A stretch of DNA of 63,964 bases from an uncultured Bacillota bacterium (GTDB lineage: Bacteria; Bacillota; Clostridia; Oscillospirales; Oscillospiraceae), in NCBI GenBank assembly GCA_947650875.1, contig CANSXE010000003.1:1-63964 (forward strand), in the 5' to 3' direction. A program made the position numbers and the translations under genes. Below the pieces are notes generated by a model. The model made no database searches. It was not told the origin of the DNA and saw nothing but the letters and a program-made list of their open reading frames with translations. This document shows, in pieces, positions 1 to 63,964 of the stretch (positions are counted from its first letter, which is position 1; each line of letters begins with the position of its first letter).

Positions 1-353
1 CACTGCTTAAAGAAGGGGTCGCTCTCCTGGTTGCCCTTTTCCTCCAGGGCCAGCAGGCCGCTTTTCCGGGCGATCTGGGCCAGCTCCACCAGCTTGTCGA
101 TGATGGCCATGGGGTCATACCGCTTGGCGTTCATGATAACCGCGAAGTGCTTGGGCACGGCGGTCAGGGCGCTGATGGGGAAGCTGGCGATAAGCACGGC
201 GAAGGTACAGCCGATGACGATAAACACACTGGCCGGGTCAATAAAGTTCCACAGCTGGCTTACAGTGATAAAGCCGCCCGATCCGCCCTGCATCATACCG
301 ATAATCATGACCGCAAAGGCAGCTACAGTACCAATGATATAGGTGATATTCAT
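1..353 (-). CDS. motA: Flagellar motor stator protein MotA (partial, N-terminal part)
   Basis: The gene runs off the left edge, so only about 117 N-terminal residues are present. The protein opens with a hydrophobic segment (MNITYIIGTVAAFAVMIIG), then a glycine-rich turn, a short helix (QLWNFIDPASVFIVIGC), a second membrane helix and the start of the cytoplasmic loop (HFAVIMNAKRYDP). This is the arrangement of MotA, the proton- or sodium-driven stator subunit that works with MotB in the inner membrane. It is last of the visible flagellar genes, downstream of flbD, which is the usual Clostridia order. The ATG at 351-353 follows a short purine-poor leader. The family assignment is firm; the ion used cannot be told from this part. 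Confidence 0.92.
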   Translation of the reverse strand, partial: MNITYIIGTVAAFAVMIIGMMQGGSGGFITVSQLWNFIDPASVFIVIGCTFAVLIASFPISALTAVPKHFAVIMNAKRYDPMAIIDKLVELAQIARKSGLLALEEKGNQESDPFFKQ

Positions 354-492
354 AGGTCCGCTCCTCTCCCCCGCTGGGGGCATATTTTATTTCTCTCAGG
401 GCGCATTTGAAAGGCGTCGGGTCTCTCCGGGCACACTGCCCCCCGCGCTTCAGGCTTGACGCCTGTCAAACACGCCCCGCGGCCGGCGCTTT

Positions 493-708
493 TCAGCGCC
501 GGTCCACGACGGTCAGCGCGCGGTGTACGTCCTGCACCTTGGCGGTGTACTCCGCGATGCGCTTGATGATGGTGTCGGGGTCCTCGCGCACGATGAAATA
601 GTCACGATTCATCATGACGATTTTGGACTCGGGGATCATTTCGATGCTCTCAATCTGGGTGTGGTTGACTAAAAACCGTTCTCCATTTCGTTTCGTCAGT
701 TGAATCAT
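493..708 (-). CDS. flbD: FlbD family flagellar protein
   Basis: This 71-residue protein has the FlbD pattern: an opening like MIQLTKRNGERFLVN, the segment IESIEMIPESKIVMMNRDYFIV, and a C-terminal helix (IIKRIAEYTAKV). FlbD proteins are small flagellar-operon proteins of Firmicutes; their exact role is not settled. The gene lies between flgE and motA, the usual place. A hairpin (485-504, CCGGCGCT arms with a GAAA-type loop) overlaps its last codons. No membrane segment is visible. Confidence 0.85.
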   Translation of the reverse strand: MIQLTKRNGERFLVNHTQIESIEMIPESKIVMMNRDYFIVREDPDTIIKRIAEYTAKVQDVHRALTVVDRR

Positions 709-776
709 GACAAACCTTCCTTTCCTCTCCTTGCCCGCTGGGCGGGCGGTTTCCCTCGCTGGTCTCCCTTTTTAAA

Positions 777-924
777 GGGGGGATTCCGTTTGTCGGAGTT
801 CCTCCGTGCGGACGGAATCCCCCGTAGGGACGCATCACGATGCGTCCGCTTGGTAACGCTCTCTTTTCCGGTTGGTATTGCCGCGCTTCATGCGCTATGC
901 GGACGCTTCATGAAGCGTCCCTAC
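777..924. repeat. Composite palindromic intergenic repeat (REP/BIME-like pair)
   Basis: The gap between flgE and flbD holds two structured units. The first is a hairpin with arms GGGGGATTCCGT (778-789) and ACGGAATCCCCC (812-823). It is followed by two copies of a 26-base palindromic unit of the form GTAGGGACGC(a/t)TCA..GCGTCCGC, at 824-849 and, inverted, at 899-924. Inverted pairs of palindromic units resemble REP/BIME elements. The first hairpin shares its GGGGGATTC/GAATCCCCC arms with the repeat near 22.0 kb, so it probably belongs to a family dispersed in this genome. Confidence 0.6.
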
Positions 925-932
925 CGGAAAAA

Positions 933-2186
933 TTACCGCTTCATGTTCACCAGTTCTTCCAGCATCTGGTCGGTGACGGTGATGATGCGGGTGTTGGCCT
1001 GATAGCCGCGCTGGGTGGTAATCATCTCGGCAAACTCGTTGGCCACGTCGGTGCTGGAGGCCTCCAGACCACCGTTCTTGATCTGGGTCTTCTTCTCCAC
1101 CAGAATTGCATCGTTAGCAACTGCGTCATCCGCACTCTGATTGCCCAGGTAGGCAACTCCTCCGGTTCCGGTCAAATCCAGGCCCAGGCAGGACACGCGC
1201 ACATTGCCCGCGCCGCCCATGGCCTTGTAGTAACGGCCGTCCATGTGGGTCACGCCGTCGGGGCTGTCTACCGTGGCCACCGCCGCGTAACCGATTACAA
1301 CGGTGTCGCCGTTGGGCGCAATACCGGTGATGGAGCCGTCCGGGCCAACCTGCATGCTCTTCAGCTGAATGGGCAGCACATCCGAAACCCGGTTCTCCGC
1401 GGTATTTTCCGCCACCGGCAAACGCGACTGGCCTTCCTTAACCGAACCATCCGCTGTATCGCCGGGGGCGGGATAGATGTTGAAACCGCCTTCATTCTTA
1501 CTCAGATAGGGATAGACGGGGTCGCCCTCCTTCCACAGCTTTGCCTCATCCTCAGTCTTCGGGGCCGCGGCGGACAGAGGTACACGCAGGGGGACCAGCT
1601 CGGTGCTGATAATCGTCTCGCTGGTGATATCTTTGCCGTCTTTCTTCGCTTGTTCTATATCAGCTTCTGTAGCATCCGGTTTATAATTGGGGTTCTGCAC
1701 CCGGGCAAAGCCGTAGAGCACTTTGTTGTCGCGGTTGCAGATATAGCCGTCGGGGTCCACCCAGAAGTCACCCACGCGGGTCAGGTCCAGGCTGGACACA
1801 TCATTGCCGCTCCGAATCGCACTGCTGCCGATGATTGCACCGTTTTCGTCCTTTGTAAACTCCAGCTTATCGCCCATCATGAAGAAACCCTCGCCGGTGA
1901 GCATACAGTCCAGGCCCACGCCGGTAGGGGCATAGGTGGAGGGGCTCATATTCAGGTCGATGGAGCCCACGGAACAGCCGTAGCCGATCTGGGAGGGGTT
2001 GTTGCCGCCCCGGGTCGAGCCGCCGTTAGCGCCGGACTTGCTGGTGGTATAGATGGACTCCTGGAACGTCATACGCTGGGCCTTGTAGCCCACGGTATTC
2101 ACGTTGGCCACGTTGTTGCCGATGACGTTCAGCTTGGTCATATGGGCTTTCAGGCCGCCGATGGCGGCGTACATTGCGCCTGTCAT
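933..2186 (-). CDS. flgE: Flagellar hook protein FlgE
   Basis: This 417-residue protein has the rod/hook-family N-terminus (MYAAIGGLKAHMTKLNVIG, then NNVANVNTVGYKAQR near residues 23-37). Its C-terminal helix contains STDVANEFAEMITTQRGYQ and NTRIITVTDQMLEELV, the paired coiled ends shared by axial proteins. A central variable domain lies between. It forms the flexible hook outside the cell and is exported by the flagellar type III apparatus. It follows flgD and the TIGR02530 gene, as in other Clostridia. Start at the ATG at 2184-2186; the upstream GGAAG is rather far (about 12 bases), so ATG codon 5 is an alternative. Confidence 0.93.
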   Translation of the reverse strand: MTGAMYAAIGGLKAHMTKLNVIGNNVANVNTVGYKAQRMTFQESIYTTSKSGANGGSTRGGNNPSQIGYGCSVGSIDLNMSPSTYAPTGVGLDCMLTGEGFFMMGDKLEFTKDENGAIIGSSAIRSGNDVSSLDLTRVGDFWVDPDGYICNRDNKVLYGFARVQNPNYKPDATEADIEQAKKDGKDITSETIISTELVPLRVPLSAAAPKTEDEAKLWKEGDPVYPYLSKNEGGFNIYPAPGDTADGSVKEGQSRLPVAENTAENRVSDVLPIQLKSMQVGPDGSITGIAPNGDTVVIGYAAVATVDSPDGVTHMDGRYYKAMGGAGNVRVSCLGLDLTGTGGVAYLGNQSADDAVANDAILVEKKTQIKNGGLEASSTDVANEFAEMITTQRGYQANTRIITVTDQMLEELVNMKR

Positions 2187-2275
2187 ATCGCTAAATTACT
2201 TCCTTTCTGTTGCGCTGCCGGCCCCCTGTCAGTCGGGCAGGGGACCAAAGCATCCATAAAGGTCCTGCTTTTGCG

Positions 2276-2665
2276 TTATTTCAGCAGTACAGCGCCGTCG
2301 ATATTTGTGAAGATGTTTTCCTCCATCTCCTCCTGAGACATGGTGGTAATCACCCGCCCATGGGGGACGTTGATGATGAAGGCACGGGTTGCGTCAAAAG
2401 CCAGGATATTGGTGGCTCCCTTAGCCTGGGCCCGCTCCACCGAATCGGCCAGCTGCCCCATCAGGGTTTCATCCACCTGTATGCCCCGCTCCGCCGCCCG
2501 GCTCTGGGCGTGCTTGGAGAAGGAAATCGCGGGCTCTGCCGCAGTCTGTATCTCCCGGTTCAGCAGAGCGCCAAACTGTCCAGATGCCGCCCGGTTGATC
2601 TGGCTGACCCGTTGGACGCGCTCCACCGGGGACACGCCCTGGATGGAATTGATGCGTTCTGCCAT
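2276..2665 (-). CDS. TIGR02530 family flagellar operon protein
   Basis: This 129-residue protein matches the TIGR02530 'flagellar operon protein' pattern: the segment ISFSKHAQSRAAERGI, then a central helix, then FIINVPHGRVITTMSQEEMEE and a short FTNIDGAVLL end. The family is found almost only between flgD and flgE in Firmicutes flagellar operons, exactly its place here. Its biochemical role is unknown; a link to hook assembly is inferred from position. There is no signal peptide or membrane segment. Confidence 0.85.
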   Translation of the reverse strand: MAERINSIQGVSPVERVQRVSQINRAASGQFGALLNREIQTAAEPAISFSKHAQSRAAERGIQVDETLMGQLADSVERAQAKGATNILAFDATRAFIINVPHGRVITTMSQEEMEENIFTNIDGAVLLK

Positions 2666-2737
2666 GATGCTTCCTCAACTTTCTTCGCGGACCTCCTGTC
2701 CGCTTACTGCGGCCGGACTCCCTCCCGGCCCTGGTTC

Positions 2738-3412
2738 TCAGCCTGCCGCGCCGCCGTCCGCGCCGGAACTGGCTCCGCCCTCGGTGTCGGTATTATTGTC
2801 AGTGCCGGTGGTGTTGTCGGTATTGGTATTATTGTCAGTGCCGGTGCCGTCGGTATTGTTGTTGGTGCCGTCGGTCTTGTCGTCCTCACCGTCGCCGGGC
2901 TTCTCGTCCTTGGGGGGCGGCAGCTTGCCTACAGCCATAATATCGCTGAGGTAGTAGCCCTTGCCGCCTACATAGATCACCTGATCGCCGTTGTAGGTTC
3001 CAGCGCCTTCCACCACACCCACAATCTCCTCCAGCTTTTTGGTCTGCTCGTTCCAGACGCCGATGGTGACGGTCTGGCCTACCAGAGAAGCGGAGTAAGC
3101 CATCACGTTGGCCAGGGTCAGCTCCTTAATCTGGGTGCTCACCTCGGTCATGGCCTGCATGGAGCTCATCTGCACCAGCTGGTTCATCATGTCGGTGGTG
3201 CTGGCCTGGTTGTCGATGGACTGGTTCTGGAACTGGGCTACCATCAGGCCGAGCATATCGGTGAAGGACAGGGTGCCCTTGTCCTCGTAGAGGGCTTTTT
3301 CCTTCTCCAGCTCCTCCCAGCGGTTCACATAGGCGTCAAAATCGCTGCTGGTGGAGTTGGCCCTGCTGCGGTAGTTGATATCCATTCCGGTTGGCATTAT
3401 AGAATCTGCCAA
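2738..3412 (-). CDS. flgD: Flagellar hook capping protein FlgD
   Basis: FlgD caps the growing hook and guides FlgE polymerisation. The first half has the conserved N-terminal FlgD region (LSFTDMLGLMVAQFQNQS, TTDMMNQLVQMSSMQAM) followed by a short segment around SASLVGQTVTIGVWN. The usual large FlgD/Ig-like domains are reduced. The last 55 or so residues are low-complexity Asn/Thr/Asp/Gly repeats followed by GGASSGADGGAAG. The length (224 residues) is normal. The gene sits between fliK and TIGR02530, with a ribosome site (AGGAGG) just upstream of its ATG. Confidence 0.88.
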   Translation of the reverse strand: MADSIMPTGMDINYRSRANSTSSDFDAYVNRWEELEKEKALYEDKGTLSFTDMLGLMVAQFQNQSIDNQASTTDMMNQLVQMSSMQAMTEVSTQIKELTLANVMAYSASLVGQTVTIGVWNEQTKKLEEIVGVVEGAGTYNGDQVIYVGGKGYYLSDIMAVGKLPPPKDEKPGDGEDDKTDGTNNNTDGTGTDNNTNTDNTTGTDNNTDTEGGASSGADGGAAG

Positions 3413-3432
3413 AGTTTGTTCACCTCCTGAAT

Positions 3433-4608
3433 TTAATCCACATCGTCCAGGCTGAACAGTCCCAAGCGAAGCTTTTGGATAAAATCACCGCTGTGGCTGC
3501 TCTCCTGCTGCTTCTGCTGTTCCTGCTGCTGACGGTTGTGGCCGTTGGGGTCGGTCTGCTGCTGTTGCTGCTGGGCCTGCTGGCTGTCCTCCCCGCGCTG
3601 GACCTCCACATGGACCTCGCTATTCTGACTGTAGCCCTGGAGGGCCGCGTTCAGGTTGTCAATGTGCTGATTCAACAGGTTTGCCGCCTTGGCGTTGGCC
3701 GCGTGGAGCACCACCTGAAGTGTACCGTCGGTGGCCTGGGTCAGCTTTACGGTGAGATTGCCGAGGTTCTCGGGGCTGAGCTTAATCTCCAGCTGCCGCA
3801 GTCCCTGCTGGGCCGCAAAGCGGATGGTGTTGGCCAGGTTGTCGTCCATGTCGGGCTGCTGGGTATCCAGCTGGAAGTTCTCGCCCACCTTCACAGGGGC
3901 GGCCTTCACGTCCTTGAACAGGGGCTGATCCGCCATGACCGAAGCGTCCAGGCTGGCGTCCTCCTGATCGTCGTTTTTAACGGTCAGTTCCATTGAGGGA
4001 GCAAACTGAGCGTCGCCCATTTTCTCCTCCAACATGCCGATAATGCTCTCCGCAGAACGGGAATCGCCTGTCTTCTGAAGCAGCTGCTCCAGCGCCTGGG
4101 TAAACTCCGGGGTAATCTCATCCAAAACCCATTCACCCTGGGTAATGAATCCGTCCGTTCCAAGGAATGCGGCTCCGTTCATCCCCTCCTGTTCGGCCAG
4201 GGGCAAAACAGGGTTGCCGTTTGCATCCTGCACGGTTACCATCCACACCGTACCGTCCTCCATGGGGGGAGACAGCTTGGCGTATCCGGCCACCAGAAGG
4301 GCGGCCTCCTCGGGGGTCACGTCGATCTGACGAAGTCCGGTTGCCGGGTCGGTCTGTACGGTCTTCTGGGTCTTCTGCACGGTCTGGGCCGGCTCCTTCT
4401 TCTCAACGCTGTCGTTCTTCTTCACGGAGCTGTCCTTCTTGGGGGACTCCACCTGCTGGTCCTTGGCCTTATCCATCAGGTCCTTGAAGCTGTCGCCCTT
4501 CTCCGGCTTGGACGTGTCGGCGTTCTGTCCCACCTGGGGCATCGAAGCGGCCAGATTGGCAGCCATCTGCTGCATCCGATCCAACATCCACTGGTCTGTA
4601 ACATTCAT
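3433..4608 (-). CDS. fliK: Flagellar hook-length control protein FliK
   Basis: The 391-residue protein has a disordered, charged N-terminal half (many Lys/Asp/Ser/Gln) and a conserved C-terminal Flg_hook domain at about residues 255-345 containing QLEIKLSPENLGNLTVKL and VVLHAANAKAANLLNQ. It ends in a Gln-rich tail. FliK measures hook length and switches export specificity. It lies between flgD and the unknown gene that follows fliJ. Identification rests on the C-terminal domain and position; the N-terminal half is too variable to help. Confidence 0.88.
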   Translation of the reverse strand: MNVTDQWMLDRMQQMAANLAASMPQVGQNADTSKPEKGDSFKDLMDKAKDQQVESPKKDSSVKKNDSVEKKEPAQTVQKTQKTVQTDPATGLRQIDVTPEEAALLVAGYAKLSPPMEDGTVWMVTVQDANGNPVLPLAEQEGMNGAAFLGTDGFITQGEWVLDEITPEFTQALEQLLQKTGDSRSAESIIGMLEEKMGDAQFAPSMELTVKNDDQEDASLDASVMADQPLFKDVKAAPVKVGENFQLDTQQPDMDDNLANTIRFAAQQGLRQLEIKLSPENLGNLTVKLTQATDGTLQVVLHAANAKAANLLNQHIDNLNAALQGYSQNSEVHVEVQRGEDSQQAQQQQQQTDPNGHNRQQQEQQKQQESSHSGDFIQKLRLGLFSLDDVD

Positions 4609-4613
4609 CTCTC

Positions 4614-5144
4614 TTACACCTCCTTTCCGATTTGAGTGGGATCACTGGTTTCGCTGGGGTTTTGCGCTTCTGTGACTTCCAGGCGCATCTCGTCTTCCTC
4701 CTGCTCCAGGGTCTCGCGGTTGTTCTCCTCCACCTGGTCAACCTGTTCAAAGTTGAACCGGTCTCCCAAGCAGGAGAGCAGGACCTGAACGGTCAGGGTC
4801 TGGGTGGGGTCCACCCACCGCGTCCGCTTGGTGCCGTCCTCCATGATCTCCTCGGACTGAGCCACAATGGCTTTGCCCGCGTCCGCCAGGGAATTGGTCA
4901 GGGTCTGTTCCGTCTTGCCGGACGCCTTATCCTCCTCCGAAGCGTTCATGGCGTCGATCATGGCCATCAGGGCGTCCTCTTCGGCATATTTGGCGTCTTT
5001 TTCCCGCTGTTCCCGGACCTTTTGCAGGTAATTCAAAAAGATTTGCCTGGGGTTCCAGCCGGTCTGCTCCTCAATACTCTGCTGAGGGGCGGGCATCTGC
5101 CCATACCGTGCGCTGATGTCACAGAATGAAAGCGGCGTGCTCAT
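4614..5144 (-). CDS. Hypothetical protein in the ylxF/motE position of the flagellar operon
   Basis: This 176-residue protein is acidic and soluble in appearance. It has a charged helical stretch (QKVREQREKDAKYAEEDAL) and an acidic C-terminus. It is not recognised as a known family. It lies between fliJ and fliK, where many Firmicutes carry YlxF/MotE (an MgtE-N-like membrane-anchored protein), but no membrane helix is visible. The segment IEEQTGWNPRQIFLNYLQKV may be a structured N-terminal part. A function in flagellar assembly is inferred only from context. The ribosome site GGAGG precedes the ATG at 5142-5144. Confidence 0.7.
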   Translation of the reverse strand: MSTPLSFCDISARYGQMPAPQQSIEEQTGWNPRQIFLNYLQKVREQREKDAKYAEEDALMAMIDAMNASEEDKASGKTEQTLTNSLADAGKAIVAQSEEIMEDGTKRTRWVDPTQTLTVQVLLSCLGDRFNFEQVDQVEENNRETLEQEEDEMRLEVTEAQNPSETSDPTQIGKEV

Positions 5145-5208
5145 TTGCGTTCACCTCCTTCCTGTGACCCATTATATAGAGAAACACCAGACGGTGTAAC
5201 TCACCTTG

Positions 5209-5661
5209 TTATATACCCATCGCCGCCATGGCGCGGGTGGTGGAGACAAACTCCTCGATGCGCTGTTCCTCGTCCTTCTGCTCCGCCTTGCGGTAGTCCT
5301 CCAGCTTGTGCTCCTTCAGCTTCTCAATGGTGGCCGTCTCCTTTCGGGCCTCCACCACCTGACTGCGCTTCTGTTCCTCCATACGGCGCAGCTTTTCCAG
5401 CTTGCGGTACTCCTCCTGAAGTTTATTCTCCAGAGAGCGGAGGTAGGTCTCATAGCCCATGGCATCCACAATATTTATGCCCTCCAGCTTGCGCTGGGTA
5501 AAATCCTCGTCTGACTGACGGTGTTCCGTCTCCAGGTCCTCTATGACCTGCTCCTGGGCCCGAACCCGTGCCAGGATGGCCCCATGCTCCGCCCGAAGTG
5601 CGTCCAGGGCCTGGTTCTTGTAATCCAGAACAGTTTCCAGTGAAAAGCGGAATTTTTTCAT
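5209..5661 (-). CDS. fliJ: Flagellar export chaperone/stalk protein FliJ
   Basis: The 150-residue protein is almost wholly helical coiled coil, with the FliJ opening MKKFRFSLETVLDYKNQALD and long Glu/Lys/Arg/Gln-rich heptads. FliJ is the central stalk of the FliH-FliI ATPase complex of the flagellar type III export gate and helps cycle chaperones. The gene directly follows fliI (29 bases between stop and ATG), as is usual. Length matches the family (about 145-150). Confidence 0.9.
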   Translation of the reverse strand: MKKFRFSLETVLDYKNQALDALRAEHGAILARVRAQEQVIEDLETEHRQSDEDFTQRKLEGINIVDAMGYETYLRSLENKLQEEYRKLEKLRRMEEQKRSQVVEARKETATIEKLKEHKLEDYRKAEQKDEEQRIEEFVSTTRAMAAMGI

Positions 5662-5690
5662 CCGTCAAATCACTCCTTCTTATGATCTCT

Positions 5691-6992
5691 CTATTTCAGG
5701 ATACGCCGCAGCTGCTCCAGGCTCTCCTCATAGGAGAAGGCCTCGTCCGTCCCCTGCATCAGGAACTGGTTGATGGCGTCCATCTTGGACAGAGCGTGGT
5801 CCAGCTTGGGGTTGGTGCCCGCCTTGTAGGCGCCGATGGACACCAGGTCAGCGTTCTTCTCGTACACACCCATGATATCCCGGAGCCGGCCGGCCAGCTG
5901 CCGGTGCTCGGGGGAGACAATCTCCACCATCAGTCGGGAAATACTGGCCCCCACGTCGATAGCGGGGAAGTGGTTGGCGTTGGCCAGCTGACGGGACAGG
6001 ACGATGTGGCCGTCCAGAATGCCCCGGACCGTGTCGGCAATGGGCTCGTTGGTGTCGTCGCCCTCTACCAATACGGTGTAGACGCCGGTAATAGAACCTT
6101 TTTCAAAGTTTCCGCTGCGCTCCAGCAGCTTGGGCATCTCAGCGTACATGGAGGGGGTGTATCCTCTGGCCACCGGCGGCTCCCCGATGGCCAAGCCGAT
6201 CTCGCGCTGGGCCATGGCGAAGCGGGTGAGGGAGTCCATCATCAGCAGGACATCGTAGCCCTGGCCGCTGAAGTACTCCGCGATGCTGGTGGCGACGCTG
6301 GGGCACTTCATCCGCAGCATGGCGGGCTGGTCGCTGGTGGCAACCACCAGCACGGAGCGGCGCATGCCCTCCTCCCCCAGGTCCTTCTGCATGAACTCCA
6401 GAACTTCCCGGCCGCGCTCGCCCACCAGGGCGATCACGTTGATGTCGGCCTTCACGTTTTTGGCGATCATGCCCATCAGAGTGGATTTGCCCACGCCCGA
6501 GCCGGCAAAGATGCCAATACGCTGGCCCTTGCCGATGGTGAGCAGGCTGTCGATGGCCTTCACTCCAAATTCCATCCGCTCCCGGATGGGGGGACGAGAC
6601 ATAGGGTTTATGTAGGTGCTGTCCACAGAGAAGGTGTCGCCCCGCTGGAAGGGCTCCAGCCCGTCGATGGGCTGGCCCAGCGCGTTGATCACCCGCCCCC
6701 GCAGAAAGGGTCCCACCGGAAGGGTGAGCCGCTTACCGGTGTTTCGGACAAAGTTGCCCGCGGAAATCCCGCTCATGTTGGCGTAGGGCATGAGGAGGAT
6801 GTGGTCGTTTTTAAAGCCGACTACCTCAGCGGGAATCTGGCCGCCCGATTCATTGGAGTAGATGCGGCAGATGTCGCCGATGGCGGCACGGCCGCCGGAG
6901 GCCTCGATGGACATGCCCACGATATTCTCGATTTTTCCCGTACGGCCCACCGGTTCGGCGGAACGGACGGATGGAATGAGCTCTCGGAACAC
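5691..6992 (-). CDS. fliI: Flagellum-specific export ATPase FliI
   Basis: This 433-residue protein is an F1-beta-like hexameric ATPase that energises flagellar protein export. The Walker A loop AGSGVGKST lies at about residues 163-171, followed by ALVGERGREVLEF, the Walker B strand YDVLLMMDSLTRFAMAQRE, and the FliI signature GEPPVARGYTPSMYAEMPKL. The C-terminal helical domain is complete. The start is a GTG at 6990-6992 preceded by AGAGGAG at good spacing, 12 bases after the fliH stop. All catalytic motifs are intact. Confidence 0.96.
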   Translation of the reverse strand: MFRELIPSVRSAEPVGRTGKIENIVGMSIEASGGRAAIGDICRIYSNESGGQIPAEVVGFKNDHILLMPYANMSGISAGNFVRNTGKRLTLPVGPFLRGRVINALGQPIDGLEPFQRGDTFSVDSTYINPMSRPPIRERMEFGVKAIDSLLTIGKGQRIGIFAGSGVGKSTLMGMIAKNVKADINVIALVGERGREVLEFMQKDLGEEGMRRSVLVVATSDQPAMLRMKCPSVATSIAEYFSGQGYDVLLMMDSLTRFAMAQREIGLAIGEPPVARGYTPSMYAEMPKLLERSGNFEKGSITGVYTVLVEGDDTNEPIADTVRGILDGHIVLSRQLANANHFPAIDVGASISRLMVEIVSPEHRQLAGRLRDIMGVYEKNADLVSIGAYKAGTNPKLDHALSKMDAINQFLMQGTDEAFSYEESLEQLRRILK

Positions 6993-7004
6993 GTCGATCT
7001 CCTC

Positions 7005-7868
7005 TTACTGGGGCCAGTAGCCCCCCATTTGGTCATAGAGTACGTCCCGGATATTGGACATCTGGGTGGACACGCTGGCGTCCACAATCTCCTCCGGGGT
7101 TTCCACAATACAGGTGCCGCCCTCGTCGTCCCCCATGGGGACCACCTTAATGTGCTGGGACAGGGCCCCCAGGGTGGTAGTGAGGGCGGGGGATATCTGG
7201 GCCAGCTGCCGGGCGTCGCAGCCGGAGATGTAGATATGTACCCACTCCTGCCGCTTCATCCGCTCGGTGGCGGTCTGGATCATGCGGACAATCACTTCGC
7301 TGCTGCTCTTCAGGCTCACCCGCACCACCTTTTCGGCGATGGACAGGCACAGCTCCAGCAGCTCCTCCCGGGTTTGAAGAAGCATCTCTTCCCGGGCCAG
7401 GGAGGCCTTTTCCAAAAAGCTCTGGACCTCCTTCTCCAGCCGGGCGGCGGTGGCTTCCCGGTCCCGGACCGAGTCGTCCATGGCCTTGGCGATGCCCTGG
7501 GCGTAGCCCTCTCGGTAGCCCTCGTCCCGGGCGCCCGCCCGGATTTCCTCCTGCTCAGTCTCCGCCCGCTGGCGGGCCTGGGCCAGAATCTGCTCCGCGT
7601 CCTCCCGGGCCTGATTCAGAATCAGTTCGGCCTGAAGCTGGGCATAGTGGACGGGGGTCTCCTTCTTTGGTTCGGGGGGCGGCTCCGGCTCAGGCTGTTC
7701 CTCCTCCGTCCCGCCTTCCACAGTGATGTCCAGCGATTCCTGGGGGAGCTCCTCCTCCGTTTCTTCATCAAGGTCGAAATTCTCCCCCTCGAAACGGATA
7801 TCCCTGGCGTCGGGCAGGACATAGGCTTCCGCCTTGGGCTCCAGGAACCCTTTTAGGATGTTACGCAA
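7005..7868 (-). CDS. fliH: Flagellar assembly protein FliH
   Basis: FliH binds FliI and regulates and docks the export ATPase. The 287-residue protein has an acidic Glu/Pro-rich N-terminus (residues about 30-75), a long Ala/Glu coiled coil with GxxxG-type spacing (EGYREGYAQGIAKAM), and a C-terminal domain resembling V/F-ATPase E/delta subunits (ELCLSIAEKVVRVSLK, VHIYISGCDARQL). Its start overlaps the end of fliG by 8 bases, which suggests translational coupling. Confidence 0.92.
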   Translation of the reverse strand: MRNILKGFLEPKAEAYVLPDARDIRFEGENFDLDEETEEELPQESLDITVEGGTEEEQPEPEPPPEPKKETPVHYAQLQAELILNQAREDAEQILAQARQRAETEQEEIRAGARDEGYREGYAQGIAKAMDDSVRDREATAARLEKEVQSFLEKASLAREEMLLQTREELLELCLSIAEKVVRVSLKSSSEVIVRMIQTATERMKRQEWVHIYISGCDARQLAQISPALTTTLGALSQHIKVVPMGDDEGGTCIVETPEEIVDASVSTQMSNIRDVLYDQMGGYWPQ

Positions 7869-8877
7869 TGATATCGTCCTTTCCGCCCTTCATGATGATG
7901 ATTTCGTTTCTCTCCTCCAAATCCCGGATGACGCCCACAATGCGCTGCTGGGCGTCCTCCACGTCCTTCATACGGACATTTGTGGTAACCTCCAGGTCGT
8001 CCCGGATGCTCTCGGCCATACGGGCGGACATGTTGGTAAACAGCTTGTTGGCCACCTCGGCGTTGGCCGTCTTCAGGGCCAGCACCAGGTCTCTGGGGTC
8101 GCAGTCCCGGACGAAGCGCTGCACCGAGCGGTCGTCCATGGTAATGATGTCCTCGAAGACGAACATCCGCTTGCGAATCTCGTCGGCCAGCTCGGCATTG
8201 TGGGCGGACAGGCCGTCGAAGATGGATTTCTCGCTGGACCGGTCCAAATTGTTCATGATGCCGGCCACATAGTCGATGCCGCCCACCTTGACATTGGACT
8301 GGGTGATGATGCTGGAGAACTTCCGCTCCATCTCCGCCTCGATGGTCTTGATGGCGGCGGGGGAAGCGCTCTCCATGGTGGCGATGGCTTCCACCACCCG
8401 AATCTGACGGCGGGGCTCCAGCTGCTCGATGACGCCCGCGGCTTTGTCCGGGTCCACATAGGACAGCACCAGAGCCATGGTCTGGGGACGCTCGTTCTGG
8501 AGGGCGGAGAACAGGGCCTTGACATCCGCCTTGTCCAGGAAGGCAAATTCCCGGTTTTTCAGGGACTTGGTTACCTTTTCCAGCAGAGCCAGAGCGGTCT
8601 GGTTGCCAAAGGCCTTCTCCAGCACGGTGCGGGCGTACTCCAGGCCGCCCTCGGTCACCGCCTTGCTGGTCATGCAGTTTTGATAGAATTCGGTGAGCAC
8701 CGCTTCGGTCTGCTCCGAGTCCAGCATACCCAGCCGGGCCACCTCAAGGGTAAGGGCCTCAATATCCTCCGGCTCCATGAACTGGTAGAGACCGGACGCC
8801 TTATCCGCACCCAGAGAGACGATTACAGCGGCCGCTTTCTGGGGGTAAGTCAGCTCCATTTTCGCGACCTCAGCCAC
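7861..8877 (-). CDS. fliG: Flagellar motor switch protein FliG
   Basis: FliG is the rotor component that contacts MotA and transmits torque. This 338-residue protein has the three FliG domains: an N-terminal domain (LTYPQKAAAVIVSLGADKAS), a middle domain containing ALVLSYVDPDKAAGVIEQL with the EHPQ-equivalent region, and the C-terminal torque helix with charged residues in the region MFVFEDIITMDDRSVQRFVRD. Length equals the family norm. It overlaps fliF upstream and fliH downstream by 8 bases each. Confidence 0.96.
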   Translation of the reverse strand: MAEVAKMELTYPQKAAAVIVSLGADKASGLYQFMEPEDIEALTLEVARLGMLDSEQTEAVLTEFYQNCMTSKAVTEGGLEYARTVLEKAFGNQTALALLEKVTKSLKNREFAFLDKADVKALFSALQNERPQTMALVLSYVDPDKAAGVIEQLEPRRQIRVVEAIATMESASPAAIKTIEAEMERKFSSIITQSNVKVGGIDYVAGIMNNLDRSSEKSIFDGLSAHNAELADEIRKRMFVFEDIITMDDRSVQRFVRDCDPRDLVLALKTANAEVANKLFTNMSARMAESIRDDLEVTTNVRMKDVEDAQQRIVGVIRDLEERNEIIIMKGGKDDIIA

Positions 8878-10522
8878 CGTTATCCTCTCCTTTCAGCCAG
8901 GCCTTCACCATCTGAGCAGCAATCTCCGGGTTGTTCTGGGCGAACTGCCGGACACTCTTACGCAGCTCCATGCTCTTCTCGGTATTGACCTCCATGATAT
9001 CGGCTCCGCCGGTGGGCGGCGCAGCAGCCAGAATGGCGGCTGCTTCGGCTGCCGCTTCTGCGGCGGCCATCTCCTCCTCCAGCGCTCTCTGTCTGGCCAG
9101 CTTCTTCTTTTTGCTCTTCCGGGCCAGCAGGATAACAACCAGCAGCAGCACCAGGAAGAGCACCAGCCCGCCGATGGCGGCGTACAGCACCCAGCTGTTT
9201 TGCAGGAAGAAACCGCCGGGGCCATTGGGATTGGCCGGGTTCTCTTCGTAGAAGGGCTTGATGGTGACGAAGACCTTGCCCTGAGCCGCCTCCACGCTCT
9301 CCGCACCGATGCCGACGAGGGTGGCCACGCTCTCCTTCAGCTCCTCAACAGACATAACATTGCCGTTGGTGCTTGTTGCGTTGACCGACACTGTGACCCG
9401 CAGGTCGGACAGCCGACCCTCCAGCACATCCATCTGCTCCCTGGTCGTGTCAACCACGATATCCCGGTCGGTCTGTGAGCCGGCGTAATCCGCATCGCCG
9501 TTCAGCGCGTCCTCCAGATTGGGGTAGATGGGCAGGTTAGAGTTGGTGGAAGTACCTACAGTGCCGCCTTCGGCCTCGCTGCCATCCCGGATGACCTCCC
9601 AGAACAGATGGTCGCCCACCACCAGACCGCCGCCGATTACCGAGCCATCAGGCTGTTTATAGGTGGTACTGTCAATCGTCTTGCGGCTCACCTCTACCTT
9701 ACTCACCACGCCCACGCTTATGTTGTCATAACCGTAGATGGGGCCCAGGGTCTGGAGAACCTGACTGCGGATGTTGTTATTGATCTGCTCCTCATATTGC
9801 AGTTTCAGTGCGGTCGCCTGGTTGGTCTGGGCAATAGCGCTGTTGTCGGAATATGGACCGTACTGGTCAGAAACACTGATATTTTCGATGTTCAGTCTCT
9901 CTACACTGTGCGCCACCGCATCGCGGATAGCCTTGACCACATCGTCCTTCAGCCGTTCGCTTCCGTTCACGGTAATGACCACCGACGCGGTGGAGGGGGT
10001 GGCGCTGTCCTGGAGGACATAGAGCCGCTCAGTCCCTGGGTTGATGGTCACATGGGCCTCCCGCACACCTTCGAATCCCCCCTGGATGATGGCCTCCAGC
10101 CGCTGCTGCACCGAGACCAGCCATGCCCGTTCCTGCTCGGCGCTGGTGGAGGTGAGACCTATGCTATTTGTGTAGTAGGGATACAGATAGCCGGAGTTCA
10201 GGTTGCCCGACAGGACCAGCTGGGTTTGCAGCTGAACCTCCCGTCCCTTAGGTACCAGAATGGTGTCGTTGTCTTGAATCTGGTAGTCCGCCACACCGTT
10301 GTCGCTGAGGAATTTGACCACAGTGCTGGTGTCGCTGGCGTTCAGGCCAGTACACAGGATAGCGTACTCCTTTTTATTCGCCTGCAGGAACAGCACAATG
10401 GCGGCGGCAAGGATCACAACCAGGCACACCCCCAGCAGGATCCGCATCTTCTTATTCAGTTTATTGAAAAAGCCCTTGACCTTTTCCCAAAGCTCTTTCA
10501 GCTTGGTCTGAAATTTCTGCAA
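8870..10522 (-). CDS. fliF: Flagellar MS-ring protein FliF
   Basis: FliF builds the MS ring in the inner membrane. In 550 residues it shows a first membrane helix at about 28-46 (ILLGVCLVVILAAAIVLFLQ), ring-building motifs (YAILCTGLNASDTSTVVKFL, ERAWLVSVQQRLEAIIQ, VTINPGTERLYVL), a second membrane helix around residues 440-465 and a cytoplasmic FliG-binding tail. The start is a TTG at 10520-10522 with GGAGG upstream at about 8 bases. It is the first of the tightly overlapping fliF-fliG-fliH group. Confidence 0.95.
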   Translation of the reverse strand: MQKFQTKLKELWEKVKGFFNKLNKKMRILLGVCLVVILAAAIVLFLQANKKEYAILCTGLNASDTSTVVKFLSDNGVADYQIQDNDTILVPKGREVQLQTQLVLSGNLNSGYLYPYYTNSIGLTSTSAEQERAWLVSVQQRLEAIIQGGFEGVREAHVTINPGTERLYVLQDSATPSTASVVITVNGSERLKDDVVKAIRDAVAHSVERLNIENISVSDQYGPYSDNSAIAQTNQATALKLQYEEQINNNIRSQVLQTLGPIYGYDNISVGVVSKVEVSRKTIDSTTYKQPDGSVIGGGLVVGDHLFWEVIRDGSEAEGGTVGTSTNSNLPIYPNLEDALNGDADYAGSQTDRDIVVDTTREQMDVLEGRLSDLRVTVSVNATSTNGNVMSVEELKESVATLVGIGAESVEAAQGKVFVTIKPFYEENPANPNGPGGFFLQNSWVLYAAIGGLVLFLVLLLVVILLARKSKKKKLARQRALEEEMAAAEAAAEAAAILAAAPPTGGADIMEVNTEKSMELRKSVRQFAQNNPEIAAQMVKAWLKGEDNGG

Positions 10523-10559
10523 CTTGGATCCCTCCGGACAGTTATCTTAAAAAGGTCCC

Positions 10560-10865
10560 TTACAGGGAAATACGCATCAGTTCGCTATACACGTCCATCG
10601 CCTTGTTGCGCAGCTCCATCAGCAGCAGGGCGGCGTTGGAAGCGTTGGCGGCGGCCAGGGTCAGCTCCGCCGGGTTGTCAATCTGGCCGGTGGCCAGCTT
10701 ATACTCCAGGTCCACCTTCTTGGCGTCTGTCTCGCGCACATTGTCGATGGCAGACTGAAACACGCTGGCGAAAAGGGATACGCCGGTGTTCTCCACATCC
10801 CTGCCGGACTGGGACTCAGTCGTTCCAAACAGCGGCTGGATCGGGGTAATGGGAGTAAATTCCAT
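10560..10865 (-). CDS. fliE: Flagellar hook-basal body complex protein FliE
   Basis: This small protein (about 101 residues) links the MS ring to the rod. It shows the family pattern: SLFASVFQSAIDNVRETDAKK, then YKLATGQIDNPAELTLAAANA and a C-terminal MELRNKAMDVYSELMRISL. I place the start at the ATG at 10863-10865 because GGAGG lies about 8 bases upstream; the in-frame TTG five codons earlier overlaps that site. It sits between flgC and fliF, the conserved order. Confidence 0.93.
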   Translation of the reverse strand: MEFTPITPIQPLFGTTESQSGRDVENTGVSLFASVFQSAIDNVRETDAKKVDLEYKLATGQIDNPAELTLAAANASNAALLLMELRNKAMDVYSELMRISL

Positions 10866-10998
10866 GGTAAAAACCTCCAAAAATCATCGAAAATCGAGGG
10901 CATTCGCCCTATCCCAAAGCGCAAATCCAGGCCAGACCAACTTCCTGCCTTAGGGCTCCTTGCCCGCAGGCATCCATTTAGCCTGGCCTAGAACGGCC

Positions 10999-11463
10999 TT
11001 ACTTACCAAGCTCCAGTCCTTTGGAGATTACACTTTTCAAAAGGTTAAACGCAGTAACGTTGGCAGACCACGCCTGACTGGCCGCCATGCCATCGGTAAT
11101 TTCCATCACCAGATTGACGTTGGGCAGCTCCACATAGCCTTCCTCATTGGCATCCGGGTCACTGGGGTCGTATTTCAGCTTGAAATCGGAGGGGTCCTCC
11201 GCCACCTCCACCACCCGGACGCCGGCTTCAGGCTCCGTATTCCACCGCCCTCCCCTTCCGTTACGGGTGCGAGCCAGCACATCCCGGAACCGGGTGCCGC
11301 CGTTGTCCGCCTCGAAGACCACTACCTTCCTGCGGTAGGGGCCCTCCCCGTTCTCGGTACGAGTTGTGTTCATATTGACGATATTCTCGGAGATGATATC
11401 CAGCCGCTGCTGCTGTGCAGTGAAGCCGGAACCGATGGTATCAATTGCGCTGACAAAAGCCAT
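10999..11463 (-). CDS. flgC: Flagellar basal-body rod protein FlgC
   Basis: FlgC is a proximal rod protein. The N-terminus (AFVSAIDTIGSGFTAQQQRL, then ENIVNMNTTRT) and the C-terminal helix (MAASQAWSANVTAFNLLKSV) are the conserved axial-protein ends, with FlgC-type length (154 residues). The middle contains YVELPNVNLVMEI, the FlgC signature. I start at the ATG at 11461-11463, which has GGAGGAG seven bases upstream; the ATG five codons earlier lies upstream of that site and is less likely. Confidence 0.93.
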   Translation of the reverse strand: MAFVSAIDTIGSGFTAQQQRLDIISENIVNMNTTRTENGEGPYRRKVVVFEADNGGTRFRDVLARTRNGRGGRWNTEPEAGVRVVEVAEDPSDFKLKYDPSDPDANEEGYVELPNVNLVMEITDGMAASQAWSANVTAFNLLKSVISKGLELGK

Positions 11464-11539
11464 ATATATCTCCTCCACATATACTTGAAAGCGCCGGAGG
11501 GGAGGGATGCTTCATCCTTACTGAGCGGCGCGTTTTATG

Positions 11540-11938
11540 TTACTGCCCCCGAATCAGGGTGCGGAGCAGGGACAGGTTGCTGTTGATTGCTTCCATTGTG
11601 TACTGCATCTGGTAGGCATTGCGGGTGGCTTCCGTCTCCTGCTCAACAATATTGACGCCGTTGTCGTCCATACGCATGCTCTCCCGCTCGGCCACATGGA
11701 CAATGGGCTGAGACCGGTCAATGACGGAGCGCACCGAAGCGGCCCGCCGTTTGTCCGCGCTGTGAAGGGCGGATTGGATGCTGGCATCCAGGGCTTCTTC
11801 AAAGGTGACATATTTCGCCTTATAATTCGGGGTCTCGGCGTTGACAATATTGTCGTTGATGGTGACCTGTTTGGTCCACTGGAAATTCATGGCCCGCTCC
11901 AGCATCAGCTGGGAATTGCTGTACAGCAAGCTGGACAT
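11540..11938 (-). CDS. flgB: Flagellar basal-body rod protein FlgB
   Basis: This is the first gene of the flgB-motA transcription unit. The 132-residue protein has the rod pattern LERAMNFQWTKQVTINDNIVN, AETPNYKAKYVTFEEAL and the C-terminal NAYQMQYTMEAINSNLSLLR. I choose the ATG at 11936-11938 because GGGGAGAG lies just upstream; the longer reading frame begins 28 codons earlier with no family similarity. A consensus-like promoter lies about 160 bases upstream. Confidence 0.93.
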   Translation of the reverse strand: MSSLLYSNSQLMLERAMNFQWTKQVTINDNIVNAETPNYKAKYVTFEEALDASIQSALHSADKRRAASVRSVIDRSQPIVHVAERESMRMDDNGVNIVEQETEATRNAYQMQYTMEAINSNLSLLRTLIRGQ

Positions 11939-12096
11939 GACTCTCTCCCCTTCCTTCACAAAATACGGCAGCGCCCCCAAGTTTCTGACGACTATCATAC
12001 CATGACTGATCGAAAAACGCAAGGGTGCAGACAGACTTTTATATCCTATTTACAGCCGTCTATCCCTGCTTAACAGCAGAGCACAGCCCAGCCTTA

Positions 12097-12125
12097 ATTA
12101 TAACGCATTTTTTCGCTCATTGCAA
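12097..12125 (-). promoter_or_regulatory. Sigma-A-like promoter of the flgB operon
   Basis: On the minus strand TTGCAA (12120-12125) and TATAAT (12097-12102) are separated by exactly 17 bases, close to the vegetative consensus. It would give a leader of roughly 150 bases before flgB. The leader has a small hairpin around a CTGCT/AGCAG pair, but I see no recognisable c-di-GMP riboswitch core. The 412-base gap from flgB to csrA otherwise holds only the csrA terminator. Confidence 0.7.
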
Positions 12126-12306
12126 GACATTCAGCAAATATATTCTCGGCAGATTTCACCAAATGGTTTGTAAAATTGACCACCTGTTTTTCCCTGTAAG
12201 GAGACATTTCCCCAATGGCATTTTATAGAATACCGCATATCTTTACCGATTGCAATGGTAAATTCAGCTAACCCCGCTCTGCGTTCAAAAATTCTTTTCA
12301 GACCCT

Positions 12307-12341
12307 AAAAAAATAGCCGTATGTAAACAAACACACGGCCA
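12307..12341 (-). terminator. Rho-independent terminator after csrA
   Basis: On the minus strand a stem GGCCGTGTG / CATACGGCT (two G-U pairs) with an eight-base loop is followed by ATTTTTTT. It lies just after the csrA stop codon and separates the flgM-csrA unit from the flgB unit. Confidence 0.75.
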
Positions 12342-12350
12342 TTTGGATCA

Positions 12351-12581
12351 TTATTCGTGCTTTTCCCTCAAAATATCCAGCAGCTCCAGAGGAGACGTCT
12401 CCTCCTCTGCGGCCTCCCGGTTGGTGTCGGCGGCCACCTTCAGCTCGCTGCGCAGAATGGTAACGCTGCGGGGCGCCTGAATGGCCAACCGCACCCGTCC
12501 GGCCTCTACGGTAAGGACGGTGATCTCCACCTCGTTCCCCACAAGAAGGGACTCCCCCTCTTTACGCTGTAAAATCAGCAT
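12351..12581 (-). CDS. csrA: Carbon storage regulator CsrA (translational repressor)
   Basis: This 76-residue protein has the CsrA fold: MLILQRKEGESLLVG, VEITVLTVEAGRVRLAIQAP and RSVTILRSEL, plus a longer acidic C-terminal tail (about 15 residues beyond the usual end). CsrA dimers bind GGA motifs in mRNA leaders; in Bacillus subtilis it represses flagellin translation and is antagonised by FliW. Its start overlaps the fliW stop by 7 bases, so the two partners are probably co-translated. A second CsrA gene lies next to flagellin at 42.3 kb. Confidence 0.95.
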   Translation of the reverse strand: MLILQRKEGESLLVGNEVEITVLTVEAGRVRLAIQAPRSVTILRSELKVAADTNREAAEEETSPLELLDILREKHE

Positions 12582-13030
12582 GGCGAGCCCTCCTCCTTCC
12601 GGCCAAATTCCGACAGAAGGTGACGCATATGATAGCTCCCGTCCTCCAGAATAATCTGCACCGCCCGCCGGGTCTGGTCGTTAACCGCCACAGGACACCG
12701 CAGATTCACCGTGCTGTTTCCCACCGGATGGCGCACTACACACAGAACGTAAAAGCACAGGTCCTCGCTTCGCTCCACTCCCATGGCCTTCAGCTCACTG
12801 CTGGTGAGCACCGGCGCATAGTCCGGATTCAGACTGAAGGGATTCATCGCTACAAAGGCCAGCTCCGGAGTAACTGCGCTTTGAAAGCAGAGCAGGCTGC
12901 CCTGTCCGCCCTCAAAGGGCAGGAGAAAAAACTCCTTCTCTTCCTCAAACCCAAACAGTCCGTCAGGGAAACTCAGCTTGTCCTCCTCGGCGCATTCGAT
13001 TTCTCCAAAATATTTGGTTTTCAGACGCAT
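12575..13030 (-). CDS. fliW: Flagellar assembly factor FliW
   Basis: FliW binds flagellin and CsrA alternately, tying flagellin translation to its secretion. The 151-residue protein has the family features: FGEIECAEEDKLSFPDGLFG, a stretch around FLLPFEGGQGSLLCFQS, NPFSLNPDYAPVL and VRHPVGNSTVNLRCPVAVN with TRRAVQIIL. The gene pairs with csrA downstream and DUF6470/flgL upstream, matching the yviE-fliW-csrA order in Bacillus. Confidence 0.94.
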   Translation of the reverse strand: MRLKTKYFGEIECAEEDKLSFPDGLFGFEEEKEFFLLPFEGGQGSLLCFQSAVTPELAFVAMNPFSLNPDYAPVLTSSELKAMGVERSEDLCFYVLCVVRHPVGNSTVNLRCPVAVNDQTRRAVQIILEDGSYHMRHLLSEFGRKEEGSPC

Positions 13031-13069
13031 GGCTCCTCCTATTCAGGGTCTGGCCCCGTAAATTATGCA

Positions 13070-13094
13070 GGGTCTCCCCCTGAGGGGGAGACCC
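13070..13094. other. Strong hairpin between the DUF6470 gene and fliW
   Basis: Arms GGGTCTCCCCC (13070-13080) and GGGGGAGACCC (13084-13094) pair perfectly over 11 bases with a TGA loop. No T-tract follows on either strand, so a processing or stabilising hairpin, or a repeat element, is more likely than a terminator. Confidence 0.55.
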
Positions 13095-13100
13095 GGTATA

Positions 13101-13709
13101 TCAGACTCTTACATCCACCGGCTCGTAGTTGGGATCCGAGGAGGGCGGCACATAAATCGGTCCGCCCACATACTTGATGACCACGTCGGGACGCTGTGTG
13201 ACGGTGAACTCAATGTCGCCAGGGGTAAACTCAAAGCTGCCCTCACCCATCTTCCAGTCGATAGCCAGCTTATCCATCTCATAGCGAATGTTCATCTCGC
13301 CCGGGTCCCAGTTGATTTCAGGCCCGACCTTTGGGATGAAGTCGATGCCCACATTGGTCTTGACATCCTTCATCATGGCGTCCTCGGCAAACTGGGTCAC
13401 CAGCTCCTCTCCGACCTGGGTCTGCAGCAAAAGCTGGCCCTGGCCGGCATAGGTGGCGGTGGCCTCATAGGCCGCCTGCCTGCCCTTCTGGGCGTTCTGC
13501 TCCAGATAGCGGGCCAGCGTGGGAGATACAGAATTTCTGGCCTCAAATGTGTCGATATTGACCTTGATGGGGCGGCTTTTGATCTTGAGATTTCCATTAT
13601 CCCGTGTAATTTCCATCTCTGCGGTGGCGCGGGCATACTCAAGCTTGGCATTAGTGGTTCTCATTTCGATTTGAATGGGAACAGTTGTGATCTCAATTAA
13701 CGGCTTCAT
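13101..13709 (-). CDS. DUF6470 family protein (YviE-like)
   Basis: This 202-residue protein starts MKPLIEITTVPIQIEMRTT and has the repeated beta-like segments and the GxDFIPKVGPEINWDPG region typical of DUF6470. The family is found between flgL and fliW in Firmicutes (Bacillus subtilis yviE is in this place), as here. The function is unknown. No signal peptide or membrane helix is visible. Confidence 0.8.
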   Translation of the reverse strand: MKPLIEITTVPIQIEMRTTNAKLEYARATAEMEITRDNGNLKIKSRPIKVNIDTFEARNSVSPTLARYLEQNAQKGRQAAYEATATYAGQGQLLLQTQVGEELVTQFAEDAMMKDVKTNVGIDFIPKVGPEINWDPGEMNIRYEMDKLAIDWKMGEGSFEFTPGDIEFTVTQRPDVVIKYVGGPIYVPPSSDPNYEPVDVRV

Positions 13710-13809
13710 TGTGTGATACGCGCTCCCTTCTAGTATACTTTAACAAGGCATCCTTACCTTTATACACACAACAGGAAAATCACAAAATTCACTCAGCTCA
13801 TATAGTCCA

Positions 13810-15135
13810 TCAGCCCATATAGTCAATCAGCGATTGACTGAGCAGTTGATTGCCGATCTTCAGCGCGGCGTTGTAGCAATACTGCTGCCAGGAGAAGTTT
13901 GTAATGGCCTCGGCCAGGTCCACCTGCATGACATCCAAAATCTGGGCGTTTGTATCTACCATCTGGGTCTCCAGCCGCTCCTGGTTGGTGGTGAGGAAGA
14001 CGGCCTGGGCGTCCAGCTCATCCCACTTCTCGGTAAAATACTCCCGGCTGGCCTTCAGCTTATCCAGCAGGCGGAAGGCCTTCGCCTCCATCTCCTCGGA
14101 GGTCAGGCCCTTGGCGGTCTCTCCCGCCAGCGCCGGGTTATAGCCCTGGGGGTCCATGTCCTCGTCCCAGGCCTGGAAAACATCTGCGAACTCCCGCATC
14201 AGCAAAGCCAAATTCTTGGAGTCGCCGTCCTCGTCCACGCCAAAACCGACAAAGGAAATACCGCACAGCGCACTGTTGAAATAGCTTCCGTTGATGGCAT
14301 TGTTGGGGCTGCTCTCCGCCAGACCCATGCCCAGATCTATATAAAGCTTCTCGTCGCTCAGCTCCTTCAGCTTCATATAGTTATCCTTGTCGTTGTAAAA
14401 GTTGAGCCACTCTTTCGTGGTATCGTCTGTTGTGTCATCTACTGGGGTCTTCAACAGATCGTTCACCCACTCCGGACGGGTGCCCGCCTCGGGGACCGTC
14501 GCGTTCTTCGCGCCGCCGAGGTACTGGTACCACGTCTCGTCGGTTTTTGTCCATTCGCCGTTAGCCATTTTATTCGCTATATCCGACACACCATCCAGCA
14601 AACCCACCGGGTCCGGATCCTCGGGCATCTCCACCAGTCCGCCGGAGTTGACGTTGATGCCCCGGTAGTACAGGTCCTCGCCCTTCCAGGTGAAGGGGAC
14701 GTTCAGTCCGTCGTTGCCGGCGAAGATGAACTGGTCGCCCAACTTCTGGTTCATGGCAAAGATCAAAGACTCGGAGGTTTCCTTCAGAACCGTCGCCAGG
14801 GCCCGGCGGGCCTCGCCGGTGGGACCGTTGTCGCCCTGAATCGAGCCGGGCAGGACCGTCTTATCAATCATGTCGGTCTTGACGCCCTGGAGGTTGTTCC
14901 AGGCGGTGTTGTACTTGCTGTAGACATTCTTGGTGTTGTTCAGTTGGCTGTAGGTGTCGTAGTAACTCCGGCGCAGGCGGAACTCCTGGGTGGCCGCGGC
15001 GGGGTCCTCGGCGTAGCTGTTGAATTTACGCTGGGTGAGCACCATGTCCCGGGAATCCGAGAGCTTCTTGGTAGCGCCCTGGAGATTGTACCGGTAGGAG
15101 TTCATCATCATGTTTGTGGTAATACGAAAGCCCAT
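13810..15135 (-). CDS. flgL: Flagellar hook-associated protein 3 FlgL
   Basis: FlgL forms the junction between hook-associated protein FlgK and the flagellin filament. The N-terminus (MGFRITTNMMMNSYRYNLQG, then RDMVLTQRKFNSYAEDPAAA) and the flagellin-like C-terminal coiled region (LETQMVDTNAQILDVMQVDL, ITNFSWQQYCYNAALKIG) are present. The 441-residue length reflects a large variable middle domain. It directly follows flgK (14 bases between stop and ATG). Confidence 0.92.
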   Translation of the reverse strand: MGFRITTNMMMNSYRYNLQGATKKLSDSRDMVLTQRKFNSYAEDPAAATQEFRLRRSYYDTYSQLNNTKNVYSKYNTAWNNLQGVKTDMIDKTVLPGSIQGDNGPTGEARRALATVLKETSESLIFAMNQKLGDQFIFAGNDGLNVPFTWKGEDLYYRGINVNSGGLVEMPEDPDPVGLLDGVSDIANKMANGEWTKTDETWYQYLGGAKNATVPEAGTRPEWVNDLLKTPVDDTTDDTTKEWLNFYNDKDNYMKLKELSDEKLYIDLGMGLAESSPNNAINGSYFNSALCGISFVGFGVDEDGDSKNLALLMREFADVFQAWDEDMDPQGYNPALAGETAKGLTSEEMEAKAFRLLDKLKASREYFTEKWDELDAQAVFLTTNQERLETQMVDTNAQILDVMQVDLAEAITNFSWQQYCYNAALKIGNQLLSQSLIDYMG

Positions 15136-15149
15136 CTTAGGTTACCTCC

Positions 15150-17243
15150 TTATCTGATGGTGCCGTTAATCAGCTTATCCAGCATGGAGTCCAGAGTGGT
15201 CATCAGCTGGCAGGCAGCGGAGTAGGATTTCTGGAACATCATCATATTAGTGGCCTCGTCGTTCAGGTCCACGCCGGAAACGCTCTGGCGGCTGTTCTCC
15301 AGCTTCAGGGACTTGACGCTGTATGTGCTGTACAGTTTGCCGGTGGACTCCTGGTCTACCGCCAAAATGATATTCATGTCCGAAAACCGCTCCTGGAAGG
15401 TGCCGTTAAAATAGCGCCCGGTGTTGGCCGCGGTGTTTCCGTCTATTATCTCCTGGGGCAGATAATCCATCTTGGTATTCATCAGGTTAATCATGTGGGC
15501 GATGTTGTCGTTGGCGGTGGAGTGGGTCAGGGTCGTCCCGCCGTCAGGACCAATCACTATGGTGTCCGGCTTCTTGGTGTCCAGGATGCGCACGTCGCCC
15601 ACAGACCAGCTCTTGGAGATGGTGATGTTGGCCGCCGTAATATTCGTCGTATCGTCCCCGTCTCCGTTGTTGCTGAACAACACGCCGCCGTTGTAGTAGG
15701 CGTATTCAGCATTCAGAACGCCCTTCTGCCGCAGCTCCTCCATGGCGTCATAGGCGGCCTGTATCTCCTCCTCCGTTGGGGGCGTGACCGGCGGCGTTAT
15801 ATCGGGGTTGGAAGAGTCTTCAATCTTCTTGGCCAGGTCATCAAAATACTTAGGGGTTATTACATTGCCATTTTTGTCTTGGATCGTGAGTGGCTGGCCG
15901 TTTTTGTCGAGGAACTGACCGGCATCAATTTTATAAGCCTTTGTTATCATGTCTATGTCAAACCGGTTGGCCTTGTTGAACTCCTCGGCAAACTTCTTGG
16001 CCAGGGCGTCCAGGGACATGCGGTAGTAGGGTACGCCCCGGGTGGTGGTGGCATCCTTGTTGTACTTGATGTCCAGCTTGCTGGAAAACTCGCCCTTGCC
16101 GGTGAGGAACTCGCGCATGGACTGGAGACTGCCGTAGAGCATATTGTCGCCCAGCTCCACCGTCTCGCTCTCCTTGCCATCGACGCTTTCAAAGACGCGG
16201 CCCTTCTGGTCCACCAGGGGCTTCAGGCTCATCCACAGGCGGTTCTCATTCTTGTTCTCGTCGCCCGTCTGCGCGTTGTCAACCTGTTCTGCCTGTTCGG
16301 GGTCATCTGTAAGGGTTCCGTCCGGCATAACATATCTGGGCACCCTCGTTCCGTCAGGATTGAAGTTCTTGGGGTCGTTGGGGTTTTCAAAATTATAGCC
16401 GGAATTTCGCTTGGGGGCGGTATCCGGCATCTCCAGCTGGGTTCCGTAGGTGCCGCAAATCAGGCGGACGGGAGGATTGCCGGTGTCGGCCAGGTTGATA
16501 TTCAGCCGCTCTACAGAGGAGAACTCGTCGATCTTCTCCATGTCGTAGCTGACCTCAATTTTCATATATTTGGACAGGTCGTCGATGAGCACATTCCGCT
16601 GGTCCCGCAGCTCCAGCGCATTGTCCCCGCAGATGCCGGCCTCGCGAATCTCCTCGTTTAGACTGCGGATCTGGGACAGAATCGAGTTTACGGACTTGAC
16701 GTCCTCCTTCAAATTTTTCAGCTGACTGTTCTCCACGGTGTCCAGCGCCTTGGCGTAGCTGTTTAACAGCTGGCACAGCACCTCGGCGGAGGAACGGGTA
16801 ACGGTGTCGTAGTCCATTGTACCCGCTGCGCCGTTGAGCTGCTGGAGCTGGGATTTAAAGTCATTAAACTGCTTCTCCAAAACGCCGAAGTCGTCGCCCA
16901 GCCCTACCTCGTTCAGGGTATGGGACAGCAGCTCCAGGCTTTCCAGCCAGGTCTCCGAAGCGCCCACGTTGGCCTGCTCGTTGCGGTAGCGGATATCCAT
17001 AAAGGGGTCCCGCAGCTGAGACACGCCGTCCACCAGCACGCCGTAGCCGATATTCAGGTTGAAGCTGTTGCGATACCGGGAGTCGCCCCCGGAGTAAAGG
17101 GACACCAGGTCCGCCCGTTGGCGGGTGTATCCCTTTGTGTTGATGTTCGCAATATTGTTGCCCGTCACGTTCAGGGAGGACTGGGAGGCGTAGATGCCCA
17201 AACGTGCGGCAGTAAAAGAACCAAAAGTACCAATAACAGCCAT
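15150..17243 (-). CDS. flgK: Flagellar hook-associated protein 1 FlgK
   Basis: The protein begins with the axial-protein pattern (ARLGIYASQSSLNVTG, NNIANINTKGYTRQRADLV) and ends with GVDLNDEATNMMMFQKSYSA followed by the final helix MLDKLINGTIR, as in FlgK. A D1 region with LNSYAKALDTVENSQLKNL and the ILSQIRSLNEEIREA segment is present. At 697 residues it is longer than most Firmicutes FlgK, the extra length lying in the central surface domain (about 270-560). It is exported and caps the hook. Confidence 0.94.
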   Translation of the reverse strand: MAVIGTFGSFTAARLGIYASQSSLNVTGNNIANINTKGYTRQRADLVSLYSGGDSRYRNSFNLNIGYGVLVDGVSQLRDPFMDIRYRNEQANVGASETWLESLELLSHTLNEVGLGDDFGVLEKQFNDFKSQLQQLNGAAGTMDYDTVTRSSAEVLCQLLNSYAKALDTVENSQLKNLKEDVKSVNSILSQIRSLNEEIREAGICGDNALELRDQRNVLIDDLSKYMKIEVSYDMEKIDEFSSVERLNINLADTGNPPVRLICGTYGTQLEMPDTAPKRNSGYNFENPNDPKNFNPDGTRVPRYVMPDGTLTDDPEQAEQVDNAQTGDENKNENRLWMSLKPLVDQKGRVFESVDGKESETVELGDNMLYGSLQSMREFLTGKGEFSSKLDIKYNKDATTTRGVPYYRMSLDALAKKFAEEFNKANRFDIDMITKAYKIDAGQFLDKNGQPLTIQDKNGNVITPKYFDDLAKKIEDSSNPDITPPVTPPTEEEIQAAYDAMEELRQKGVLNAEYAYYNGGVLFSNNGDGDDTTNITAANITISKSWSVGDVRILDTKKPDTIVIGPDGGTTLTHSTANDNIAHMINLMNTKMDYLPQEIIDGNTAANTGRYFNGTFQERFSDMNIILAVDQESTGKLYSTYSVKSLKLENSRQSVSGVDLNDEATNMMMFQKSYSAACQLMTTLDSMLDKLINGTIR

Positions 17244-17276
17244 AGTTATTCTCCTTTATCTTATAAAAGCCGGGAC

Positions 17277-17726
17277 TTAAGCCCGAAAATCAGTTTGATG
17301 CTGTTTGCGGGTCTCTTCCGCCTCGGCGGCGTCTCCGGCCTGAACAGCCTGCATGCGCTCAATCGCCCGCAGATTAATCTCCAGCGTGTTCCGCGCCGTC
17401 TCACTGGCGGCCTGAAACAGCTTATACTGCCGGCGCAGCTTCTCAATCACCCGTTTGGTCTCCATCTGAAACTCATCGGGGCTGTGCGCCTCCATCTGGC
17501 TCAGCGCAACCCCCTGCAGCCCCAATTCGGCAAGTATCTTATCCCGCTTCTGGTCATGGCCCCGCAGAGACAGGCTGAGCACCTGTTCCCGCTTCATACA
17601 CTCCTCAACCGCTATCAGGTTCCCCTGGGAAGCGGCGTCGTTTTTATCCTGCTCCACCTGGGTGAGCTCCTCAAGGGTGTGGGTCAGACCGGTCATCAGT
17701 TTTAAATAATCCTTCCAGACCGCCAT
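17277..17726 (-). CDS. flgN: Flagellar protein FlgN (FlgK/FlgL chaperone)
   Basis: The 149-residue protein is a mainly helical coiled protein of FlgN type, with TGLTHTLEELTQVEQDKNDA near the start and a C-terminal stretch around TARNTLEINLRAIERMQ. FlgN keeps FlgK and FlgL export-competent in the cytoplasm. It lies between flgM and flgK, the conserved order, and its ATG follows the flgM stop without a gap. Confidence 0.87.
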   Translation of the reverse strand: MAVWKDYLKLMTGLTHTLEELTQVEQDKNDAASQGNLIAVEECMKREQVLSLSLRGHDQKRDKILAELGLQGVALSQMEAHSPDEFQMETKRVIEKLRRQYKLFQAASETARNTLEINLRAIERMQAVQAGDAAEAEETRKQHQTDFRA

Positions 17727-18041
17727 TTACTCGTCCTCCGACAGCAGCAGCATCCGGGCCGCAGTCTCCCGGGCGTCGGGACGGTATGTGCCCGACGCCA
17801 CCTGATTGCGCAGGTCCTGAATCTTGCCTGTGGTATTGTAGGTGCGCACCTGCTGCGACAGATTGGCCGCCAAGCTCCGGAAAGAGGGGCTGGCCGACTG
17901 GCCGGCCGACAGGGTGATTTGGTCAAAGCTGTTCTCCACACCGGCGGCCGCCGTCTTGGCACGTCTGGCGCCGGACGGGCTCACACCGCCCGCCGTGGCA
18001 ACAGGCGCGGCAGAAAAACTATCTCGTCTTGTAACCCACAT
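17727..18041 (-). CDS. flgM: Anti-sigma-28 factor FlgM
   Basis: FlgM binds sigma-28/sigma-D until the hook is complete. The 104-residue protein has an Ala-rich N-terminus and the C-terminal sigma-binding region with ITLSAGQSASPSFRSLAANL, KIQDLRNQVASGTYRPDAR and a final helix TAARMLL. I place the start at the ATG at 18039-18041, which has AGGAGG nine bases upstream; the longer frame overlaps a likely promoter. A sequence rather like a sigma-28 -10 (GTCCGATAA, minus strand, 18120-18128) lies about 80 bases upstream, but its -35 is poor. Confidence 0.87.
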   Translation of the reverse strand: MWVTRRDSFSAAPVATAGGVSPSGARRAKTAAAGVENSFDQITLSAGQSASPSFRSLAANLSQQVRTYNTTGKIQDLRNQVASGTYRPDARETAARMLLLSEDE

Positions 18042-18243
18042 ATTGTAACCTCCTGAATGTCTCCCGCCGGGAGCGGGAGGACGTTCATTATATCCAATCA
18101 AAAGTATTTCGTATTAGTTTTATCGGACCGTTCCGGGCAAAAAATAACATAGCCGGGGAAATTTTTTTCTTTCCACACACTGAGGGGCTGTCTTCAGGGG
18201 CTCTTTCCGGCTTCGGATATGTGTCCGCCCTCCTAATTTCCCA

Positions 18244-18272
18244 TTGCACACGGAGAGATTTTCTTATATAAT
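18244..18272 (+). promoter_or_regulatory. Sigma-A-like promoter of the PilZ gene
   Basis: TTGCAC (18244-18249) and TATAAT (18267-18272) are 17 bases apart and 50 bases before the PilZ ATG. The 281-base gap between flgM and the PilZ gene also holds a minus-strand sequence TATAAT (18087-18092) and a GTCCGATAA sigma-28-like -10 (18120-18128) pointing at flgM. Confidence 0.65.
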
Positions 18273-18322
18273 GGAGTGGAAATGCTGCCAGGCTTTGCCA
18301 AGGCAAAAAGAGGTGTGACACA

Positions 18323-18934
18323 ATGACTCCATTTATTCACTGCAAAAAGGCAGAGATTCCCGGCAATAAGGGAATGCCTACCCTCCGGGCTGCGGTGAGC
18401 CATGCTCCCACCGGCGGCCTGCTGCTCTCTCTCCCCCGGGATACTGTTTTTTCCTCTGATATCCCTGTCGAGGTGATTTTTTTCGATCCAATCCTGGGTA
18501 TCACCCACTGCCACTGCCGTCTCTCCGCCCCTGTCCCGTCAGGAGAGCTGCGCACCTACCGGTGCGAGGTGCTGGAAACCCTGTCTCAACAACAAAGGCG
18601 CGAGGATTTGAAGGTCTCGCTGTTCGTCCCGGTAGACGTAACCTACAACGGCAGCGTCTGGCCCGCTACGGTAAACAACATCAGCGCCAGCGGAGTTCTG
18701 CTGACAAGCGTTCTTTCCGCCAAAAAGGGAGAGCATCTGGCCTTTCAGTTTAGCCGCACTGATACTCCCGTCCATCTTACCGCCAGGATTCTTCGGGTAG
18801 ACCTCCGCCCGCCCCAGAAGGGCAAAATGACCTACGGCTACGGCTGCCGGTTTATCAACCTGCGCGCTCAGGACGAGGCCCTGCTGCGCAGCTACGTTTT
18901 TCAGGAAGAGCGGCGGCTATACTACCCCGACTGA
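18323..18934 (+). CDS. PilZ-domain protein (c-di-GMP effector candidate)
   Basis: The 203-residue protein has a YcgR-N-like first half (LLLSLPRDTVFSSDIPVEVI) and a PilZ domain in the second half. The c-di-GMP motif region reads QQRREDLK (about residues 90-97), i.e. R-x3-K instead of the canonical R-x3-R, and the second motif N-x-S-x2-G is intact (N119, S121, G124). YcgR-type proteins act as a c-di-GMP-dependent brake on the flagellar motor; the position next to flgM fits this. The Lys substitution may alter ligand affinity. GAGGTG precedes the ATG. Confidence 0.85.
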   Translation: MTPFIHCKKAEIPGNKGMPTLRAAVSHAPTGGLLLSLPRDTVFSSDIPVEVIFFDPILGITHCHCRLSAPVPSGELRTYRCEVLETLSQQQRREDLKVSLFVPVDVTYNGSVWPATVNNISASGVLLTSVLSAKKGEHLAFQFSRTDTPVHLTARILRVDLRPPQKGKMTYGYGCRFINLRAQDEALLRSYVFQEERRLYYPD

Positions 18935-18941
18935 TAAAAAT

Positions 18942-18966
18942 GGACCCCCAGCTCTGCTGGAGGTCC
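18942..18966. terminator. Bidirectional terminator hairpin between PilZ gene and FGGY kinase
   Basis: GGACC-CCCAGC and GCTGG-AGGTCC arms (one C-A mismatch) with a TCT loop lie between two convergent genes. A T-rich run (GTTTCTTATT) follows on the plus strand and A-rich sequence precedes it. Confidence 0.6.
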
Positions 18967-18971
18967 GTTTC

Positions 18972-20546
18972 TTATTCCATCGCCGCCAGCGCCCGCTCGG
19001 CGGGCAGGCAGGCGGTGTAGCGCCGGATGTAGGTCTGGAAGCCCGCGCTTCCGTCGGGGTCGGGGCGGGAGGTCTGGCTGTCCGCCTGGGAAAAGACCTT
19101 TTCCAGATAGTCCTCCATGGTCTCCCCCTCCCCCTTCCGGCACAGGTAGGCGGCCAGCAGGGCCATCCCCCAGGGGCCGCCCTCTCCGGCGGTAGTCATG
19201 GTGGAGATGGGCACCCCCAGGGCGTCGGCCATAATCTGACGGCCCACCCCCTCGGTCTTGAAGAAGCCCCCGTGACCCAGCAGCCGGTCAGTCTCCACAT
19301 GCTCCTGCTCCACCAGCAGGTCGATGCCCAGCTTCAGGGTAGCGATGGCGCCGTAGAGCTGGGCCCGCATGAAGTTGGCCAGGGTAAACCCCTCGCCGGG
19401 CAGGCGGGCGAACATGGGCCGGCCCGTCTCCGTCCCGGTGACGGGCTCGCCGGAGAAGTAGTTGAAGCTTACCAGCCCGCCGCAGTCCGGCTCCCCCTCC
19501 AGGGCCTTATGGAACAGTTTGGGGAACAGCTCCCCCAGATCGGCCTTCTGGCCCATCAGCTCGTAAAACTCCCCGAACAGCCGCACCCAGGCGTCCACGT
19601 CGGAGGTACAGGTGTTGGTGTGGGCCATGGCCACCGGCTGGCCCGAGGGGGTGGCCACCACGTCAATCTCCGGGTAGCAGCCCTTCAGCTCCCGCTCCAG
19701 CACCAGCAGGGCAAAGGAGGAGGTCCCCGCCGAGATGCTCCCCGTCCGGGGCAGCACCGCGCCGGTGGCCACCATGCCGGTGCCCGCGTCCCCCTCCGGG
19801 GGACACAGGGGGATGCCGGGCTCCAGCAGGCCGGTCTCGTCCAGCAGGGCGGCCCCCTCCGCCGTCAGCACCCCCGCCGGGGCTCCGGCAGGCAGGACGC
19901 CGGGGAGGATGTCCCGCAGCTTCCAGGGAAAGCCCCGGTCCGCCACCAGGGCGTCGAACCGCTCCACATGGGCGGCGGAGAAGTCCCCGCTCTCCCGGTC
20001 GTAGGGGAACATGCCGCTGGCCTCCCCCACCCCCACCACGTTCTCCCCGGTGAGCCGCAGGTGGATATAGCCGCTGAGGGTGGTGAGCAGGGCCACGTCC
20101 TTCACATGCTCCTCCCCGTTGAGGATGGCCTGATACAGGTGGGCGATGGACCACCGCTGGGGGATGTTGAAGCGGAACCGCTCCGTCAGCTCCGCCGCCG
20201 CCTGGCCGGTAATGGTGTTGCGCCAGGTACGGAAGGGGACCAGCAGCTCCCCCGCTTTGTCAAAGACCAGATAGCCGTGCATCATGCCCGAGATGCCCAT
20301 GGCGGCAAACCGCCGGGGGCGCTGGCCGAAGCTCCGCTCCACGTCGTCGGCCAGGGCCCGGTAGCAGGCCCGGAGCCCCTTGACGACCTCCTCCAGGTCA
20401 TAGGTCCAGATACCGTTTTCCAGTTTGTTCTCCCAGGCGTAATCCCCGGACGCGATTGGCCGGTGGTTCTCGTCGATCAGGACGGCCTTGATCCGGGTGG
20501 AGCCCAGCTCCAGCCCCAGCACCGCCTGTTCCAGATCGGGTTTCAT
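18972..20546 (-). CDS. FGGY family carbohydrate kinase (second kinase of the fucose-type cluster)
   Basis: FGGY kinases phosphorylate sugars or polyols with ATP. This 524-residue protein has the ATPase-fold phosphate-1 motif LGLELGSTRIKAVLID (about 10-25), the metal/catalytic region PFRTWRNTITGQ, a glycine-rich phosphate-2 segment GSISAGTSSFALL and the adenosine motif LLGHGGFFKTEGVGRQIMAD. The substrate is not evident from sequence; it is not a close match to classical xylulokinase or glycerol kinase. It is last in the operon headed by the sugar importer, about 60 bases after the zinc dehydrogenase. Two kinases in one cluster suggest two phosphorylated intermediates. Confidence 0.85.
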   Translation of the reverse strand: MKPDLEQAVLGLELGSTRIKAVLIDENHRPIASGDYAWENKLENGIWTYDLEEVVKGLRACYRALADDVERSFGQRPRRFAAMGISGMMHGYLVFDKAGELLVPFRTWRNTITGQAAAELTERFRFNIPQRWSIAHLYQAILNGEEHVKDVALLTTLSGYIHLRLTGENVVGVGEASGMFPYDRESGDFSAAHVERFDALVADRGFPWKLRDILPGVLPAGAPAGVLTAEGAALLDETGLLEPGIPLCPPEGDAGTGMVATGAVLPRTGSISAGTSSFALLVLERELKGCYPEIDVVATPSGQPVAMAHTNTCTSDVDAWVRLFGEFYELMGQKADLGELFPKLFHKALEGEPDCGGLVSFNYFSGEPVTGTETGRPMFARLPGEGFTLANFMRAQLYGAIATLKLGIDLLVEQEHVETDRLLGHGGFFKTEGVGRQIMADALGVPISTMTTAGEGGPWGMALLAAYLCRKGEGETMEDYLEKVFSQADSQTSRPDPDGSAGFQTYIRRYTACLPAERALAAME

Positions 20547-20606
20547 ATGCAGCGCCTCCTTTTATGATGATTTTCCCCGCCCGGTGGGCGGGGAAAATTT
20601 CGTTTA

Positions 20607-21869
20607 TCAGATCGCCTTGGCGTGGGCCAGCAGATACCGCTCCGCCTCGGGGTTCCACAGGCCGTTGTTGGCCTTGCAGAGCTTATCCAGTTCGGCAAAG
20701 AGGGGGTCGTCCTTCCCCTTCTCGGCAAAGTCGTCGATGGCGGTGAGGGGCAGGTCGATGTGGTTGTAAATCAGCTTCTTGCCGCCGGGAATTTTTGGCA
20801 GGTTGCACACGGTGTCCACCACGGTGTTCAGTCCGCCGATGTGGGTGACCATGGCCGCCGGATTCAGCTTGCCCGCGTTCATCAGCTCCACCGCCTCCCG
20901 CAGATCGTCGCTGTTGCCGCCGGAGGTGCCCACCACATGGGTGTAGAGGTAGTGGACATTATACCAGTTGAACTCCGCCTTAAACTGGGAATCTGTGGGA
21001 CCGGCGAAGAAGTTGAGACAGCCGTCGTAGCCCAGGATGTCGCCGGCCTGTTCCACCACCGGCCGGACGGGGGCGAAGCAGATCACGTCGTCATACCCGG
21101 TGCCGCCGGTGAGCTGACGCAGGTACTCGGTGGCGTTGTCCATGCGGGTGTTGACGTAGTGCAGCTCCACGCCGCACTTTTTGGCCTCTTCCACGGTGAA
21201 AATGGACTCCGCCCGCTTCAGTCTGGCGTCGTCAATGTCGGTGACCACCAGCAGGGAGGGGCGGCGGTCGTCGTTGTGGATGGCGTAGTCAATGGCGCCC
21301 AGGCCCATGGGGCCCACCGAGGCCAGCAGGGCCATCTTGCCCCCCTCCTTGATGCCCATTTCATGGACATAGGAACCCGCCTTGGTGTGGTACATGGCGT
21401 GGAAGGTGCCCACCACGCAGCAGACTGGCTCGGCCAGGGAGCCATAAAAATAGGTGTCGGAGTGGTAGGGCAGCAGGCAGTCCATGATCAGGGTCTCGAT
21501 GGGGATGTTGGCGTACTGAGAGGAGCCGCCACAGTATGCGTAGGAATATCCGGGGGCCGCCTGGGAGCCCTTGTAGTAGTGGGCGGGCTGGATGACGAAC
21601 TTGTCCCCCACCTTATATTTCTCTTTCCAGTTGTCCCCCACGGCGATGATGTCGCCGCAGAACTCGTGGCCCACAATCACCGGGTTTTCCGCCACGTTGT
21701 CGGGCACCCGCTTGTGCTCCGCCCCCTCCAGGGCGGCCTTGTGGGTGGACATGCACACGCTGTCCGAAATGATCTTCACCTGCACGTCGTCGGGGCCCAC
21801 CTCGGGCAGGGCCATCTCCTCCAGCCGCAGGTCCATCTTACCGTAGAGCCGCACCGCTTTGGTATTCAT
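20607..21869 (-). CDS. Zinc-type MDR dehydrogenase, L-sorbose-1-phosphate reductase-like
   Basis: This 420-residue protein belongs to the medium-chain dehydrogenase group. It shows a GroES-like N-terminal domain (DSVCMSTHKAALEGAEHKRV, VIVGHEFCGDIIAVGDNW) and a nucleotide-binding domain with GPMGLGAIDYAI. The DSVCMSTHKAA..G..HKRVP pattern is what I know from L-sorbose-1-phosphate reductase (SorE)-type enzymes; the true substrate here is unknown. The ATG at 21867-21869 has AAGGAGGA upstream; the frame extends 54 codons further into a repeat and is not likely translated. It may oxidise or reduce a phosphorylated keto-sugar in this cluster. Confidence 0.82.
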   Translation of the reverse strand: MNTKAVRLYGKMDLRLEEMALPEVGPDDVQVKIISDSVCMSTHKAALEGAEHKRVPDNVAENPVIVGHEFCGDIIAVGDNWKEKYKVGDKFVIQPAHYYKGSQAAPGYSYAYCGGSSQYANIPIETLIMDCLLPYHSDTYFYGSLAEPVCCVVGTFHAMYHTKAGSYVHEMGIKEGGKMALLASVGPMGLGAIDYAIHNDDRRPSLLVVTDIDDARLKRAESIFTVEEAKKCGVELHYVNTRMDNATEYLRQLTGGTGYDDVICFAPVRPVVEQAGDILGYDGCLNFFAGPTDSQFKAEFNWYNVHYLYTHVVGTSGGNSDDLREAVELMNAGKLNPAAMVTHIGGLNTVVDTVCNLPKIPGGKKLIYNHIDLPLTAIDDFAEKGKDDPLFAELDKLCKANNGLWNPEAERYLLAHAKAI

Positions 21870-21929
21870 AACGTATTCCTCCTTGCTGTCGTTTTCATTT
21901 TCGCTGTAACGCTTCAGGTCTCTGCCAAA

Positions 21930-22043
21930 GGCCCCCTTGTGAAAGGGGGCTGGCACCGCCGCAGGCGGTGACTGGGGGATTCGGTTCTTCGGAATCCCCC
22001 CGCCGCTTCGCGGCCCTCCCCCCTTTGACAAGGGGGGCTTTTT
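21930..22043. repeat. Intergenic composite repeat ending in a terminator-like hairpin
   Basis: The gap between the PHP gene and the zinc dehydrogenase is filled by stacked palindromes: GGCCCCCTTGTGAAAGGGGG (21930-21949), CACCGCC/GGCGGTG (21955-21971), GGGGGATTC/GAATCCCCC (21974-22001), and CCCCCTTTGACAAGGGGGG then CTTTTTTC at the right end. The outer CCCCCTTGT / ACAAGGGGG segments are inverted copies of each other. Similar dispersed units are familiar from Oscillospiraceae intergenic regions. On the plus strand the last hairpin plus T-tract looks like a terminator; on the minus strand it would leave the operon leaky. Confidence 0.65.
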
Positions 22044-22044
22044 T

Positions 22045-23214
22045 CTATCGTAGAGCCGCCCCGGTATTCTCGTGCTCGATAAGCTTCCAGGTGGCGTCGA
22101 TCAGGTTGGCAAACAGGGGATTTTCCATCGCCTTGATGACAAAGCTCTGTCGAGGGGTATTGATATCCTCCCCGGAGACTTGGAACATGCCGTATTTCTC
22201 ACACAGGCCCCGCAGCCGCTCCAGCTGGGCGGGGGTATTCCGGGTGGGCATGTAGGTCACCGCCCACACCCCCTCCTCCCGGAGACATTCAAACACATCC
22301 TCCAGGTAGTCATCCTCGAACTTCTGGGCCTTCTTGTCCCCGGTGACGCTGTCAGCCACGTCCCCCAGGTAGGCGTAGCACAGGCAGGCGTCCACCTTCC
22401 GGCACAGCTCCACCAGCTGGGACACCTGGGGACACTCCTCATCTGCATCCACATAGATTTTCCCCACAAAGGCCCCCTTGAGGATGCCCAGCAGGTCATA
22501 CTCATAGAAGGGGTATTCCACATCCTCCAACAGGGTCCGCTGCTTGTCCGACAGAGCGATGCCCATACCCGTCAACCGCTCTATCACAGGCCGGCCCCTG
22601 CCCGTCTGCTCCACCAGCTTTTTCGCCAGAGCATACATCAGGTGCCGCTCGGTGACGCCGCCCCCCTCATGGGCCAGGGACAGGGGGAGCACATCCCGGT
22701 CGTAGTCCAGGCCGATACCGGGCAGAAGACCATTGATATTGTCCGTCATCTTCCGGTTCCGGGTGTGGCGCATCTCCCGGTAGGGGGCAAAGAATTTGTC
22801 CAGCACCGGGATTTTGTCGTGGGGCACCGACTGAATGGTCATATAGCTGACCCCCGCCTGGTCCGGGTTGTTGGTGCGGCGGCCCTCCAGCCGGGTGCCC
22901 GCCATAGACGCCCGGCACTCCATGCCGATGGTGGCGGGCATCCCCGCCAGCTCCGCCGCCGCCAGGAACTCCTCCGCCCCGGCGATGGAGTCGTGGTCGA
23001 TGATCCCCGCCGTGCACAGGCCCTCCGCCCGGGCGGCGTACACCGCCGCCGTGGGGGAGTAGGGGGAGAAGGAGTAGGTGGTGTGGATGTGGTTGTTGAT
23101 GTACTCAGGCACCGCGGGGGGGAATTTCGTCTCCCCCAGCAGGGCCTTCAGATTGGCCAGCCGCTCTGCCCGGGTGGGGGCGTTGAGACGGTTCAGAATT
23201 TCAATGTCGATCAT
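22045..23214 (-). CDS. PHP domain-containing protein
   Basis: The 389-residue protein has an N-terminal PHP metal-binding motif (YINNHIHTTYSFSPYSPTAA, residues about 38-57; then TAGIIDHDSIAGAEEF) and the expected later His/Asp residues (PLSLAHEGGG, SGEDINTPRQSF). PHP proteins are metal-dependent phosphoesterases or hydrolases, and some act on small phosphorylated molecules. Its place between an SDR and a zinc dehydrogenase in a sugar operon suggests a catabolic hydrolase step, which is only an inference. It follows the SDR stop by 9 bases. Confidence 0.8.
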   Translation of the reverse strand: MIDIEILNRLNAPTRAERLANLKALLGETKFPPAVPEYINNHIHTTYSFSPYSPTAAVYAARAEGLCTAGIIDHDSIAGAEEFLAAAELAGMPATIGMECRASMAGTRLEGRRTNNPDQAGVSYMTIQSVPHDKIPVLDKFFAPYREMRHTRNRKMTDNINGLLPGIGLDYDRDVLPLSLAHEGGGVTERHLMYALAKKLVEQTGRGRPVIERLTGMGIALSDKQRTLLEDVEYPFYEYDLLGILKGAFVGKIYVDADEECPQVSQLVELCRKVDACLCYAYLGDVADSVTGDKKAQKFEDDYLEDVFECLREEGVWAVTYMPTRNTPAQLERLRGLCEKYGMFQVSGEDINTPRQSFVIKAMENPLFANLIDATWKLIEHENTGAALR

Positions 23215-23223
23215 GGCCGCTCC

Positions 23224-24102
23224 TTACGCCAGCATGACCTGGCCGCCGGTGACGGGGATGGCCTGGCCTGTCTCATACTGCTGCTCCACGCAGTACATCA
23301 CCGCCCGGGCCACGTCCAGGGGCAGACAGCCCCGGTTCATGGGCACCTTGGCCTCGTAGAAGCGGCGCACGTCGTCCACCGTCTTGGCCCCGGGCACCTT
23401 GCCGTCCTCCAGATACTGGACGAACAGGCCCCGCACCGGGTCGGTCCACAGGGGGCCGTCCAGGTAGTTGCCGGGACAGATGGCGTTTACCTTGATGTTG
23501 TAGGCGCACAGCTCCAGGGCAAAGCTCTGGACCAGGCCGATGGAACCGAACTTGGAGCCGGCGTAGGCAAAGTTCTTGTTGGACCCCACCAGCCCCGACT
23601 TGGAGGACATGGCGACGATATCGAACATGGCGGCCGGGTCGGCCTCGTGCTGGGCCTGCATGATGATGGCGGCGTATTTGCAGCACAGGAACAGGCCGGT
23701 GTAGTTGATGGAGGTGACAAACTCCATATCCTTCTTTTCAAAGGTGGCCAGGGGGCCGGAGCGGACCACGCCGGCGTTGGCCAGCATCAGGTCCAGGCCG
23801 CCGTACTGCTCCACCGTCTGGGCCACCATATTGGCCACGCTCTCCTCGTCGGAGACGTTTACCGGGATGGCACAGGCCCGCTCCCCCAGCTCCCCGGCCA
23901 CCGTCTCGGCCAGGGGCTGGTTCATGTCGGCGATGACCACCGTGCACCCCTCTTTATACAGCTCCTCAGCGATGCCCTTGCCGAAGCCCTGGGCCGCGCC
24001 GGTGACAATGGCGATCTTCCCCGCCAGCCGTCCCGCTCCGGCGGGCCGGTCGTGGATGCGCGATTTGGCTATTTCCTGCCACTTTGTCATGTCTACGCTC
24101 AT
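23224..24102 (-). CDS. SDR family NAD(P)-dependent oxidoreductase
   Basis: A classical short-chain dehydrogenase (292 residues) with an N-terminal extension of about 25 residues. The cofactor loop TGAAQGFG is at about 34-41, then LMLANAGVV (NNAG-type), and the active-site region MSSKSG...YAGSK with the Tyr-x3-Lys pair. It resembles sorbitol-6-phosphate dehydrogenase-type SDRs and the SDR half of bifunctional aldolase/dehydrogenases (e.g. RhaEW), but no aldolase domain is attached. GAGAGGTG lies upstream of the ATG at 24100-24102. Substrate unknown; a deoxy-ketose phosphate or lactaldehyde are possibilities. Confidence 0.85.
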   Translation of the reverse strand: MSVDMTKWQEIAKSRIHDRPAGAGRLAGKIAIVTGAAQGFGKGIAEELYKEGCTVVIADMNQPLAETVAGELGERACAIPVNVSDEESVANMVAQTVEQYGGLDLMLANAGVVRSGPLATFEKKDMEFVTSINYTGLFLCCKYAAIIMQAQHEADPAAMFDIVAMSSKSGLVGSNKNFAYAGSKFGSIGLVQSFALELCAYNIKVNAICPGNYLDGPLWTDPVRGLFVQYLEDGKVPGAKTVDDVRRFYEAKVPMNRGCLPLDVARAVMYCVEQQYETGQAIPVTGGQVMLA

Positions 24103-24115
24103 TGAATTGCACCTC

Positions 24116-25582
24116 TCATTTCATTAGAGCTTCCAGCCTGCGGTAGGCCGCTTCCCACTCCTCCGTGTGGTTGGGAGTATAGGTGTCCACCTCCACATTG
24201 CTCCGGACGATCCGGCGCAGGCCTGTCACGTCGGGGATGTCCCCCAGGGCCATGGCCTGGGTGAGCAGGTTGCCCATGGCCGCCCCCTCGATGGGGCCGG
24301 TGACCACGGGCCGGCCGGTGGCATCGGCCGCCATCTGGTTAAGCAGCTTGTTCTGGATGCCGCCGCCCACGATGTTCAGGGAGCGGATGGGCTCCCCCTT
24401 CATCTCCTCCAGCCCCTCCAGGGCCTTGCGGTACTTCAGGGCCAGGGACTCGTAGGCGCACCGGGCGATCTCCCCCACTGTCCCGGGGACGGGCTGGCCC
24501 GTCCGGACACAGTAGTCCTGAATCTTCTTCACCATGCCGCCGCCGGCGTAGAACTCCTGGCTGTCGGTGTCGATGATGGAGCGCAGGGGGGCGGCAGAGC
24601 GGGCCTGGGTCACGATATCGTCCCAGGACAGGTCCTTCCCCTCCTTCTGCCAGTCCCGGCGGCACTCCTGGACGATCCACAGGCCGATGATGTTCTTCAG
24701 CGGCCGGAAGCCGCCCTGGATGGTGCCCTCGTTGGAGAAGCCGGAGCCCGCCCCCAGCTCCAGCACGGGGCGGTCGGTCTCCACCCCGAACAGCGACCAG
24801 GTGCCGCTGGAGCAGAAGGCGAAGCTGCCCTCTCCGGGGATGGCCGCCACCGAGGAGGCGGTGTCGTGGCTGCCCACCGCCACAAAGGCGGCGGGGTTCA
24901 GACCCAGTTCCTCGCACAGCTCGGGGCGCAGATGGCCCCGGATGGTGCCGCTGGACTGGATCTCGGTAAAGATGTGCCGGGGCAGGCCCAGCTCGTCGAT
25001 GGTGGCCCAGTCCCAGTCCCGGGCGGTGGGGTTGTAGAGCTGGGTGGTGGTGGCGATGGTGTACTCCGTCCCCGCCGCGCCGGTGAGGAAGTAGCCCAGC
25101 AGGTCGGGGGTGAGGAGCAGCTTTTCAGCGGCGGCCAGGGCGGCGTCCCCCTCCCGCTGGCGGCGACAGAGCTGATACAGGGTGTTAAAGGTGAGAGAGG
25201 GGTCGATGCCGCTGCGGGCATAGAGGGTCTCCGCCGGAATTTTGGCGGTGACAGCATCCACGTCGGCCTGGACCCCCAGCCGGTAGGACCGGGGCACCCC
25301 GGCCAGGTGGCCGTTTTTGTCCAGAAGGCCGTAGTCCACCCCCCAGGTGTCGATGCCGAAGGAGTCCAGCGGGCCAAAGCCCCCCTGGCGGAAGGCCAGC
25401 AGGCCCTGCTTCAGCTGGCTGTATAGATAGGGCGTGTCCCAGTAGAACACCCCGTTCATTTCGATGTAATTGTTTTCAAACCGGTGCAGCTCCTGCATGG
25501 TGAGCCGCTCCCCGTCAAACCGGCCCAGGATAGCCCGGCCGTTGCTGGCCCCCAGGTCGAAGGCGATCATGTTGCGGATCAT
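24116..25582 (-). CDS. Rhamnulokinase-like FGGY kinase (probably L-fuculose or L-rhamnulose kinase)
   Basis: The 488-residue protein has the RhaB-type pattern: MIAFDLGASNGRAILGRF (phosphate 1), YWDTPYLYSQLKQGL, DSFGIDTWGVDYGLLDKNG, SHDTASSVAAIPGEGSFAFC, SSGTWSLFGVE and the C-terminal NIVGGGIQNKLLNQMAADAT with RPVVTGPIEGAAMGNLL. RhaB-like kinases often act on L-fuculose in Clostridia. With fucI and fucU in the same regulon, phosphorylation of L-fuculose is the likely reaction. AGGAGG precedes the ATG. It is the first enzyme gene after the importer. Confidence 0.88.
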   Translation of the reverse strand: MIRNMIAFDLGASNGRAILGRFDGERLTMQELHRFENNYIEMNGVFYWDTPYLYSQLKQGLLAFRQGGFGPLDSFGIDTWGVDYGLLDKNGHLAGVPRSYRLGVQADVDAVTAKIPAETLYARSGIDPSLTFNTLYQLCRRQREGDAALAAAEKLLLTPDLLGYFLTGAAGTEYTIATTTQLYNPTARDWDWATIDELGLPRHIFTEIQSSGTIRGHLRPELCEELGLNPAAFVAVGSHDTASSVAAIPGEGSFAFCSSGTWSLFGVETDRPVLELGAGSGFSNEGTIQGGFRPLKNIIGLWIVQECRRDWQKEGKDLSWDDIVTQARSAAPLRSIIDTDSQEFYAGGGMVKKIQDYCVRTGQPVPGTVGEIARCAYESLALKYRKALEGLEEMKGEPIRSLNIVGGGIQNKLLNQMAADATGRPVVTGPIEGAAMGNLLTQAMALGDIPDVTGLRRIVRSNVEVDTYTPNHTEEWEAAYRRLEALMK

Positions 25583-25632
25583 AATAAGTCCTCCTGTTCG
25601 GAGTAAATTCGCGGGGTATGTCTCATTGAAAG

Positions 25633-25663
25633 GGCCGGCGCCGCAGAGGCTGCGGCGCCGGCC
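25633..25663. other. Strong GC hairpin between lipoprotein gene and kinase gene
   Basis: Fourteen perfectly paired bases (arm GGCCGGCGCCGCAG at 25633-25646, loop AGG, then the complement). On the minus strand only CTTTC follows, so partial termination or 3'-end stabilisation of the highly needed importer part of the mRNA is more likely than full stop. Confidence 0.6.
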
Positions 25664-25708
25664 GGGATTCGTTCAGCCTGACAATCTAAATGATGTAAAG
25701 CCTTTGAA

Positions 25709-26869
25709 TTAATCGTAGACCAGCAGGGCGATCATCTCGTCGTCGATGTTCTCGGCATTGTACCACTGAGCACCGGTGTCCACATCGGAGACGGCCTCAC
25801 CATTGGCGGCCTTCACAGCCATCTCAACGGCCTTGTAGCCGATCTGATAGGGGTCCTGGGTGACAGAACCATAGAACCAGCCCTGACGGACAGCGTTCTT
25901 CTGAGCAGCGCCAGCGTCGAAGCCAGCCACGACCAGGTCGGCGTAGCGGCCGCCCTCGGCCAGGTCCTCACCGTCGGAGACAGCGGCCAGGAAGCCGGTC
26001 ACAGCGCCCTCGTTGGAGCAGAACACGGCGGCCAGACCCTTAACGCCCAGCAGGGAGGTGGCGGCAGTCTGAACAGCGGTGGCCTCGGTGGTGGCGGAGA
26101 TCTCAACACGGATGATGATGGCGGGGTCGGCAACCTTCTTCTCCCACAGGGTGTGGCCCTCGATGGAGACCTTGCCGGGCTGATACTTCTCAGCGACCTC
26201 GGCCATCTTGTTCACGAAGCCGGTGGTGCGGTCGGTGACGGAGGCGGAGACGGCGTCCTGGGAGATACAGCCGATGACAACGGGCTCAGCGGAGGTGGCA
26301 GCCTGCATCTTGGCAACCAGACCCTCGTGCTCGCCGAACTTCTCGGCGGCCAGGGCGGCGGCGGCCTCGTTGTTGGTGGCGGCGGTGGCCTTCACGGCGC
26401 CGCTGGTGTCGTCGGGCACGCCGGAGTCAAAGCCGATGACGGGGATGTTCTTCTCAGCGCACTCAGCCAGAATCTCCTTCACAGCGTCGGTGGACAGGGC
26501 GGCCAGAGCCATGGCCTTGGGGTTCTTGGCCATCTGGTCCTTGACCATGTTCACCTGCTTGTCGATATCGGTCTCAGAAGCGGGGCCGTCGAAGTAGATC
26601 TCCACGCCCAGGTCGGCAGCGGCCGCGTCGGCGCCGGTCTTAACAGCCTGCCAGAACTGGTGCTGGAAGCCCTTGGCCATAACGGGGATGAACATCGTCT
26701 CGCCGCCGCCGTTGGAGGGCTGGGTGGTGCTGGAGCCGCCGTTGGACTGCTGGCCGCTATTGGAAGGCTGCTGGGTGGTGCTGCTCTTGTCGCCACCGCC
26801 ACCGCAGGCGGCGAGGGAGAGCATCATGGCCGCGGACAGGATTGCTGCAAACAGTCTTTTCTTGTTCAT
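25709..26869 (-). CDS. Sugar ABC transporter substrate-binding lipoprotein (type I fold)
   Basis: The protein (386 residues) begins with a lipoprotein signal, MNKKRLFAAILSAAMMLSLA, then the lipobox LAAC and a Gly/Ser/Gln/Thr linker to about residue 58. The mature part is a periplasmic-binding-protein type 1 sugar binder (FIPVMAKGFQHQFWQAVKTG, MAKNPKAMALAALSTDAV, IPVIGFDSGVPDD, VAGFDAGAAQKNAVRQGWFYG, QDPYQIGYKAVEMAV). It would deliver a pentose or deoxyhexose, probably L-fucose, to the permease encoded upstream in the same operon. AAGGAGGA precedes the ATG. Confidence 0.9.
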   Translation of the reverse strand: MNKKRLFAAILSAAMMLSLAACGGGGDKSSTTQQPSNSGQQSNGGSSTTQPSNGGGETMFIPVMAKGFQHQFWQAVKTGADAAAADLGVEIYFDGPASETDIDKQVNMVKDQMAKNPKAMALAALSTDAVKEILAECAEKNIPVIGFDSGVPDDTSGAVKATAATNNEAAAALAAEKFGEHEGLVAKMQAATSAEPVVIGCISQDAVSASVTDRTTGFVNKMAEVAEKYQPGKVSIEGHTLWEKKVADPAIIIRVEISATTEATAVQTAATSLLGVKGLAAVFCSNEGAVTGFLAAVSDGEDLAEGGRYADLVVAGFDAGAAQKNAVRQGWFYGSVTQDPYQIGYKAVEMAVKAANGEAVSDVDTGAQWYNAENIDDEMIALLVYD

Positions 26870-26939
26870 TACATTTCCTCCTTAAATTTTTACGGAAGTT
26901 ATCTATTAAGGGGACGATTGCGCCCCGCTTAATACCAGA

Positions 26940-27932
26940 TCAGGACTTCTTCACCCGGTTGGCCGCCTTGGTGCGCTGGATGTCCAGCAGGACGGCGCCG
27001 ATGACCACCAGGCCGGTGAAGAAAGTCTGCCAGGGGGCCTGGAGACCCAGGTTGGACAGGCCGGTTTTCAGCACGGACATGATAAACACGCCGATGAGGG
27101 TGCCCACCATGGTGCCCGAGCCGCCGGACATGGAGGTGCCGCCGATGACCACGCCGGTGATGCCGTTCATCTCCTGGCCGTTGCCGGTGCCGGGGGTGAT
27201 GGTGGTGTAGGCCGCGGCGTACATGATGCCGGACAGGCCCACAAAGATGCCGCTGAGGGTGTAGACGGCGATCTTCCAGTTGTCCACGTTGATGCCGCTG
27301 AGCCGGGCGGCCTCCTCATTGGAGCCGATGGCAAAGACATAGCGGCCGAACTTGGTCTTGTGGAGGATCAGGGCGGCGATGACAAAGAAGCCAACCAGCC
27401 AGAACACGCCCACAGGGAAACCCTTTATGCCAAAGAGGTCGGCCCGGATGAACACCTTCTTGAACCAGCCGCCCACGGGCTCGGTGGCGGTGGGCCAGGT
27501 CTGAGACTGCACCTTGGTGATGATGGAGCCGAAGCCCTGGCTCATCATCATGGTGCCCAGTGTAGCGATGAAGGGGGGCAGCTTCAGCTTGGCCACCATC
27601 ACGCCGTTGAGGAAGCCGAACACAGCGCCCACCAGCACGGCCACCAGCAGGGAGACAATCAGCGGGAAATGCAACTGCTTGAAGGTATACGCGCCCAGCA
27701 GGGCGGCGCACATCATCACGGTGCCCAGGGACAGGTCGATGCCGCCGGTGATGATGATAAAGGTGACGCCGAAGGCCATGAAGCCGATGTAGTAGCTGGA
27801 TTCCAGGATGTTCTTGAAGACAGTCATGCTGAGGAATCCGTCGCCCACAACGGAGAAGAACACATACAGGATGACCAGTGCCGCCGGGGCCAGCACTTTT
27901 TGCATGTCAATCTTTTTTTCATTCAGTTTCAT
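26940..27932 (-). CDS. Sugar ABC transporter permease (RbsC type)
   Basis: This 330-residue membrane protein has the BPD_transp_2 pattern. It shows many hydrophobic helices and the conserved segments GFMAFGVTFIIITGGIDLSL, GFLNGVMVAKLKLPPFIATL, YVFAIGSNEEAARLSGINV and GTSMSGGSGTMVGTLIG. It forms the membrane channel of the importer with the ATPase encoded upstream. Its ATG overlaps the ATPase stop by 4 bases (27929-27932), typical of coupled transport genes. Confidence 0.93.
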   Translation of the reverse strand: MKLNEKKIDMQKVLAPAALVILYVFFSVVGDGFLSMTVFKNILESSYYIGFMAFGVTFIIITGGIDLSLGTVMMCAALLGAYTFKQLHFPLIVSLLVAVLVGAVFGFLNGVMVAKLKLPPFIATLGTMMMSQGFGSIITKVQSQTWPTATEPVGGWFKKVFIRADLFGIKGFPVGVFWLVGFFVIAALILHKTKFGRYVFAIGSNEEAARLSGINVDNWKIAVYTLSGIFVGLSGIMYAAAYTTITPGTGNGQEMNGITGVVIGGTSMSGGSGTMVGTLIGVFIMSVLKTGLSNLGLQAPWQTFFTGLVVIGAVLLDIQRTKAANRVKKS

Positions 27933-29437
27933 ACTGCTTCCTCCAGTTCACGTTTTGTGGCAAAGGTCATAATCCGCTCCTGGGTGGCCTCGGAGATATC
28001 CAGCTCCCCGGTGACCCGGCCCTCGCACATCACCACCACCCGGTCGGACATACGCAGCAGCTCGGGCAGCTCGGAGGAGATCATGATGATGGACTTGCCT
28101 TCCGCCGCCAGCTGATTCATCAGCTTGTATATCTCGCTCTTGGCGCCCACGTCGATGCCCTTGGTGGGCTCGTCAAAGATGAGCACGTCGCAGTCCCGGT
28201 GGAGCCACTTGGCGATAACCACCTTCTGCTGGTTGCCGCCGGACAGGCTGCGGATCAGGGTCTTCACCGTGGGGGTCTTGATGCGGATTTTGTCCACATA
28301 TTCGGTGGCGGCCTTGTGGATTTTGCCGTCGTCCACAAACAGGGGGCCGGACAGCTTATCCAGCGAGGGCAGGGCGGTGTTGTCGGCCACGCTCAGCCCC
28401 AGGCACAGGCCAAAGAGCTTCCGGTCCTCCGACAGATAGCCGATACCGGCGTTCACCGCGTCCTTGGGGCTGCGGATATTGACCTCCTTGCCCCGTACCT
28501 TGATGGTGCCGCTGTCCCGCCTGTCGGCGCCGCACAGCAGACGCATGGTCTCGGTGCGTCCCGCGCCCATCAGGCCGGCAAAGCCCAGAATCTCGCCCTT
28601 GTGGAGCTTGAAGGAGACGTTTTTCACGTCCAGGGAGGTGAGACCCTCGGCCTCCAGCACCACCTCGGCGTCCGGGGGCACATTGGAATGGCTCTTGGGC
28701 TCCTCGTAGATCACCCGGCCCACCATCATCTGCACCACCTGGTCGATGGTGGTGTCGGCGGTGTTCACGGTGTCCACATACTGGCCGTCCCGCATAACGG
28801 TGATCCGGTCGGTGATCTGCTTCAGCTCGTCCATGCGGTGGGATATGTAGACGATGCCCACTCCGGTGGCCTTCAGCTGGCGGATGAAGGTAAACAGGTC
28901 TTCAATCTCGCTGGCGGTGAGGGCGGTGGAGGGCTCATCCATAATGAGCACCTTGGTGTTCTGGTAGGACAGGGCCTTGGCAATCTCCACCATCTGCTGC
29001 TTGGCCACCGTCAGCCGCTTGATCTGGGTTTTGGCGTTGATGTTCAGGTGGAGGGAGGAGAGCAGCTCCTCCGTCATCCGGTTCTGCTCCCCCTGATTCA
29101 GGATCAGGCCCTTGCTGGGCTCCCGGCCGATGAAGATATTTTCCGCCACCGTCAGGTCCTGCATCAGGTTCAGCTCCTGGTGGACGATGCAGATGCCTTT
29201 GCTCTGCGCGTCCCGGGGGCCGTGAATTTCGATCTCCTGGCCGAAATACTCAATGGAGCCCCCGTCCTTCTGGTAGATGCCGGTGAGAATTTTCATCAGG
29301 GTGGACTTGCCCGCCCCGTTTTCTCCCACCAGGGCCATCACTTCTCCGGCCCGCACCTCCAGGTGCGCGTTGTCCAGCGCGTGGACGCCGGGGAAGTATT
29401 TCTGGATGCCATCCATTTTTAGGATTACTTCACCCAT
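27929..29437 (-). CDS. Sugar ABC transporter ATP-binding protein (RbsA/MglA type, two ABC domains)
   Basis: The 502-residue protein carries two ABC cassettes in tandem. The first has Walker A GENGAGKST (about 38-46), signature LTVAKQQMVEIAKAL and Walker B KVLIMDEPSTAL. The second has the degenerate Walker A GLMGAGRTE, signature LSGGNQQKVVIAKWL and Walker B DVLIFDEPTKGIDVGAK. This asymmetry is normal for RbsA/MglA/XylG proteins. It is the first gene of the minus-strand sugar operon, about 190 bases from its promoter. Confidence 0.95.
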   Translation of the reverse strand: MGEVILKMDGIQKYFPGVHALDNAHLEVRAGEVMALVGENGAGKSTLMKILTGIYQKDGGSIEYFGQEIEIHGPRDAQSKGICIVHQELNLMQDLTVAENIFIGREPSKGLILNQGEQNRMTEELLSSLHLNINAKTQIKRLTVAKQQMVEIAKALSYQNTKVLIMDEPSTALTASEIEDLFTFIRQLKATGVGIVYISHRMDELKQITDRITVMRDGQYVDTVNTADTTIDQVVQMMVGRVIYEEPKSHSNVPPDAEVVLEAEGLTSLDVKNVSFKLHKGEILGFAGLMGAGRTETMRLLCGADRRDSGTIKVRGKEVNIRSPKDAVNAGIGYLSEDRKLFGLCLGLSVADNTALPSLDKLSGPLFVDDGKIHKAATEYVDKIRIKTPTVKTLIRSLSGGNQQKVVIAKWLHRDCDVLIFDEPTKGIDVGAKSEIYKLMNQLAAEGKSIIMISSELPELLRMSDRVVVMCEGRVTGELDISEATQERIMTFATKRELEEAV

Positions 29438-29575
29438 TCCAGTTCTTCCCTCCCAATCTTAAATAAAACTCGTCCTGCTTTCGCGGCGGGCATGTGTCCG
29501 CCGGTTTTCCCGTTGTTCTGCATAAATTTCATTTCCTATTTTTAGACCCAATAACCAAACTTCCAGTTTAAAACT

Positions 29576-29587
29576 CGAATCGTTTCG
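29576..29587. promoter_or_regulatory. LacI-family operator 1 (importer side)
   Basis: The 12-mer CGAATCGTTTCG is the exact complement of the 12-mer at 29746-29757. It lies about 45 bases downstream of the importer -10 box, where bound repressor would block elongation. The flanks only partly extend the palindrome. Confidence 0.65.
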
Positions 29588-29631
29588 TTTTTTAGGGGTA
29601 ATTCCAGGCCGTTTTTTCTGTTCGGTTTCCT

Positions 29632-29660
29632 ATTATAATAGACTTCCGCACAAATTGCAA
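29632..29660 (-). promoter_or_regulatory. Promoter of the sugar importer operon
   Basis: Minus-strand TTGCAA (29655-29660), a 17-base spacer and TATAAT (29632-29637). It is back to back with the lacI promoter in a 336-base divergent region, so one region controls both arms of the regulon. Confidence 0.7.
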
Positions 29661-29683
29661 GACATTTTTTATAAATTTTTGTA

Positions 29684-29712
29684 TTGACAGCACAAAGCTT
29701 TTTCTATATCAT
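29684..29712 (+). promoter_or_regulatory. Promoter of the lacI-fucI-fucU arm
   Basis: A perfect TTGACA (29684-29689), a 17-base spacer and TATCAT (29707-29712) stand 62 bases before the regulator ATG. An operator-like palindrome lies between this promoter and the start codon. Confidence 0.75.
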
Positions 29713-29745
29713 AAAAGGAGCGCAAGCAAAACAGAGTTTTTTACG

Positions 29746-29760
29746 CGAAACGATTCGTTT
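29746..29760. promoter_or_regulatory. LacI-family operator 2 (regulator side)
   Basis: AAACGATTCGTTT (29748-29760) is a perfect 13-base palindrome around a central T, the usual shape of LacI-family operators. It shares the 12-mer CGAAACGATTCG (29746-29757) with operator 1. Its position downstream of the promoter fits autoregulation. Confidence 0.7.
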
Positions 29761-29773
29761 TCAGGGAGGTTAT

Positions 29774-30751
29774 ATGGCGACAATCAAGGATGTGGCCCGG
29801 ATGGCAGGGGTTTCCCAGTCCACCGTCTCAAAATACATCAACGGCGGACAGGTGCGTCCAGCCAATCTGGAATCCATCCGGCAGGCCATCGCCGCCCTGG
29901 ACTACCGGGTCAATCCCTTTGCCCGGAGCCTGAAGACCCAGCGCAGCCACTCCGTCGGCATCCTGCTGCCCACCCTCAGCGTCCCCTTCTACAGCCAGAT
30001 CTTTACTTCCCTAGACAAGGTGCTCCGGGAGAGGGGCTACCACACCATCATCTCCTGCTACTCCTCCGACCACGGGCTGGAGCGGGACTATTTCAATTTT
30101 CTCGTCAGCACCGGGGTGGACGGCCTGATCTATCTGCCGGAAAACCTCACCGCCGACGAATTTTCCGAGATCATCGCCAACCGGAGCGTGCCGGTAATTC
30201 AGGTGGACCGGGCCATCCCCGGCGTCTGCGCCGATGCGGTGCTCACCGACAACACCGAGTCCTCCTGCCAGGCCGTCAGCCACCTGATCCGCAGCGGACA
30301 CCGGCGCATCGCCGCCATCACCGGCCCCGGCTCCATCCAGACGGCTCGGGAGCGCATCGCCGGCTATCTCCGGGCCCTGGAGGAAAACGGCATCCTCTAC
30401 GACGACGCTCTGGTCCTCCGGGGGGAACTCATCTTTGCCACCGGCTACCAGGGCTTTCTCCACATGATGGGGCTGGCCGCACCGCCCACCGCCATCTTCT
30501 CCACCAACAGCGACATCACCATCGGGGTAATCACCGCCGCCCGGGAGCGGGGGGTGAACATCCCCAACGATGTGACGGTGTTCGGCTACGACTGCGTGGA
30601 CGTCTGCTCCATGATGACGCCCCCCCTGCCGGTGGTCTACCAGCCCGAGCAGGAGATCGGCCGCACCGCCGCCCAGTGGCTTATCCGGCGGCTGGAGGGG
30701 GACGGGGACCCGCCCCGCACCGTCCGGCTGAAGTGCAGCCTGCAATTTTAG
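29774..30751 (+). CDS. LacI family transcriptional regulator
   Basis: The 325-residue protein starts with a LacI-type helix-turn-helix and hinge (MATIKDVARMAGVSQSTVSK, then ALDYRVNPFARSLKTQRS) followed by a sugar-binding-protein-like effector domain (SVGILLPTLSVPFYSQIFTS, DGLIYLPENL, FGYDCVDVCSMMTPPL). The ATG at 29774-29776 has GGGAGGT upstream; the frame extends 30 codons further but these overlap the promoter. It probably senses the imported sugar or a derivative and controls both arms through the two matching operators. Confidence 0.93.
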   Translation: MATIKDVARMAGVSQSTVSKYINGGQVRPANLESIRQAIAALDYRVNPFARSLKTQRSHSVGILLPTLSVPFYSQIFTSLDKVLRERGYHTIISCYSSDHGLERDYFNFLVSTGVDGLIYLPENLTADEFSEIIANRSVPVIQVDRAIPGVCADAVLTDNTESSCQAVSHLIRSGHRRIAAITGPGSIQTARERIAGYLRALEENGILYDDALVLRGELIFATGYQGFLHMMGLAAPPTAIFSTNSDITIGVITAARERGVNIPNDVTVFGYDCVDVCSMMTPPLPVVYQPEQEIGRTAAQWLIRRLEGDGDPPRTVRLKCSLQF

Positions 30752-30838
30752 TATATCACGCTTTTCCAGAGCGTCTTATAAGTTCCATACACCCCCGCCG
30801 GACACGGCGGAACAGTCAATACAAGGAGGAAGATTATT

Positions 30839-32650
30839 ATGGCAAAGAACCGGTACATCGGCGAGTATCCCGTCATCGGCATCCGTCCCACCATCGACGG
30901 CCGCCGCGGCCCCCTGAAGGTCCGGGAGTCCCTGGAGGACCAGACCATGGCCATGGCCCAGGCCGCCAAGAAGCTGTTTGAGGAGAACATTTTCTACAGC
31001 AACGGCGAGCCGGTGAAGGTGGTCATTGCCGACACCACCATCGGCCGTGTGGCCGAGGCCGCCGCCTGCGCCGCCAAGTTCAAGAAGGAAAACGTGGACA
31101 TCACCCTCACCGTCACCCCCTGCTGGTGCTACGGCGCCGAAACCATGGACATGGACCCCATGACCATCAAGGGCGTGTGGGGCTTCAACGGCACCGAGCG
31201 CCCCGGCGCGGTGTATCTGGCCTCCGTGCTGGCCACCCACGCCCAGAAGGGCCTGCCCGCCTTCGGCATCTACGGCCATGAGGTGCAGAATCTGGACGAG
31301 GTCACCGACATCCCCGAGGACGTGAAGGAGAAGCTGCTGCGCTTCGGGCGGGCCGCCGTGGCCGCGGCTACCATGCGGGGCAAGAGCTACCTGCAGATCG
31401 GTTCCATGTGCATGGGCATCGGCGGGTCCATCATCGATCAGGACTTCATTCAGGATTACCTTGGGATGCGGGTGGAGAGCGTGGACGAGGTCGAGATCAT
31501 CCGCCGCATGACCGAGGGCATTTACGACGAGGCCGAGTTCCAGAAGGCCCTGGCCTGGACCAAGGAGCACTGCAAGGAGGGCTGGGACAAAAACCCCGAC
31601 TTTGTGAAGGCCTCCCCGGAAAAGAAGGCCGAAGCCTGGGAGTTCACCGTCAAGATGTACTGCATCATCAAGGACCTGATGAACGGCAACCCCAACCTGC
31701 CGGAGGGCCGCGAGGAGGAGATGGTGGGCCACAACGCCATCGCCGGCGGCTTCCAGGGCCAGCGCCAGTGGACCGACTTTTACCCCAACTGCGACTACCC
31801 CGAGGCCCTGCTCAACTCCAGCTTTGACTACAGCGGCGCCCGGGAGCCCTACATCCTGGCCACCGAGAATGACGTGCTCAACGGCCTGGGGATGCTGTTC
31901 ATGAAGCTGCTCACCAACCGGGCCCAGATCTTCGCCGACGTGCGCACCTACTGGTCCCCCGAAGCCACCAAGCGGGCCACCGGCTATGAGCTGGAGGGCG
32001 TGGCCAAGGAGAACGGCGGCTTTATCCACCTGATCAACTCCGGCGCCGCCTGCCTGGACGCCTGCGGCGAATGCGTGGACGAGAACGGCAAGCCCGTTAT
32101 GAAGAAGTGGTGGGAGGTCACCGAGGAGGATATCGAGAAGATGACCAAGGCCACCGACTGGCCCTCTGCGGACTTCGGCTACTTCCGGGGCGGCGGCTTC
32201 TCCAGCCACTACATCACCCGGGCCGAGATGCCCGCCACCATGATCCGCCTGAATCTGGTGAAGGGCCTGGGCCCCGTCCTCCAGATCGCTGAGGGCTGGA
32301 CCGTCAATCTGCCCGACGAGGTGACCGAGAAGCTGATGCGCCGCACCGACTATACCTGGCCCTGCACTTGGTTTGCTCCCCGGTGCGACGGGGTGGAGGG
32401 CAGCCCCTTCCGCTCAGCCTACGACGTGATGAACAACTGGGGTGCCAACCACGGCGCCATCTCCTACGGCCATGTGGGCGCCGACCTGATTACCCTGTGC
32501 TCCATGCTGCGCATCCCCGTGTGCATGCACAACGTGCCCGACGCCGACGTGTTCCGCCCCGCCGCCTGGAACGCCTTCGGCATGGACAAGGAGGGCCAGG
32601 ACTACCGCGCCTGCGCCGCCTACGGCCCCATGTATAAGAATATCCGCTGA
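30839..32650 (+). CDS. fucI: L-fucose isomerase
   Basis: FucI converts L-fucose to L-fuculose (and D-arabinose to D-ribulose) with a manganese ion. The 603-residue protein matches the family along its length: [20 protein letters not shown] at the start, [60 protein letters not shown], and later [20 protein letters not shown] with the C-terminal substrate-site region [27 protein letters not shown] precedes the ATG. It follows the lacI gene by 87 bases, in one likely transcription unit with fucU. Confidence 0.96.
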
Positions 32651-32709
32651 GCCTGCGCTTCATCCCCTCCCCCACGGGGGAGGGGATATTAAATAAGGAG
32701 GTTATCCCT

Positions 32710-33156
32710 ATGCTGAAAAATATCCCCCCCATCCTCTCCCCCGAGCTGCTGAAGGTGCTGGCTGAGATGGGCCACGGCGACCGCATCTGCATCGGTGACG
32801 GCAACTTCCCCGGCAAGTCCATGGCCGAGGCGGGCGGCGCCGTTCTGGTCCGGGCCGACGGCCACGGCGTCCCCGAGCTGCTGGATGCCATCATGCAGGT
32901 AATCCCTCTGGACGCCTATGTGGAGACCCCCGCCATGACCATGGAGCCCATGGCCTGCGACAAGGACCTGGATATCCCCATCATCAAGGAGTATAAGGAC
33001 ATCGTGGCCAGGTACGACGACCGGGGCGAGACCGCCTTCGGCACCTATGAGCGGTTCGAGTTCTACGACCACGCCAAGCAGTGCTACTGCATCCTCCAGT
33101 CCGGCGAGACCGCCATCTACGCCAACATTATTTTGCAGAAGGGCGTTATCAAATAG
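32710..33156 (+). CDS. fucU: L-fucose mutarotase FucU
   Basis: FucU interconverts the alpha and beta anomers of L-fucose and so speeds up the isomerase step. The 148-residue protein has the RbsD/FucU pattern: ILSPELLKVLAEMGHGDRIC, IGDGNFPGKSM, VRADGHGVPELLDAIMQVIP, and the C-terminal RFEFYDHAKQCYCILQSGE, then AIYANIILQKGVIK. A ribosome site AAGGAGG precedes the ATG. It lies 59 bases after fucI and ends at a strong terminator. Confidence 0.95.
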   Translation: MLKNIPPILSPELLKVLAEMGHGDRICIGDGNFPGKSMAEAGGAVLVRADGHGVPELLDAIMQVIPLDAYVETPAMTMEPMACDKDLDIPIIKEYKDIVARYDDRGETAFGTYERFEFYDHAKQCYCILQSGETAIYANIILQKGVIK

Positions 33157-33187
33157 GCCAACTTTACGGCACAGAGACCAACATATT

Positions 33188-33220
33188 ACACAGGGCAAAG
33201 GCTGAGCCTTTGCCCTGTGT
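33188..33220. terminator. Bidirectional terminator after fucU and the FecCE-type operon
   Basis: A perfect 15-base stem (arm ACACAGGGCAAAGGC at 33188-33202, TGA loop, complement to 33220). The convergent genes fucU and the ABC ATPase end on either side. A T-rich TTCGTT follows on the plus strand. Confidence 0.8.
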
Positions 33221-33225
33221 TTCGT

Positions 33226-33981
33226 TCACTGATAATAATACCGCCAGCCGGCCGGCCCTTCTACACGGCCCAGAGAGACCCCCATAACCCGCCCCAGGGT
33301 CTCTCCCCCGTACAGCTCCTCCGGCGTACCCGTCTGCCGGACCCGGCCCTCATACAGCAGGGCAGCCCGGTGGGCACAGCGCAGGGCCAGGGTCAGGTCG
33401 TGGAGGACCATCACCACCGCCCTTCCCTCCTCCGCCAGACGGCGGGCCAGGGCCATCACCTCCAGCTGGCAGCCCACGTCCAGGTAGGTGGTGGGCTCGT
33501 CCATGAGGATGGTCTCTGTGTCCTGGGCCAGGGCCATGGCCAGATAGACCTTCTGCCGCTGGCCGCCGGACAGCTCCGCCAGCGGCCGGGGGGCCAGCTC
33601 CGCCGCCCCCGCCCACTCCAGCGCCCGGCGTACCATCTCATGGTCCTCCCGCCGGTAGCGCCGGGGGTAGGACAGGTAGGGGAACCGGCCGTGGAGGACC
33701 ATCCGTCCCGCGGTGATGTTGGGGGTGGTCCGGGACTGGGGCAGGTAGGCCACCTTTTTCGCAACCTCTTTGGCGGACAGTTCCTCCAGAGGAACGCCGT
33801 CCACCAGCACCTCCCCGCCGTCCCGGGGCAGCAGGCCGTTGGCCGTCCGCAGCAGGGTGCTCTTGCCGCAGCCGTTTGGGCCCAGGATGGCCAGCACCTC
33901 TCCGGGACGGAACTCCAGGTCTATGCCCTCCAGCACCGGGCGGCCGGGGTAGCCGGCCCGCAGGTTTTTCAGCTCAATCAA
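33226..33981 (-). CDS. Iron-siderophore/corrinoid-type ABC transporter ATP-binding protein (FecE-like)
   Basis: The protein (about 251 residues) has Walker A GPNGCGKST, the Q-loop VAYLPQSRTTPNI, signature LSGGQRQKVYLAMALAQ, Walker B ILMDEPTTYLD and the switch His in VLHDLTLALR. FecE/FepC-like ATPases of this length drive import of siderophores, haem or cobalamin. I start at a TTG (33979-33981) whose last bases overlap the permease stop as TTGA; the much longer frame upstream is just the permease read in another frame. The importer order is binding protein, permease, ATPase. Confidence 0.88.
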   Translation of the reverse strand: MIELKNLRAGYPGRPVLEGIDLEFRPGEVLAILGPNGCGKSTLLRTANGLLPRDGGEVLVDGVPLEELSAKEVAKKVAYLPQSRTTPNITAGRMVLHGRFPYLSYPRRYRREDHEMVRRALEWAGAAELAPRPLAELSGGQRQKVYLAMALAQDTETILMDEPTTYLDVGCQLEVMALARRLAEEGRAVVMVLHDLTLALRCAHRAALLYEGRVRQTGTPEELYGGETLGRVMGVSLGRVEGPAGWRYYYQ

Positions 33982-34973
33982 AGCCCACCGCCCCCTCTCC
34001 GCTGCCGCAGCAGAAGCCAGATGAAGAAGGGTCCGCCTGTCAGCGACAGCACCACCCCCAGGGGCAGCTCGAAGGGAGCGAAGACGAACCGCGCGGTCAG
34101 GTCGCACACGGTGAGCAGCAGCCCACCCCCCAGGGCGGAGGACAGCAGCAGAGGAAAGCTGTCCTCCCCCACCGCCCGGCGCATAATATGGGGCACCAGC
34201 AGGCCCACAAAGCCCAGCAGGCCGGCAAAGCTCACCGCCGCCCCCGCCAGCGCGGCCGCCAGCATAAGCAGGAGCAGCCGCAGCTGTTTGGCCGGCAGCC
34301 CCAGGCTCTGGGCGGTCTCCCGGCCCAGCAGGAGCAGGTCCAGCTCGTTGGACAGGGACAAGGCAATCAGCAGCGCAATCAAAATAACCCAAAAAGCCGG
34401 GGCCAGCCGGGCCATGGACAGGTTTTTCACCCCGCCGATGCGAAAGTCGGTGTAGCCGCTGAGGGCGTCGGGGACGAAGGTGACCACAGCGTCGATGCCC
34501 GCACCGAAAATGCTGGACATGGCCACTCCGGCCAGCACCAGGGTGATCCGGGCGGCCCCCGCCCGTTCAGCGATGAACAGCACCAGCAGCACCCCCGCCA
34601 GCGCCCCCAGGAAGGCGGCAATCGGAGTGAGCTGGACGGCCCCGGGGGCCAGTGCGCAGCACAGGGCGGTGGCCAGCCCCGCCCCGGAGTTGACGCCAAT
34701 CACGTTGGGGGCGGCCAGGGGGTTGTTCAGCACCCCCTGGATGATAACCCCCGCGCAGGCCAGGGCCGCCCCCGCCAGCAGACAGCCACACAGCCGGGGC
34801 AGGCGGGCGTAGAGGACGATGGAGACCGTTGTGCCGCTCCCCCGGCCCAACAGGGCGGCCACTACCTCCCCTGGCGGGATGGATACCGCTCCAAAAGCCA
34901 GATTGGCCACGCAGGACACCAGCACCAGCACCGCCAGCAGGGCGATCAGCCCGGCCCGGCGCTTAGTCCCCAT
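33978..34973 (-). CDS. FecCD-type ABC transporter permease
   Basis: This membrane protein has roughly ten hydrophobic segments and the FecCD motifs RLPRLCGCLLAGAALACAGV, then NPLAAPNVIGVNSGAGLA and GAAVSFAGLLGFVGLLVPHI with MRRAVGEDSFPLL. It forms the channel for a siderophore-, haem- or B12-type substrate. The start is uncertain: ATG at 34971-34973 overlaps the binding-protein stop (ATGGGGACTAA), and an ATG 24 bases earlier also lies in frame. I favour the former, with a weak ribosome site. Confidence 0.9.
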   Translation of the reverse strand: MGTKRRAGLIALLAVLVLVSCVANLAFGAVSIPPGEVVAALLGRGSGTTVSIVLYARLPRLCGCLLAGAALACAGVIIQGVLNNPLAAPNVIGVNSGAGLATALCCALAPGAVQLTPIAAFLGALAGVLLVLFIAERAGAARITLVLAGVAMSSIFGAGIDAVVTFVPDALSGYTDFRIGGVKNLSMARLAPAFWVILIALLIALSLSNELDLLLLGRETAQSLGLPAKQLRLLLLMLAAALAGAAVSFAGLLGFVGLLVPHIMRRAVGEDSFPLLLSSALGGGLLLTVCDLTARFVFAPFELPLGVVLSLTGGPFFIWLLLRQRRGGGGL

Positions 34974-35949
34974 AGAGGATATCCGCAAGCTGTTCATAGG
35001 CGTCCCCCCACAGGGCGTTAGGTTTCAGGCTGTACATCCTGCGCTCCAGGATATGGAACCGTCCTCCCTCCACCGCACTGAGGGAGGACCATGCGGGGTT
35101 GGACAGGAGACTCTCCTCCAGATTGGCCTGGGCGGCCGTCTCGTCGGTGCCGTGGTAGACGGCAAAGATAAAGTCCGGGTCGGCCTGGAGAATAGCCTCC
35201 AGGCTCAGGTCCTCCAGAAGGGAGCCGTCCCGGTCGGCGATGTTGACACAGCCCAGGTCTGCCAGTATAGGACCCAGCACGTTGTCCCTGCTGTTCTTCA
35301 CCTTCACGCTGCTGCCCGACACCTGGATGGTGAGCACTGTGGGAGCAAAGCTGTACACCGACCTGCGGTCCACCGCCCCGTCCACCTGGGCCTGGACGGC
35401 GGCGCCGTAGGTCTCATAGTTCTCCGGGCGGCCGGTGAGCCGGGTGAACAACTCCAGCAGGTCCAGGTAGTCCTGGAAGGAGGACACGTCGAAGTAGGCG
35501 GCGGGGATGCCGGCGCGGTCGAAGGTCTCCTTCAGCTCCAGGTTGGAGGGGGACAGGCTGCTGGCAATCACCAGGTCGGGCTGGGCCCCCAGCACCAGCT
35601 CCACATTGGGCTTCATGGGGGAGCCGATGTTGGCGGTATCCTCCGGCAGGTCCAGGGCGTAGGACTCCCAGGCGTCGTTGGCGGTGGCGGCCAGGACGTC
35701 CTCCCCTCCGGCCAGCACCCACACGTCGGCAAAGCTGCCGATCATCACCGCAACCCGCTGGGGCGGGTCGATGGAAAAGTCCTGCCCCAGGGCATCGGTG
35801 AAGGTGATTTTTCCCTCCTCCAACGAGACGGCGGGCTGGGATTTGTCCGCAGATTGGCTCCCGGACTGGGCGGGGGGCTGGGCACTCCCCCCGCAGGCGG
35901 TCAGCAGGAGGGAAAGGAACAGGACAGCACTCAAAATTTGTCGTTTCAT
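34963..35949 (-). CDS. FecB/BtuF-type substrate-binding lipoprotein
   Basis: The protein (328 residues) has a lipoprotein signal MKRQILSAVLFLSLLLTACG with the lipobox LTAC, a short Ser/Gln linker, and a type III binding fold (FTDALGQDFSIDPPQRVAVM, GAQPDLVIASSLSPS, AGIPAAYFDVSSFQDYLDLL, ILQADPDFIFAVYHG). The C-terminal MYSLKPNALWGDAYEQLADI is typical for this group. The ligand may be a siderophore, haem or corrinoid; sequence alone does not tell. The start is the ATG at 35947-35949 with GGAGG upstream rather than an ATG 24 codons earlier. Confidence 0.9.
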   Translation of the reverse strand: MKRQILSAVLFLSLLLTACGGSAQPPAQSGSQSADKSQPAVSLEEGKITFTDALGQDFSIDPPQRVAVMIGSFADVWVLAGGEDVLAATANDAWESYALDLPEDTANIGSPMKPNVELVLGAQPDLVIASSLSPSNLELKETFDRAGIPAAYFDVSSFQDYLDLLELFTRLTGRPENYETYGAAVQAQVDGAVDRRSVYSFAPTVLTIQVSGSSVKVKNSRDNVLGPILADLGCVNIADRDGSLLEDLSLEAILQADPDFIFAVYHGTDETAAQANLEESLLSNPAWSSLSAVEGGRFHILERRMYSLKPNALWGDAYEQLADILYGD

Positions 35950-35972
35950 TGGTAAATCCTCCGGGATTTCAA

Positions 35973-35999
35973 ATAACCACCGGCAAAGCCGGTGGTTAT
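35973..35999. terminator. Terminator-like hairpin between sulfite reductase and binding-protein genes
   Basis: ATAACCACCGGC (35973-35984), an AAA loop and its perfect complement to 35999. On the minus strand it ends in TTATTTG, only a short T-rich tail. It lies right after the sulfite reductase stop codon. Confidence 0.65.
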
Positions 36000-36004
36000 G
36001 ATAC

Positions 36005-37552
36005 TTATGCGTACTTGGCAATAATGGCGTCCCGCTCCTGGGCGTGGTCGGCAGACCACTGGCTCCAGTTCTGACCGGCGGCGGCCGCCGCCTTGCCCAG
36101 CTCCACCAGCAGGGCGGGCAGGTCGGTCTCCAGGACGGTACCCACCTCCTGGCCGAAGCGGGCCGCGCCCAACTCGTCAGTGCCGTTGAGGAACATCTTA
36201 AGGGCGGGCTGGGGCTTCTTATCCACCAGCTTCACGCCCCCCTGGAAGCCCATAGCCCCCGCCTGGTGGGCGGCGCAGCTGGAGGGACAGCCGGAGATTA
36301 CGATTTTGGGCAGGGCTCCGTCGGGGATACCTGCCTCCCGGACGGCCTTCACCACCGTCTGGAGCACCCCCTGGCTGTCCCGGACGCCCTGCTGGCAGGT
36401 GGTGGCGCCGATGCAGGCCACGCTGTGTTCAAACTCGGTGACGGCGCTGTCGGCGGTGGCGGCAATCACCTGCTCCGCCTTATCGGAGTCCAGGTTAATG
36501 ATATACAGCGTCTCGTTGGGGGCGATACGGATCTCAGCCCCGGGAATGTCTTTCAACAGCTCATAGAGCTGGCGGGGCTTCTCCACGGGCAGGATACCCC
36601 CGATGGGGTGGTACTTTACAGCGAACATGCCGGGCTGCTTCTGGGGGATGGCCCGGGGGGATGAGACCTCCTCCCCACCGTCCAGGCAGACCCAATTGGC
36701 GGGGGTCTCCAAATCGGTGAGCTCCAAACCGCCCTCCGCCTTCCGGGCGGCTACATTTTTGAGGAAGGCTTCCTTCAGGCCGTCGGGGCCCAGGGTGTCC
36801 TGCATATAGCGGGTGCGGGCCTTGGCCCGGTTCTCGTAGTTTCCGTGGGCGCAGAAGGTGTCCACCATGGCCCGGACGTAGTACAGGACCTCCCTGGGGT
36901 TCACATGCTCGTCCACCAGCACGCCCATGGAGGGCCGGGCCGCCCCCAGGCCGCCGGCGATGCGCAGGGCGAAGGTGCCGTCCTCCTGGGCCAGGAAGCC
37001 CATGTCCCGGAAGGCGCTGTGGACGCTGTCGTCCACCCCGTTGCAGAAGGCGATTTTCAGCTTGCGGGGCATCTTGATGTCCCGGCAGATGGACAGCAGA
37101 TATTTTGTCACCGCCTCGGCGTAGGGGATTACGTCGAAGGTCTCGCCGGGCTGGACCCCGGACAGGGGGCTGGCCATCACGTTCCGGGGGTTGTCGCCGC
37201 CGCCGCCCTTGGTGTAAATTTCGCAGCCCACCGCCTCGGCCATGAGGGCGGGTACCTGATTGGCGGTCAGGTCGTGGAGCTGGATGGTCTCGCAGGTGGT
37301 CAGCTTCATCCGGCCCACCTGCTCCCGCTCCACCACCTCGGTGAGGAATTTCAGCCGGGGCATGGTCAGCCGCCCGCCGGGCAGACGCAGGCGGAGCATG
37401 TGCCTGGAGGCGTCCCGCTGGGCGTAGGAGCCCAGGCCGCCGGATACGCCCTTGTAGGCCTTCCGGTCGATTTCCCCTTGGTCGAAGGCGCGGATGGTCT
37501 CTTTGAAGTCCTCAATCTCTCCGCGCAAGGTATCGGTCCACTGCTTGTTCAT
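36005..37552 (-). CDS. Ferredoxin-type nitrite/sulfite reductase (sirohaem, 4Fe-4S)
   Basis: The 515-residue protein has two ferredoxin-like half domains and the sirohaem/4Fe-4S core. The conserved segments are HMLRLRLPGGRLTMPRLKFL, MKLTTCETIQLHDLTANQV, GGGGDNPRNVMASPLSGVQP, and the four cluster cysteines in CIGATTCQQG and GCPSSCAAHQ. These enzymes make six-electron reductions of sulfite to sulfide (or nitrite to ammonia). Which substrate is used here is open; no nir or cys genes flank it. Start at the ATG at 37550-37552. Confidence 0.92.
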   Translation of the reverse strand: MNKQWTDTLRGEIEDFKETIRAFDQGEIDRKAYKGVSGGLGSYAQRDASRHMLRLRLPGGRLTMPRLKFLTEVVEREQVGRMKLTTCETIQLHDLTANQVPALMAEAVGCEIYTKGGGGDNPRNVMASPLSGVQPGETFDVIPYAEAVTKYLLSICRDIKMPRKLKIAFCNGVDDSVHSAFRDMGFLAQEDGTFALRIAGGLGAARPSMGVLVDEHVNPREVLYYVRAMVDTFCAHGNYENRAKARTRYMQDTLGPDGLKEAFLKNVAARKAEGGLELTDLETPANWVCLDGGEEVSSPRAIPQKQPGMFAVKYHPIGGILPVEKPRQLYELLKDIPGAEIRIAPNETLYIINLDSDKAEQVIAATADSAVTEFEHSVACIGATTCQQGVRDSQGVLQTVVKAVREAGIPDGALPKIVISGCPSSCAAHQAGAMGFQGGVKLVDKKPQPALKMFLNGTDELGAARFGQEVGTVLETDLPALLVELGKAAAAAGQNWSQWSADHAQERDAIIAKYA

Positions 37553-37752
37553 ATGGTTTTCCAGCCTTTCCCTAATTTAGTCTGTGATTCCCCGGGGTGT
37601 CCCCGGCAGCTTACAGGTTAGTTTTCCTCATTATACCAAAAGCAAAACCGGGATACAATCCCCGAGATGTATTTTTGACAGCCGTTTTTCGCACAAAACC
37701 GCCTGTCCGGGCATAGGCTGGGGCGTAAAATTGTTGATATGGAGGGTCGCTT

Positions 37753-38052
37753 ATGACTGCTTTGCCACATATTGAATATTTCCTGGGGGCCAACTCCCCC
37801 AGCGGTTTTTACTCCCTGTATGACCAGCTGCTCCCCCCGGAACAGGCCAGAGCTATCTATATTTTAAAGGGCGGACCCGGCTGCGGCAAGTCCACCCTGA
37901 TGCGTAAGGTCGCCGCCTGGGCCCAGGAGACCGGGCTGGAGACCGAGTACATTTTATGCTCCGGCGACCCGGATTCCCTGGACGCCGTCGTCTTCCCCGA
38001 TAAGGCCGCCGCTATTGTGGACGGCACAGCACCCCATGTGGTTGTTCCATAA
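37753..38052 (+). pseudogene. PRK06851-type P-loop ATPase, cut off by recombinase-element insertion
   Basis: The first 99 residues match the N-terminal half of the PRK06851 family of P-loop ATPases: HIEYFLGANSPSGFYSLYDQ, Walker A GGPGCGKST (40-48), SGDPDSLDAVVFPDKAAAIV, then DGTAPHVV. In family members I know, DGTAPHVVDP continues for some 250 further residues; here the frame reads V-P-stop at 38052. The break coincides with a sequence (from 38025) that recurs at 46474, next to a recombinase gene in both places. The missing 3' part was not found anywhere in the window. Insertion is the simplest reading. Confidence 0.8.
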
Positions 38053-38068
38053 GTACATTAAAATTTCC
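38025..38068 (+). repeat. Junction/attachment-site repeat, copy 1
   Basis: CACAGCACCCCATGTGGT, then GTTCCATAAGTACATTAAAA and TTTCCAGGTGAC. The left part is host gene sequence (codons for the TAPHVV motif); the right part runs into the 3' end of the recombinase gene. A second copy with few changes is at 46474-46516, again abutting a recombinase 3' end. This looks like the left junction of a serine-recombinase element. Confidence 0.7.
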
Positions 38069-39635
38069 AGGTGACTTTCACTTTCTGCTGCCCGGTTTCC
38101 ACATTTTTCTCGCAAATTTCAATCTTTTCCACCAGTCCAACCACCAATTCCCGCGGGACAGTTTCCAGTCTCAAAAGCTCTTTCGCCCGCTCTATCAGGT
38201 CGGTCTGATTCTCTGAATACTTCCGCTCCACCAGTTCCTCGCTGATAGTCTCCAGCCGCCGCTCCAGACGGTTTTTTTCATCTAAAAAGGTCTGGTTCAG
38301 CTCCACGAACTGGCTCTCGCTGAGGATACCGCCCACTCTGTCCAGGTACAGCGTTTTCAATGCCTGACTGCGCTTTTCCAACTGGGCAAACAGGTTTTTC
38401 TGCTCCTGTTCCAGCGTCTCCCGACGGGTGTCCTTTTGTGGCTGGAGGTCCTTGAGGTCCAACTGATAATAGGTCTGGACGTAGTACCGGATGCGGTCGG
38501 AAATCAGGTCGATAAGCTGGTCCAGCCGCACCGAGTGGCGGGTACACAGCTTTTCCCTGCCGCTGTCTGCGTACAACCTGCATCGCAAGTAGGCCTGTTT
38601 GCCGTTGGAGCACTTGCTCATGGTGGAGCCACAGTCGGCGCACTTCACCAGCCCAGCCAGCAGATGGGTTTCCCCGGAGCCGTCCGTTCTGGACCGCAGC
38701 TTCAGTCCCCGCTGGACCGTCTCAAAGGTCTCCCGGTCGATAATGGCCTCGTGGGTGCCCTCTACTCGATACCATTCACTTTCCGGCGTGTCGATGATGA
38801 CTTTGGACTTATAGCTAACCTTCCTCCGCCGCCCCTGGATCATCACACCGGTGTACATCTCGTTCGTGAGGATACGTCCCACCGTCACCTTGTTCCACAG
38901 CCCAAAGTCGTTCTTGATGGGATGGTTGCAGGTCCAGCCCCGCTCCGCCTTGTAGCGGGTGGGGTTGGGGACGCCCCGCTGGTTCAGCAGAAAGGCGATG
39001 TTCTGACGGCCGTGGCCCTCCAGCGACCACTGGTAAATCTGCCGCACCACCTCCGCCGCTTCCGGGTCGGGGATGAGGTGATTTTTGTCCGCAGGGTCTT
39101 TGCGGTAGCCATAGATGGGAAAGCCGCCGATATATTTGCCCTCTCTCCGTTTCAGGTCGAAGACCATGCGAACATTTTCCGACAGGTCCTCCAGATACCA
39201 CTCGTTCACCAGGCCGTTGATCTGCCGGGCCTTCTTGTTGCCCTTGACCTCTGTGTCAGCGTTATCCGCCACGGCAATAAACCGGATGCCCCAGATGGGG
39301 AACAGACCGTGGATGTACTTCTCCACCAGCTCCATGTCACGGGTGAAGCGGGACTGGCTCTTGCACAGGACGACCTGGAATTTTTTCTGCTTGGCGGCCT
39401 CGATCATGCGGTTGAAGTCGGGGCGGTTACTGTCGATTCCTGAGAGGTCCTCGTCGCAAAAAATCGAGTAGATATCCCACCCGTGGTCGATGGCGTAGCG
39501 GGTCAGCAACGATTTCTGATTTTGGATGCTCTCCGATTCGGGCTGATGCTTGTCCTCGTCCTCCTTGCTCAGTCGTACATAAATCGCACAAAGGATTTGC
39601 TGCACCTCCTTCAAGGCGTAACTGCTCGCTGTCAA
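38058..39635 (-). CDS. Large serine recombinase (site-specific, element-encoded) 1
   Basis: The 525-residue protein has a resolvase domain with the catalytic YVRLS (Ser about 23), QSRFTRDMELVEKYIHGLFP and the NEWYLEDLSENVR hinge, a Recombinase domain (QIYQWSLEGHGRQNIAFLLN), a zinc ribbon (CADCGSTMSKCSNGKQAYLRC) and a C-terminal coiled coil. It excises or integrates DNA. The reading frame begins at a TTG (39633-39635) without a ribosome site; AAGGAGGTGCAGC lies inside the frame about 25 bases later, so the real start may be a rare codon just after it. About 85% similar by eye to the decayed copy at 46.5-47.9 kb. Confidence 0.9.
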   Translation of the reverse strand: MTASSYALKEVQQILCAIYVRLSKEDEDKHQPESESIQNQKSLLTRYAIDHGWDIYSIFCDEDLSGIDSNRPDFNRMIEAAKQKKFQVVLCKSQSRFTRDMELVEKYIHGLFPIWGIRFIAVADNADTEVKGNKKARQINGLVNEWYLEDLSENVRMVFDLKRREGKYIGGFPIYGYRKDPADKNHLIPDPEAAEVVRQIYQWSLEGHGRQNIAFLLNQRGVPNPTRYKAERGWTCNHPIKNDFGLWNKVTVGRILTNEMYTGVMIQGRRRKVSYKSKVIIDTPESEWYRVEGTHEAIIDRETFETVQRGLKLRSRTDGSGETHLLAGLVKCADCGSTMSKCSNGKQAYLRCRLYADSGREKLCTRHSVRLDQLIDLISDRIRYYVQTYYQLDLKDLQPQKDTRRETLEQEQKNLFAQLEKRSQALKTLYLDRVGGILSESQFVELNQTFLDEKNRLERRLETISEELVERKYSENQTDLIERAKELLRLETVPRELVVGLVEKIEICEKNVETGQQKVKVTWKF

Positions 39636-39676
39636 CGTCCCCTATGGGCAGCTACACAGAAAAGAAATCATGTTAA

Positions 39677-39706
39677 ATGCCTGCGCCGGAAAAATGGCGC
39701 AGGCAT
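39677..39706 (-). terminator. Hairpin after the 37-residue gene
   Basis: ATGCCTGCGCC and GGCGCAGGCAT pair perfectly over 11 bases around an eight-base A-rich loop. On the minus strand TTTAAC follows. It may attenuate read-through into the recombinase gene. Confidence 0.5.
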
Positions 39707-39819
39707 CATTTGTGGAGGGCTTTTGCCAGCCACGCGGCAACAGTCCGCTCAATGGTTTGGTGTGGTAAATTCGCGCGCGGCGGGTGGCATTCGCTCAAAA
39801 TCAGAACCAACTCTTTCAT
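39706..39819 (-). CDS. Small hypothetical protein (37 residues)
   Basis: A short frame, MKELVLILSECHPPRANLPH and 17 more residues, with GAAGGTGA just upstream of its ATG (39817-39819). It ends at TGA, directly followed by a hairpin. It is upstream of the recombinase in the same direction. I do not recognise the family; the last half (TIERTVAAWLAKALHK) looks helical. The ribosome site and the tight terminator placement are the reasons to list it. Confidence 0.4.
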   Translation of the reverse strand: MKELVLILSECHPPRANLPHQTIERTVAAWLAKALHK

Positions 39820-39883
39820 AGAAAATCACCTTCATAAAACTGTATGCAGCAGGAGTCTTAAAATATGAAAGGGAAAATATCTC

Positions 39884-41224
39884 CTAACCACCGCTCCGCT
39901 CACCGTCCAGCAGCTTCAGTAACTCTTGGCGTTGATTCGCTGCATCTCCATTCATCACCCGCTCCAGCAATTTGTTCAGCACCCTGCCCACCTCCGGGCC
40001 GGGGACCACACCAGCAGCGATCACATCCTTACCGTTCACAGACAAATCCTTTAATGAAAGGCACTGCCCCTGGGCAACAATTTCCTCTGCCTTCGCTTTC
40101 ATCTCCTCCAGTTCAACAAAGCGATCCTTGACTAACTCATAATCCTGTCCCATGCCGTCCGCACGCTTGACCTCCAGAAGCTGGAAAAAGGTTTCCGTCC
40201 CCAGACGGCCCATCCATCTGCGGATGGAGCTGTCCTGGCATGGAATCTGAACATCGTGGTGTTCCACCAAGATGCTCACCCGTTCCCGGGTTTTGTTGTC
40301 AAATTTCAGGGCCCGCAGCATCTGGCCGGCCAGCTTGGCGCCGGCTGACGGGTGGCCGTAAAAGTGGTCGATCCCCTTCTCATCGGTGGACTTGCAGCTT
40401 GGCTTGCCGATGTCGTGGAGGAGCATAGTAAGCCGCAGGATTCCATCGGCGGGGGCGGCCTCTACCGCGCGGATGGTGTGTTCCCAGCCGCCCCAGCAGT
40501 GCCAGGGACTGTGCTGCTCCAGCGTAACCAGCGGCTCCAGCTGGGGCCAGAACTGGCAGAGCACGTCTGGATACTGCCGCAAAATATCCCCGGCTTTTTC
40601 ACCCACCAGCAGCTTGCACAGCTCCACATTGATTCGCTCCGCCGTCACATGCCCCAGCATGCGGCGGTTTTCATGGACAGCCTGGGCGGTCCTTTCTTCA
40701 ATCTCACAGCCGAGCACAGCGGCAAAGCGCAAGGCCCGCATGATGCGCAGGCCGTCCTCCCGAAAGCGGTGAGCCGGTTCTCCCACACAGCGGATCAGTC
40801 CGGCTTTAATGTCCCCCACACCGCCGAAGGGGTCCCGCAGGCTGCCGTCCAGCCCCAGAGCAATGGCGTTCATGGTAAAGTCCCGCCGAGCCAGGTCGCT
40901 CTCCAGGCTGGAGACAAACGCTACATAGTCCGGCCGGCGGCTGTCCGAGTATGGGCCCTCGGTGCGGTAAGTGGTGATTTCGTAGGGGTTACCGTCTTCC
41001 AACACAGTAACGGTGCCATGCTTCAGGCCGGTTTCAATGATCCGGTGGCCGGCAAAGCAGCGTTCCACCTCCTCCGGGCGGGCGGAGGTGCAGATATCCC
41101 AGTCGTGGGGTTCGACACCTCGCAGCAAATCCCGGACACAGCCGCCCACCAGCCACGACTCATAGCCTGCACCGTGGAGAATCCGGAGAATATACGCCGC
41201 TCCAGAGGGAATCTCAAATTTCAT
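39884..41224 (-). CDS. cca: CCA tRNA nucleotidyltransferase
   Basis: The enzyme adds or repairs the 3' CCA end of tRNAs. The 446-residue protein has the class II nucleotidyltransferase head (YESWLVGGCVRDLLRG, VEPHDWDICTSA with the catalytic Asp pair), the arginine-containing motif AHRFREDGLRIMRALRFAAV, and an HD domain (AVEAAPADGILRLTMLLHDI, then GKPSC). Bacterial CCA enzymes with an HD domain are common. It is a housekeeping gene, odd between two recombinase genes, which raises the question of whether 39.9-46.4 kb is host chromosome. The stop (39884) follows an AT-rich gap. Confidence 0.93.
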   Translation of the reverse strand: MKFEIPSGAAYILRILHGAGYESWLVGGCVRDLLRGVEPHDWDICTSARPEEVERCFAGHRIIETGLKHGTVTVLEDGNPYEITTYRTEGPYSDSRRPDYVAFVSSLESDLARRDFTMNAIALGLDGSLRDPFGGVGDIKAGLIRCVGEPAHRFREDGLRIMRALRFAAVLGCEIEERTAQAVHENRRMLGHVTAERINVELCKLLVGEKAGDILRQYPDVLCQFWPQLEPLVTLEQHSPWHCWGGWEHTIRAVEAAPADGILRLTMLLHDIGKPSCKSTDEKGIDHFYGHPSAGAKLAGQMLRALKFDNKTRERVSILVEHHDVQIPCQDSSIRRWMGRLGTETFFQLLEVKRADGMGQDYELVKDRFVELEEMKAKAEEIVAQGQCLSLKDLSVNGKDVIAAGVVPGPEVGRVLNKLLERVMNGDAANQRQELLKLLDGERSGG

Positions 41225-41330
41225 TCCGAACTCCTCCTGCCGATCAATATGAGACCATTATACCAGAATTGTACTTTCCTCACAACAACCAACATCTGAT
41301 GAAACCGGGGACATAACATGCCGCCTTTAC

Positions 41331-41365
41331 AGTCAGGACCACCCATATACCGGGTGGTCCTGACT
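41331..41365. terminator. Perfect hairpin between cca and recombinase genes
   Basis: AGTCAGGACCACCC (41331-41344) and its exact complement (41352-41365) with a seven-base loop. On the plus strand TATCTATCCT follows; no long T-tract on either side. The genes diverge here, so it may be the relic of a terminator or a repeat. The rest of the 266-base gap holds a plausible -10 (TAAAAT near 41453) before the recombinase. Confidence 0.5.
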
Positions 41366-41490
41366 TATCTATCCTCTGGCTGGCAGAGGGCAAAAACTCC
41401 GATGAATTTTGTCCCCAAACCGTCCCATGTTTCACAAGGCACTTTTTCGGTAAAATAAGAGCACCACATTTCACAGAAAGGGACTAAACC

Positions 41491-42105
41491 ATGACAGAAA
41501 CAACTTATGGCTATGTACGGGTATCGACACAGGAGCAGAACGAGACGCGCCAGCTGGACGCCATGCGGAAATTTGGGATTGTGGAAGAAAACATCATTGT
41601 AGAAAAGGTGTCCGGAAAGGACTTCAACCGCCCCCTCTACCGGCAGCTCATCAAAAAGCTGGGGCCGGAGGATGTGTTGGTGGTGAAAAGCATTGACCGG
41701 CTGGGCCGGAATTACAATGAGATTTTAGAGCAGTGGGGCGTTATTACCAAGAAGCGGAAAGCCGCTATTGTGGTGTTGGACATGCCCCTGCTGGATACCC
41801 GGCAGGGGCGTGACTTAACCGGAACACTGATCTCAGACATTGTACTCCAGCTGCTCAGCTATGTAGCCCAATCGGAGCGCGAAAATATCCGCCAGCGGCA
41901 GGCGGAAGGGATTGCGGCGGCAAAGGCCAAAGGCGTGCACTTTGGACCGGACCGCCGGCCCCTGCCCGACGGCTTTGAAAAGCTGCGACAGGCGTGGCGG
42001 AGCAAGCAGATAACACTGCGGGCGGCGGCAGAAGCCTGCGGCATTCCCAAGACCACGTTCCGGGACGCCGCCCTCCGGGTGGAACTGGCTGGAAGCGCAA
42101 AATAA
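41491..42105 (+). CDS. Small serine recombinase, resolvase/DNA-invertase family
   Basis: The 204-residue protein has the catalytic motif YGYVRVSTQEQNETRQ (Ser12), then VVKSIDRLGRNYNEILEQW, SYVAQSERENIRQRQAEGI and a C-terminal helix-turn-helix (ITLRAAAEACGIPKTTF). This is the Hin/Gin/Tn3-resolvase architecture and length. Site A of a palindromic pair starts one base after its stop codon, and the flagellin gene follows 520 bases on, so it is the natural candidate to act on those sites. GAAAGGGAC is the ribosome site. Whether it inverts or resolves DNA cannot be decided from sequence. Confidence 0.92.
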   Translation: MTETTYGYVRVSTQEQNETRQLDAMRKFGIVEENIIVEKVSGKDFNRPLYRQLIKKLGPEDVLVVKSIDRLGRNYNEILEQWGVITKKRKAAIVVLDMPLLDTRQGRDLTGTLISDIVLQLLSYVAQSERENIRQRQAEGIAAAKAKGVHFGPDRRPLPDGFEKLRQAWRSKQITLRAAAEACGIPKTTFRDAALRVELAGSAK

Positions 42106-42106
42106 A

Positions 42107-42138
42107 TCTGGACGAAGTAGTATACTTTTCCGTCCAGA
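42107..42138. repeat. Palindromic recombination-site candidate A
   Basis: A 32-base imperfect palindrome with outer arms TCTGGACG / CGTCCAGA and core AGTATACT centred on AT (13 of 16 pairs match). It has the size and two-fold symmetry of a serine-recombinase crossover site and shares TGGACGAAGT and GTATAC with site B, 114 bases away centre to centre. Confidence 0.65.
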
Positions 42139-42173
42139 AATTTCATGAGATATTGTCGCCTGTTCTGTACTAC

Positions 42174-42200
42174 ATATCGGCACATTCTGAAAGGAATTAA
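42174..42200 (-). promoter_or_regulatory. Sigma-D (sigma-28) promoter candidate between sites A and B, pointing away from flagellin
   Basis: On the minus strand GCCGATAT (42174-42181) equals the Bacillus sigma-D -10 consensus as I know it, and TTAA (42197-42200; consensus TAAA) lies 15 bases upstream, the preferred spacing. It currently reads toward the 3' end of the recombinase gene. If the A-B segment were inverted it would read toward csrA2 and flagellin. Confidence 0.6.
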
Positions 42201-42219
42201 GACTTTTTGAAAAAAATTT

Positions 42220-42253
42220 TTTTGGACGAAGTTGTATACAACCTCGTCCAAAA
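42220..42253. repeat. Palindromic recombination-site candidate B
   Basis: A 34-base palindrome with a single mismatched pair, outer arms TTTTGGACGA / TCGTCCAAAA, core GTTGTATACAAC centred on AT. Same centre and outer boxes as site A. The central AT is self-complementary, so direct versus inverted orientation of the pair cannot be defined from the core. Confidence 0.7.
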
Positions 42254-42291
42254 TGCTGTCTGTTTTGCCGGGGAAAGGGGGCGGAGCCGCT

Positions 42292-42465
42292 ATGCTCTGC
42301 ATCACCATGCGAAAGGGCGACTACTTCAAGATCGGCGGTGACATCACCATCCGCTTTGACCACCTGAACAGCGAGCGGGTCCATCTGAGCATCGACGCCC
42401 CCAGAGAGGTCCCCATTGTTCGGGGGAAGGTTCTGGAGCGTCTCAATGACGCGGACGGCGCCTGA
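42292..42465 (+). CDS. CsrA paralogue upstream of flagellin
   Basis: A 57-residue CsrA-fold protein: MLCITMRKGDYFKIGGDITI, RFDHLNSERVHLSIDAP, REVPIVRGKVLERL. The RNA-contact Arg44 position is kept (V-R-G-K), but the first strand differs from the usual MLVLTRK and the protein lacks a long tail. I start at the ATG at 42292-42294 after AAGGGGGCGGAG; an in-frame ATG 20 codons earlier would place codons inside site B. It probably binds GGA motifs in nearby leaders, flagellin first. It is one gene upstream of flagellin and separate from the csrA-fliW pair at 12.5 kb. Confidence 0.82.
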   Translation: MLCITMRKGDYFKIGGDITIRFDHLNSERVHLSIDAPREVPIVRGKVLERLNDADGA

Positions 42466-42514
42466 TTCATTCGGTTTCTTCCGGCTGACGAGCTGGTTGA
42501 AATATAAGTACTGC

Positions 42515-42522
42515 GCCGATCA
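42515..42522 (+). promoter_or_regulatory. Weak sigma-D -10-like box before flagellin
   Basis: GCCGATCA matches seven of eight positions of the sigma-D -10 box, 103 bases before the flagellin ATG. No TAAA stands at the right distance, so activity is doubtful. If it works, flagellin would not depend on the A-B segment. Confidence 0.3.
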
Positions 42523-42624
42523 GCCAAAGCGTTAAAGGCCACGACGCTCTGGCGGCGCACCACAGACCTGTGCCGCACGGTAGGGAAGCCGCGGGCACAC
42601 TAATTTAGAAAGGAGCACAACACT

Positions 42625-44160
42625 ATGCGTATTCAGCACAACATTATGGCGATGAATTCTTATCGCAACTACACCAACAATGCCAACAAGCTCTCCAAGA
42701 ACCTGGAGAAGCTGTCCTCCGGCTACAAGATCAACCGCGCCGGCGACGACGCCGCCGGTCTGGCCATTTCCGAGAAGATGCGCGCTCAGATCACCGGCCT
42801 GAACGCCGCCCAGAAGAACGTCAAGGACGGCATCTCCCTGGTGAAGACCGCTGAGGGCGCCATGCAGGAGATCCAGGACATGCTCAACCGCATGGACTAC
42901 CTGGCCACTCAGTCCGCCAACGGCACCTATCAGGACGAGGTCGACCGTGAGAACCTCCAGAAAGAGGTCACCGCCCTGAAGGACGAAATCAACCGTATCG
43001 CTGATTCCGCCAACTTCAACGGCATCAAGCTGCTGGACGGCTCTCAGCGGGCCCCCTCCGGCGCCACCACCGTGAAGACCGCCTTTAATGACCAGGCGAT
43101 GACCGCCGTCACCGAGACCGCCGGCGCCAGCTTCAAGCAGGAACTGACTATCCAGTCCAGCCAGACTGCCGCTACCGGCGGCAAGGCCGGCACCACCGGC
43201 AAGATGGAGCTGACCTTCCTGGACAAGGACGGCGTCTCCCGGCAGACCACCATCAACTTCACCTATGGCTCCACCACCGCCAAGACCGCTGAGAACATCT
43301 CCAACGAACTGAAGAAGGTCTTCGGCTCCGGCTACAATGTCTCGGTTAACGGCGCTGCGATTACTATCAGCAACCCCAACAAGGAGAAGGACCGCACCAA
43401 TATTCTGGATGTGAAGCAGTACTCCTCCAACGGTACGGAGATCACCGGTACTGCCAATAAGGCAACTGCGGGCGCTGTGACTGCTGGCACAGACAGCAAG
43501 TTTACGGTAGCTTTTGCGACTGTTACTGACCCCAGCAAGAACAACATGTTCGAGATTGACGGCCAGAAGTTCCAGATCGTTAAGCGGGGCGACCAGGTGC
43601 AGGACGGCTACAAGGCCATCTACACCGACGACGGTAAGGGCACCGCAGCCTCTGTGGCTCAGATCGCCGAGCAGCTGAACTCTTACGGCATCAAGTGCGA
43701 GGTCAACGCCACCACCAACACCTCCATCGACTTCATCAAGAGCAACGGCAACGACGGCAAGGGCGGCCTGACTCTCCAGATCGGTGACACCGCTGACAGC
43801 TTCAACCAGATGCAGGTGAAGATCGGTGACATGCACGTCCAGGCTCTGGGCATCCAGTCCGTGGACATCAGCACTCTGACCGGCGCTCAGGGCGCTATCA
43901 AGTCCATCAAGGACGCCATCAACCAGGTTTCTTCTGTCCGCGGCGATCTGGGCGCTGTCCAGAACCGTCTGGAGCACACTCAGAACAACCTGTCCGTGAT
44001 GACCGAGAACATCCAGGACGCCGAGTCCACCATCCGCGACACCGACGTGGCCGAAGAGATGATGAGCTACGTGAAGAACAACATCCTGGTTCAGTCCGCC
44101 CAGGCCATGCTGGCCCAGGCCAACCAGGTGCCTCAGGGCGTTCTCCAGCTGCTGGGCTAA
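42625..44160 (+). CDS. fliC: Flagellin
   Basis: The filament protein (511 residues). The N-terminal D0/D1 part is textbook (MRIQHNIMAMNSYRNYTNNA, LSSGYKINRAGDDAAGLAIS, EKMRAQITGLNAAQKNVKDG). The C-terminal part mirrors it (RLEHTQNNLSVMTENIQDAE, DVAEEMMSYVKNNILVQSAQ, ending VPQGVLQLLG). Between, about 270 residues form a variable surface domain rich in Thr, Ala and Lys. Ribosome site AAAGGAGC precedes the ATG; this GGA could be a CsrA target. It lies far from the main flagellar locus. Two terminators follow. Confidence 0.97.
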   Translation: MRIQHNIMAMNSYRNYTNNANKLSKNLEKLSSGYKINRAGDDAAGLAISEKMRAQITGLNAAQKNVKDGISLVKTAEGAMQEIQDMLNRMDYLATQSANGTYQDEVDRENLQKEVTALKDEINRIADSANFNGIKLLDGSQRAPSGATTVKTAFNDQAMTAVTETAGASFKQELTIQSSQTAATGGKAGTTGKMELTFLDKDGVSRQTTINFTYGSTTAKTAENISNELKKVFGSGYNVSVNGAAITISNPNKEKDRTNILDVKQYSSNGTEITGTANKATAGAVTAGTDSKFTVAFATVTDPSKNNMFEIDGQKFQIVKRGDQVQDGYKAIYTDDGKGTAASVAQIAEQLNSYGIKCEVNATTNTSIDFIKSNGNDGKGGLTLQIGDTADSFNQMQVKIGDMHVQALGIQSVDISTLTGAQGAIKSIKDAINQVSSVRGDLGAVQNRLEHTQNNLSVMTENIQDAESTIRDTDVAEEMMSYVKNNILVQSAQAMLAQANQVPQGVLQLLG

Positions 44161-44201
44161 TGGCTTCGGCCGCTTGAGAAGCGCATACGCTATATTAGAC
44201 C

Positions 44202-44277
44202 GGGGAGGGCGGAAAAATCCGCCCTCCCCTTTAAGATTGCGCAGACAACCTCGCCGCTGTCTGCGCGTCTTTTTTTC
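44202..44277 (+). terminator. Tandem terminators after flagellin
   Basis: First hairpin: GGGGAGGGCGGA / TCCGCCCTCCCC with an AAAA loop (44202-44229), then TTTAAG. Second: GCGCAGAC / GTCTGCGC (44239-44266) followed by GTCTTTTTTT. Double termination suits a very strongly expressed gene. Confidence 0.85.
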
Positions 44278-44305
44278 AGGTTTTAAACAAAATTCCTTAC
44301 GGGAA

Positions 44306-45439
44306 CTAAGCTTCAAAGCTTACAGCCTGACCGTTGACTTCCACCCTCTCCTCGGCGGGAATCAGGAGATATTTTTTGCCGTCGATTACCCTGGTCTCTA
44401 CCAGGTAGCTCTGGTCCGGGCTGACGGACACCGCCGCCTGTGAGGTCTTGATTTCAAATTTCCCGGTGTCGATCAGGTTGGCCGGACTGAGTACCGCACC
44501 CTGGCCAAACTGCTCCCCATACTTCTCCTGGAAGGCACCGACCTTGTCCTGGGAAACGCCGCAGTCCTGGAGGATTGCGGTAATATTCGATGCCGTTATG
44601 GTCAACGGCTCCGGGGATTTGCTCTCTTTATGTTGGGCAATCTGGTCTGTCAGCCGCTCATGGATAGACCGGGCCACCTCAACACTGTAGGTATCCTCCA
44701 GGGCATCGGACAGGGCGCTCTGGAAGGTCTCACGCTGCTCGGCGGCGGACATGGGCGGCTCGGTGTGGAACACGGCGTCAATAAACTCCTGGTGGAGCTC
44801 ATCCGATTTCCGGGAATAGAACAGGGCGTTGTAGATGTTGGCGGCCCGGTCGTCAAAGGCCGGGAACAAAAAGCCCAGCTCCGGGGCGGACACCACCTGT
44901 CCGGCGGTGTAGTGGAACTCGTTGTCGCCGGGGAAATAGTTCAGCTCCGGCCGGCTCATTTTCACCGGGCAGATGCAGCAGAGGATGTAGTTGAACACGG
45001 TTTCTGAGCCGTCAGCCTGGACCTCGCCGTCTTTCCCCCGGTGGGGCACATCGTAGGAATCGCAGGCCATCAGCAGCAGATAATTGTCGCCTCCCATATC
45101 CAGGCGGTCAATCACCTTCCGGTAAAAAGTCTCCCGGGTCTGGCCGTCCTTCAAGGCGCTGGAGCGCAGGGCGGAGAGGAGCTTGTGCTCCTCACTGTCC
45201 ATAACCTGCTGCGTAGAAAAGACAATGTCGATCAGGTTTTTGCCCAGGGCCCCGGACAGAGACTTTTTCAGCAGGCCCAGATATTTTTCGGCCTCCTCCT
45301 CGGGCATTGTTCCCAAGGACTCATCCAGATTGGAGACAATCTCCTTATTGCTGTTGACGTAGCAGCCATAAATGCGGCTGACAGCGTTTTTATCTACGCG
45401 CCACCGGCGGCGCAGTTCACTGACTTCTTTCTGATTCAT
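44306..45439 (-). CDS. DUF4317 family protein
   Basis: The 377-residue protein begins MNQKEVSELRRRWRVDKNAV and SRIYGCYVNSNKEIVSNLDE and contains NYLLLMACDSYDVPHRGKDG, the pattern of DUF4317. The family is widespread in Clostridia and has no known function. The ATG at 45437-45439 has GAGG upstream; a GTG four codons earlier lies inside that site. No membrane or signal segment is seen. It is convergent with flagellin. Confidence 0.85.
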   Translation of the reverse strand: MNQKEVSELRRRWRVDKNAVSRIYGCYVNSNKEIVSNLDESLGTMPEEEAEKYLGLLKKSLSGALGKNLIDIVFSTQQVMDSEEHKLLSALRSSALKDGQTRETFYRKVIDRLDMGGDNYLLLMACDSYDVPHRGKDGEVQADGSETVFNYILCCICPVKMSRPELNYFPGDNEFHYTAGQVVSAPELGFLFPAFDDRAANIYNALFYSRKSDELHQEFIDAVFHTEPPMSAAEQRETFQSALSDALEDTYSVEVARSIHERLTDQIAQHKESKSPEPLTITASNITAILQDCGVSQDKVGAFQEKYGEQFGQGAVLSPANLIDTGKFEIKTSQAAVSVSPDQSYLVETRVIDGKKYLLIPAEERVEVNGQAVSFEA

Positions 45440-45665
45440 AGAGAACCTCACTTTTGTAAAGTCACCCCATCAAACAGGGCGCGGTGTTCTCTATTGTAGC
45501 CCATACCGGTGGAAAATGCAATCCGGTAATTTGCGTTTCTCGTCTGCGCGGACCTCATCCGAACTGTCTCCAGCAGTTGAATTTTCCTTGCGCTGAACGG
45601 GTATAAATGATAAAATTGAGAAAATCTATTTTTTGCGGGAGATACAAATGAAAGGAGCCCTGCCC

Positions 45666-46313
45666 ATGTTAACCATCCGAAATGAAACGAAAGCCGACCG
45701 CGAAATCGTGGAAGAAATTACCCGAAAAGCCTTTTATAATCTCTATATCCCCGGCTGTGTGGAGCATTACCTGGTCCATGTCATGCGGGAACACGAGGAT
45801 TTTATCCCGGAGCTGGACTTTGTCGCCGAGCTGAACGGGCAGGTGATTGGAAACATCATGTTCACCAGGGCAAAGCTGACCGACGAACAGGGAAACGAAA
45901 AGGACATCCTCACCTTTGGCCCGCTCTGCGTCGCGCCGGAACACCAGAGACGGGGCTATGGAAAAGTGCTGATGGAGCACGCTTTCCAGCGGGCGGTTGA
46001 CCTGGGCCATACTGTGATCGTCATTTTCGGCAGTCCTGTCAACTATGTGAGCAGCGGCTTCAAGAGCTGCAAAAAATATAACATCTGCCTTGACAACGGA
46101 AAATTCCCAGCAGCCATGATGGTAAAAGAGCTGAAAAAGGGGGTGCTGGATGGCAGAAAGTGGTTTTACCGCTACAGCCCAATCATGGACATCGACGAGC
46201 AGACCGCTCTGGAATACGACAGCGGCCTGGAGACAATGGAGAAGAAATATTTGCCCAGCCAGGACGAATTTTATATTATGAGCCATTCTTTTGTAGAGGA
46301 CGGGGATATGTGA
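45666..46313 (+). CDS. GNAT family N-acetyltransferase
   Basis: The protein (215 residues) has the GNAT fold: LTIRNETKADREIVEEITRK at the start, FVAELNGQVIGNIMFTRAKL, and the acetyl-CoA loop GPLCVAPEHQRRGYGKVLME (Q/R-x2-G-x-G/A form) with the following helix, then VIVIFGSPVNYVSSGFKSC. The substrate is unknown; small molecules are common for this subgroup. I use the ATG at 45666-45668 because AAAGGAGC lies just upstream, rather than a start 11 codons before. The gap behind it (46314-46506) holds the second junction repeat and nothing else I recognise. Confidence 0.88.
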   Translation: MLTIRNETKADREIVEEITRKAFYNLYIPGCVEHYLVHVMREHEDFIPELDFVAELNGQVIGNIMFTRAKLTDEQGNEKDILTFGPLCVAPEHQRRGYGKVLMEHAFQRAVDLGHTVIVIFGSPVNYVSSGFKSCKKYNICLDNGKFPAAMMVKELKKGVLDGRKWFYRYSPIMDIDEQTALEYDSGLETMEKKYLPSQDEFYIMSHSFVEDGDM

Positions 46314-46473
46314 TTTTGTCTATGGGATGAAAGACGAGCGGCGCTGCTGTTGGTCTCATCTGTCATAGAGAATGCCGATACCAATGCAGGACAGATTACT
46401 GCTGTGTCAGATTTGAAAGGATAGCGTATAATGGACGAGCGGCTTTCAAATAGCTTGTCCCGTGTCCTTAGGT

Positions 46474-46516
46474 CACAGCGCCCCATGTGGTGGTTCCATA
46501 AGTACATTAAAACTTC
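46474..46516 (+). repeat. Junction/attachment-site repeat, copy 2
   Basis: CACAGCGCCCCATGTGGT, GGTTCCATAAGTACATTAAA and so on: nearly identical to copy 1 at 38025. It differs at the third base of codons (A/G, T/G, T/C), and it abuts the 3' end of the decayed recombinase. The host gene is not present to its left, so it would be either the right end of the first element or the left end of a second one. Confidence 0.7.
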
Positions 46517-47893
46517 CAGGTGACTTTCACTTTCTGCTGCCCGGTTTCCACGTTTTTCTCGCAAATTTCAATCTTTTCCACCAATTCCCGCGGGACGGTT
46601 TCCAGCTTCAAAACTCCCGCGCTCGCTCCATCAGGTCGGCCTGATCCTCTGAATGTTCCCTTTCCGCCAACTCCTCCTGGATAGAAGTAAGCCGCCACTC
46701 CAGGCGGCTTACTTCATCTAGAAAGGTCTGGTTCAGCTCCACGAACTGGCCCTCGCTGAGGATACCGGCCACCCTGTCCAGGTACAGCGTTTTCAGCGCT
46801 TGACTGAACTTCTCCAGTTGGGTCGTCAAGGCTTTCCGCTCCTGCTCCAGGGTCTCCTGACGAGTGTCCCGCTGGGGCTGGAGGTCTGCGGGGTTCAGTT
46901 GGTAGTAGGTCTGCACATAGTACCGGATGCGGTCGGAAATTAGGTCGATGAGCTGGTCCAGCCGAACGGAGTGCCGAGTACACAGCTTCTGGTTTCCGCT
47001 GTCAGCGTACAGCTTGCACCGCAGATAAGCCCGCTTTCCGTTGGAGCATTTGCTCATAGTGGAGCCGCAATCGGCGCACTTCACCAGTCCGGACAGCAGG
47101 TGAGTCTCCCCAGTGCCATCTGTCCGGGTGCGCAGCTTCAACCCCCGCTGGACCGCCTGGAAAGTCTCCCGGTCGATGATGGCCTCGTGGGTGCCCTCTA
47201 CCCGATACCACTCGCTCTCCGGGGTGTCGATGATCACCTTGGACTTGTAGCTGACCTTCCGTCTCCGCCCCTGGATCATCACACTGGTGTACATCTCATT
47301 TGTCAAGATTCGCCCCACCGTCACCTTGTTCCACAGGCCAAAATCGTTTTTGATTGGATGGTTACAGGTCCAGCCCCGCTCCGCCTTATAGCGTATGGGG
47401 TTGGGGATGCCCCGCTGGTTCAACAGATAGGCGATGTTCTGGCGGCCGTGACCTTCCAGCGATCACTGGTAAATCTGCCGCACCACCTCCGCCACCTCCG
47501 GGTCGGGGATGATGCGGTTCTTGTCCACAGGGTCCTTCTGGTAGCCGTAGATGGGAAAGCCGCCAATGTATTTGCCCTCCCGCCGCTTCAGGTCGAAGAC
47601 CATGCGGACGTTTTCCGACAGGTCCTCCAGATACCACTCGTTCACCAGGCCGTTGATCTGCCGGGCTTTCTTGTTGCCCTTGACCTCGGTGTCGGCGTTG
47701 TCGGCCACAGCGATGAATCGGATGCCCCAGATGGGGAACAGGCTGTGGATGTACTTCTCCACCAGCTCCATGTCACGGGTGAAGCGGGATTGGCTCTTGC
47801 ACAGGACGATCTGGAACTTTTTCTGTTTGGCGGCCTCGATCATACGGTTGAAGTCAGGGCGATCACTGTCTACCCCAGAGAAGTCTTCATCTG
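46507..47893 (-). pseudogene. Decayed large serine recombinase 2 (paralogue of recombinase 1)
   Basis: The sequence follows recombinase 1 closely but is broken three times. (a) The first 60 or so residues with the catalytic Ser are missing; similarity starts abruptly at DEDFSGVDSDRPDFNRM (about 47.89 kb). (b) A Trp codon (QIYQ-W in copy 1) is TGA near 47465. (c) A frame change near 46612 separates LMERARE from KLETVPRELVEKIEICEK. Zinc ribbon and coiled coil are still readable. It cannot make a working enzyme and is probably an older copy of the same element family. Confidence 0.88.
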
Positions 47894-47963
47894 AAAGTGT
47901 CAAGAGTGGTCAAGCAAAAATATCGACAAAAATTTGCGGCTTAATATAGCGAAAACGCCAGTT

Positions 47964-48098
47964 TTACGGAGAATCTCCTGCGTTTTGCCGCTGTTTCCAA
48001 TAGACATTAACTTTATCCTTGTCAGGACACCAATATGGTGCGTCACACTGGCCCAGCCAATCATTCCAGCGAGGACATAAATAACAGAAATCACCCAT
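47964..48098 (-). CDS. Small Cys-rich protein (44 residues)
   Basis: A short frame starting MGDFCYLCPRWNDWLGQCDA with GGAGG seven bases before its ATG (48096-48098). It contains C5-x2-C8, C18 and C24, which could bind zinc, and many aromatic residues. It lies just downstream of the frameshifted recombinase, in the same direction, where an accessory (directionality-factor-like) gene could sit. That role is a guess. Family not recognised. Confidence 0.5.
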   Translation of the reverse strand: MGDFCYLCPRWNDWLGQCDAPYWCPDKDKVNVYWKQRQNAGDSP

Positions 48099-48122
48099 TT
48101 CTCAACCTCCGTTACACAGGTA

Positions 48123-49654
48123 CTATATATCCTCTGCGGCAGCATAGCTTTTCCACTCAATTTCAACGTGCCCATTATCAAACACATGGACTGACTGAAC
48201 CAGAGTATCCAGTATATCACGGGTCAGCTCTTTCGTATCAGCCCGCTGGGGATAGCTTTCATCCTCTCTGTGGCCGACGGTCACGTTGCCCAGTCTATCT
48301 ATCTCTCCGCGAAGCCTTTGAATTTCCCGCTGTTTCTCAGCGCAGATATTCTTGTATTCAGCTTTGGAAATGAGACCGTCAGACCACCTCACAAAGGCGT
48401 CCTTTTTCGCGGACCACTGTTTTTCTATCCGCTGTTCCAAGGCCGTGATCCGCGCCTGTATTGTGGAGATATCCTCAACATCCGTTTTCTTTTTTGGGTG
48501 ATATGCGCCTGCACTTCCGACAGCACACAGGTTTTCAATTCATCTTCAGCAATACGAACTGACTTGCATTCTTCCTGCTGCTGTCCTCTGGACATCGCGC
48601 ATTTGTAGTAAGGCTTGGATATCCTCTGATAAGCCAGGCCCATGCCGCAGACACCGCAAAAAACCTTGCGGGAAAACAGCGGCTGAGGACGCTTGTTTTG
48701 AATCTGGGGCCTTGGAGGAACAACTCGGAAAAGTGCCTGCGCCCTTTGAAATGTCTCCTCCGAGACAATCGGCTCGAAGGCATCCGGGACAACGATCCAG
48801 TTTTCTTTCGGAATCGCTGTTCGCTCTGGATTTCCAATTTCCTTTCGGGTACTGCGCAGGCTGATTAGTTTCCCTGTGTATCTCTCATTTTGTAAAATGA
48901 TCCGCACCGCGGTCTCTGTCCAGGGAACTTCGTCCCTCCGTTTGCTCCAGTTTGTCCGCTTGGCTCCCAGCTGCCGCTTGTGCATGGAAGGCGAGGGAAC
49001 GTGCTCCTCATTCAACCTATTGGCAATCGCCGATCTGAAATGGCCTTCCAACCATAGGTTGAAAATCCTCCGGACGACCTCAGCGGCCGGCGGGTCGATC
49101 TCAAGGCGCCGGCGGTCCTTTGACCCTTTGATATATCCGTAAAAGGGGTACGCGGCGATACACTCACCCCGGGCGGCATACTGACGTTTGGCGGTTTTCA
49201 CGTTGGCGGACACATTCCGGCTGTAGAGCTCATTGATGATATTACGCGCCCCCACGTCCAGATCTCCCGCCACCCCATACAGCTTGGTTTTGGTATCAAG
49301 GCCGTCATTGACCGCGATGAATCGCACATTCAACAGCGGGAAGACCCGTTCCAGATATTCGCCCACTTCTAAACTGTTCCGGCCAAAACGGGACAAATCC
49401 TTGACAAGGATGCAGTTGATCTCACCCCGCCTGACAGCCGCGAACAGAGCTTGGACACCGGGGCGGTCAAAATTAAAGCCAGTGTGTCCGTCGTCAATAA
49501 ACTCCAGGGCATGGCGGCCCTCCAGATCAGGGTGGCTGACGATATAATGATCCAGCAGTGAACGCTGGTTGGCGACGCTGTTGCTCTCCGCTTTTTCTCC
49601 GGGACGGCAATCGTCATCCTGGGAGGAAAGCCGGATGTATTTGCCTATCGTCAC
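48123..49654 (-). pseudogene. Large serine recombinase 3, split by a frameshift
   Basis: The first frame (GTG at 49652-49654, 409 residues) has resolvase motifs KYIRLSSQDDD (Ser10), VKDLSRFGRNSLEVGEYLER, a Recombinase domain and zinc-ribbon cysteines (FCGVCGMGLA, KCAMSRGQQQEECKSVRI). The C-terminal coiled coil continues in the -1 frame (KTDVEDISTIQARITALEQR onwards to 48123). The two frames meet at a run of six A and a G (minus strand, 48489-48495). Joined, the protein would have about 510 residues. A sequencing slip, a real mutation and programmed -1 slippage are all possible; the codon phase does not fit a classic slippery heptamer. Confidence 0.85.
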
Positions 49655-51327
49655 GCGCTCGCCTCCTTGTCCATCTTTTGCAGTTCATCCAGCAGCATCG
49701 CCCGCTCATCCCGATATTTCAGTTCAATCTCGATCCGGTTATTAGCGTAGACGGTGATCCGCTCCACCAGGGCCCGGACCAGCTTGTCCGTCAGCTTTAC
49801 CGTACCTGTGTGCTTCTGAAAGGCGACGATCCAGGGATTCTGTGAGGTCAGCAGCTTTTTCTCACGGCGTTGCTCCTTCTGAAGCCGCGTGATCTGCTCC
49901 TCCAGCGACTGGCCCTCCTGGGCATACCGCCGCTTCATACGGTCGTGGTCCTCCTTGCTCAACACACCGGCCAGGAGGTCCCGCATCAGCCGTTCCCGGA
50001 GCCTATCCAAACTTTTCCGCTCCGCCTTGGCCCGTGCCAGCTCCAGATCAATGGCAGGAACTTTGGAGCTCTGCCTTTTACTGGCCAGGACAGCAGTGTC
50101 TACAGCCAAATTAGCCTCTTGAGCAATCATCTGGCTCAATGTGGTTTTCAAATTCTCCAACGGCAGATATTTATACGAACAGCCGCTTCTTTCTACCAGG
50201 TCGGCGTAGTTGGGGCATATATATCGGTATGCCACTTTTTTCCCTTTGCAGGTAACTGACTTATAGCAGACCATGGGCCGGCCGCAGTCCCCGCAGTATA
50301 TCAGGCCGCGGAAAATATTATCCTCCGCGCTCAGGTAATCGTATTTGCCCAGGTTGGATTGGTATTTTTCCCGGTCTGCCTGCCGGATAGCCTGTACCCG
50401 GTCAAAGGTATCCCGGTCGATGATAGAGGGGTGGGTATTCTCCACAACGACCCACTCGGATGGCGGAAGGCGATGGTCAGGAATCCCTGCATAGAATTGG
50501 GAGCGCCGCCTGCCCTGTACCATGTGGCCCAGATAGACCGGATTTTGCAGCATATTTTTCACGGTCATTTGACTCCAGGGCTTTGGAGTGTCACCGGCAA
50601 AGCGTTTGTCCAGACAGATGCCCTTTTGGTAACGGTAAACTCCGGGGGATAAAATTCCCTCGGTGTTCAGCCAGCGCAGGATAGAGCGAACCGCCTCGCC
50701 CTCCGCCGCCCGGCGGAACATTTCACGGACGATGGGGGCCGTCTCCGGGTCAATGATGATCTTATGCACATCCTTGGGGTCCCGCAGATAGCCGTAAGAG
50801 GCGTAGGCCCCGATGAACTCCCCGCGTCGCTGCTTCTCCCGCAGGACGCTCCCGGATTTTCGGGAGATGTCCATGGAATAGGCCTCGTTGACCAGGTTTT
50901 TCAGCGCCACGGCCAGTGTATCCCCGGCGTTGGCGTCGGTGCTGTCGCAGCCCTCGGAGATGGAGATAAACCGGACGCCCAGGAAGGGAAAGACCCGCTC
51001 CAGGTAGTTGCCGGTTTCCACCGCGTTGCGGCCAAAGCGGGACAGGTCCTTGACCACAATGCAGTCGATTTTCCCTTCCTCTATCGCCCGCATCATCTCC
51101 TGGAAATGGGGGCGGTCAAAATTGGTGCCGGAGTAATTGTCGTCGTACCCCTCCATGCACAGCTCCAAGTCTGGATGCCGGCTGATGTACTCATGGATGA
51201 GGTCCCGCTGGTTCTTGATGCTGTTGCTCTCATCGCTGTCCTGCCGCATCTTCTGGTCCTTCCAGGACAGCCGCCCGTAGGCATAGCAACGGTAAGTCTC
51301 CGGTTTTTGGCACGAAAAAAACTCCAT
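49651..51327 (-). CDS. Large serine recombinase 4
   Basis: A complete 558-residue recombinase: YAYGRLSWKDQ (catalytic Ser21), VVKDLSRFGRNAVETGNYLE, RRGEFIGAYASYGYLRDPKD, Recombinase domain, zinc ribbon (GLIYCGDCGRPMVCYKSVTC, YICPNYADLVERSGCSYKYL) and a coiled coil. Its stop overlaps the start of recombinase 3 by 4 bases, so the two are translated together. Paired large recombinases are known from Ccr-type and Clostridia integrative elements, where both may be needed. This one looks functional. Confidence 0.93.
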   Translation of the reverse strand: MEFFSCQKPETYRCYAYGRLSWKDQKMRQDSDESNSIKNQRDLIHEYISRHPDLELCMEGYDDNYSGTNFDRPHFQEMMRAIEEGKIDCIVVKDLSRFGRNAVETGNYLERVFPFLGVRFISISEGCDSTDANAGDTLAVALKNLVNEAYSMDISRKSGSVLREKQRRGEFIGAYASYGYLRDPKDVHKIIIDPETAPIVREMFRRAAEGEAVRSILRWLNTEGILSPGVYRYQKGICLDKRFAGDTPKPWSQMTVKNMLQNPVYLGHMVQGRRRSQFYAGIPDHRLPPSEWVVVENTHPSIIDRDTFDRVQAIRQADREKYQSNLGKYDYLSAEDNIFRGLIYCGDCGRPMVCYKSVTCKGKKVAYRYICPNYADLVERSGCSYKYLPLENLKTTLSQMIAQEANLAVDTAVLASKRQSSKVPAIDLELARAKAERKSLDRLRERLMRDLLAGVLSKEDHDRMKRRYAQEGQSLEEQITRLQKEQRREKKLLTSQNPWIVAFQKHTGTVKLTDKLVRALVERITVYANNRIEIELKYRDERAMLLDELQKMDKEASA

Positions 51328-51490
51328 AAAAACTAGCCTCCTAACTTGGTATTACGGCAAAAGCCGCTCCGGTCAGAAAGTGTTTTTACAGAGCTGTTCT
51401 GATTTGATCCACCGCCAGTATAGCAGAAGTCGTTCAGATTGTCCAGCCTGAATTTCTGATGTGGGCGGCTTTGCTGATTCAGCAATCCGA

Positions 51491-51739
51491 TTATAAATGC
51501 TCCAGGCAGTCCTCCAGGAGCGCCTGAAGCCGGGCCTCGCCTTTGAAGGAGGTCTTGACTACCAGCCCCGCGCTGCGGAAAAAATAAGGATTCCCGTTCA
51601 TCTGCCGAAGGACGCTGGCCATCCGCTGCTCCGGAGGCAGCGAGGGGTCGATATGGATATCCTTGATATCCGGGAGGGTTTCCGGGTCTACATCCCTCAC
51701 GTCCAGTTTCCGCAGTTCCTCCAGGCTCATTACCGTCAT
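51491..51739 (-). CDS. DUF6870-like small protein
   Basis: An 82-residue protein, MSLEELRKLDVRDVDPETLP, then DIKDIHIDPSLPPEQRMASV, NPYFFRSAGLVVKTSFKGEA. It resembles the small proteins (which I know as DUF6870) that accompany recombinases and conjugative-element genes in Clostridia. The function is unknown. It lies upstream of recombinase 4 in the same direction, after an AGGAGAG ribosome site. Confidence 0.65.
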   Translation of the reverse strand: MTVMSLEELRKLDVRDVDPETLPDIKDIHIDPSLPPEQRMASVLRQMNGNPYFFRSAGLVVKTSFKGEARLQALLEDCLEHL

Positions 51740-51768
51740 AGCACATCTCTCCTTTGGTCAAGCGTATG

Positions 51769-51797
51769 AAAAAAGCGGCCTGTCTATGACAGCCGCT
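51769..51797 (-). terminator. Rho-independent terminator downstream of the XRE gene
   Basis: Minus strand AGCGGC-TGTC / GACA-GGCCGCT (one bulged G) followed by TTTTTTC. A second GC stem (GGGGCCGCC/GCGGTCCC type, 51808-51836) precedes it. The gap 51740-51981 otherwise holds only AT-rich sequence. Confidence 0.75.
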
Positions 51798-51981
51798 CCA
51801 AATGAAACGGGACCGCTCTGGCGGCCCCGCACTTCTTTACGATAGCAATTATAGCAGGTCCAGATTTTACTTTCAACCCCCCATATGCTGAGTTTTTCAC
51901 TTTACTTTTACTGTACCATTCACTTTACTTTTACGGAAGCTGTCACTGGGCCATTTAGAGGAAAGAACACTTCCGGGCATC

Positions 51982-52338
51982 TTAATCGGCCTTTTTCCCC
52001 TTTAATTTCTGCAATCCGACATATTCAACAACTGCTGCTCTCCCATGCTCATCCAGGGATAGTATGTCCCGCAATATTTTTTCGCAGGAGCAGTCACGGG
52101 TAACATATACAAGTTCCAGAGGCTTTTTCTCATCGTAGGAACAGCGGCCAATCAGATAGTCAGCAGACACCTCATAATATTCTGCCAACGTAATAAAATG
52201 CCGCAGGGGAAGCTCGTATTCACCGCTCTCATATTTGGAATAATGCTGCTGGGAGATACCCAAGACTGCCGCTACCTCTGTTTGAGTGTAGTCGTGATCT
52301 TCACGCAGTTCTCGAAAAAGTTCCATAACGCTTTTCAC
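51982..52338 (-). CDS. XRE family transcriptional regulator
   Basis: The protein (about 118 residues) has an N-terminal Cro/CI-type helix-turn-helix: LREDHDYTQTEVAAVLGISQ, then YSKYESGEYELPLRHFITLA, followed by EYYEVSADYLIGR. The C-terminal part (about 45 residues) contains two adjacent Cys (DCSCEKIL). I start at GTG 52336-52338 with AGGGG seven bases upstream; a longer frame runs through the operator. It likely represses itself and the divergent SLOG gene via the palindromes between them. Confidence 0.85.
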   Translation of the reverse strand: MKSVMELFRELREDHDYTQTEVAAVLGISQQHYSKYESGEYELPLRHFITLAEYYEVSADYLIGRCSYDEKKPLELVYVTRDCSCEKILRDILSLDEHGRAAVVEYVGLQKLKGKKAD

Positions 52339-52368
52339 AATAATCCCCTCTTTGCCAAAGAGAGTATC

Positions 52369-52389
52369 ATACATATAATTCTATGTATT
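52369..52389. promoter_or_regulatory. Operator-like palindrome 1 (XRE side)
   Basis: ATACATATAATTCTATGTAT, arms ATACATA / TATGTAT. A near copy of palindrome 2, 44 bases away. It lies 31 bases before the XRE start, where it would cover that promoter. Confidence 0.65.
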
Positions 52390-52416
52390 GAATCGACCTA
52401 GTAATTCATGTATAAT
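52388..52416 (+). promoter_or_regulatory. Promoter of the SLOG gene
   Basis: TTGAAT (52388-52393), 17 bases, TATAAT (52411-52416). The -10 box overlaps palindrome 2 and the -35 abuts palindrome 1, so bound XRE protein should block it. Confidence 0.7.
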
Positions 52417-52436
52417 ACATATAATTATATGTATTA
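52413..52436. promoter_or_regulatory. Operator-like palindrome 2 (SLOG side)
   Basis: A perfect 24-base palindrome: TAATACATATAA and its complement. It overlaps the -10 of the SLOG promoter. Same core (ACATATAATT) as palindrome 1. Confidence 0.75.
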
Positions 52437-52447
52437 GAGGGGATACT

Positions 52448-52981
52448 ATGCGAAACGAAAGCTGCGCTTTTACGGGCCACCGTCCACATAAGCTCCCATG
52501 GAAATATGACGAAACTGACAGCCGGTGTATTCGTCTGAAAATGGCGCTGGCCGAACAGATCACTGTACTGATGGAAAACGGCGTGACCCGTTTCTTCAGC
52601 GGGATGGCAGAGGGAACCGACTGCTGGGCGGCCCACGCCGTTCTTGACCTGAGAATTGAGCATCCAGAACTGGAGCTTCACTGTGTTCTGCCCTGCGAGG
52701 GCCAGGCGGACAAATGGGAAGCCTCATCTCAGGAACAGTACCAGGCCATTTTGAAACAGGCCGATTCTGTTGCGTATGTGAGCCGGGAATATCACAAAAA
52801 CTGTATGCTTGACCGCAACAGGCGGCTGGTTGACTCCGCTTCCTTCCTGCTGGCAGTCTACAATGGGGAGTGGCGCGGCGGGACAGCGGCAACCGTGCGT
52901 TATGCCCGAAAGCTGGGCCGCAAGATTATTATACTTGATCCGGCTTCCTGCCAGGTCAGCCGGGAAGAATTTAAACAGTAG
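52448..52981 (+). CDS. SLOG-family protein (YpsA/DUF1273-like)
   Basis: The 177-residue protein opens with CAFTGHRPHKLPWKYDE, then FFSGMAEGTDCWAAHAVLDL, LHCVLPCEGQADKW and VDSASFLLAVYNGEWRGGTA, the Rossmann-like SLOG fold of the YpsA/DUF1273 group. SLOG domains bind nucleotides or nucleotide-derived ligands; several belong to anti-phage or stress systems. On mobile elements such genes are common, without a settled role. The ATG at 52448-52450 has AGAGGGGA upstream; the longer frame would start inside the promoter. Confidence 0.85.
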   Translation: MRNESCAFTGHRPHKLPWKYDETDSRCIRLKMALAEQITVLMENGVTRFFSGMAEGTDCWAAHAVLDLRIEHPELELHCVLPCEGQADKWEASSQEQYQAILKQADSVAYVSREYHKNCMLDRNRRLVDSASFLLAVYNGEWRGGTAATVRYARKLGRKIIILDPASCQVSREEFKQ

Positions 52982-53029
52982 AAGAAACTTCAACTATCCA
53001 AAAGCGTGAGGAAATGGTATTCTGAGGAT

Positions 53030-53112
53030 GTATTTAGGTAAGATTTTTTCAGGTCAGATATTTGCTCCAGGGGGTACTATGCCCCTTGGAGGTCTGTCAG
53101 AATCCTAAATAC
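53030..53112 (+). ncRNA. Structured leader RNA candidate upstream of the E1/E2/JAB cassette
   Basis: GTATTTAGG (53030-53038) pairs perfectly with CCTAAATAC (53104-53112). Inside, CTCCA/TGGAG and GGGG/CCCC enclose a GTACTAT loop, and CAGA/TCTG can extend this stem. A strong terminator follows 17 bases later and the JAB gene 35 bases after that. This layout fits an attenuator, riboswitch-like leader or small RNA. I do not recognise a known riboswitch core. No ORF explains the conserved-looking pairing. Confidence 0.55.
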
Positions 53113-53128
53113 CAACACGAGAACGTAC

Positions 53129-53171
53129 AAAAACCGCAGTCAGCTCCTTTGGGAGAGGACTGCGGTTTTTT
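53129..53171 (+). terminator. Terminator between leader RNA and JAB gene
   Basis: AAAAACCGCAGTC (53129-53141) pairs with GACTGCGGTTTTTT (53158-53171); the loop itself can form CTCC/GGGAG. The T-tract follows in place. As it lies between the leader and the first gene of the cassette, it may end a small RNA or control the operon. Confidence 0.85.
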
Positions 53172-53205
53172 GCGTCCTCACAAAAATTTGAAAGGAGCAT
53201 AAACC

Positions 53206-54585
53206 ATGAGTGACAACAACCTGTTTGCTTTCCCGGGAGAAAGCACCGGCCTGGACGCCGGAGACATCTTTGGAGACGGCAGCTTTACCGACCTGGGCAG
53301 CGCCGATGGCGGAGAGAATCCCTTTGCCGGCATGACGCCCGCCGAACCGGAGACCGCATCTGTTCCCGCTGCTCCGGCCCCCGCGCCTGTGCAGCAGATC
53401 CCTGGCCAGCCAGCCCCTCAGCCGACACCCCAGCCGGTATCCACTCCGGCAGCACCCCCGGCCCCTCCCATTCCCAAGGAGCAGCCAAAAACACCTCCCG
53501 CCCAGCCTGCGGAGGAGGAACCCAACCCCCTGATGGCCGCCATGGACCTTCAGGAGCAGAAGAACGCCCGTCAGGCCGCCGCACCGGTTTTCGCCCAGCT
53601 CCCTGTCTTTTCCTACAACGGAAACCAGGAGCCCATCGAGAACACAGAGCAGACCTTTGAGGAACTGCGCCTGGCCAAGGCGGACGACTTTCCCGAGTTT
53701 GACGAGACCCAGAGTATCTCCTGGAGCGTCACCTACGGCAAAATCACCAAGAGCGTGGCCACACCGCGCAAGACCAAGATTGGCGACTTCAAGCGTGAGA
53801 TCGAGAGCTCCAAGGAGTTTATGGATGCGTTGAAAAAGGCCACGGACAAGCGGCCCAAGTGCATTGTCAAGCCCACGGTGAAGATGCAGAAGAAGGGCGA
53901 AGGGACCTACAAGGGCATTTTCCCCCGCATGGCAGACGCCAGAGCATCCGACAAGACCATCTGCTTCATCCCCGCCCGGGACGGGCATGTGTATGAGCGG
54001 AGGGTCACAGGTGCTGGAGAGTTCATCACCCCCACCAGCGGAGTGACCTACCTGGATGAGATCAGGGCCGGCTTTACGCCGGCCCTCCCCCTCATCCCAT
54101 ATTCTCTGCTGGAACAGGCCATCGCACTGTTCCGCCGCCTGATGAATGCCGGGACGAACGGCCACCCGCTGGAGACCCTGGTCCACATCTACTGGGACCG
54201 GGTGGAGCAGGAGTTTTTTCTCCATGTGCCCCGTCAGCGTGTCGGGAAGATGTCTGTAGACACGGTGCTGGACGGCGATGATCTGCTGGACGACGAGCGG
54301 TATCTCCACTACGCCGACCTGCACTCCCACAACGACATGGCCGCCCAGTTTTCGCCTACAGACGACCAGGACGAGCGGGCCAACCGGGTCTACATGGTCA
54401 TGGGCCGCCTGGACCGCTATTTCCCGGAGCTCTCTGTCCGGGTGTGCAACGGCGGTCATTTCTGCGCCATTCCCCCGGAACAGGTCCTGGAGCCGATACC
54501 GAAACGGGGCTTCCCGCTGGACTGGCTGGACCGTATCCAGCCCGCCGGGGAGAATGCCTTCCCTTTTGGTGAGGTGGCGGCATGA
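53206..54585 (+). CDS. PRTRC-A-like JAB/MPN-domain protein
   Basis: A 459-residue protein with a long Pro/Ala/Gln-rich disordered N-terminal half (about residues 40-115), a middle beta-rich part, and a C-terminal JAB (MPN+) domain. The zinc motif is complete: H373-S-H375, seven residues, S383, two residues, D386 (ADLHSHNDMAAQFSPTDD). This is the motif of deubiquitinase-like peptidases and matches PRTRC system protein A as I know it. It probably removes or processes a ubiquitin-like modifier. AAAGGAGC precedes the ATG; its end overlaps the E1 gene by 4 bases. Confidence 0.82.
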   Translation: MSDNNLFAFPGESTGLDAGDIFGDGSFTDLGSADGGENPFAGMTPAEPETASVPAAPAPAPVQQIPGQPAPQPTPQPVSTPAAPPAPPIPKEQPKTPPAQPAEEEPNPLMAAMDLQEQKNARQAAAPVFAQLPVFSYNGNQEPIENTEQTFEELRLAKADDFPEFDETQSISWSVTYGKITKSVATPRKTKIGDFKREIESSKEFMDALKKATDKRPKCIVKPTVKMQKKGEGTYKGIFPRMADARASDKTICFIPARDGHVYERRVTGAGEFITPTSGVTYLDEIRAGFTPALPLIPYSLLEQAIALFRRLMNAGTNGHPLETLVHIYWDRVEQEFFLHVPRQRVGKMSVDTVLDGDDLLDDERYLHYADLHSHNDMAAQFSPTDDQDERANRVYMVMGRLDRYFPELSVRVCNGGHFCAIPPEQVLEPIPKRGFPLDWLDRIQPAGENAFPFGEVAA

Positions 54586-55334
54586 TCTTCTCAAAAGAAC
54601 GTCCTGTCAAAATCGTCATGATTGGCGCCGGCGGGACCGGGGGCCATATCGCCCCGCACCTCTACCGGCTGCTGTACGCCCTGGAGCGCCCAGTAAAGTT
54701 CATCGTCTGCGATGGGGATATCGTGGAGGAAAAGAACCTTGTGCGGCAGAACTTCACCGAGGCGGACCTGGGCTTGAACAAGGCCCGGGTAGTGGCCGAG
54801 CGGTACTCCGGCGTCTTTGGCCTGGAGACCTCCTATGTCCCGGACTTCATTGAGAGTGCGGAAAAACTGGAGGAGTTGATCAAGCCCGACGTTCGGAGAG
54901 TTAGCGCATACAGCAGTAAAACGGTCACAGAGCTGGTCATTCTGATTGGCGCTGTGGACAACAACCGCTCCCGGCAGCTCTGCCACGAGGTATTTATGAA
55001 AACGGAGAATTTGGTCTACATCGACTCCGGCAACGGAGAGTACACCGGCCAGGTGGTCTGCGGAATCCGCTGCAGGGGAACGACCTACTATAAGCCGGTC
55101 GGGGAGCTCTACCCTGACATGGCCCAGGCAGACGACCTGTTTCCATCTGAGGTGTCCTGCGCAGACGCTTCAGTATCCGCCCCCCAGACCATTGTGGCAA
55201 ATCTCATGGCGGCCACGGCTGTGGTGACGATGATCTACAACATTTTGGTGGTAGGCAGTAGCACCGTACAGCAGGCCACCTTTTCCACCAAGACGGTCAA
55301 CATTCGTGCCTACAAAAAACAGAGGAAAGGTTGA
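54582..55334 (+). CDS. ThiF/E1-like adenylyltransferase (PRTRC ThiF type)
   Basis: E1 enzymes adenylate the C-terminus of a ubiquitin-like protein and transfer it to a cysteine. The 250-residue protein has the nucleotide loop VMIGAGGTGGHIAPHLY (about 12-28), DGDIVEEKNLVRQNFTEADL with the conserved Arg, NKARVVAERY, a middle LIGAVDNNRSRQL and a candidate catalytic cysteine in SEVSCADASVSAPQT (Cys193). This matches the ThiF protein of PRTRC cassettes. Gene overlap with the JAB gene (ATGA) suggests a coupled pair. Confidence 0.88.
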   Translation: MIFSKERPVKIVMIGAGGTGGHIAPHLYRLLYALERPVKFIVCDGDIVEEKNLVRQNFTEADLGLNKARVVAERYSGVFGLETSYVPDFIESAEKLEELIKPDVRRVSAYSSKTVTELVILIGAVDNNRSRQLCHEVFMKTENLVYIDSGNGEYTGQVVCGIRCRGTTYYKPVGELYPDMAQADDLFPSEVSCADASVSAPQTIVANLMAATAVVTMIYNILVVGSSTVQQATFSTKTVNIRAYKKQRKG

Positions 55335-56455
55335 TAAACAGCATGACAGAAATAAAAAGCGTTGTCAACGCGAAAGAGTTCCAGTGCGCACTGGAAAAAG
55401 TGCTGAAAGCGGCCCCGAAAAAGAACCAACTGGCCTTTTTACAGGAAACTCACATCTGCTTTGAGGGCGATACCTGTACGCTCACTTGTACTGATTTGGA
55501 ACTGTGGTGTCAGGTGGTTATCCCCGCCCAGGGCGGCCAGTGTTCCTTCATTTTGAATGACAGCAGAAAGCTCCTATCCGTCTGCAAGTATTTCTCCGGG
55601 GATATGGAGTTTTCCTATCAGGAGGACGATCCGCCGGAGACTTTTCCCTCCAAGGAAGATTTGGATGGTTCGCTGACACTGCGCTGCGGGAACCGGGAAC
55701 TTCATCAGCGTGTCTCCACCGCTGGACTCTTTCCCGTGATGCCTACGTTGGAACCTAAACATGTCTACACTGTGGACCCCGCCTCCCTGAGCAAACGGTT
55801 TGAGCGGATCAAATACGCCCTGTCAAATGATGCGTCCAGGCTCTGCGATCAGTGTGTTCAGTTTTTTGACAATCGGATTGGAGCAGTAGATGGCTACCGG
55901 CTGGCACTCAGCCGGGATGACTCCCTCTGTGTGGACGAGCCCTTTTTCATTCCGCCTGCGGCAATGAAATTGCTCCCCGCTTTCGAGGGAGAGGAGTGTC
56001 GGTTATCCGTGGGCGAACGCCATGCGGTGTTTGACAGCGGTTCCGTTCGCGTTATCACCTGTGTGCCAAGTGGTAAGGGTCTCAACTTTGATTCCGCGAT
56101 TCCCAAAGAGCACACAGAGGAACACACAGTTAATATTACCGATTTTTCCGACAGTCTTCGGTATCTGGAGCAGTTTATTTTTAACCGTGACAGAGAAGCG
56201 GTCCGACTGGATGGCGGCGTGCTGTCGATAAAAAATGTCAAAGGGGAATACAGTTCTAAATTGGAGCTAGCCGAAACCCCAAAAATGGTGATTGGCTTCA
56301 AAGCCTACTACATGCTGGACGGATTAAAACAGTTCCAGGCTAAAAAACTGGATACTGTAACCATGCAGATGAGCGCCCCCTATGCTCCCATCGTTTTAAC
56401 TGACCAGGAGGACCTCGCTTTGGTCCTGCCTTATCACCTGAAAAATGCGGCCTAA
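55331..56455 (+). CDS. DNA polymerase III beta subunit-like sliding clamp
   Basis: About 370 residues with the three-domain beta clamp layout: an N-terminal domain (VVNAKEFQCALEKVLKAAPK, CTLTCTDLELWCQVVIP), a middle domain (AVDGYRLALSRDDSLCV), and a C-terminal domain ending APIVLTDQEDLALVLPYHLK (the usual PVRPGDEDYLVMPVRL-like end). An element-borne clamp may tether an element polymerase or repair enzymes. The start may be TTG 55331 overlapping the E1 stop (TTGA), or ATG 55343. It is somewhat Cys-rich and clearly diverged from chromosomal DnaN. Confidence 0.8.
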   Translation: MINSMTEIKSVVNAKEFQCALEKVLKAAPKKNQLAFLQETHICFEGDTCTLTCTDLELWCQVVIPAQGGQCSFILNDSRKLLSVCKYFSGDMEFSYQEDDPPETFPSKEDLDGSLTLRCGNRELHQRVSTAGLFPVMPTLEPKHVYTVDPASLSKRFERIKYALSNDASRLCDQCVQFFDNRIGAVDGYRLALSRDDSLCVDEPFFIPPAAMKLLPAFEGEECRLSVGERHAVFDSGSVRVITCVPSGKGLNFDSAIPKEHTEEHTVNITDFSDSLRYLEQFIFNRDREAVRLDGGVLSIKNVKGEYSSKLELAETPKMVIGFKAYYMLDGLKQFQAKKLDTVTMQMSAPYAPIVLTDQEDLALVLPYHLKNAA

Positions 56456-56490
56456 CATCATAACACTTTATACGAGGAGGGACATCTACT

Positions 56491-57216
56491 ATGAAAAATC
56501 TCTACATCCCCAAGGGAAAAATCCTGAACTATGAATCGCTGATCTGCCAGGATATCGTCAATGACGGCACTCTGATCGTGGAGGACAAAATCCATGCCCG
56601 CCACATCTCCGGCCAGGGCGTTGTGAACGCCGGGGCCATCTCCTGCCGCTCCCTGTCCGCTTCGGACATCAATGCGGCCTACATCACCACCGGCAAGCTG
56701 GCGGCGGAGCGGGTGTGCGCTTCGGAGGTCAAGGTCTCCGGCGCTGCGGTAGTCTCCTGTTGCCTGGAAGCGGCCTATGTGGTGACGCCCAAGCTGACGG
56801 TGGCTCTGAGCGAGATCGGTGAGATGAACGTCAAGGACGTGGTCAATCTCACCGACAGACGGCGGAGTATTTTCGGCGCTATGCTGGCCGGCTTTTTTCG
56901 GCGGCTCTGGCTGTCGCTGACCCATCGAATCCCCGCAGACGCCGAGTGCGTCCCCGAACAGCCGGAACACAATCCCATCATGCGGCTTACAGATGAAGAA
57001 GGGATGAAGAAAGTATCCGAGATGCTGAACATCGACCCCAATGCCGATTTGTGGCAGGATTTCGAGTTTAAACGGCTGGCGGCTCTCTACCGTCTGCTGA
57101 AGTCGGAGGGCTACGCCCTGCGGCTGGCTCCATTCCCGGTCCCCTCTACAAGAGAGTGCCCGGACTTCACCTATGAGGATACCGCACAGGACAAAGACAA
57201 GAAGAACGTAGCTTAG
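56491..57216 (+). CDS. Bactofilin-like polymer-forming protein
   Basis: The first 130 or so of 241 residues form a regular beta-solenoid pattern: short hydrophobic strands every six to seven residues (GTLIVEDKIHARHISGQGVV, NAGAISCRSLSASDINAAYI, VSGAAVVSCCLEAAYVV), as in bactofilins. A C-terminal helical part follows (RLTDEEGMKKVSEMLNIDPN). Bactofilin-like proteins form filaments. In mobile elements their job is unknown; a scaffold for partition is speculation. GAGGAGG lies upstream of the ATG. Confidence 0.7.
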   Translation: MKNLYIPKGKILNYESLICQDIVNDGTLIVEDKIHARHISGQGVVNAGAISCRSLSASDINAAYITTGKLAAERVCASEVKVSGAAVVSCCLEAAYVVTPKLTVALSEIGEMNVKDVVNLTDRRRSIFGAMLAGFFRRLWLSLTHRIPADAECVPEQPEHNPIMRLTDEEGMKKVSEMLNIDPNADLWQDFEFKRLAALYRLLKSEGYALRLAPFPVPSTRECPDFTYEDTAQDKDKKNVA

Positions 57217-57283
57217 GCGTTCACCCAGAGGGGCTGTGATGAAAGACTCACGGCCCCCCTTCTGACTTTTTTGGAGGAAACCT

Positions 57284-58705
57284 ATGGAAGAATCGACAAT
57301 GACGCAAAATCAGGCCGTCCCACAGCGGTTTTACGCGCTGGAGCAGCTCACCGACCGGGCACAGACCATCCGCCTGATTGCGGACGCGCTGCAAGTCTAC
57401 CGGGGGCAGGTGGCCCAGCAGCTGGATGCGGGTGAACAAGCACAGGCCTATGACATTTATCAAGTATTGGAGCGGCAGCGGGACACTTTGGCGGAATTGC
57501 TGCGCTCCACCCGGCCTTTTCTCATGGAACTGGAGCACCCGCTGGCCGTCTCTGTGGGCGCCCTTGCCGGGCAGCTGTCCGCCTTCCGGTTGATGACCAA
57601 AGACTACAGCAAGTTGACGGCGGTGCTGAAGCAGTTTGCGAACAGTCTGCCCAACAACCAGACCACCAATGCCGCTGTCATCGGCCGCCTGATGAACAAT
57701 GTCCGCATGGGCTATTACCCCACCGATTTGGACCATGTGGACCTCATTACCCGGGGTATCGCCTTCCCCAGCGGCGTGACCACCAATCTGCTGGACCCCT
57801 GCTGTGGAACCGGTGCCGCCCTTCGGAAGATGGCCATGGGGAATAACTGCTTCTGCTATGGCATCGAACTGGACCGCAGCCGCGCGGAGCAGGCACAGGA
57901 CCAGCTCCACCGCGTAGGTTTTGGCAGCTTCTTCGGGTCTTACATCAGCCCCGGGGCATTCCACGTTGTCTTTCTCAACCCACCCTATCTGTCCGTCCTG
58001 TCAGAAAAGGGCGGACGGAGCCGGGATGAGAAGCGGTTTTTGCTGGAGAGCATTCCCGCGCTGACCTGGGGAGGGCTGATGGTCTACATCGTCCCGTACT
58101 ACCGGATGACCGAGGACATTTGCCGGGTGTTCTGCGACAACTTTGAACAGGTGTCCATCCACCGTTTTCTGGATGGGGAGTTCAAAAAATTTAAGCAGGT
58201 GGCGGTCATGGGACTGCGCCGGCACAGAACCGACGGCAGTATCGAGGCAGAAAAGCTGTGCGAGGCCGCGTCCCACCCGGAGCGCCTGCCCACGCTGGAC
58301 GCTCTGGAGACCGGGCGCTATGTCCTGCCCGCTTCGCCTCTGAAGGTGGAAAACTTCCGGGGCGCGGAGTTCAATGAGGACGAATTGGCCCGGCAGTTGA
58401 AGGCGTCGGCCAGCTTTGACCGGCTGTTTGCCAAGAGCAAGCTGGACAGCGAACCAAAATCTCCGCCGCTCCCCCTGAGTATTGGCCAGGTAGGGCTGAT
58501 CGGAGGCTCCGGGCTTATCAATGGCCTGATGGAGTGCGACTATCCCCATATCATCAAGGGGCGCATCGTCAAAGAGAAGCGTACCACCTCCCAGGAGAAC
58601 CGCTCCCAGGAGGGACATCTGATCTCCACCGAGTATCAGGAGACCGTCTCCAATCGGATGATCTTCAATCTGCTTACGCGAAATGGCTTTATATCATTGG
58701 CGTAG
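57284..58705 (+). CDS. DUF6094-like N6-adenine DNA methyltransferase
   Basis: This 473-residue protein has an N-terminal helical part of about 140 residues and a class I methyltransferase domain. Motif I is TNLLDPCCGTGAALRKMA (about 165-183), then CYGIELDRSRAEQAQDQL, and the catalytic motif IV is VVFLNPPYLSVLSEKGG. NPPY is typical of N6-adenine methylases. It may modify element DNA or act as an anti-restriction methylase; no restriction partner is seen. GGAGG precedes the ATG. Confidence 0.85.
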   Translation: MEESTMTQNQAVPQRFYALEQLTDRAQTIRLIADALQVYRGQVAQQLDAGEQAQAYDIYQVLERQRDTLAELLRSTRPFLMELEHPLAVSVGALAGQLSAFRLMTKDYSKLTAVLKQFANSLPNNQTTNAAVIGRLMNNVRMGYYPTDLDHVDLITRGIAFPSGVTTNLLDPCCGTGAALRKMAMGNNCFCYGIELDRSRAEQAQDQLHRVGFGSFFGSYISPGAFHVVFLNPPYLSVLSEKGGRSRDEKRFLLESIPALTWGGLMVYIVPYYRMTEDICRVFCDNFEQVSIHRFLDGEFKKFKQVAVMGLRRHRTDGSIEAEKLCEAASHPERLPTLDALETGRYVLPASPLKVENFRGAEFNEDELARQLKASASFDRLFAKSKLDSEPKSPPLPLSIGQVGLIGGSGLINGLMECDYPHIIKGRIVKEKRTTSQENRSQEGHLISTEYQETVSNRMIFNLLTRNGFISLA

Positions 58706-58726
58706 CCAATTTTAGGAGGAATGAAC

Positions 58727-59011
58727 ATGCCTACTACAAACATGCTGGGCCGATTTAGACCTGGTCGCTTAGTCGCTACCCCCGCTGTTCTTGAGGTGGT
58801 GCCGCGAAACGAATTGATGAATGCTTTCTACCGGCATTTGCGTTGTGACTGGGGCGACACCTGCGACCATGACAGGAATCTCAATAGCCAAGCTCTATTG
58901 ACCGGAGACCGCCTGTTCTCTGTCTATCACTCTGCCAATGACATCAAGTTCTGGATCATCACTGAGTCTGACCGCTCCGCCACCACTATTTTGCTGCCGG
59001 AGGACTACTGA
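58727..59011 (+). CDS. Small conserved element protein (RLFSVYH..KFWIITE type)
   Basis: A 94-residue protein with LLTGDRLFSVYHSANDIKFW and ITESDRSATTILLPEDY at the C-terminus. Proteins with this ending are often found beside element methylases and some are labelled 'type I restriction subunit M'-like or 'plasmid-related'; the label is not well founded. ATG 58727 has AGGAGG seven bases upstream, so I prefer it to the ATG two codons earlier. No Gly-Gly end, so not an obvious ubiquitin-like protein. Confidence 0.65.
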   Translation: MPTTNMLGRFRPGRLVATPAVLEVVPRNELMNAFYRHLRCDWGDTCDHDRNLNSQALLTGDRLFSVYHSANDIKFWIITESDRSATTILLPEDY

Positions 59012-59012
59012 C

Positions 59013-59318
59013 ATGGCTGTTGTAATTGATTTTTCCTCATTAACTGGAGAACTGCACAAAGTATCCGAAACGCTGGTGGACCAAGAGGCCCGTGAGGAGC
59101 TCAATCCATATCTGCTGAATGTCATTCTGCCCATGTTGATGCGGGGAGAGTACCCCAGATTGAAGGACATCGACTTTGAGCAGTTTGAGCAGTACGATCC
59201 ACCAGAACTGGTTGACTATGTTGAGACAAGCGCCAGGCGAACATATGAGTTGATTGGCATCAACCATAGCCTGTGCGGACTTGCACCCTCCTGCGTAAAA
59301 ACGCAGGCATTTCTATAG
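59013..59318 (+). CDS. Hypothetical element protein (101 residues)
   Basis: A small acidic protein, MAVVIDFSSLTGELHKVSET, then LVDQEAREELNPYLLNVILP and FEQFEQYDPPELVDYVETSA. Mostly helical in appearance. GGAGG is nine bases before the ATG at 59013-59015, which begins one base after the previous stop. I do not recognise the family. It is in the middle of the E1/E2 cassette. Confidence 0.6.
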   Translation: MAVVIDFSSLTGELHKVSETLVDQEAREELNPYLLNVILPMLMRGEYPRLKDIDFEQFEQYDPPELVDYVETSARRTYELIGINHSLCGLAPSCVKTQAFL

Positions 59319-59332
59319 GGAGGTAGTTTTAC

Positions 59333-59944
59333 ATGGCCGATTACGGAATCGAGTACCCCATGCAGAGCCTCTATATCGCAAAGACCTTTTATGACCACGG
59401 CCGTCTGGATCATCTGATGGAGAATTTGTACTATAACATCACGGTCTCCTGGGATGAGCTGGGCTGGATCGAAATGGCGTCGGTGGAGAGCGTATTTGCT
59501 GACAGCCGCTGCTATCAGCAGGAGGGGCGCAGAGTGATGGCCAATACATATGAGCCGGATAGAATTACCTACGTCCTCCGAGACCCGCTCCTGACCCGCT
59601 ATGATGATTTGTGCCGGAAGCTGGAAATGCGGACAGGCATCACGCCGGTGGAAAATCAGTTTGCCAGAGAATTGGAATCCGCGATCCATCGGAATTTGCG
59701 GTTTAATAATTACCACTATGACTATTGCTGGAAGGACAGCACAAAGGACAGGAAGGGCACGAAAATCGTCCTGTTTCTGTTTGAGGAATTTTCGGCCTAC
59801 TATGAGGTGGCAGACGCTTTGTTCACCATTTTAGACTTCTGTAAGGCGAATATCCCCTGGCTGGAGGCCGCGCTTGCGGAGGCAGAGAAGGACAAGGTGA
59901 TCCCGCTGCCCATACGGGCCGTACCGGAAAAGGAGGCCGCATAA
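59333..59944 (+). CDS. Hypothetical protein of the E1/E2 cassette (203 residues)
   Basis: An acidic protein rich in aromatic residues, with GIEYPMQSLYIAKTFYDHGR at the start and FNNYHYDYCWKDSTKDRKGT followed by KIVLFLFEEFSAYYEVADAL. The stop overlaps the E2-like gene start (TAATG), so both are probably coupled. No known motif is seen. It lies in the position where PRTRC cassettes carry proteins C-F, but I cannot match it to one of them. Confidence 0.6.
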   Translation: MADYGIEYPMQSLYIAKTFYDHGRLDHLMENLYYNITVSWDELGWIEMASVESVFADSRCYQQEGRRVMANTYEPDRITYVLRDPLLTRYDDLCRKLEMRTGITPVENQFARELESAIHRNLRFNNYHYDYCWKDSTKDRKGTKIVLFLFEEFSAYYEVADALFTILDFCKANIPWLEAALAEAEKDKVIPLPIRAVPEKEAA

Positions 59945-60615
59945 TGAACCCTTCAAACGATATCCGAATCTGCATTTCTCCCTCGCAGGGAAAAATTATA
60001 ATCGAGGAGCAGGATGGGCCGGTGACGACCCGGAAAGAGGTTGACCAGCAATCTCTGATCAGCTGCTTCAAAAACAGCCTGCGGACAGATGACCCGGGCT
60101 TCTCCAGCGGATTCCTGCCGCTGAACTGCCTGTCCGTCTGGCAAGGCAACGAGGGCAAGCGTTTTGTGCTGTGGCATCCCAAGCTCTACGCTGACATGAC
60201 CCTGTACGATACTCCCTATCCGCATTTCCCCATCCCCCGCATGGTCTTCGGGTTTTCTGTGGATCAAGCGGGAACGGTGAGCCAGTGCCGTATTGGAGTT
60301 GTGGCAGACGAGACGCCCACCCCGGAAACGGTGATGTACCACTACCCGTTTTCCAATGTCAGCGAGGGGAGCGGCCACCTGTGCGTGGGCGTTAATACGA
60401 TGCCTACCTACAAAAAGCTCCACAAGGCGGTGAATCTGCCCGCGTTCCTGCTCAGTATCCCGAACAATATGCACTCCTATTACAAGACCCACAACAAGCT
60501 GGGCCTGGAGTACCGGGAGCTGATGGAGCACCTGAAGGACAAAGACCCGTCTTACTACTACACAGACATTCTGATCCCAAACGGTCAAACGCTGAGAAAA
60601 TTTATTCAGGAATAA
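59944..60615 (+). CDS. PRTRC-B-like protein (Prok-E2 family B)
   Basis: The 223-residue protein shows the PRTRC protein B pattern: a beta-rich N-terminus (IRICISPSQGKIIIEEQDGP), PHFPIPRMVFGFSVDQ, then ETVMYHYPFSNVSEGSGHLC and VGVN, ending with a helical region containing PAFLLSIPNNMHSYY. This family has been proposed to be a divergent ubiquitin-conjugating (E2) fold. With an E1 and a JAB protease in the same cassette, a role in transfer of a ubiquitin-like protein is plausible. The Cys in GHLCVGVN is the candidate active residue, which is an inference. Confidence 0.72.
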   Translation: MNPSNDIRICISPSQGKIIIEEQDGPVTTRKEVDQQSLISCFKNSLRTDDPGFSSGFLPLNCLSVWQGNEGKRFVLWHPKLYADMTLYDTPYPHFPIPRMVFGFSVDQAGTVSQCRIGVVADETPTPETVMYHYPFSNVSEGSGHLCVGVNTMPTYKKLHKAVNLPAFLLSIPNNMHSYYKTHNKLGLEYRELMEHLKDKDPSYYYTDILIPNGQTLRKFIQE

Positions 60616-60627
60616 GGAGGTTTCTCT

Positions 60628-61524
60628 ATGTGGCAAAAGACACCGGAAGAACTGCGCCAGGCGCTGGTCGCTCCATTCTCCAATGGGGATATCGAGTGGC
60701 GGGTTTCGGCAACTTCGCAGGACAAATCAAAAGGGCTTGCCGTCCCCTATGTCACCAACCGGGCCATCCAGAACCGGCTGGACAGCACCGTGGGGATCGA
60801 CGGCTGGCAGAACGAGTTCAGGCCCTGGAAGGATGGGAAAGCCCAGCTGTGCGGAATCTCCATCTATTTCCACGAACAAAAGCAGTAGCTGACCAAGTGG
60901 GACGGCGCTGATGACAGCGACTTTGAATCTGTGAAAGGCGGCCTCAGCGACAGCATGAAGCGGGCCGCTGTGGAATGGGGCGTGGGCCGATACCTCTACG
61001 GCATGACTCAAATTTGGGTCAAAATTGTTCAGCGGGGCAAAGGTTTCTTTATCGTGGATGAGGAGCAGCCCAAGCTGGACAAGGCTCACGAGGACTGGGT
61101 GCGGAAAATTCAGGCGAAACAATCTCCCCAGCCCCAAGGCGGGCGGGGCCAGCCGACGGCTCCAGGCCCGGCCCAGCCGAAGCAGCCGCAGCAGACCAGC
61201 CAATCTGGTCCCGCTCCGGCTCCAGCACCCCAACCGCAGGCTCCAAAAACGCCTGGAGGAATCTCCGGGCTTCGGGACGGTTCCTACCTGGTGTGCGGCG
61301 CGGTACTCAAACCCACCGTCAACGGAGACTCCCGCATGAATGTTCAGCTTCAAACGGCCAACGGCCAGAAATTCCAGGCATATACCCACGGCCCGGATAC
61401 CAAGCTGGCCCCCGGCGTGATCATTTACAATGTGAAAGTGAGCATCCGGAACAGCGGCGGCCTCACCTTCTATGTGCTGGACGCCTATGAACTCGCAGCC
61501 GATACCGCCGGGCAGGCGGCCTGA
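60628..61524 (+). pseudogene. Rad52/Rad22-type single-strand annealing protein with in-frame amber codon
   Basis: The frame from ATG 60628 has the Rad52-like annealing domain: WRVSATSQDKSKGLAVPYVT, GIDGWQNEFRPWKDGKAQLC and GGLSDSMKRAAVEWGVGRYL, then a Pro/Gln/Ala linker (about 175-215) and a C-terminal beta domain. At codon 87 a single TAG (60886-60888) interrupts the frame in the middle of the domain; sequence on both sides fits the family (FHEQKQ-stop-LTKWDGADD). A Trp or Gln codon changed to TAG is likely. It is a recent break, a sequencing error, or read through. The gene would serve element recombination or repair. Confidence 0.8.
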
Positions 61525-61542
61525 CAGAAAGGAGAACGCAGC

Positions 61543-62802
61543 ATGATCCAGCCAGTTAAAAAGCTCCGCATTCTTTCGCTGACAGTAAAGGGCTTCAAGG
61601 GCTTTTCCGAGGAGACGGCTTTTACCTTCGGCGACCTGAACACCATCACCGGTCACAACGGCCAGGGAAAAAGCAGCATTGCAGACGCCATCGCCTTTGC
61701 CATTACCGGCGTCTCCTTCTACGGCGGCAGCAGGCTTGACCACCTGTACCACAAAAACACCAGGGACATTTCAGTCGTCATGGAGTTTTCGGATGAGAGC
61801 GGCGCTGTGCGCCGTCTCTTCCGCAGCCGCGTGAACGACAACATGGACATATTTCTGGATGAGCGGCGCATGACTCAGCGGGACCTCACGATCATGTTCG
61901 GGGAACGCGACCTGTTTCTCTCTATGCTCAATCCACGCTACTTCATCGACATTTTGGGAGCCAAGGGCCGTGACCTGTTGGAGCGGTATCTGCCGGACAT
62001 TCCCAAGGAGACGATCCTGGCCAGCCTGAGCGAGCATAACCAGGCATTGCTGGAGGGACAGGACTTTCTTTCCGCTGAGGCGTTTGCCCAAACACTCCGG
62101 GAGGAGATCGCCCAACTGAAGCGGGACGCCATCTACACCCAGGCGCTCGCTGATACCCAGGCCCGGATCGACACGCTGAAAAAGGAGGTATCCCGCCAGA
62201 AATACATCGTCGCCGGTCTGAAACCAGGGGTACAGTGCCCCATGTGCAAGCAGACGGTGACCGAGGCCACCCTTCCGAAAGTGAAGCAGGAGTTCCAGAC
62301 CTCTGTGGATAACCTGTCCCGCCAGGGAAAGGAGCAGATAGAGCAGTTTACCCAGCTGAAAACTCTGGACGATAAGGCGAAAGCTGTTTTTAACCAGTTC
62401 CAGCAGGACGACATTGCCAAAGCGGAGCGCACTCTGGCCGCTCTGAAGGCCAGCCGCGATGCTGCTGTGGAGAATGCGCAGCAAAAAAACGCCCAGCGCC
62501 AGCAGGAGATCGACCGGCTCCATGCAGAAATTCAGAACACTGAATTGGACTTGGAGTGCGGCCTGCTCTCTCCCGCAGAGTGTGAGCGGCTCCGCCAGGT
62601 CAACAGCGAGCTTGTAAAGCTTGCCGCTGAGATCGAAGTTCTGTCCAGCCAGAGTACAGAGCTGCCCGCCGGCCAGACGGAGAGACTGGAACAGATATGC
62701 TCTTTGTATGCTTCTGTGACGGGCATTGAGATTCCTCCTTTCCTCCACAAAAGCGGGGTATATGATAGTTGCTTTAGACACAAAGAAAATTTAATCTTTT
62801 AA
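61543..62802 (+). pseudogene. SbcC/Rad50-like ATPase, truncated at the 3' end
   Basis: The protein has Walker A GHNGQGKSS (37-45), a coiled coil, a zinc-hook-like CPMC (232-235) and a second coiled coil, i.e. SMC/SbcC design. The C-terminal half with the signature motif and Walker B is missing. Similarity ends near residue 395 (SLYASVTGIE) and the last 20 or so residues (PPFLHKSGVYDSCFRHKENL) look like read-through into foreign AT-rich sequence. It therefore cannot hydrolyse ATP as expected. The junction lies near 62.73-62.77 kb. Confidence 0.82.
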
Positions 62803-63831
62803 TTGTGCTATTAGTTCTTCAAATGCTGAACCCTCACGAAGAAATGCGTATTCTTCATTGTTGGCTAACTCATTGGTAATAGTTTCTTTTAGTTTGCTCG
62901 AAAAAAATGTAGAATCGCTACCATTTGCATTACGATATAACTGGTAATCCTGCGTGTTCCATTCTTTTTTCATGGCGGGCAACATTTTTTGAAGAATAGC
63001 CAGACTTCTATCCTTATCTTTTTTTGTTAAGGCAAGCTGCAAATGGACATTGTAGCACATCCACTCTGGTAAACAAAACTGACGGGTAACGGCTTCATAC
63101 ATATCTGCGAAAAAGTTTGCATCATTTTCCCGTTTTTCCTGTAATGCGATTTCAAACATATTCGCCAAAGCGGTCTGTATATCGGTTACACCTTTAAGTA
63201 CCCGATGTTCCCAGATTTTTTCTGCATCCTGGTATCGTTCCTGTCGCTGATAAAGGATAGCTAAGTGTTCTTCTTTGTCTATTGTGGAAAACGGCAATAA
63301 ATTTATTAGCTCCTCTGCCTTTGAAAAATCTTCTCGATTTCGTGCGTAGGAAATCAATATACTGATTGCGGTGTCCCTTATTTCCGGGATTTCACTTGTG
63401 GCTAAACGCTTGTAAAATTTTTCATATTTTTCCCGGTATTGCTCAATTTCAGACACGTTGAAAAGAGTAAGCCCTCCCTCTAAATAAAGGATGACCGAAT
63501 ATATCAATTTTTCACAGGTGGGATATTCATGTATTTTGTTGATTGCTTTTTGGAAAGCGGTATCATAGCCCTGCTCCTGAACCGTCTTATTGACTTCATT
63601 AACAAAATTTTCAATCTCTATATCTGTTAAATCGTCATTAAAAGACATTAACGTGTTCAAGTCGATTTTAAGCAAACGTGCTAACGCCGGTAAAAGGGTT
63701 ATATCGGGATAAGTGCTGCCTTTCTCCCACTTATTTACAGCGGGCGTAGATACACCTAAGAAGTCAGCAATTTGCTCTTGCGTCAAAGATAATTCTTTCC
63801 GCTTTTCCCGAATAATCTGATTGATTTTCAT
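62791..63831 (-). CDS. XRE family regulator with TPR-like C-terminal part
   Basis: The 346-residue protein has an N-terminal helix-turn-helix (IREKRKELSLTQEQIADFLG, VSTPAVNKWEKGSTYPDITL, LPALARLLKIDLNTLM) and about 270 residues of helical repeats (e.g. FSKAEELINLLPFSTIDKEE, ILYQRQERYQDAEKIWEHRV). The design is that of peptide- or ligand-sensing XRE-TPR regulators. Base composition is far more AT-rich than the rest of the window, so it was probably acquired apart from its neighbours. AGGAGG precedes the ATG at 63829-63831. Its stop overlaps the truncated SbcC frame. Confidence 0.88.
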   Translation of the reverse strand: MKINQIIREKRKELSLTQEQIADFLGVSTPAVNKWEKGSTYPDITLLPALARLLKIDLNTLMSFNDDLTDIEIENFVNEVNKTVQEQGYDTAFQKAINKIHEYPTCEKLIYSVILYLEGGLTLFNVSEIEQYREKYEKFYKRLATSEIPEIRDTAISILISYARNREDFSKAEELINLLPFSTIDKEEHLAILYQRQERYQDAEKIWEHRVLKGVTDIQTALANMFEIALQEKRENDANFFADMYEAVTRQFCLPEWMCYNVHLQLALTKKDKDRSLAILQKMLPAMKKEWNTQDYQLYRNANGSDSTFFSSKLKETITNELANNEEYAFLREGSAFEELIAQLKD

Positions 63832-63859
63832 AGCGAACCTCCTTTGTATTTATGTCCTT

Positions 63860-63888
63860 ATGATAGCAGAGTAGGCTTTAAGGAACAA
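63860..63888 (-). promoter_or_regulatory. Promoter of the XRE-TPR gene
   Basis: Minus strand TTGTTC (63883-63888), 17 bases, TATCAT (63860-63865), 29 bases before the ATG. Two direct copies of GAGCTGTTGT (63891-63900 and 63948-63957) flank it upstream and could be regulator sites. Confidence 0.6.
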
Positions 63889-63964
63889 TAGAGCTGTTGT
63901 TAAATTGCTGATTGAAAAAATTAACCAAAAGTTAAAAACGGAATAGTGAGCTGTTGTCTTGTAA

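Follow-up and report, generated by a model that had tools for sequence, protein, structure and literature searches.

The locus analysed here raises the question of whether a short stretch of DNA, enclosed by two palindromes behind a recombinase gene and in front of csrA and flagellin, is a switch that turns flagellin expression on and off by inversion. The window (the whole stretch of DNA analysed, 63,964 bp, which is contig C3 of the 2.09-Mb, 77% complete assembly G000) holds the gene order described in an earlier sequence-only reading, namely recombinase gene, palindrome pair, csrA and flagellin, and the features are collected in Table 1. The locus is very probably a phase-variation switch in which the recombinase inverts a segment carrying a FliA promoter upstream of csrA-fliC. 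The small serine recombinase would bind the two palindromes, cut at their centres and invert the DNA between them. In the assembled state, the FliA/sigma-28-type promoter would point at the recombinase gene and leave csrA-fliC off (OFF); once inverted, it would initiate transcription about 100 bp ahead of csrA, with csrA-fliC under its control (ON).

Table 1. Features of the proposed switch locus, in coordinates of the window
Feature	Position	Strand	Basis
Small serine recombinase, 204 aa, proposed invertase	41491..42105	+	Pfam PF00239
Recombination site 1 (proposed), 28-bp core of the 32-bp palindrome 42107-42138, centre GTATAC	42109..42136	.	Palindrome and pattern search
Proposed invertible inner segment, 86 bp, between the 28-bp sites	42137..42222	.	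Alignment to the L013 segment
-10 box GCCGATAT, sigma-28/FliA-type, facing away from csrA-fliC (predicted OFF)	42174..42181	-	Sequence match
-35 box TTAA, 15 bp from the -10 box	42197..42200	-	Sequence match
A+T-rich DNA ahead of the -35 box, with no more than a resemblance to an UP element	42201..42222	-	
Recombination site 2 (proposed), 28-bp core of the 34-bp palindrome 42220-42253, centre GTATAC	42223..42250	.	
csrA leader and ribosome-binding region	42251..42291	+	Like the relatives' tldR leaders and unlike their csrA leaders
csrA paralogue, first gene past the switch	42292..42465	+	Pfam CsrA, E 7.5e-15
Flagellin (fliC/hag), 511 aa	42625..44160	+	Pfam Flagellin_N and Flagellin_C

The two GTATAC-centred palindromes proposed upstream of csrA-fliC are present in the window. 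Site 1 (16+16, 81% complementary) is centred at 42122/42123 and site 2 (17+17, 94% complementary) at 42236/42237, with the centres 114 bp apart. With up to three mismatches allowed, the pattern TGGACGAAGTNGTATAC had five matches in the window against 0.15 expected, and four of these five were half-sites of the palindrome pair. Over the whole assembly, the same search gave 29 matches versus 36 for a reversed control pattern, and at three mismatches it says nothing genome-wide; matches with zero or one mismatch were found solely at the palindrome pair. No match to the site pattern was found in viral contigs, where none of five pattern matches to the recombinase was confirmed as a relative. A lone window-type GTATAC palindrome was observed before a partial or truncated tldR match in another genome (L212:2560-3340, G044:C152), with neither a partner site nor a recombinase found in the fetched stretch, and this is possibly a rearranged or decaying locus.

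The promoter-like boxes noticed in the sequence-only reading were also borne out. TTAA-N15-GCCGATAT on the minus strand between the palindromes is the sole sigma-28-type match scoring at least 9.5 (of 10) on either strand of the window, and the FliA sigma factor is encoded in the same genome (229 bits, above the cut-off). A weaker sigma-28-like match lies in the csrA-fliC spacer, with a score of 8.5 that was reached by 2.2% of shuffles (7.5 in the sister locus L009). A+T-rich stretches, judged by eye, adjoin the promoter in relatives too. The segment in the window is predicted to be in the OFF state; its promoter is presumably active, and OFF would mean no flagellin. If the segment were flipped about the site axis (axis sum 84359, from the site centres), the -10 box would come to lie at 42178-42185 of the plus strand, with roughly 100 bp left to csrA. 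The csrA-fliC spacer (42466-42624) holds a long leader, by eye much like the leader before flagellin in L214, where a forward promoter is present; no Rfam match was found in this spacer, and no family reached its gathering score in an Rfam search of 40000-45000.

The recombinase was searched in genome contigs, and the best 80 of 184 confirmed loci were taken. Counting the genome of the window itself, 64 of 99 genomes had recombinase matches. Most recombinase relatives among these 80 loci lie away from flagellin genes, some on short contigs, and csrA, tldR or flagellin was present in the fetched stretch of six (L009, L010, L011, L013, L014, and L068; L090 has the same match as L009 and was counted once). 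Of 64 genomes of the genus, again including the window's own, 25 had a match to the window CsrA and 21 to the L011 TldR. In total, 37 loci were examined, comprising the window, the six recombinase loci and 30 of 38 further fetched stretches; the dropped stretches held a CsrA match only (L205 and L206), a recombinase only (L211, L215, L216, and L217) or nothing (L213), or overlapped L209 (L218). Testing was possible at 32 of the 37, since the upstream DNA was too short in L181, L188, and L203, and since L214 (forward promoter, inverted repeat of 13/18, equal to the shuffled control) and L212 (single site) were left out.

In 17 of the 32 loci, the highest-scoring inverted repeat ahead of the first gene matched at 16/18 or better, a level that none of 160 shuffles attained; 11 of the shuffles reached 14/18 and 57 reached 13/18. 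A call required a promoter score of at least 8, scored on both strands between the repeats, so that the position of the promoter between the sites is given by construction. Five tested loci (L068, L187, L193, L200, and L204) had a best score below 8 and were not called; L187 looks ON by eye and was left out of the count. Weak repeats among the called loci were those of L011 (13/18) and of L009, L010, L013, L194, and L201 (14/18), whose calls rest on core and kinship and not on the repeat score. The weakest promoter call was L199, with a score reached by 10.5% of shuffles, followed by L011 with 5%.

A comparison of segment orientation among related genomes, which the sequence-only reading had set as a check, gave both orientations. 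Among the 27 called loci, 15 were OFF, with the promoter facing away from the genes (the window, L009, L010, L011, L183, L184, L185, L190, L191, L192, L195, L196, L197, L198, and L209), and 12 were ON, facing toward the genes (L013, L014, L182, L186, L189, L194, L199, L201, L202, L207, L208, and L210). The sister locus L009 and also L010 and L011 share the orientation of the window, and their segments align with it directly (scores 151, 100, and 99.5, respectively). The nearest ON locus is L013 (79% recombinase identity), against which the window segment scored 64.0 inverted and 25.5 direct, with shuffles at 27.5 (sd 5.8).

Such palindromes could instead be terminators or RNA hairpins, with the minus-strand promoter serving the recombinase region. 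Folded as RNA together with their flanks, the palindromes do reach -14.1 to -21.2 kcal/mol, and T-rich stretches follow the copies on the minus strand; however, terminators need neither a shared GTATAC-like core nor opposite orientations, and a transcript from the window promoter would enter the recombinase gene in antisense. The orientation of the promoter in relatives is moreover independent of the direction of the recombinase gene, which was co-directional at 7, divergent at 4 and not found at 4 of the OFF loci, and co-directional at 7 (one a fragment), divergent at 2 (one cut by the contig end) and not found at 3 of the ON loci. The minus-strand promoter as one serving the recombinase was therefore dropped as a candidate, and the terminator account is scarcely credible. 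The seven called loci with no recombinase in the fetched stretch are L183, L184, L190, L191, L182, L199, and L210. These recombinase-less switches have good inverted repeats; the recombinase search covered G021, G007, G040, G044, G034, and G027, the genomes of all but L184 (in G100), and gave matches elsewhere in each.

The clearest view of the exchange comes from a single genome. Contig C5 of G009 carries two copies of the locus, L208 and L209, about 15 kb apart, whose flanks are 95-96% identical and colinear, while a 131-bp stretch, which takes in the inner segment and the central parts of the two sites, is 96% identical in the opposite direction. The two copies are thus inverted relative to each other between the palindromes. 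The outer half-sites stay and the inner half-sites swap places, indicating that the exchange took place within the palindromes. Both the change of orientation and the place of crossover are therefore seen in relatives. The recombinase match beside L208 is a 99-bp fragment only, so the enzyme of another copy may work this switch.

The sequence-only reading had cautioned that the central AT is self-complementary, which leaves site orientation undefined and deletion as likely as inversion. The first part holds for the window, where the core is symmetric and the site alone therefore does not decide between inversion and deletion. Among 29 site pairs, 18 had AT in both cores, 8 had GT in site 1 and AC in site 2 (L013, L186, L192, L199, L202, L207, L209, and L210), and 3 were unclear (L182, whose cores differ; L190, mis-centred; and L200, not a switch). 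GT and AC are the same dinucleotide on opposite strands, so all eight asymmetric pairs are arranged for inversion; the pairs were located via inverted repeats and are biased to this arrangement, though a direct arrangement would have cost only about 2 of 18 matches. The equal standing of deletion is weakened by these asymmetric cores and by the two orientations in relatives, yet calling required two sites, and a deleted single-site locus would therefore be missed, L212 having one lone site. Inversion is favoured over deletion.

The distances between site centres were 111-116, 124-127 or 136 bp (28 loci), near 11, 12, and 13 helical turns; that of L190, 124 bp, was set by hand, and that of L182, where the cores mismatch, is unsure. 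Helical phasing over the 28 related loci gave an R of 0.82 at 10.5 bp, and periods of 11-11.5 bp gave 0.86, so a spacing locked to helical turns is only suggestive.

The recombinase carries the Resolvase catalytic domain (PF00239, E 2.1e-29, residues 6-149), followed by a C-terminal part that is helix-turn-helix-like by eye, and it is matched by PHROG 125 'DNA invertase' (E 2.3e-49). Its best NCBIfam match is the Mpi invertase model, at 48.7 bits versus a cut-off of 272. It had been described as of Hin/resolvase type, of which the Resolvase domain stands; the closest kinship by phmmer, as judged against PDB chains only, is not with Hin/Gin, since Sin (2r0q, 96.8 bits) and gamma-delta resolvase (61.2) came ahead of the DNA-invertase entries 4m6f and 3uj3 (46.5 and 45.1). 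This kinship, the symmetric AT core of the window and the lone site before the truncated tldR of L212 would suit palindromes that are resolvase or deletion sites or plain binding sites, with the promoter fixed in place. Both orientations nevertheless occur among relatives, one genome holding the two together, and a fixed promoter is very improbable.

Site-arm similarity tracks recombinase similarity, with an r of 0.64 for the part after residue 150 and of 0.39 for residues 1-140; neither value was reached in 5000 permutations, and the co-variation is partly shared ancestry. This set comprised the 19 loci with a full adjacent recombinase, L194 and L208 being out with partial ones. In L193, L200, and L204 (G049:C135, G034:C54, and G020:C25), a second recombinase-like stretch lies between the recombinase and tldR/csrA, with matches only within residues 91-202 (43-47%) and without the catalytic start; the full recombinase of L193 runs in the opposite direction. 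No switch was found directly upstream of tldR/csrA in these three loci. Around the window locus, other serine-recombinase-like genes or fragments, all on the minus strand, were observed at 38058-39635 (Pfam Resolvase, Recombinase, and zinc-ribbon domains) and at 46608-47903, 48425-49654, and 49651-51327 (judged by translation alone).

A switch that once inverted could by now be frozen in the lineage of the window, with csrA-fliC silent or driven from elsewhere, as the shared orientation of the window and L009 and the imperfect site 1 would allow. Against such decay, the recombinase frame is open, its differences from L009 are mostly synonymous (18 synonymous and 4 non-synonymous of 205 codons), and the symmetry of site 2 is kept, so that a frozen switch is unlikely. 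The window recombinase itself presumably performs the inversion and would still be active in the strain.

In most related loci, a further gene stands between the switch and csrA. The first searched-for gene past the switch was the TnpB relative tldR in 17 of the 27 called loci and csrA in 10, the window and L009 included. In all 17 aligned TldR proteins, the three RuvC positions read K or N, R, and E, versus D/E/D in L179 and D/E/N in L167, the TnpB references (alignment by eye). TldR is a nuclease-dead TnpB relative and, according to published work, an RNA-guided repressor of other flagellins. No tldR is present between switch and csrA at the window locus, nor at L009, and none was matched in the window's 77% complete genome by a search that does find tldR in other genomes.

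The leader of the window csrA was compared with both kinds of leader in relatives. Its score against the tldR leaders of L010, L011, and L014 (that of L013 being left out) was reached by 0, 0, and 1 of 500 shuffles, respectively, whereas its scores against the csrA leaders of L010, L011, L013, and L014 were reached by 386, 40, 346, and 164 of 500. Since the csrA leader is tldR-like and not csrA-like, the simple reading is that a deletion took out tldR and would have left csrA behind the tldR leader.

One flagellin was detected in G000 and one in the sister genome G033 (81% complete), besides matches of 34-36% (34-35% in G000). With only one flagellin detected, on/off flagellation is a plausible outcome of the switch, rather than an exchange of flagellin types. 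Loss of tldR and a single flagellin do not always go together: G010 (98% complete) keeps tldR yet has one flagellin match, and two flagellin matches occur in G016 (99% complete), whose switch locus is without tldR. A wider proposal is put forward tentatively, and is rather doubtful: a switch that exchanged flagellin isoforms with an RNA-guided repressor may have been reduced to a plain on/off motility switch, the loss of tldR having put csrA behind the tldR leader and left the species with a recombinase, an inverton carrying the FliA promoter, csrA and a single flagellin. Beyond this locus, very short inverton loops of about 11, 12, and 13 helical turns may be worked by a Sin-like class and not by the Hin-type, enhancer-bound one.

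Compared with known systems, the proposed switch resembles that of Salmonella Hin, in which a serine invertase flips a promoter upstream of flagellin and a flagellin regulator. Both hin and a Fis-bound enhancer lie within the Salmonella segment, which measures about 1 kb, whereas the window has centres 114 bp apart and a recombinase that lies outside the segment and is nearer Sin by sequence. As in Bacteroides Mpi, also its best NCBIfam match, a serine recombinase would flip short promoter segments; Mpi acts on many unlinked promoters, whereas the window has one site pair adjoining its recombinase and a flagellar-type promoter. The RecV protein of Clostridioides difficile belongs to the tyrosine recombinases, and its control is not known to work by turning a promoter. 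In that species, according to the available text of PMC5386303 and PMC7446863, inversion upstream of the flgB operon leads to on/off flagellar phase variation, which is like the window in placing an inversion upstream of flagellar genes and differs in the flgB operon as its target.

The kind of switch is already known, as far as the available text goes, from PMC13418256 (Nat Microbiol 2026), which describes, at csrA-tldR loci, hin genes together with inversions of ~120 bp that carry a FliA-dependent promoter; in Flavonifractor plautii, these inversions and the promoter lie downstream of hin. Common to the window and these hin/csrA-tldR/fliC loci is a small serine recombinase adjoining a segment of ~115-120 bp that bears a FliA promoter and precedes csrA and fliC. 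The window has the adjoining recombinase, a ~115-bp promoter segment by sequence match, and csrA and fliC downstream, with both orientations among its relatives; tldR is absent, and in the window and L009 csrA comes next after the switch. By its available text, the locus search of PMC13418256 began from TldR proteins, so that tldR-less loci were outside its reach. The tldR-less variant, the opposite pair in the same genome, the genus-wide counts, the core and spacing patterns, and the recombinase-site co-variation do not appear in that text as available. Among titles and abstract openings of the published literature, preprints being outside the scope, no other work on these loci was recognised.

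The present comparison gives support across a genus and within one genome to a switch that, in the available text of PMC13418256, rested on one paragraph of comparative data. It also indicates that the switch stands before csrA without an RNA-guided repressor, as in the csrA-first loci counted above, and the role of csrA alone is therefore open to testing. Whether gut commensals express flagellin matters for motility and for immune recognition.
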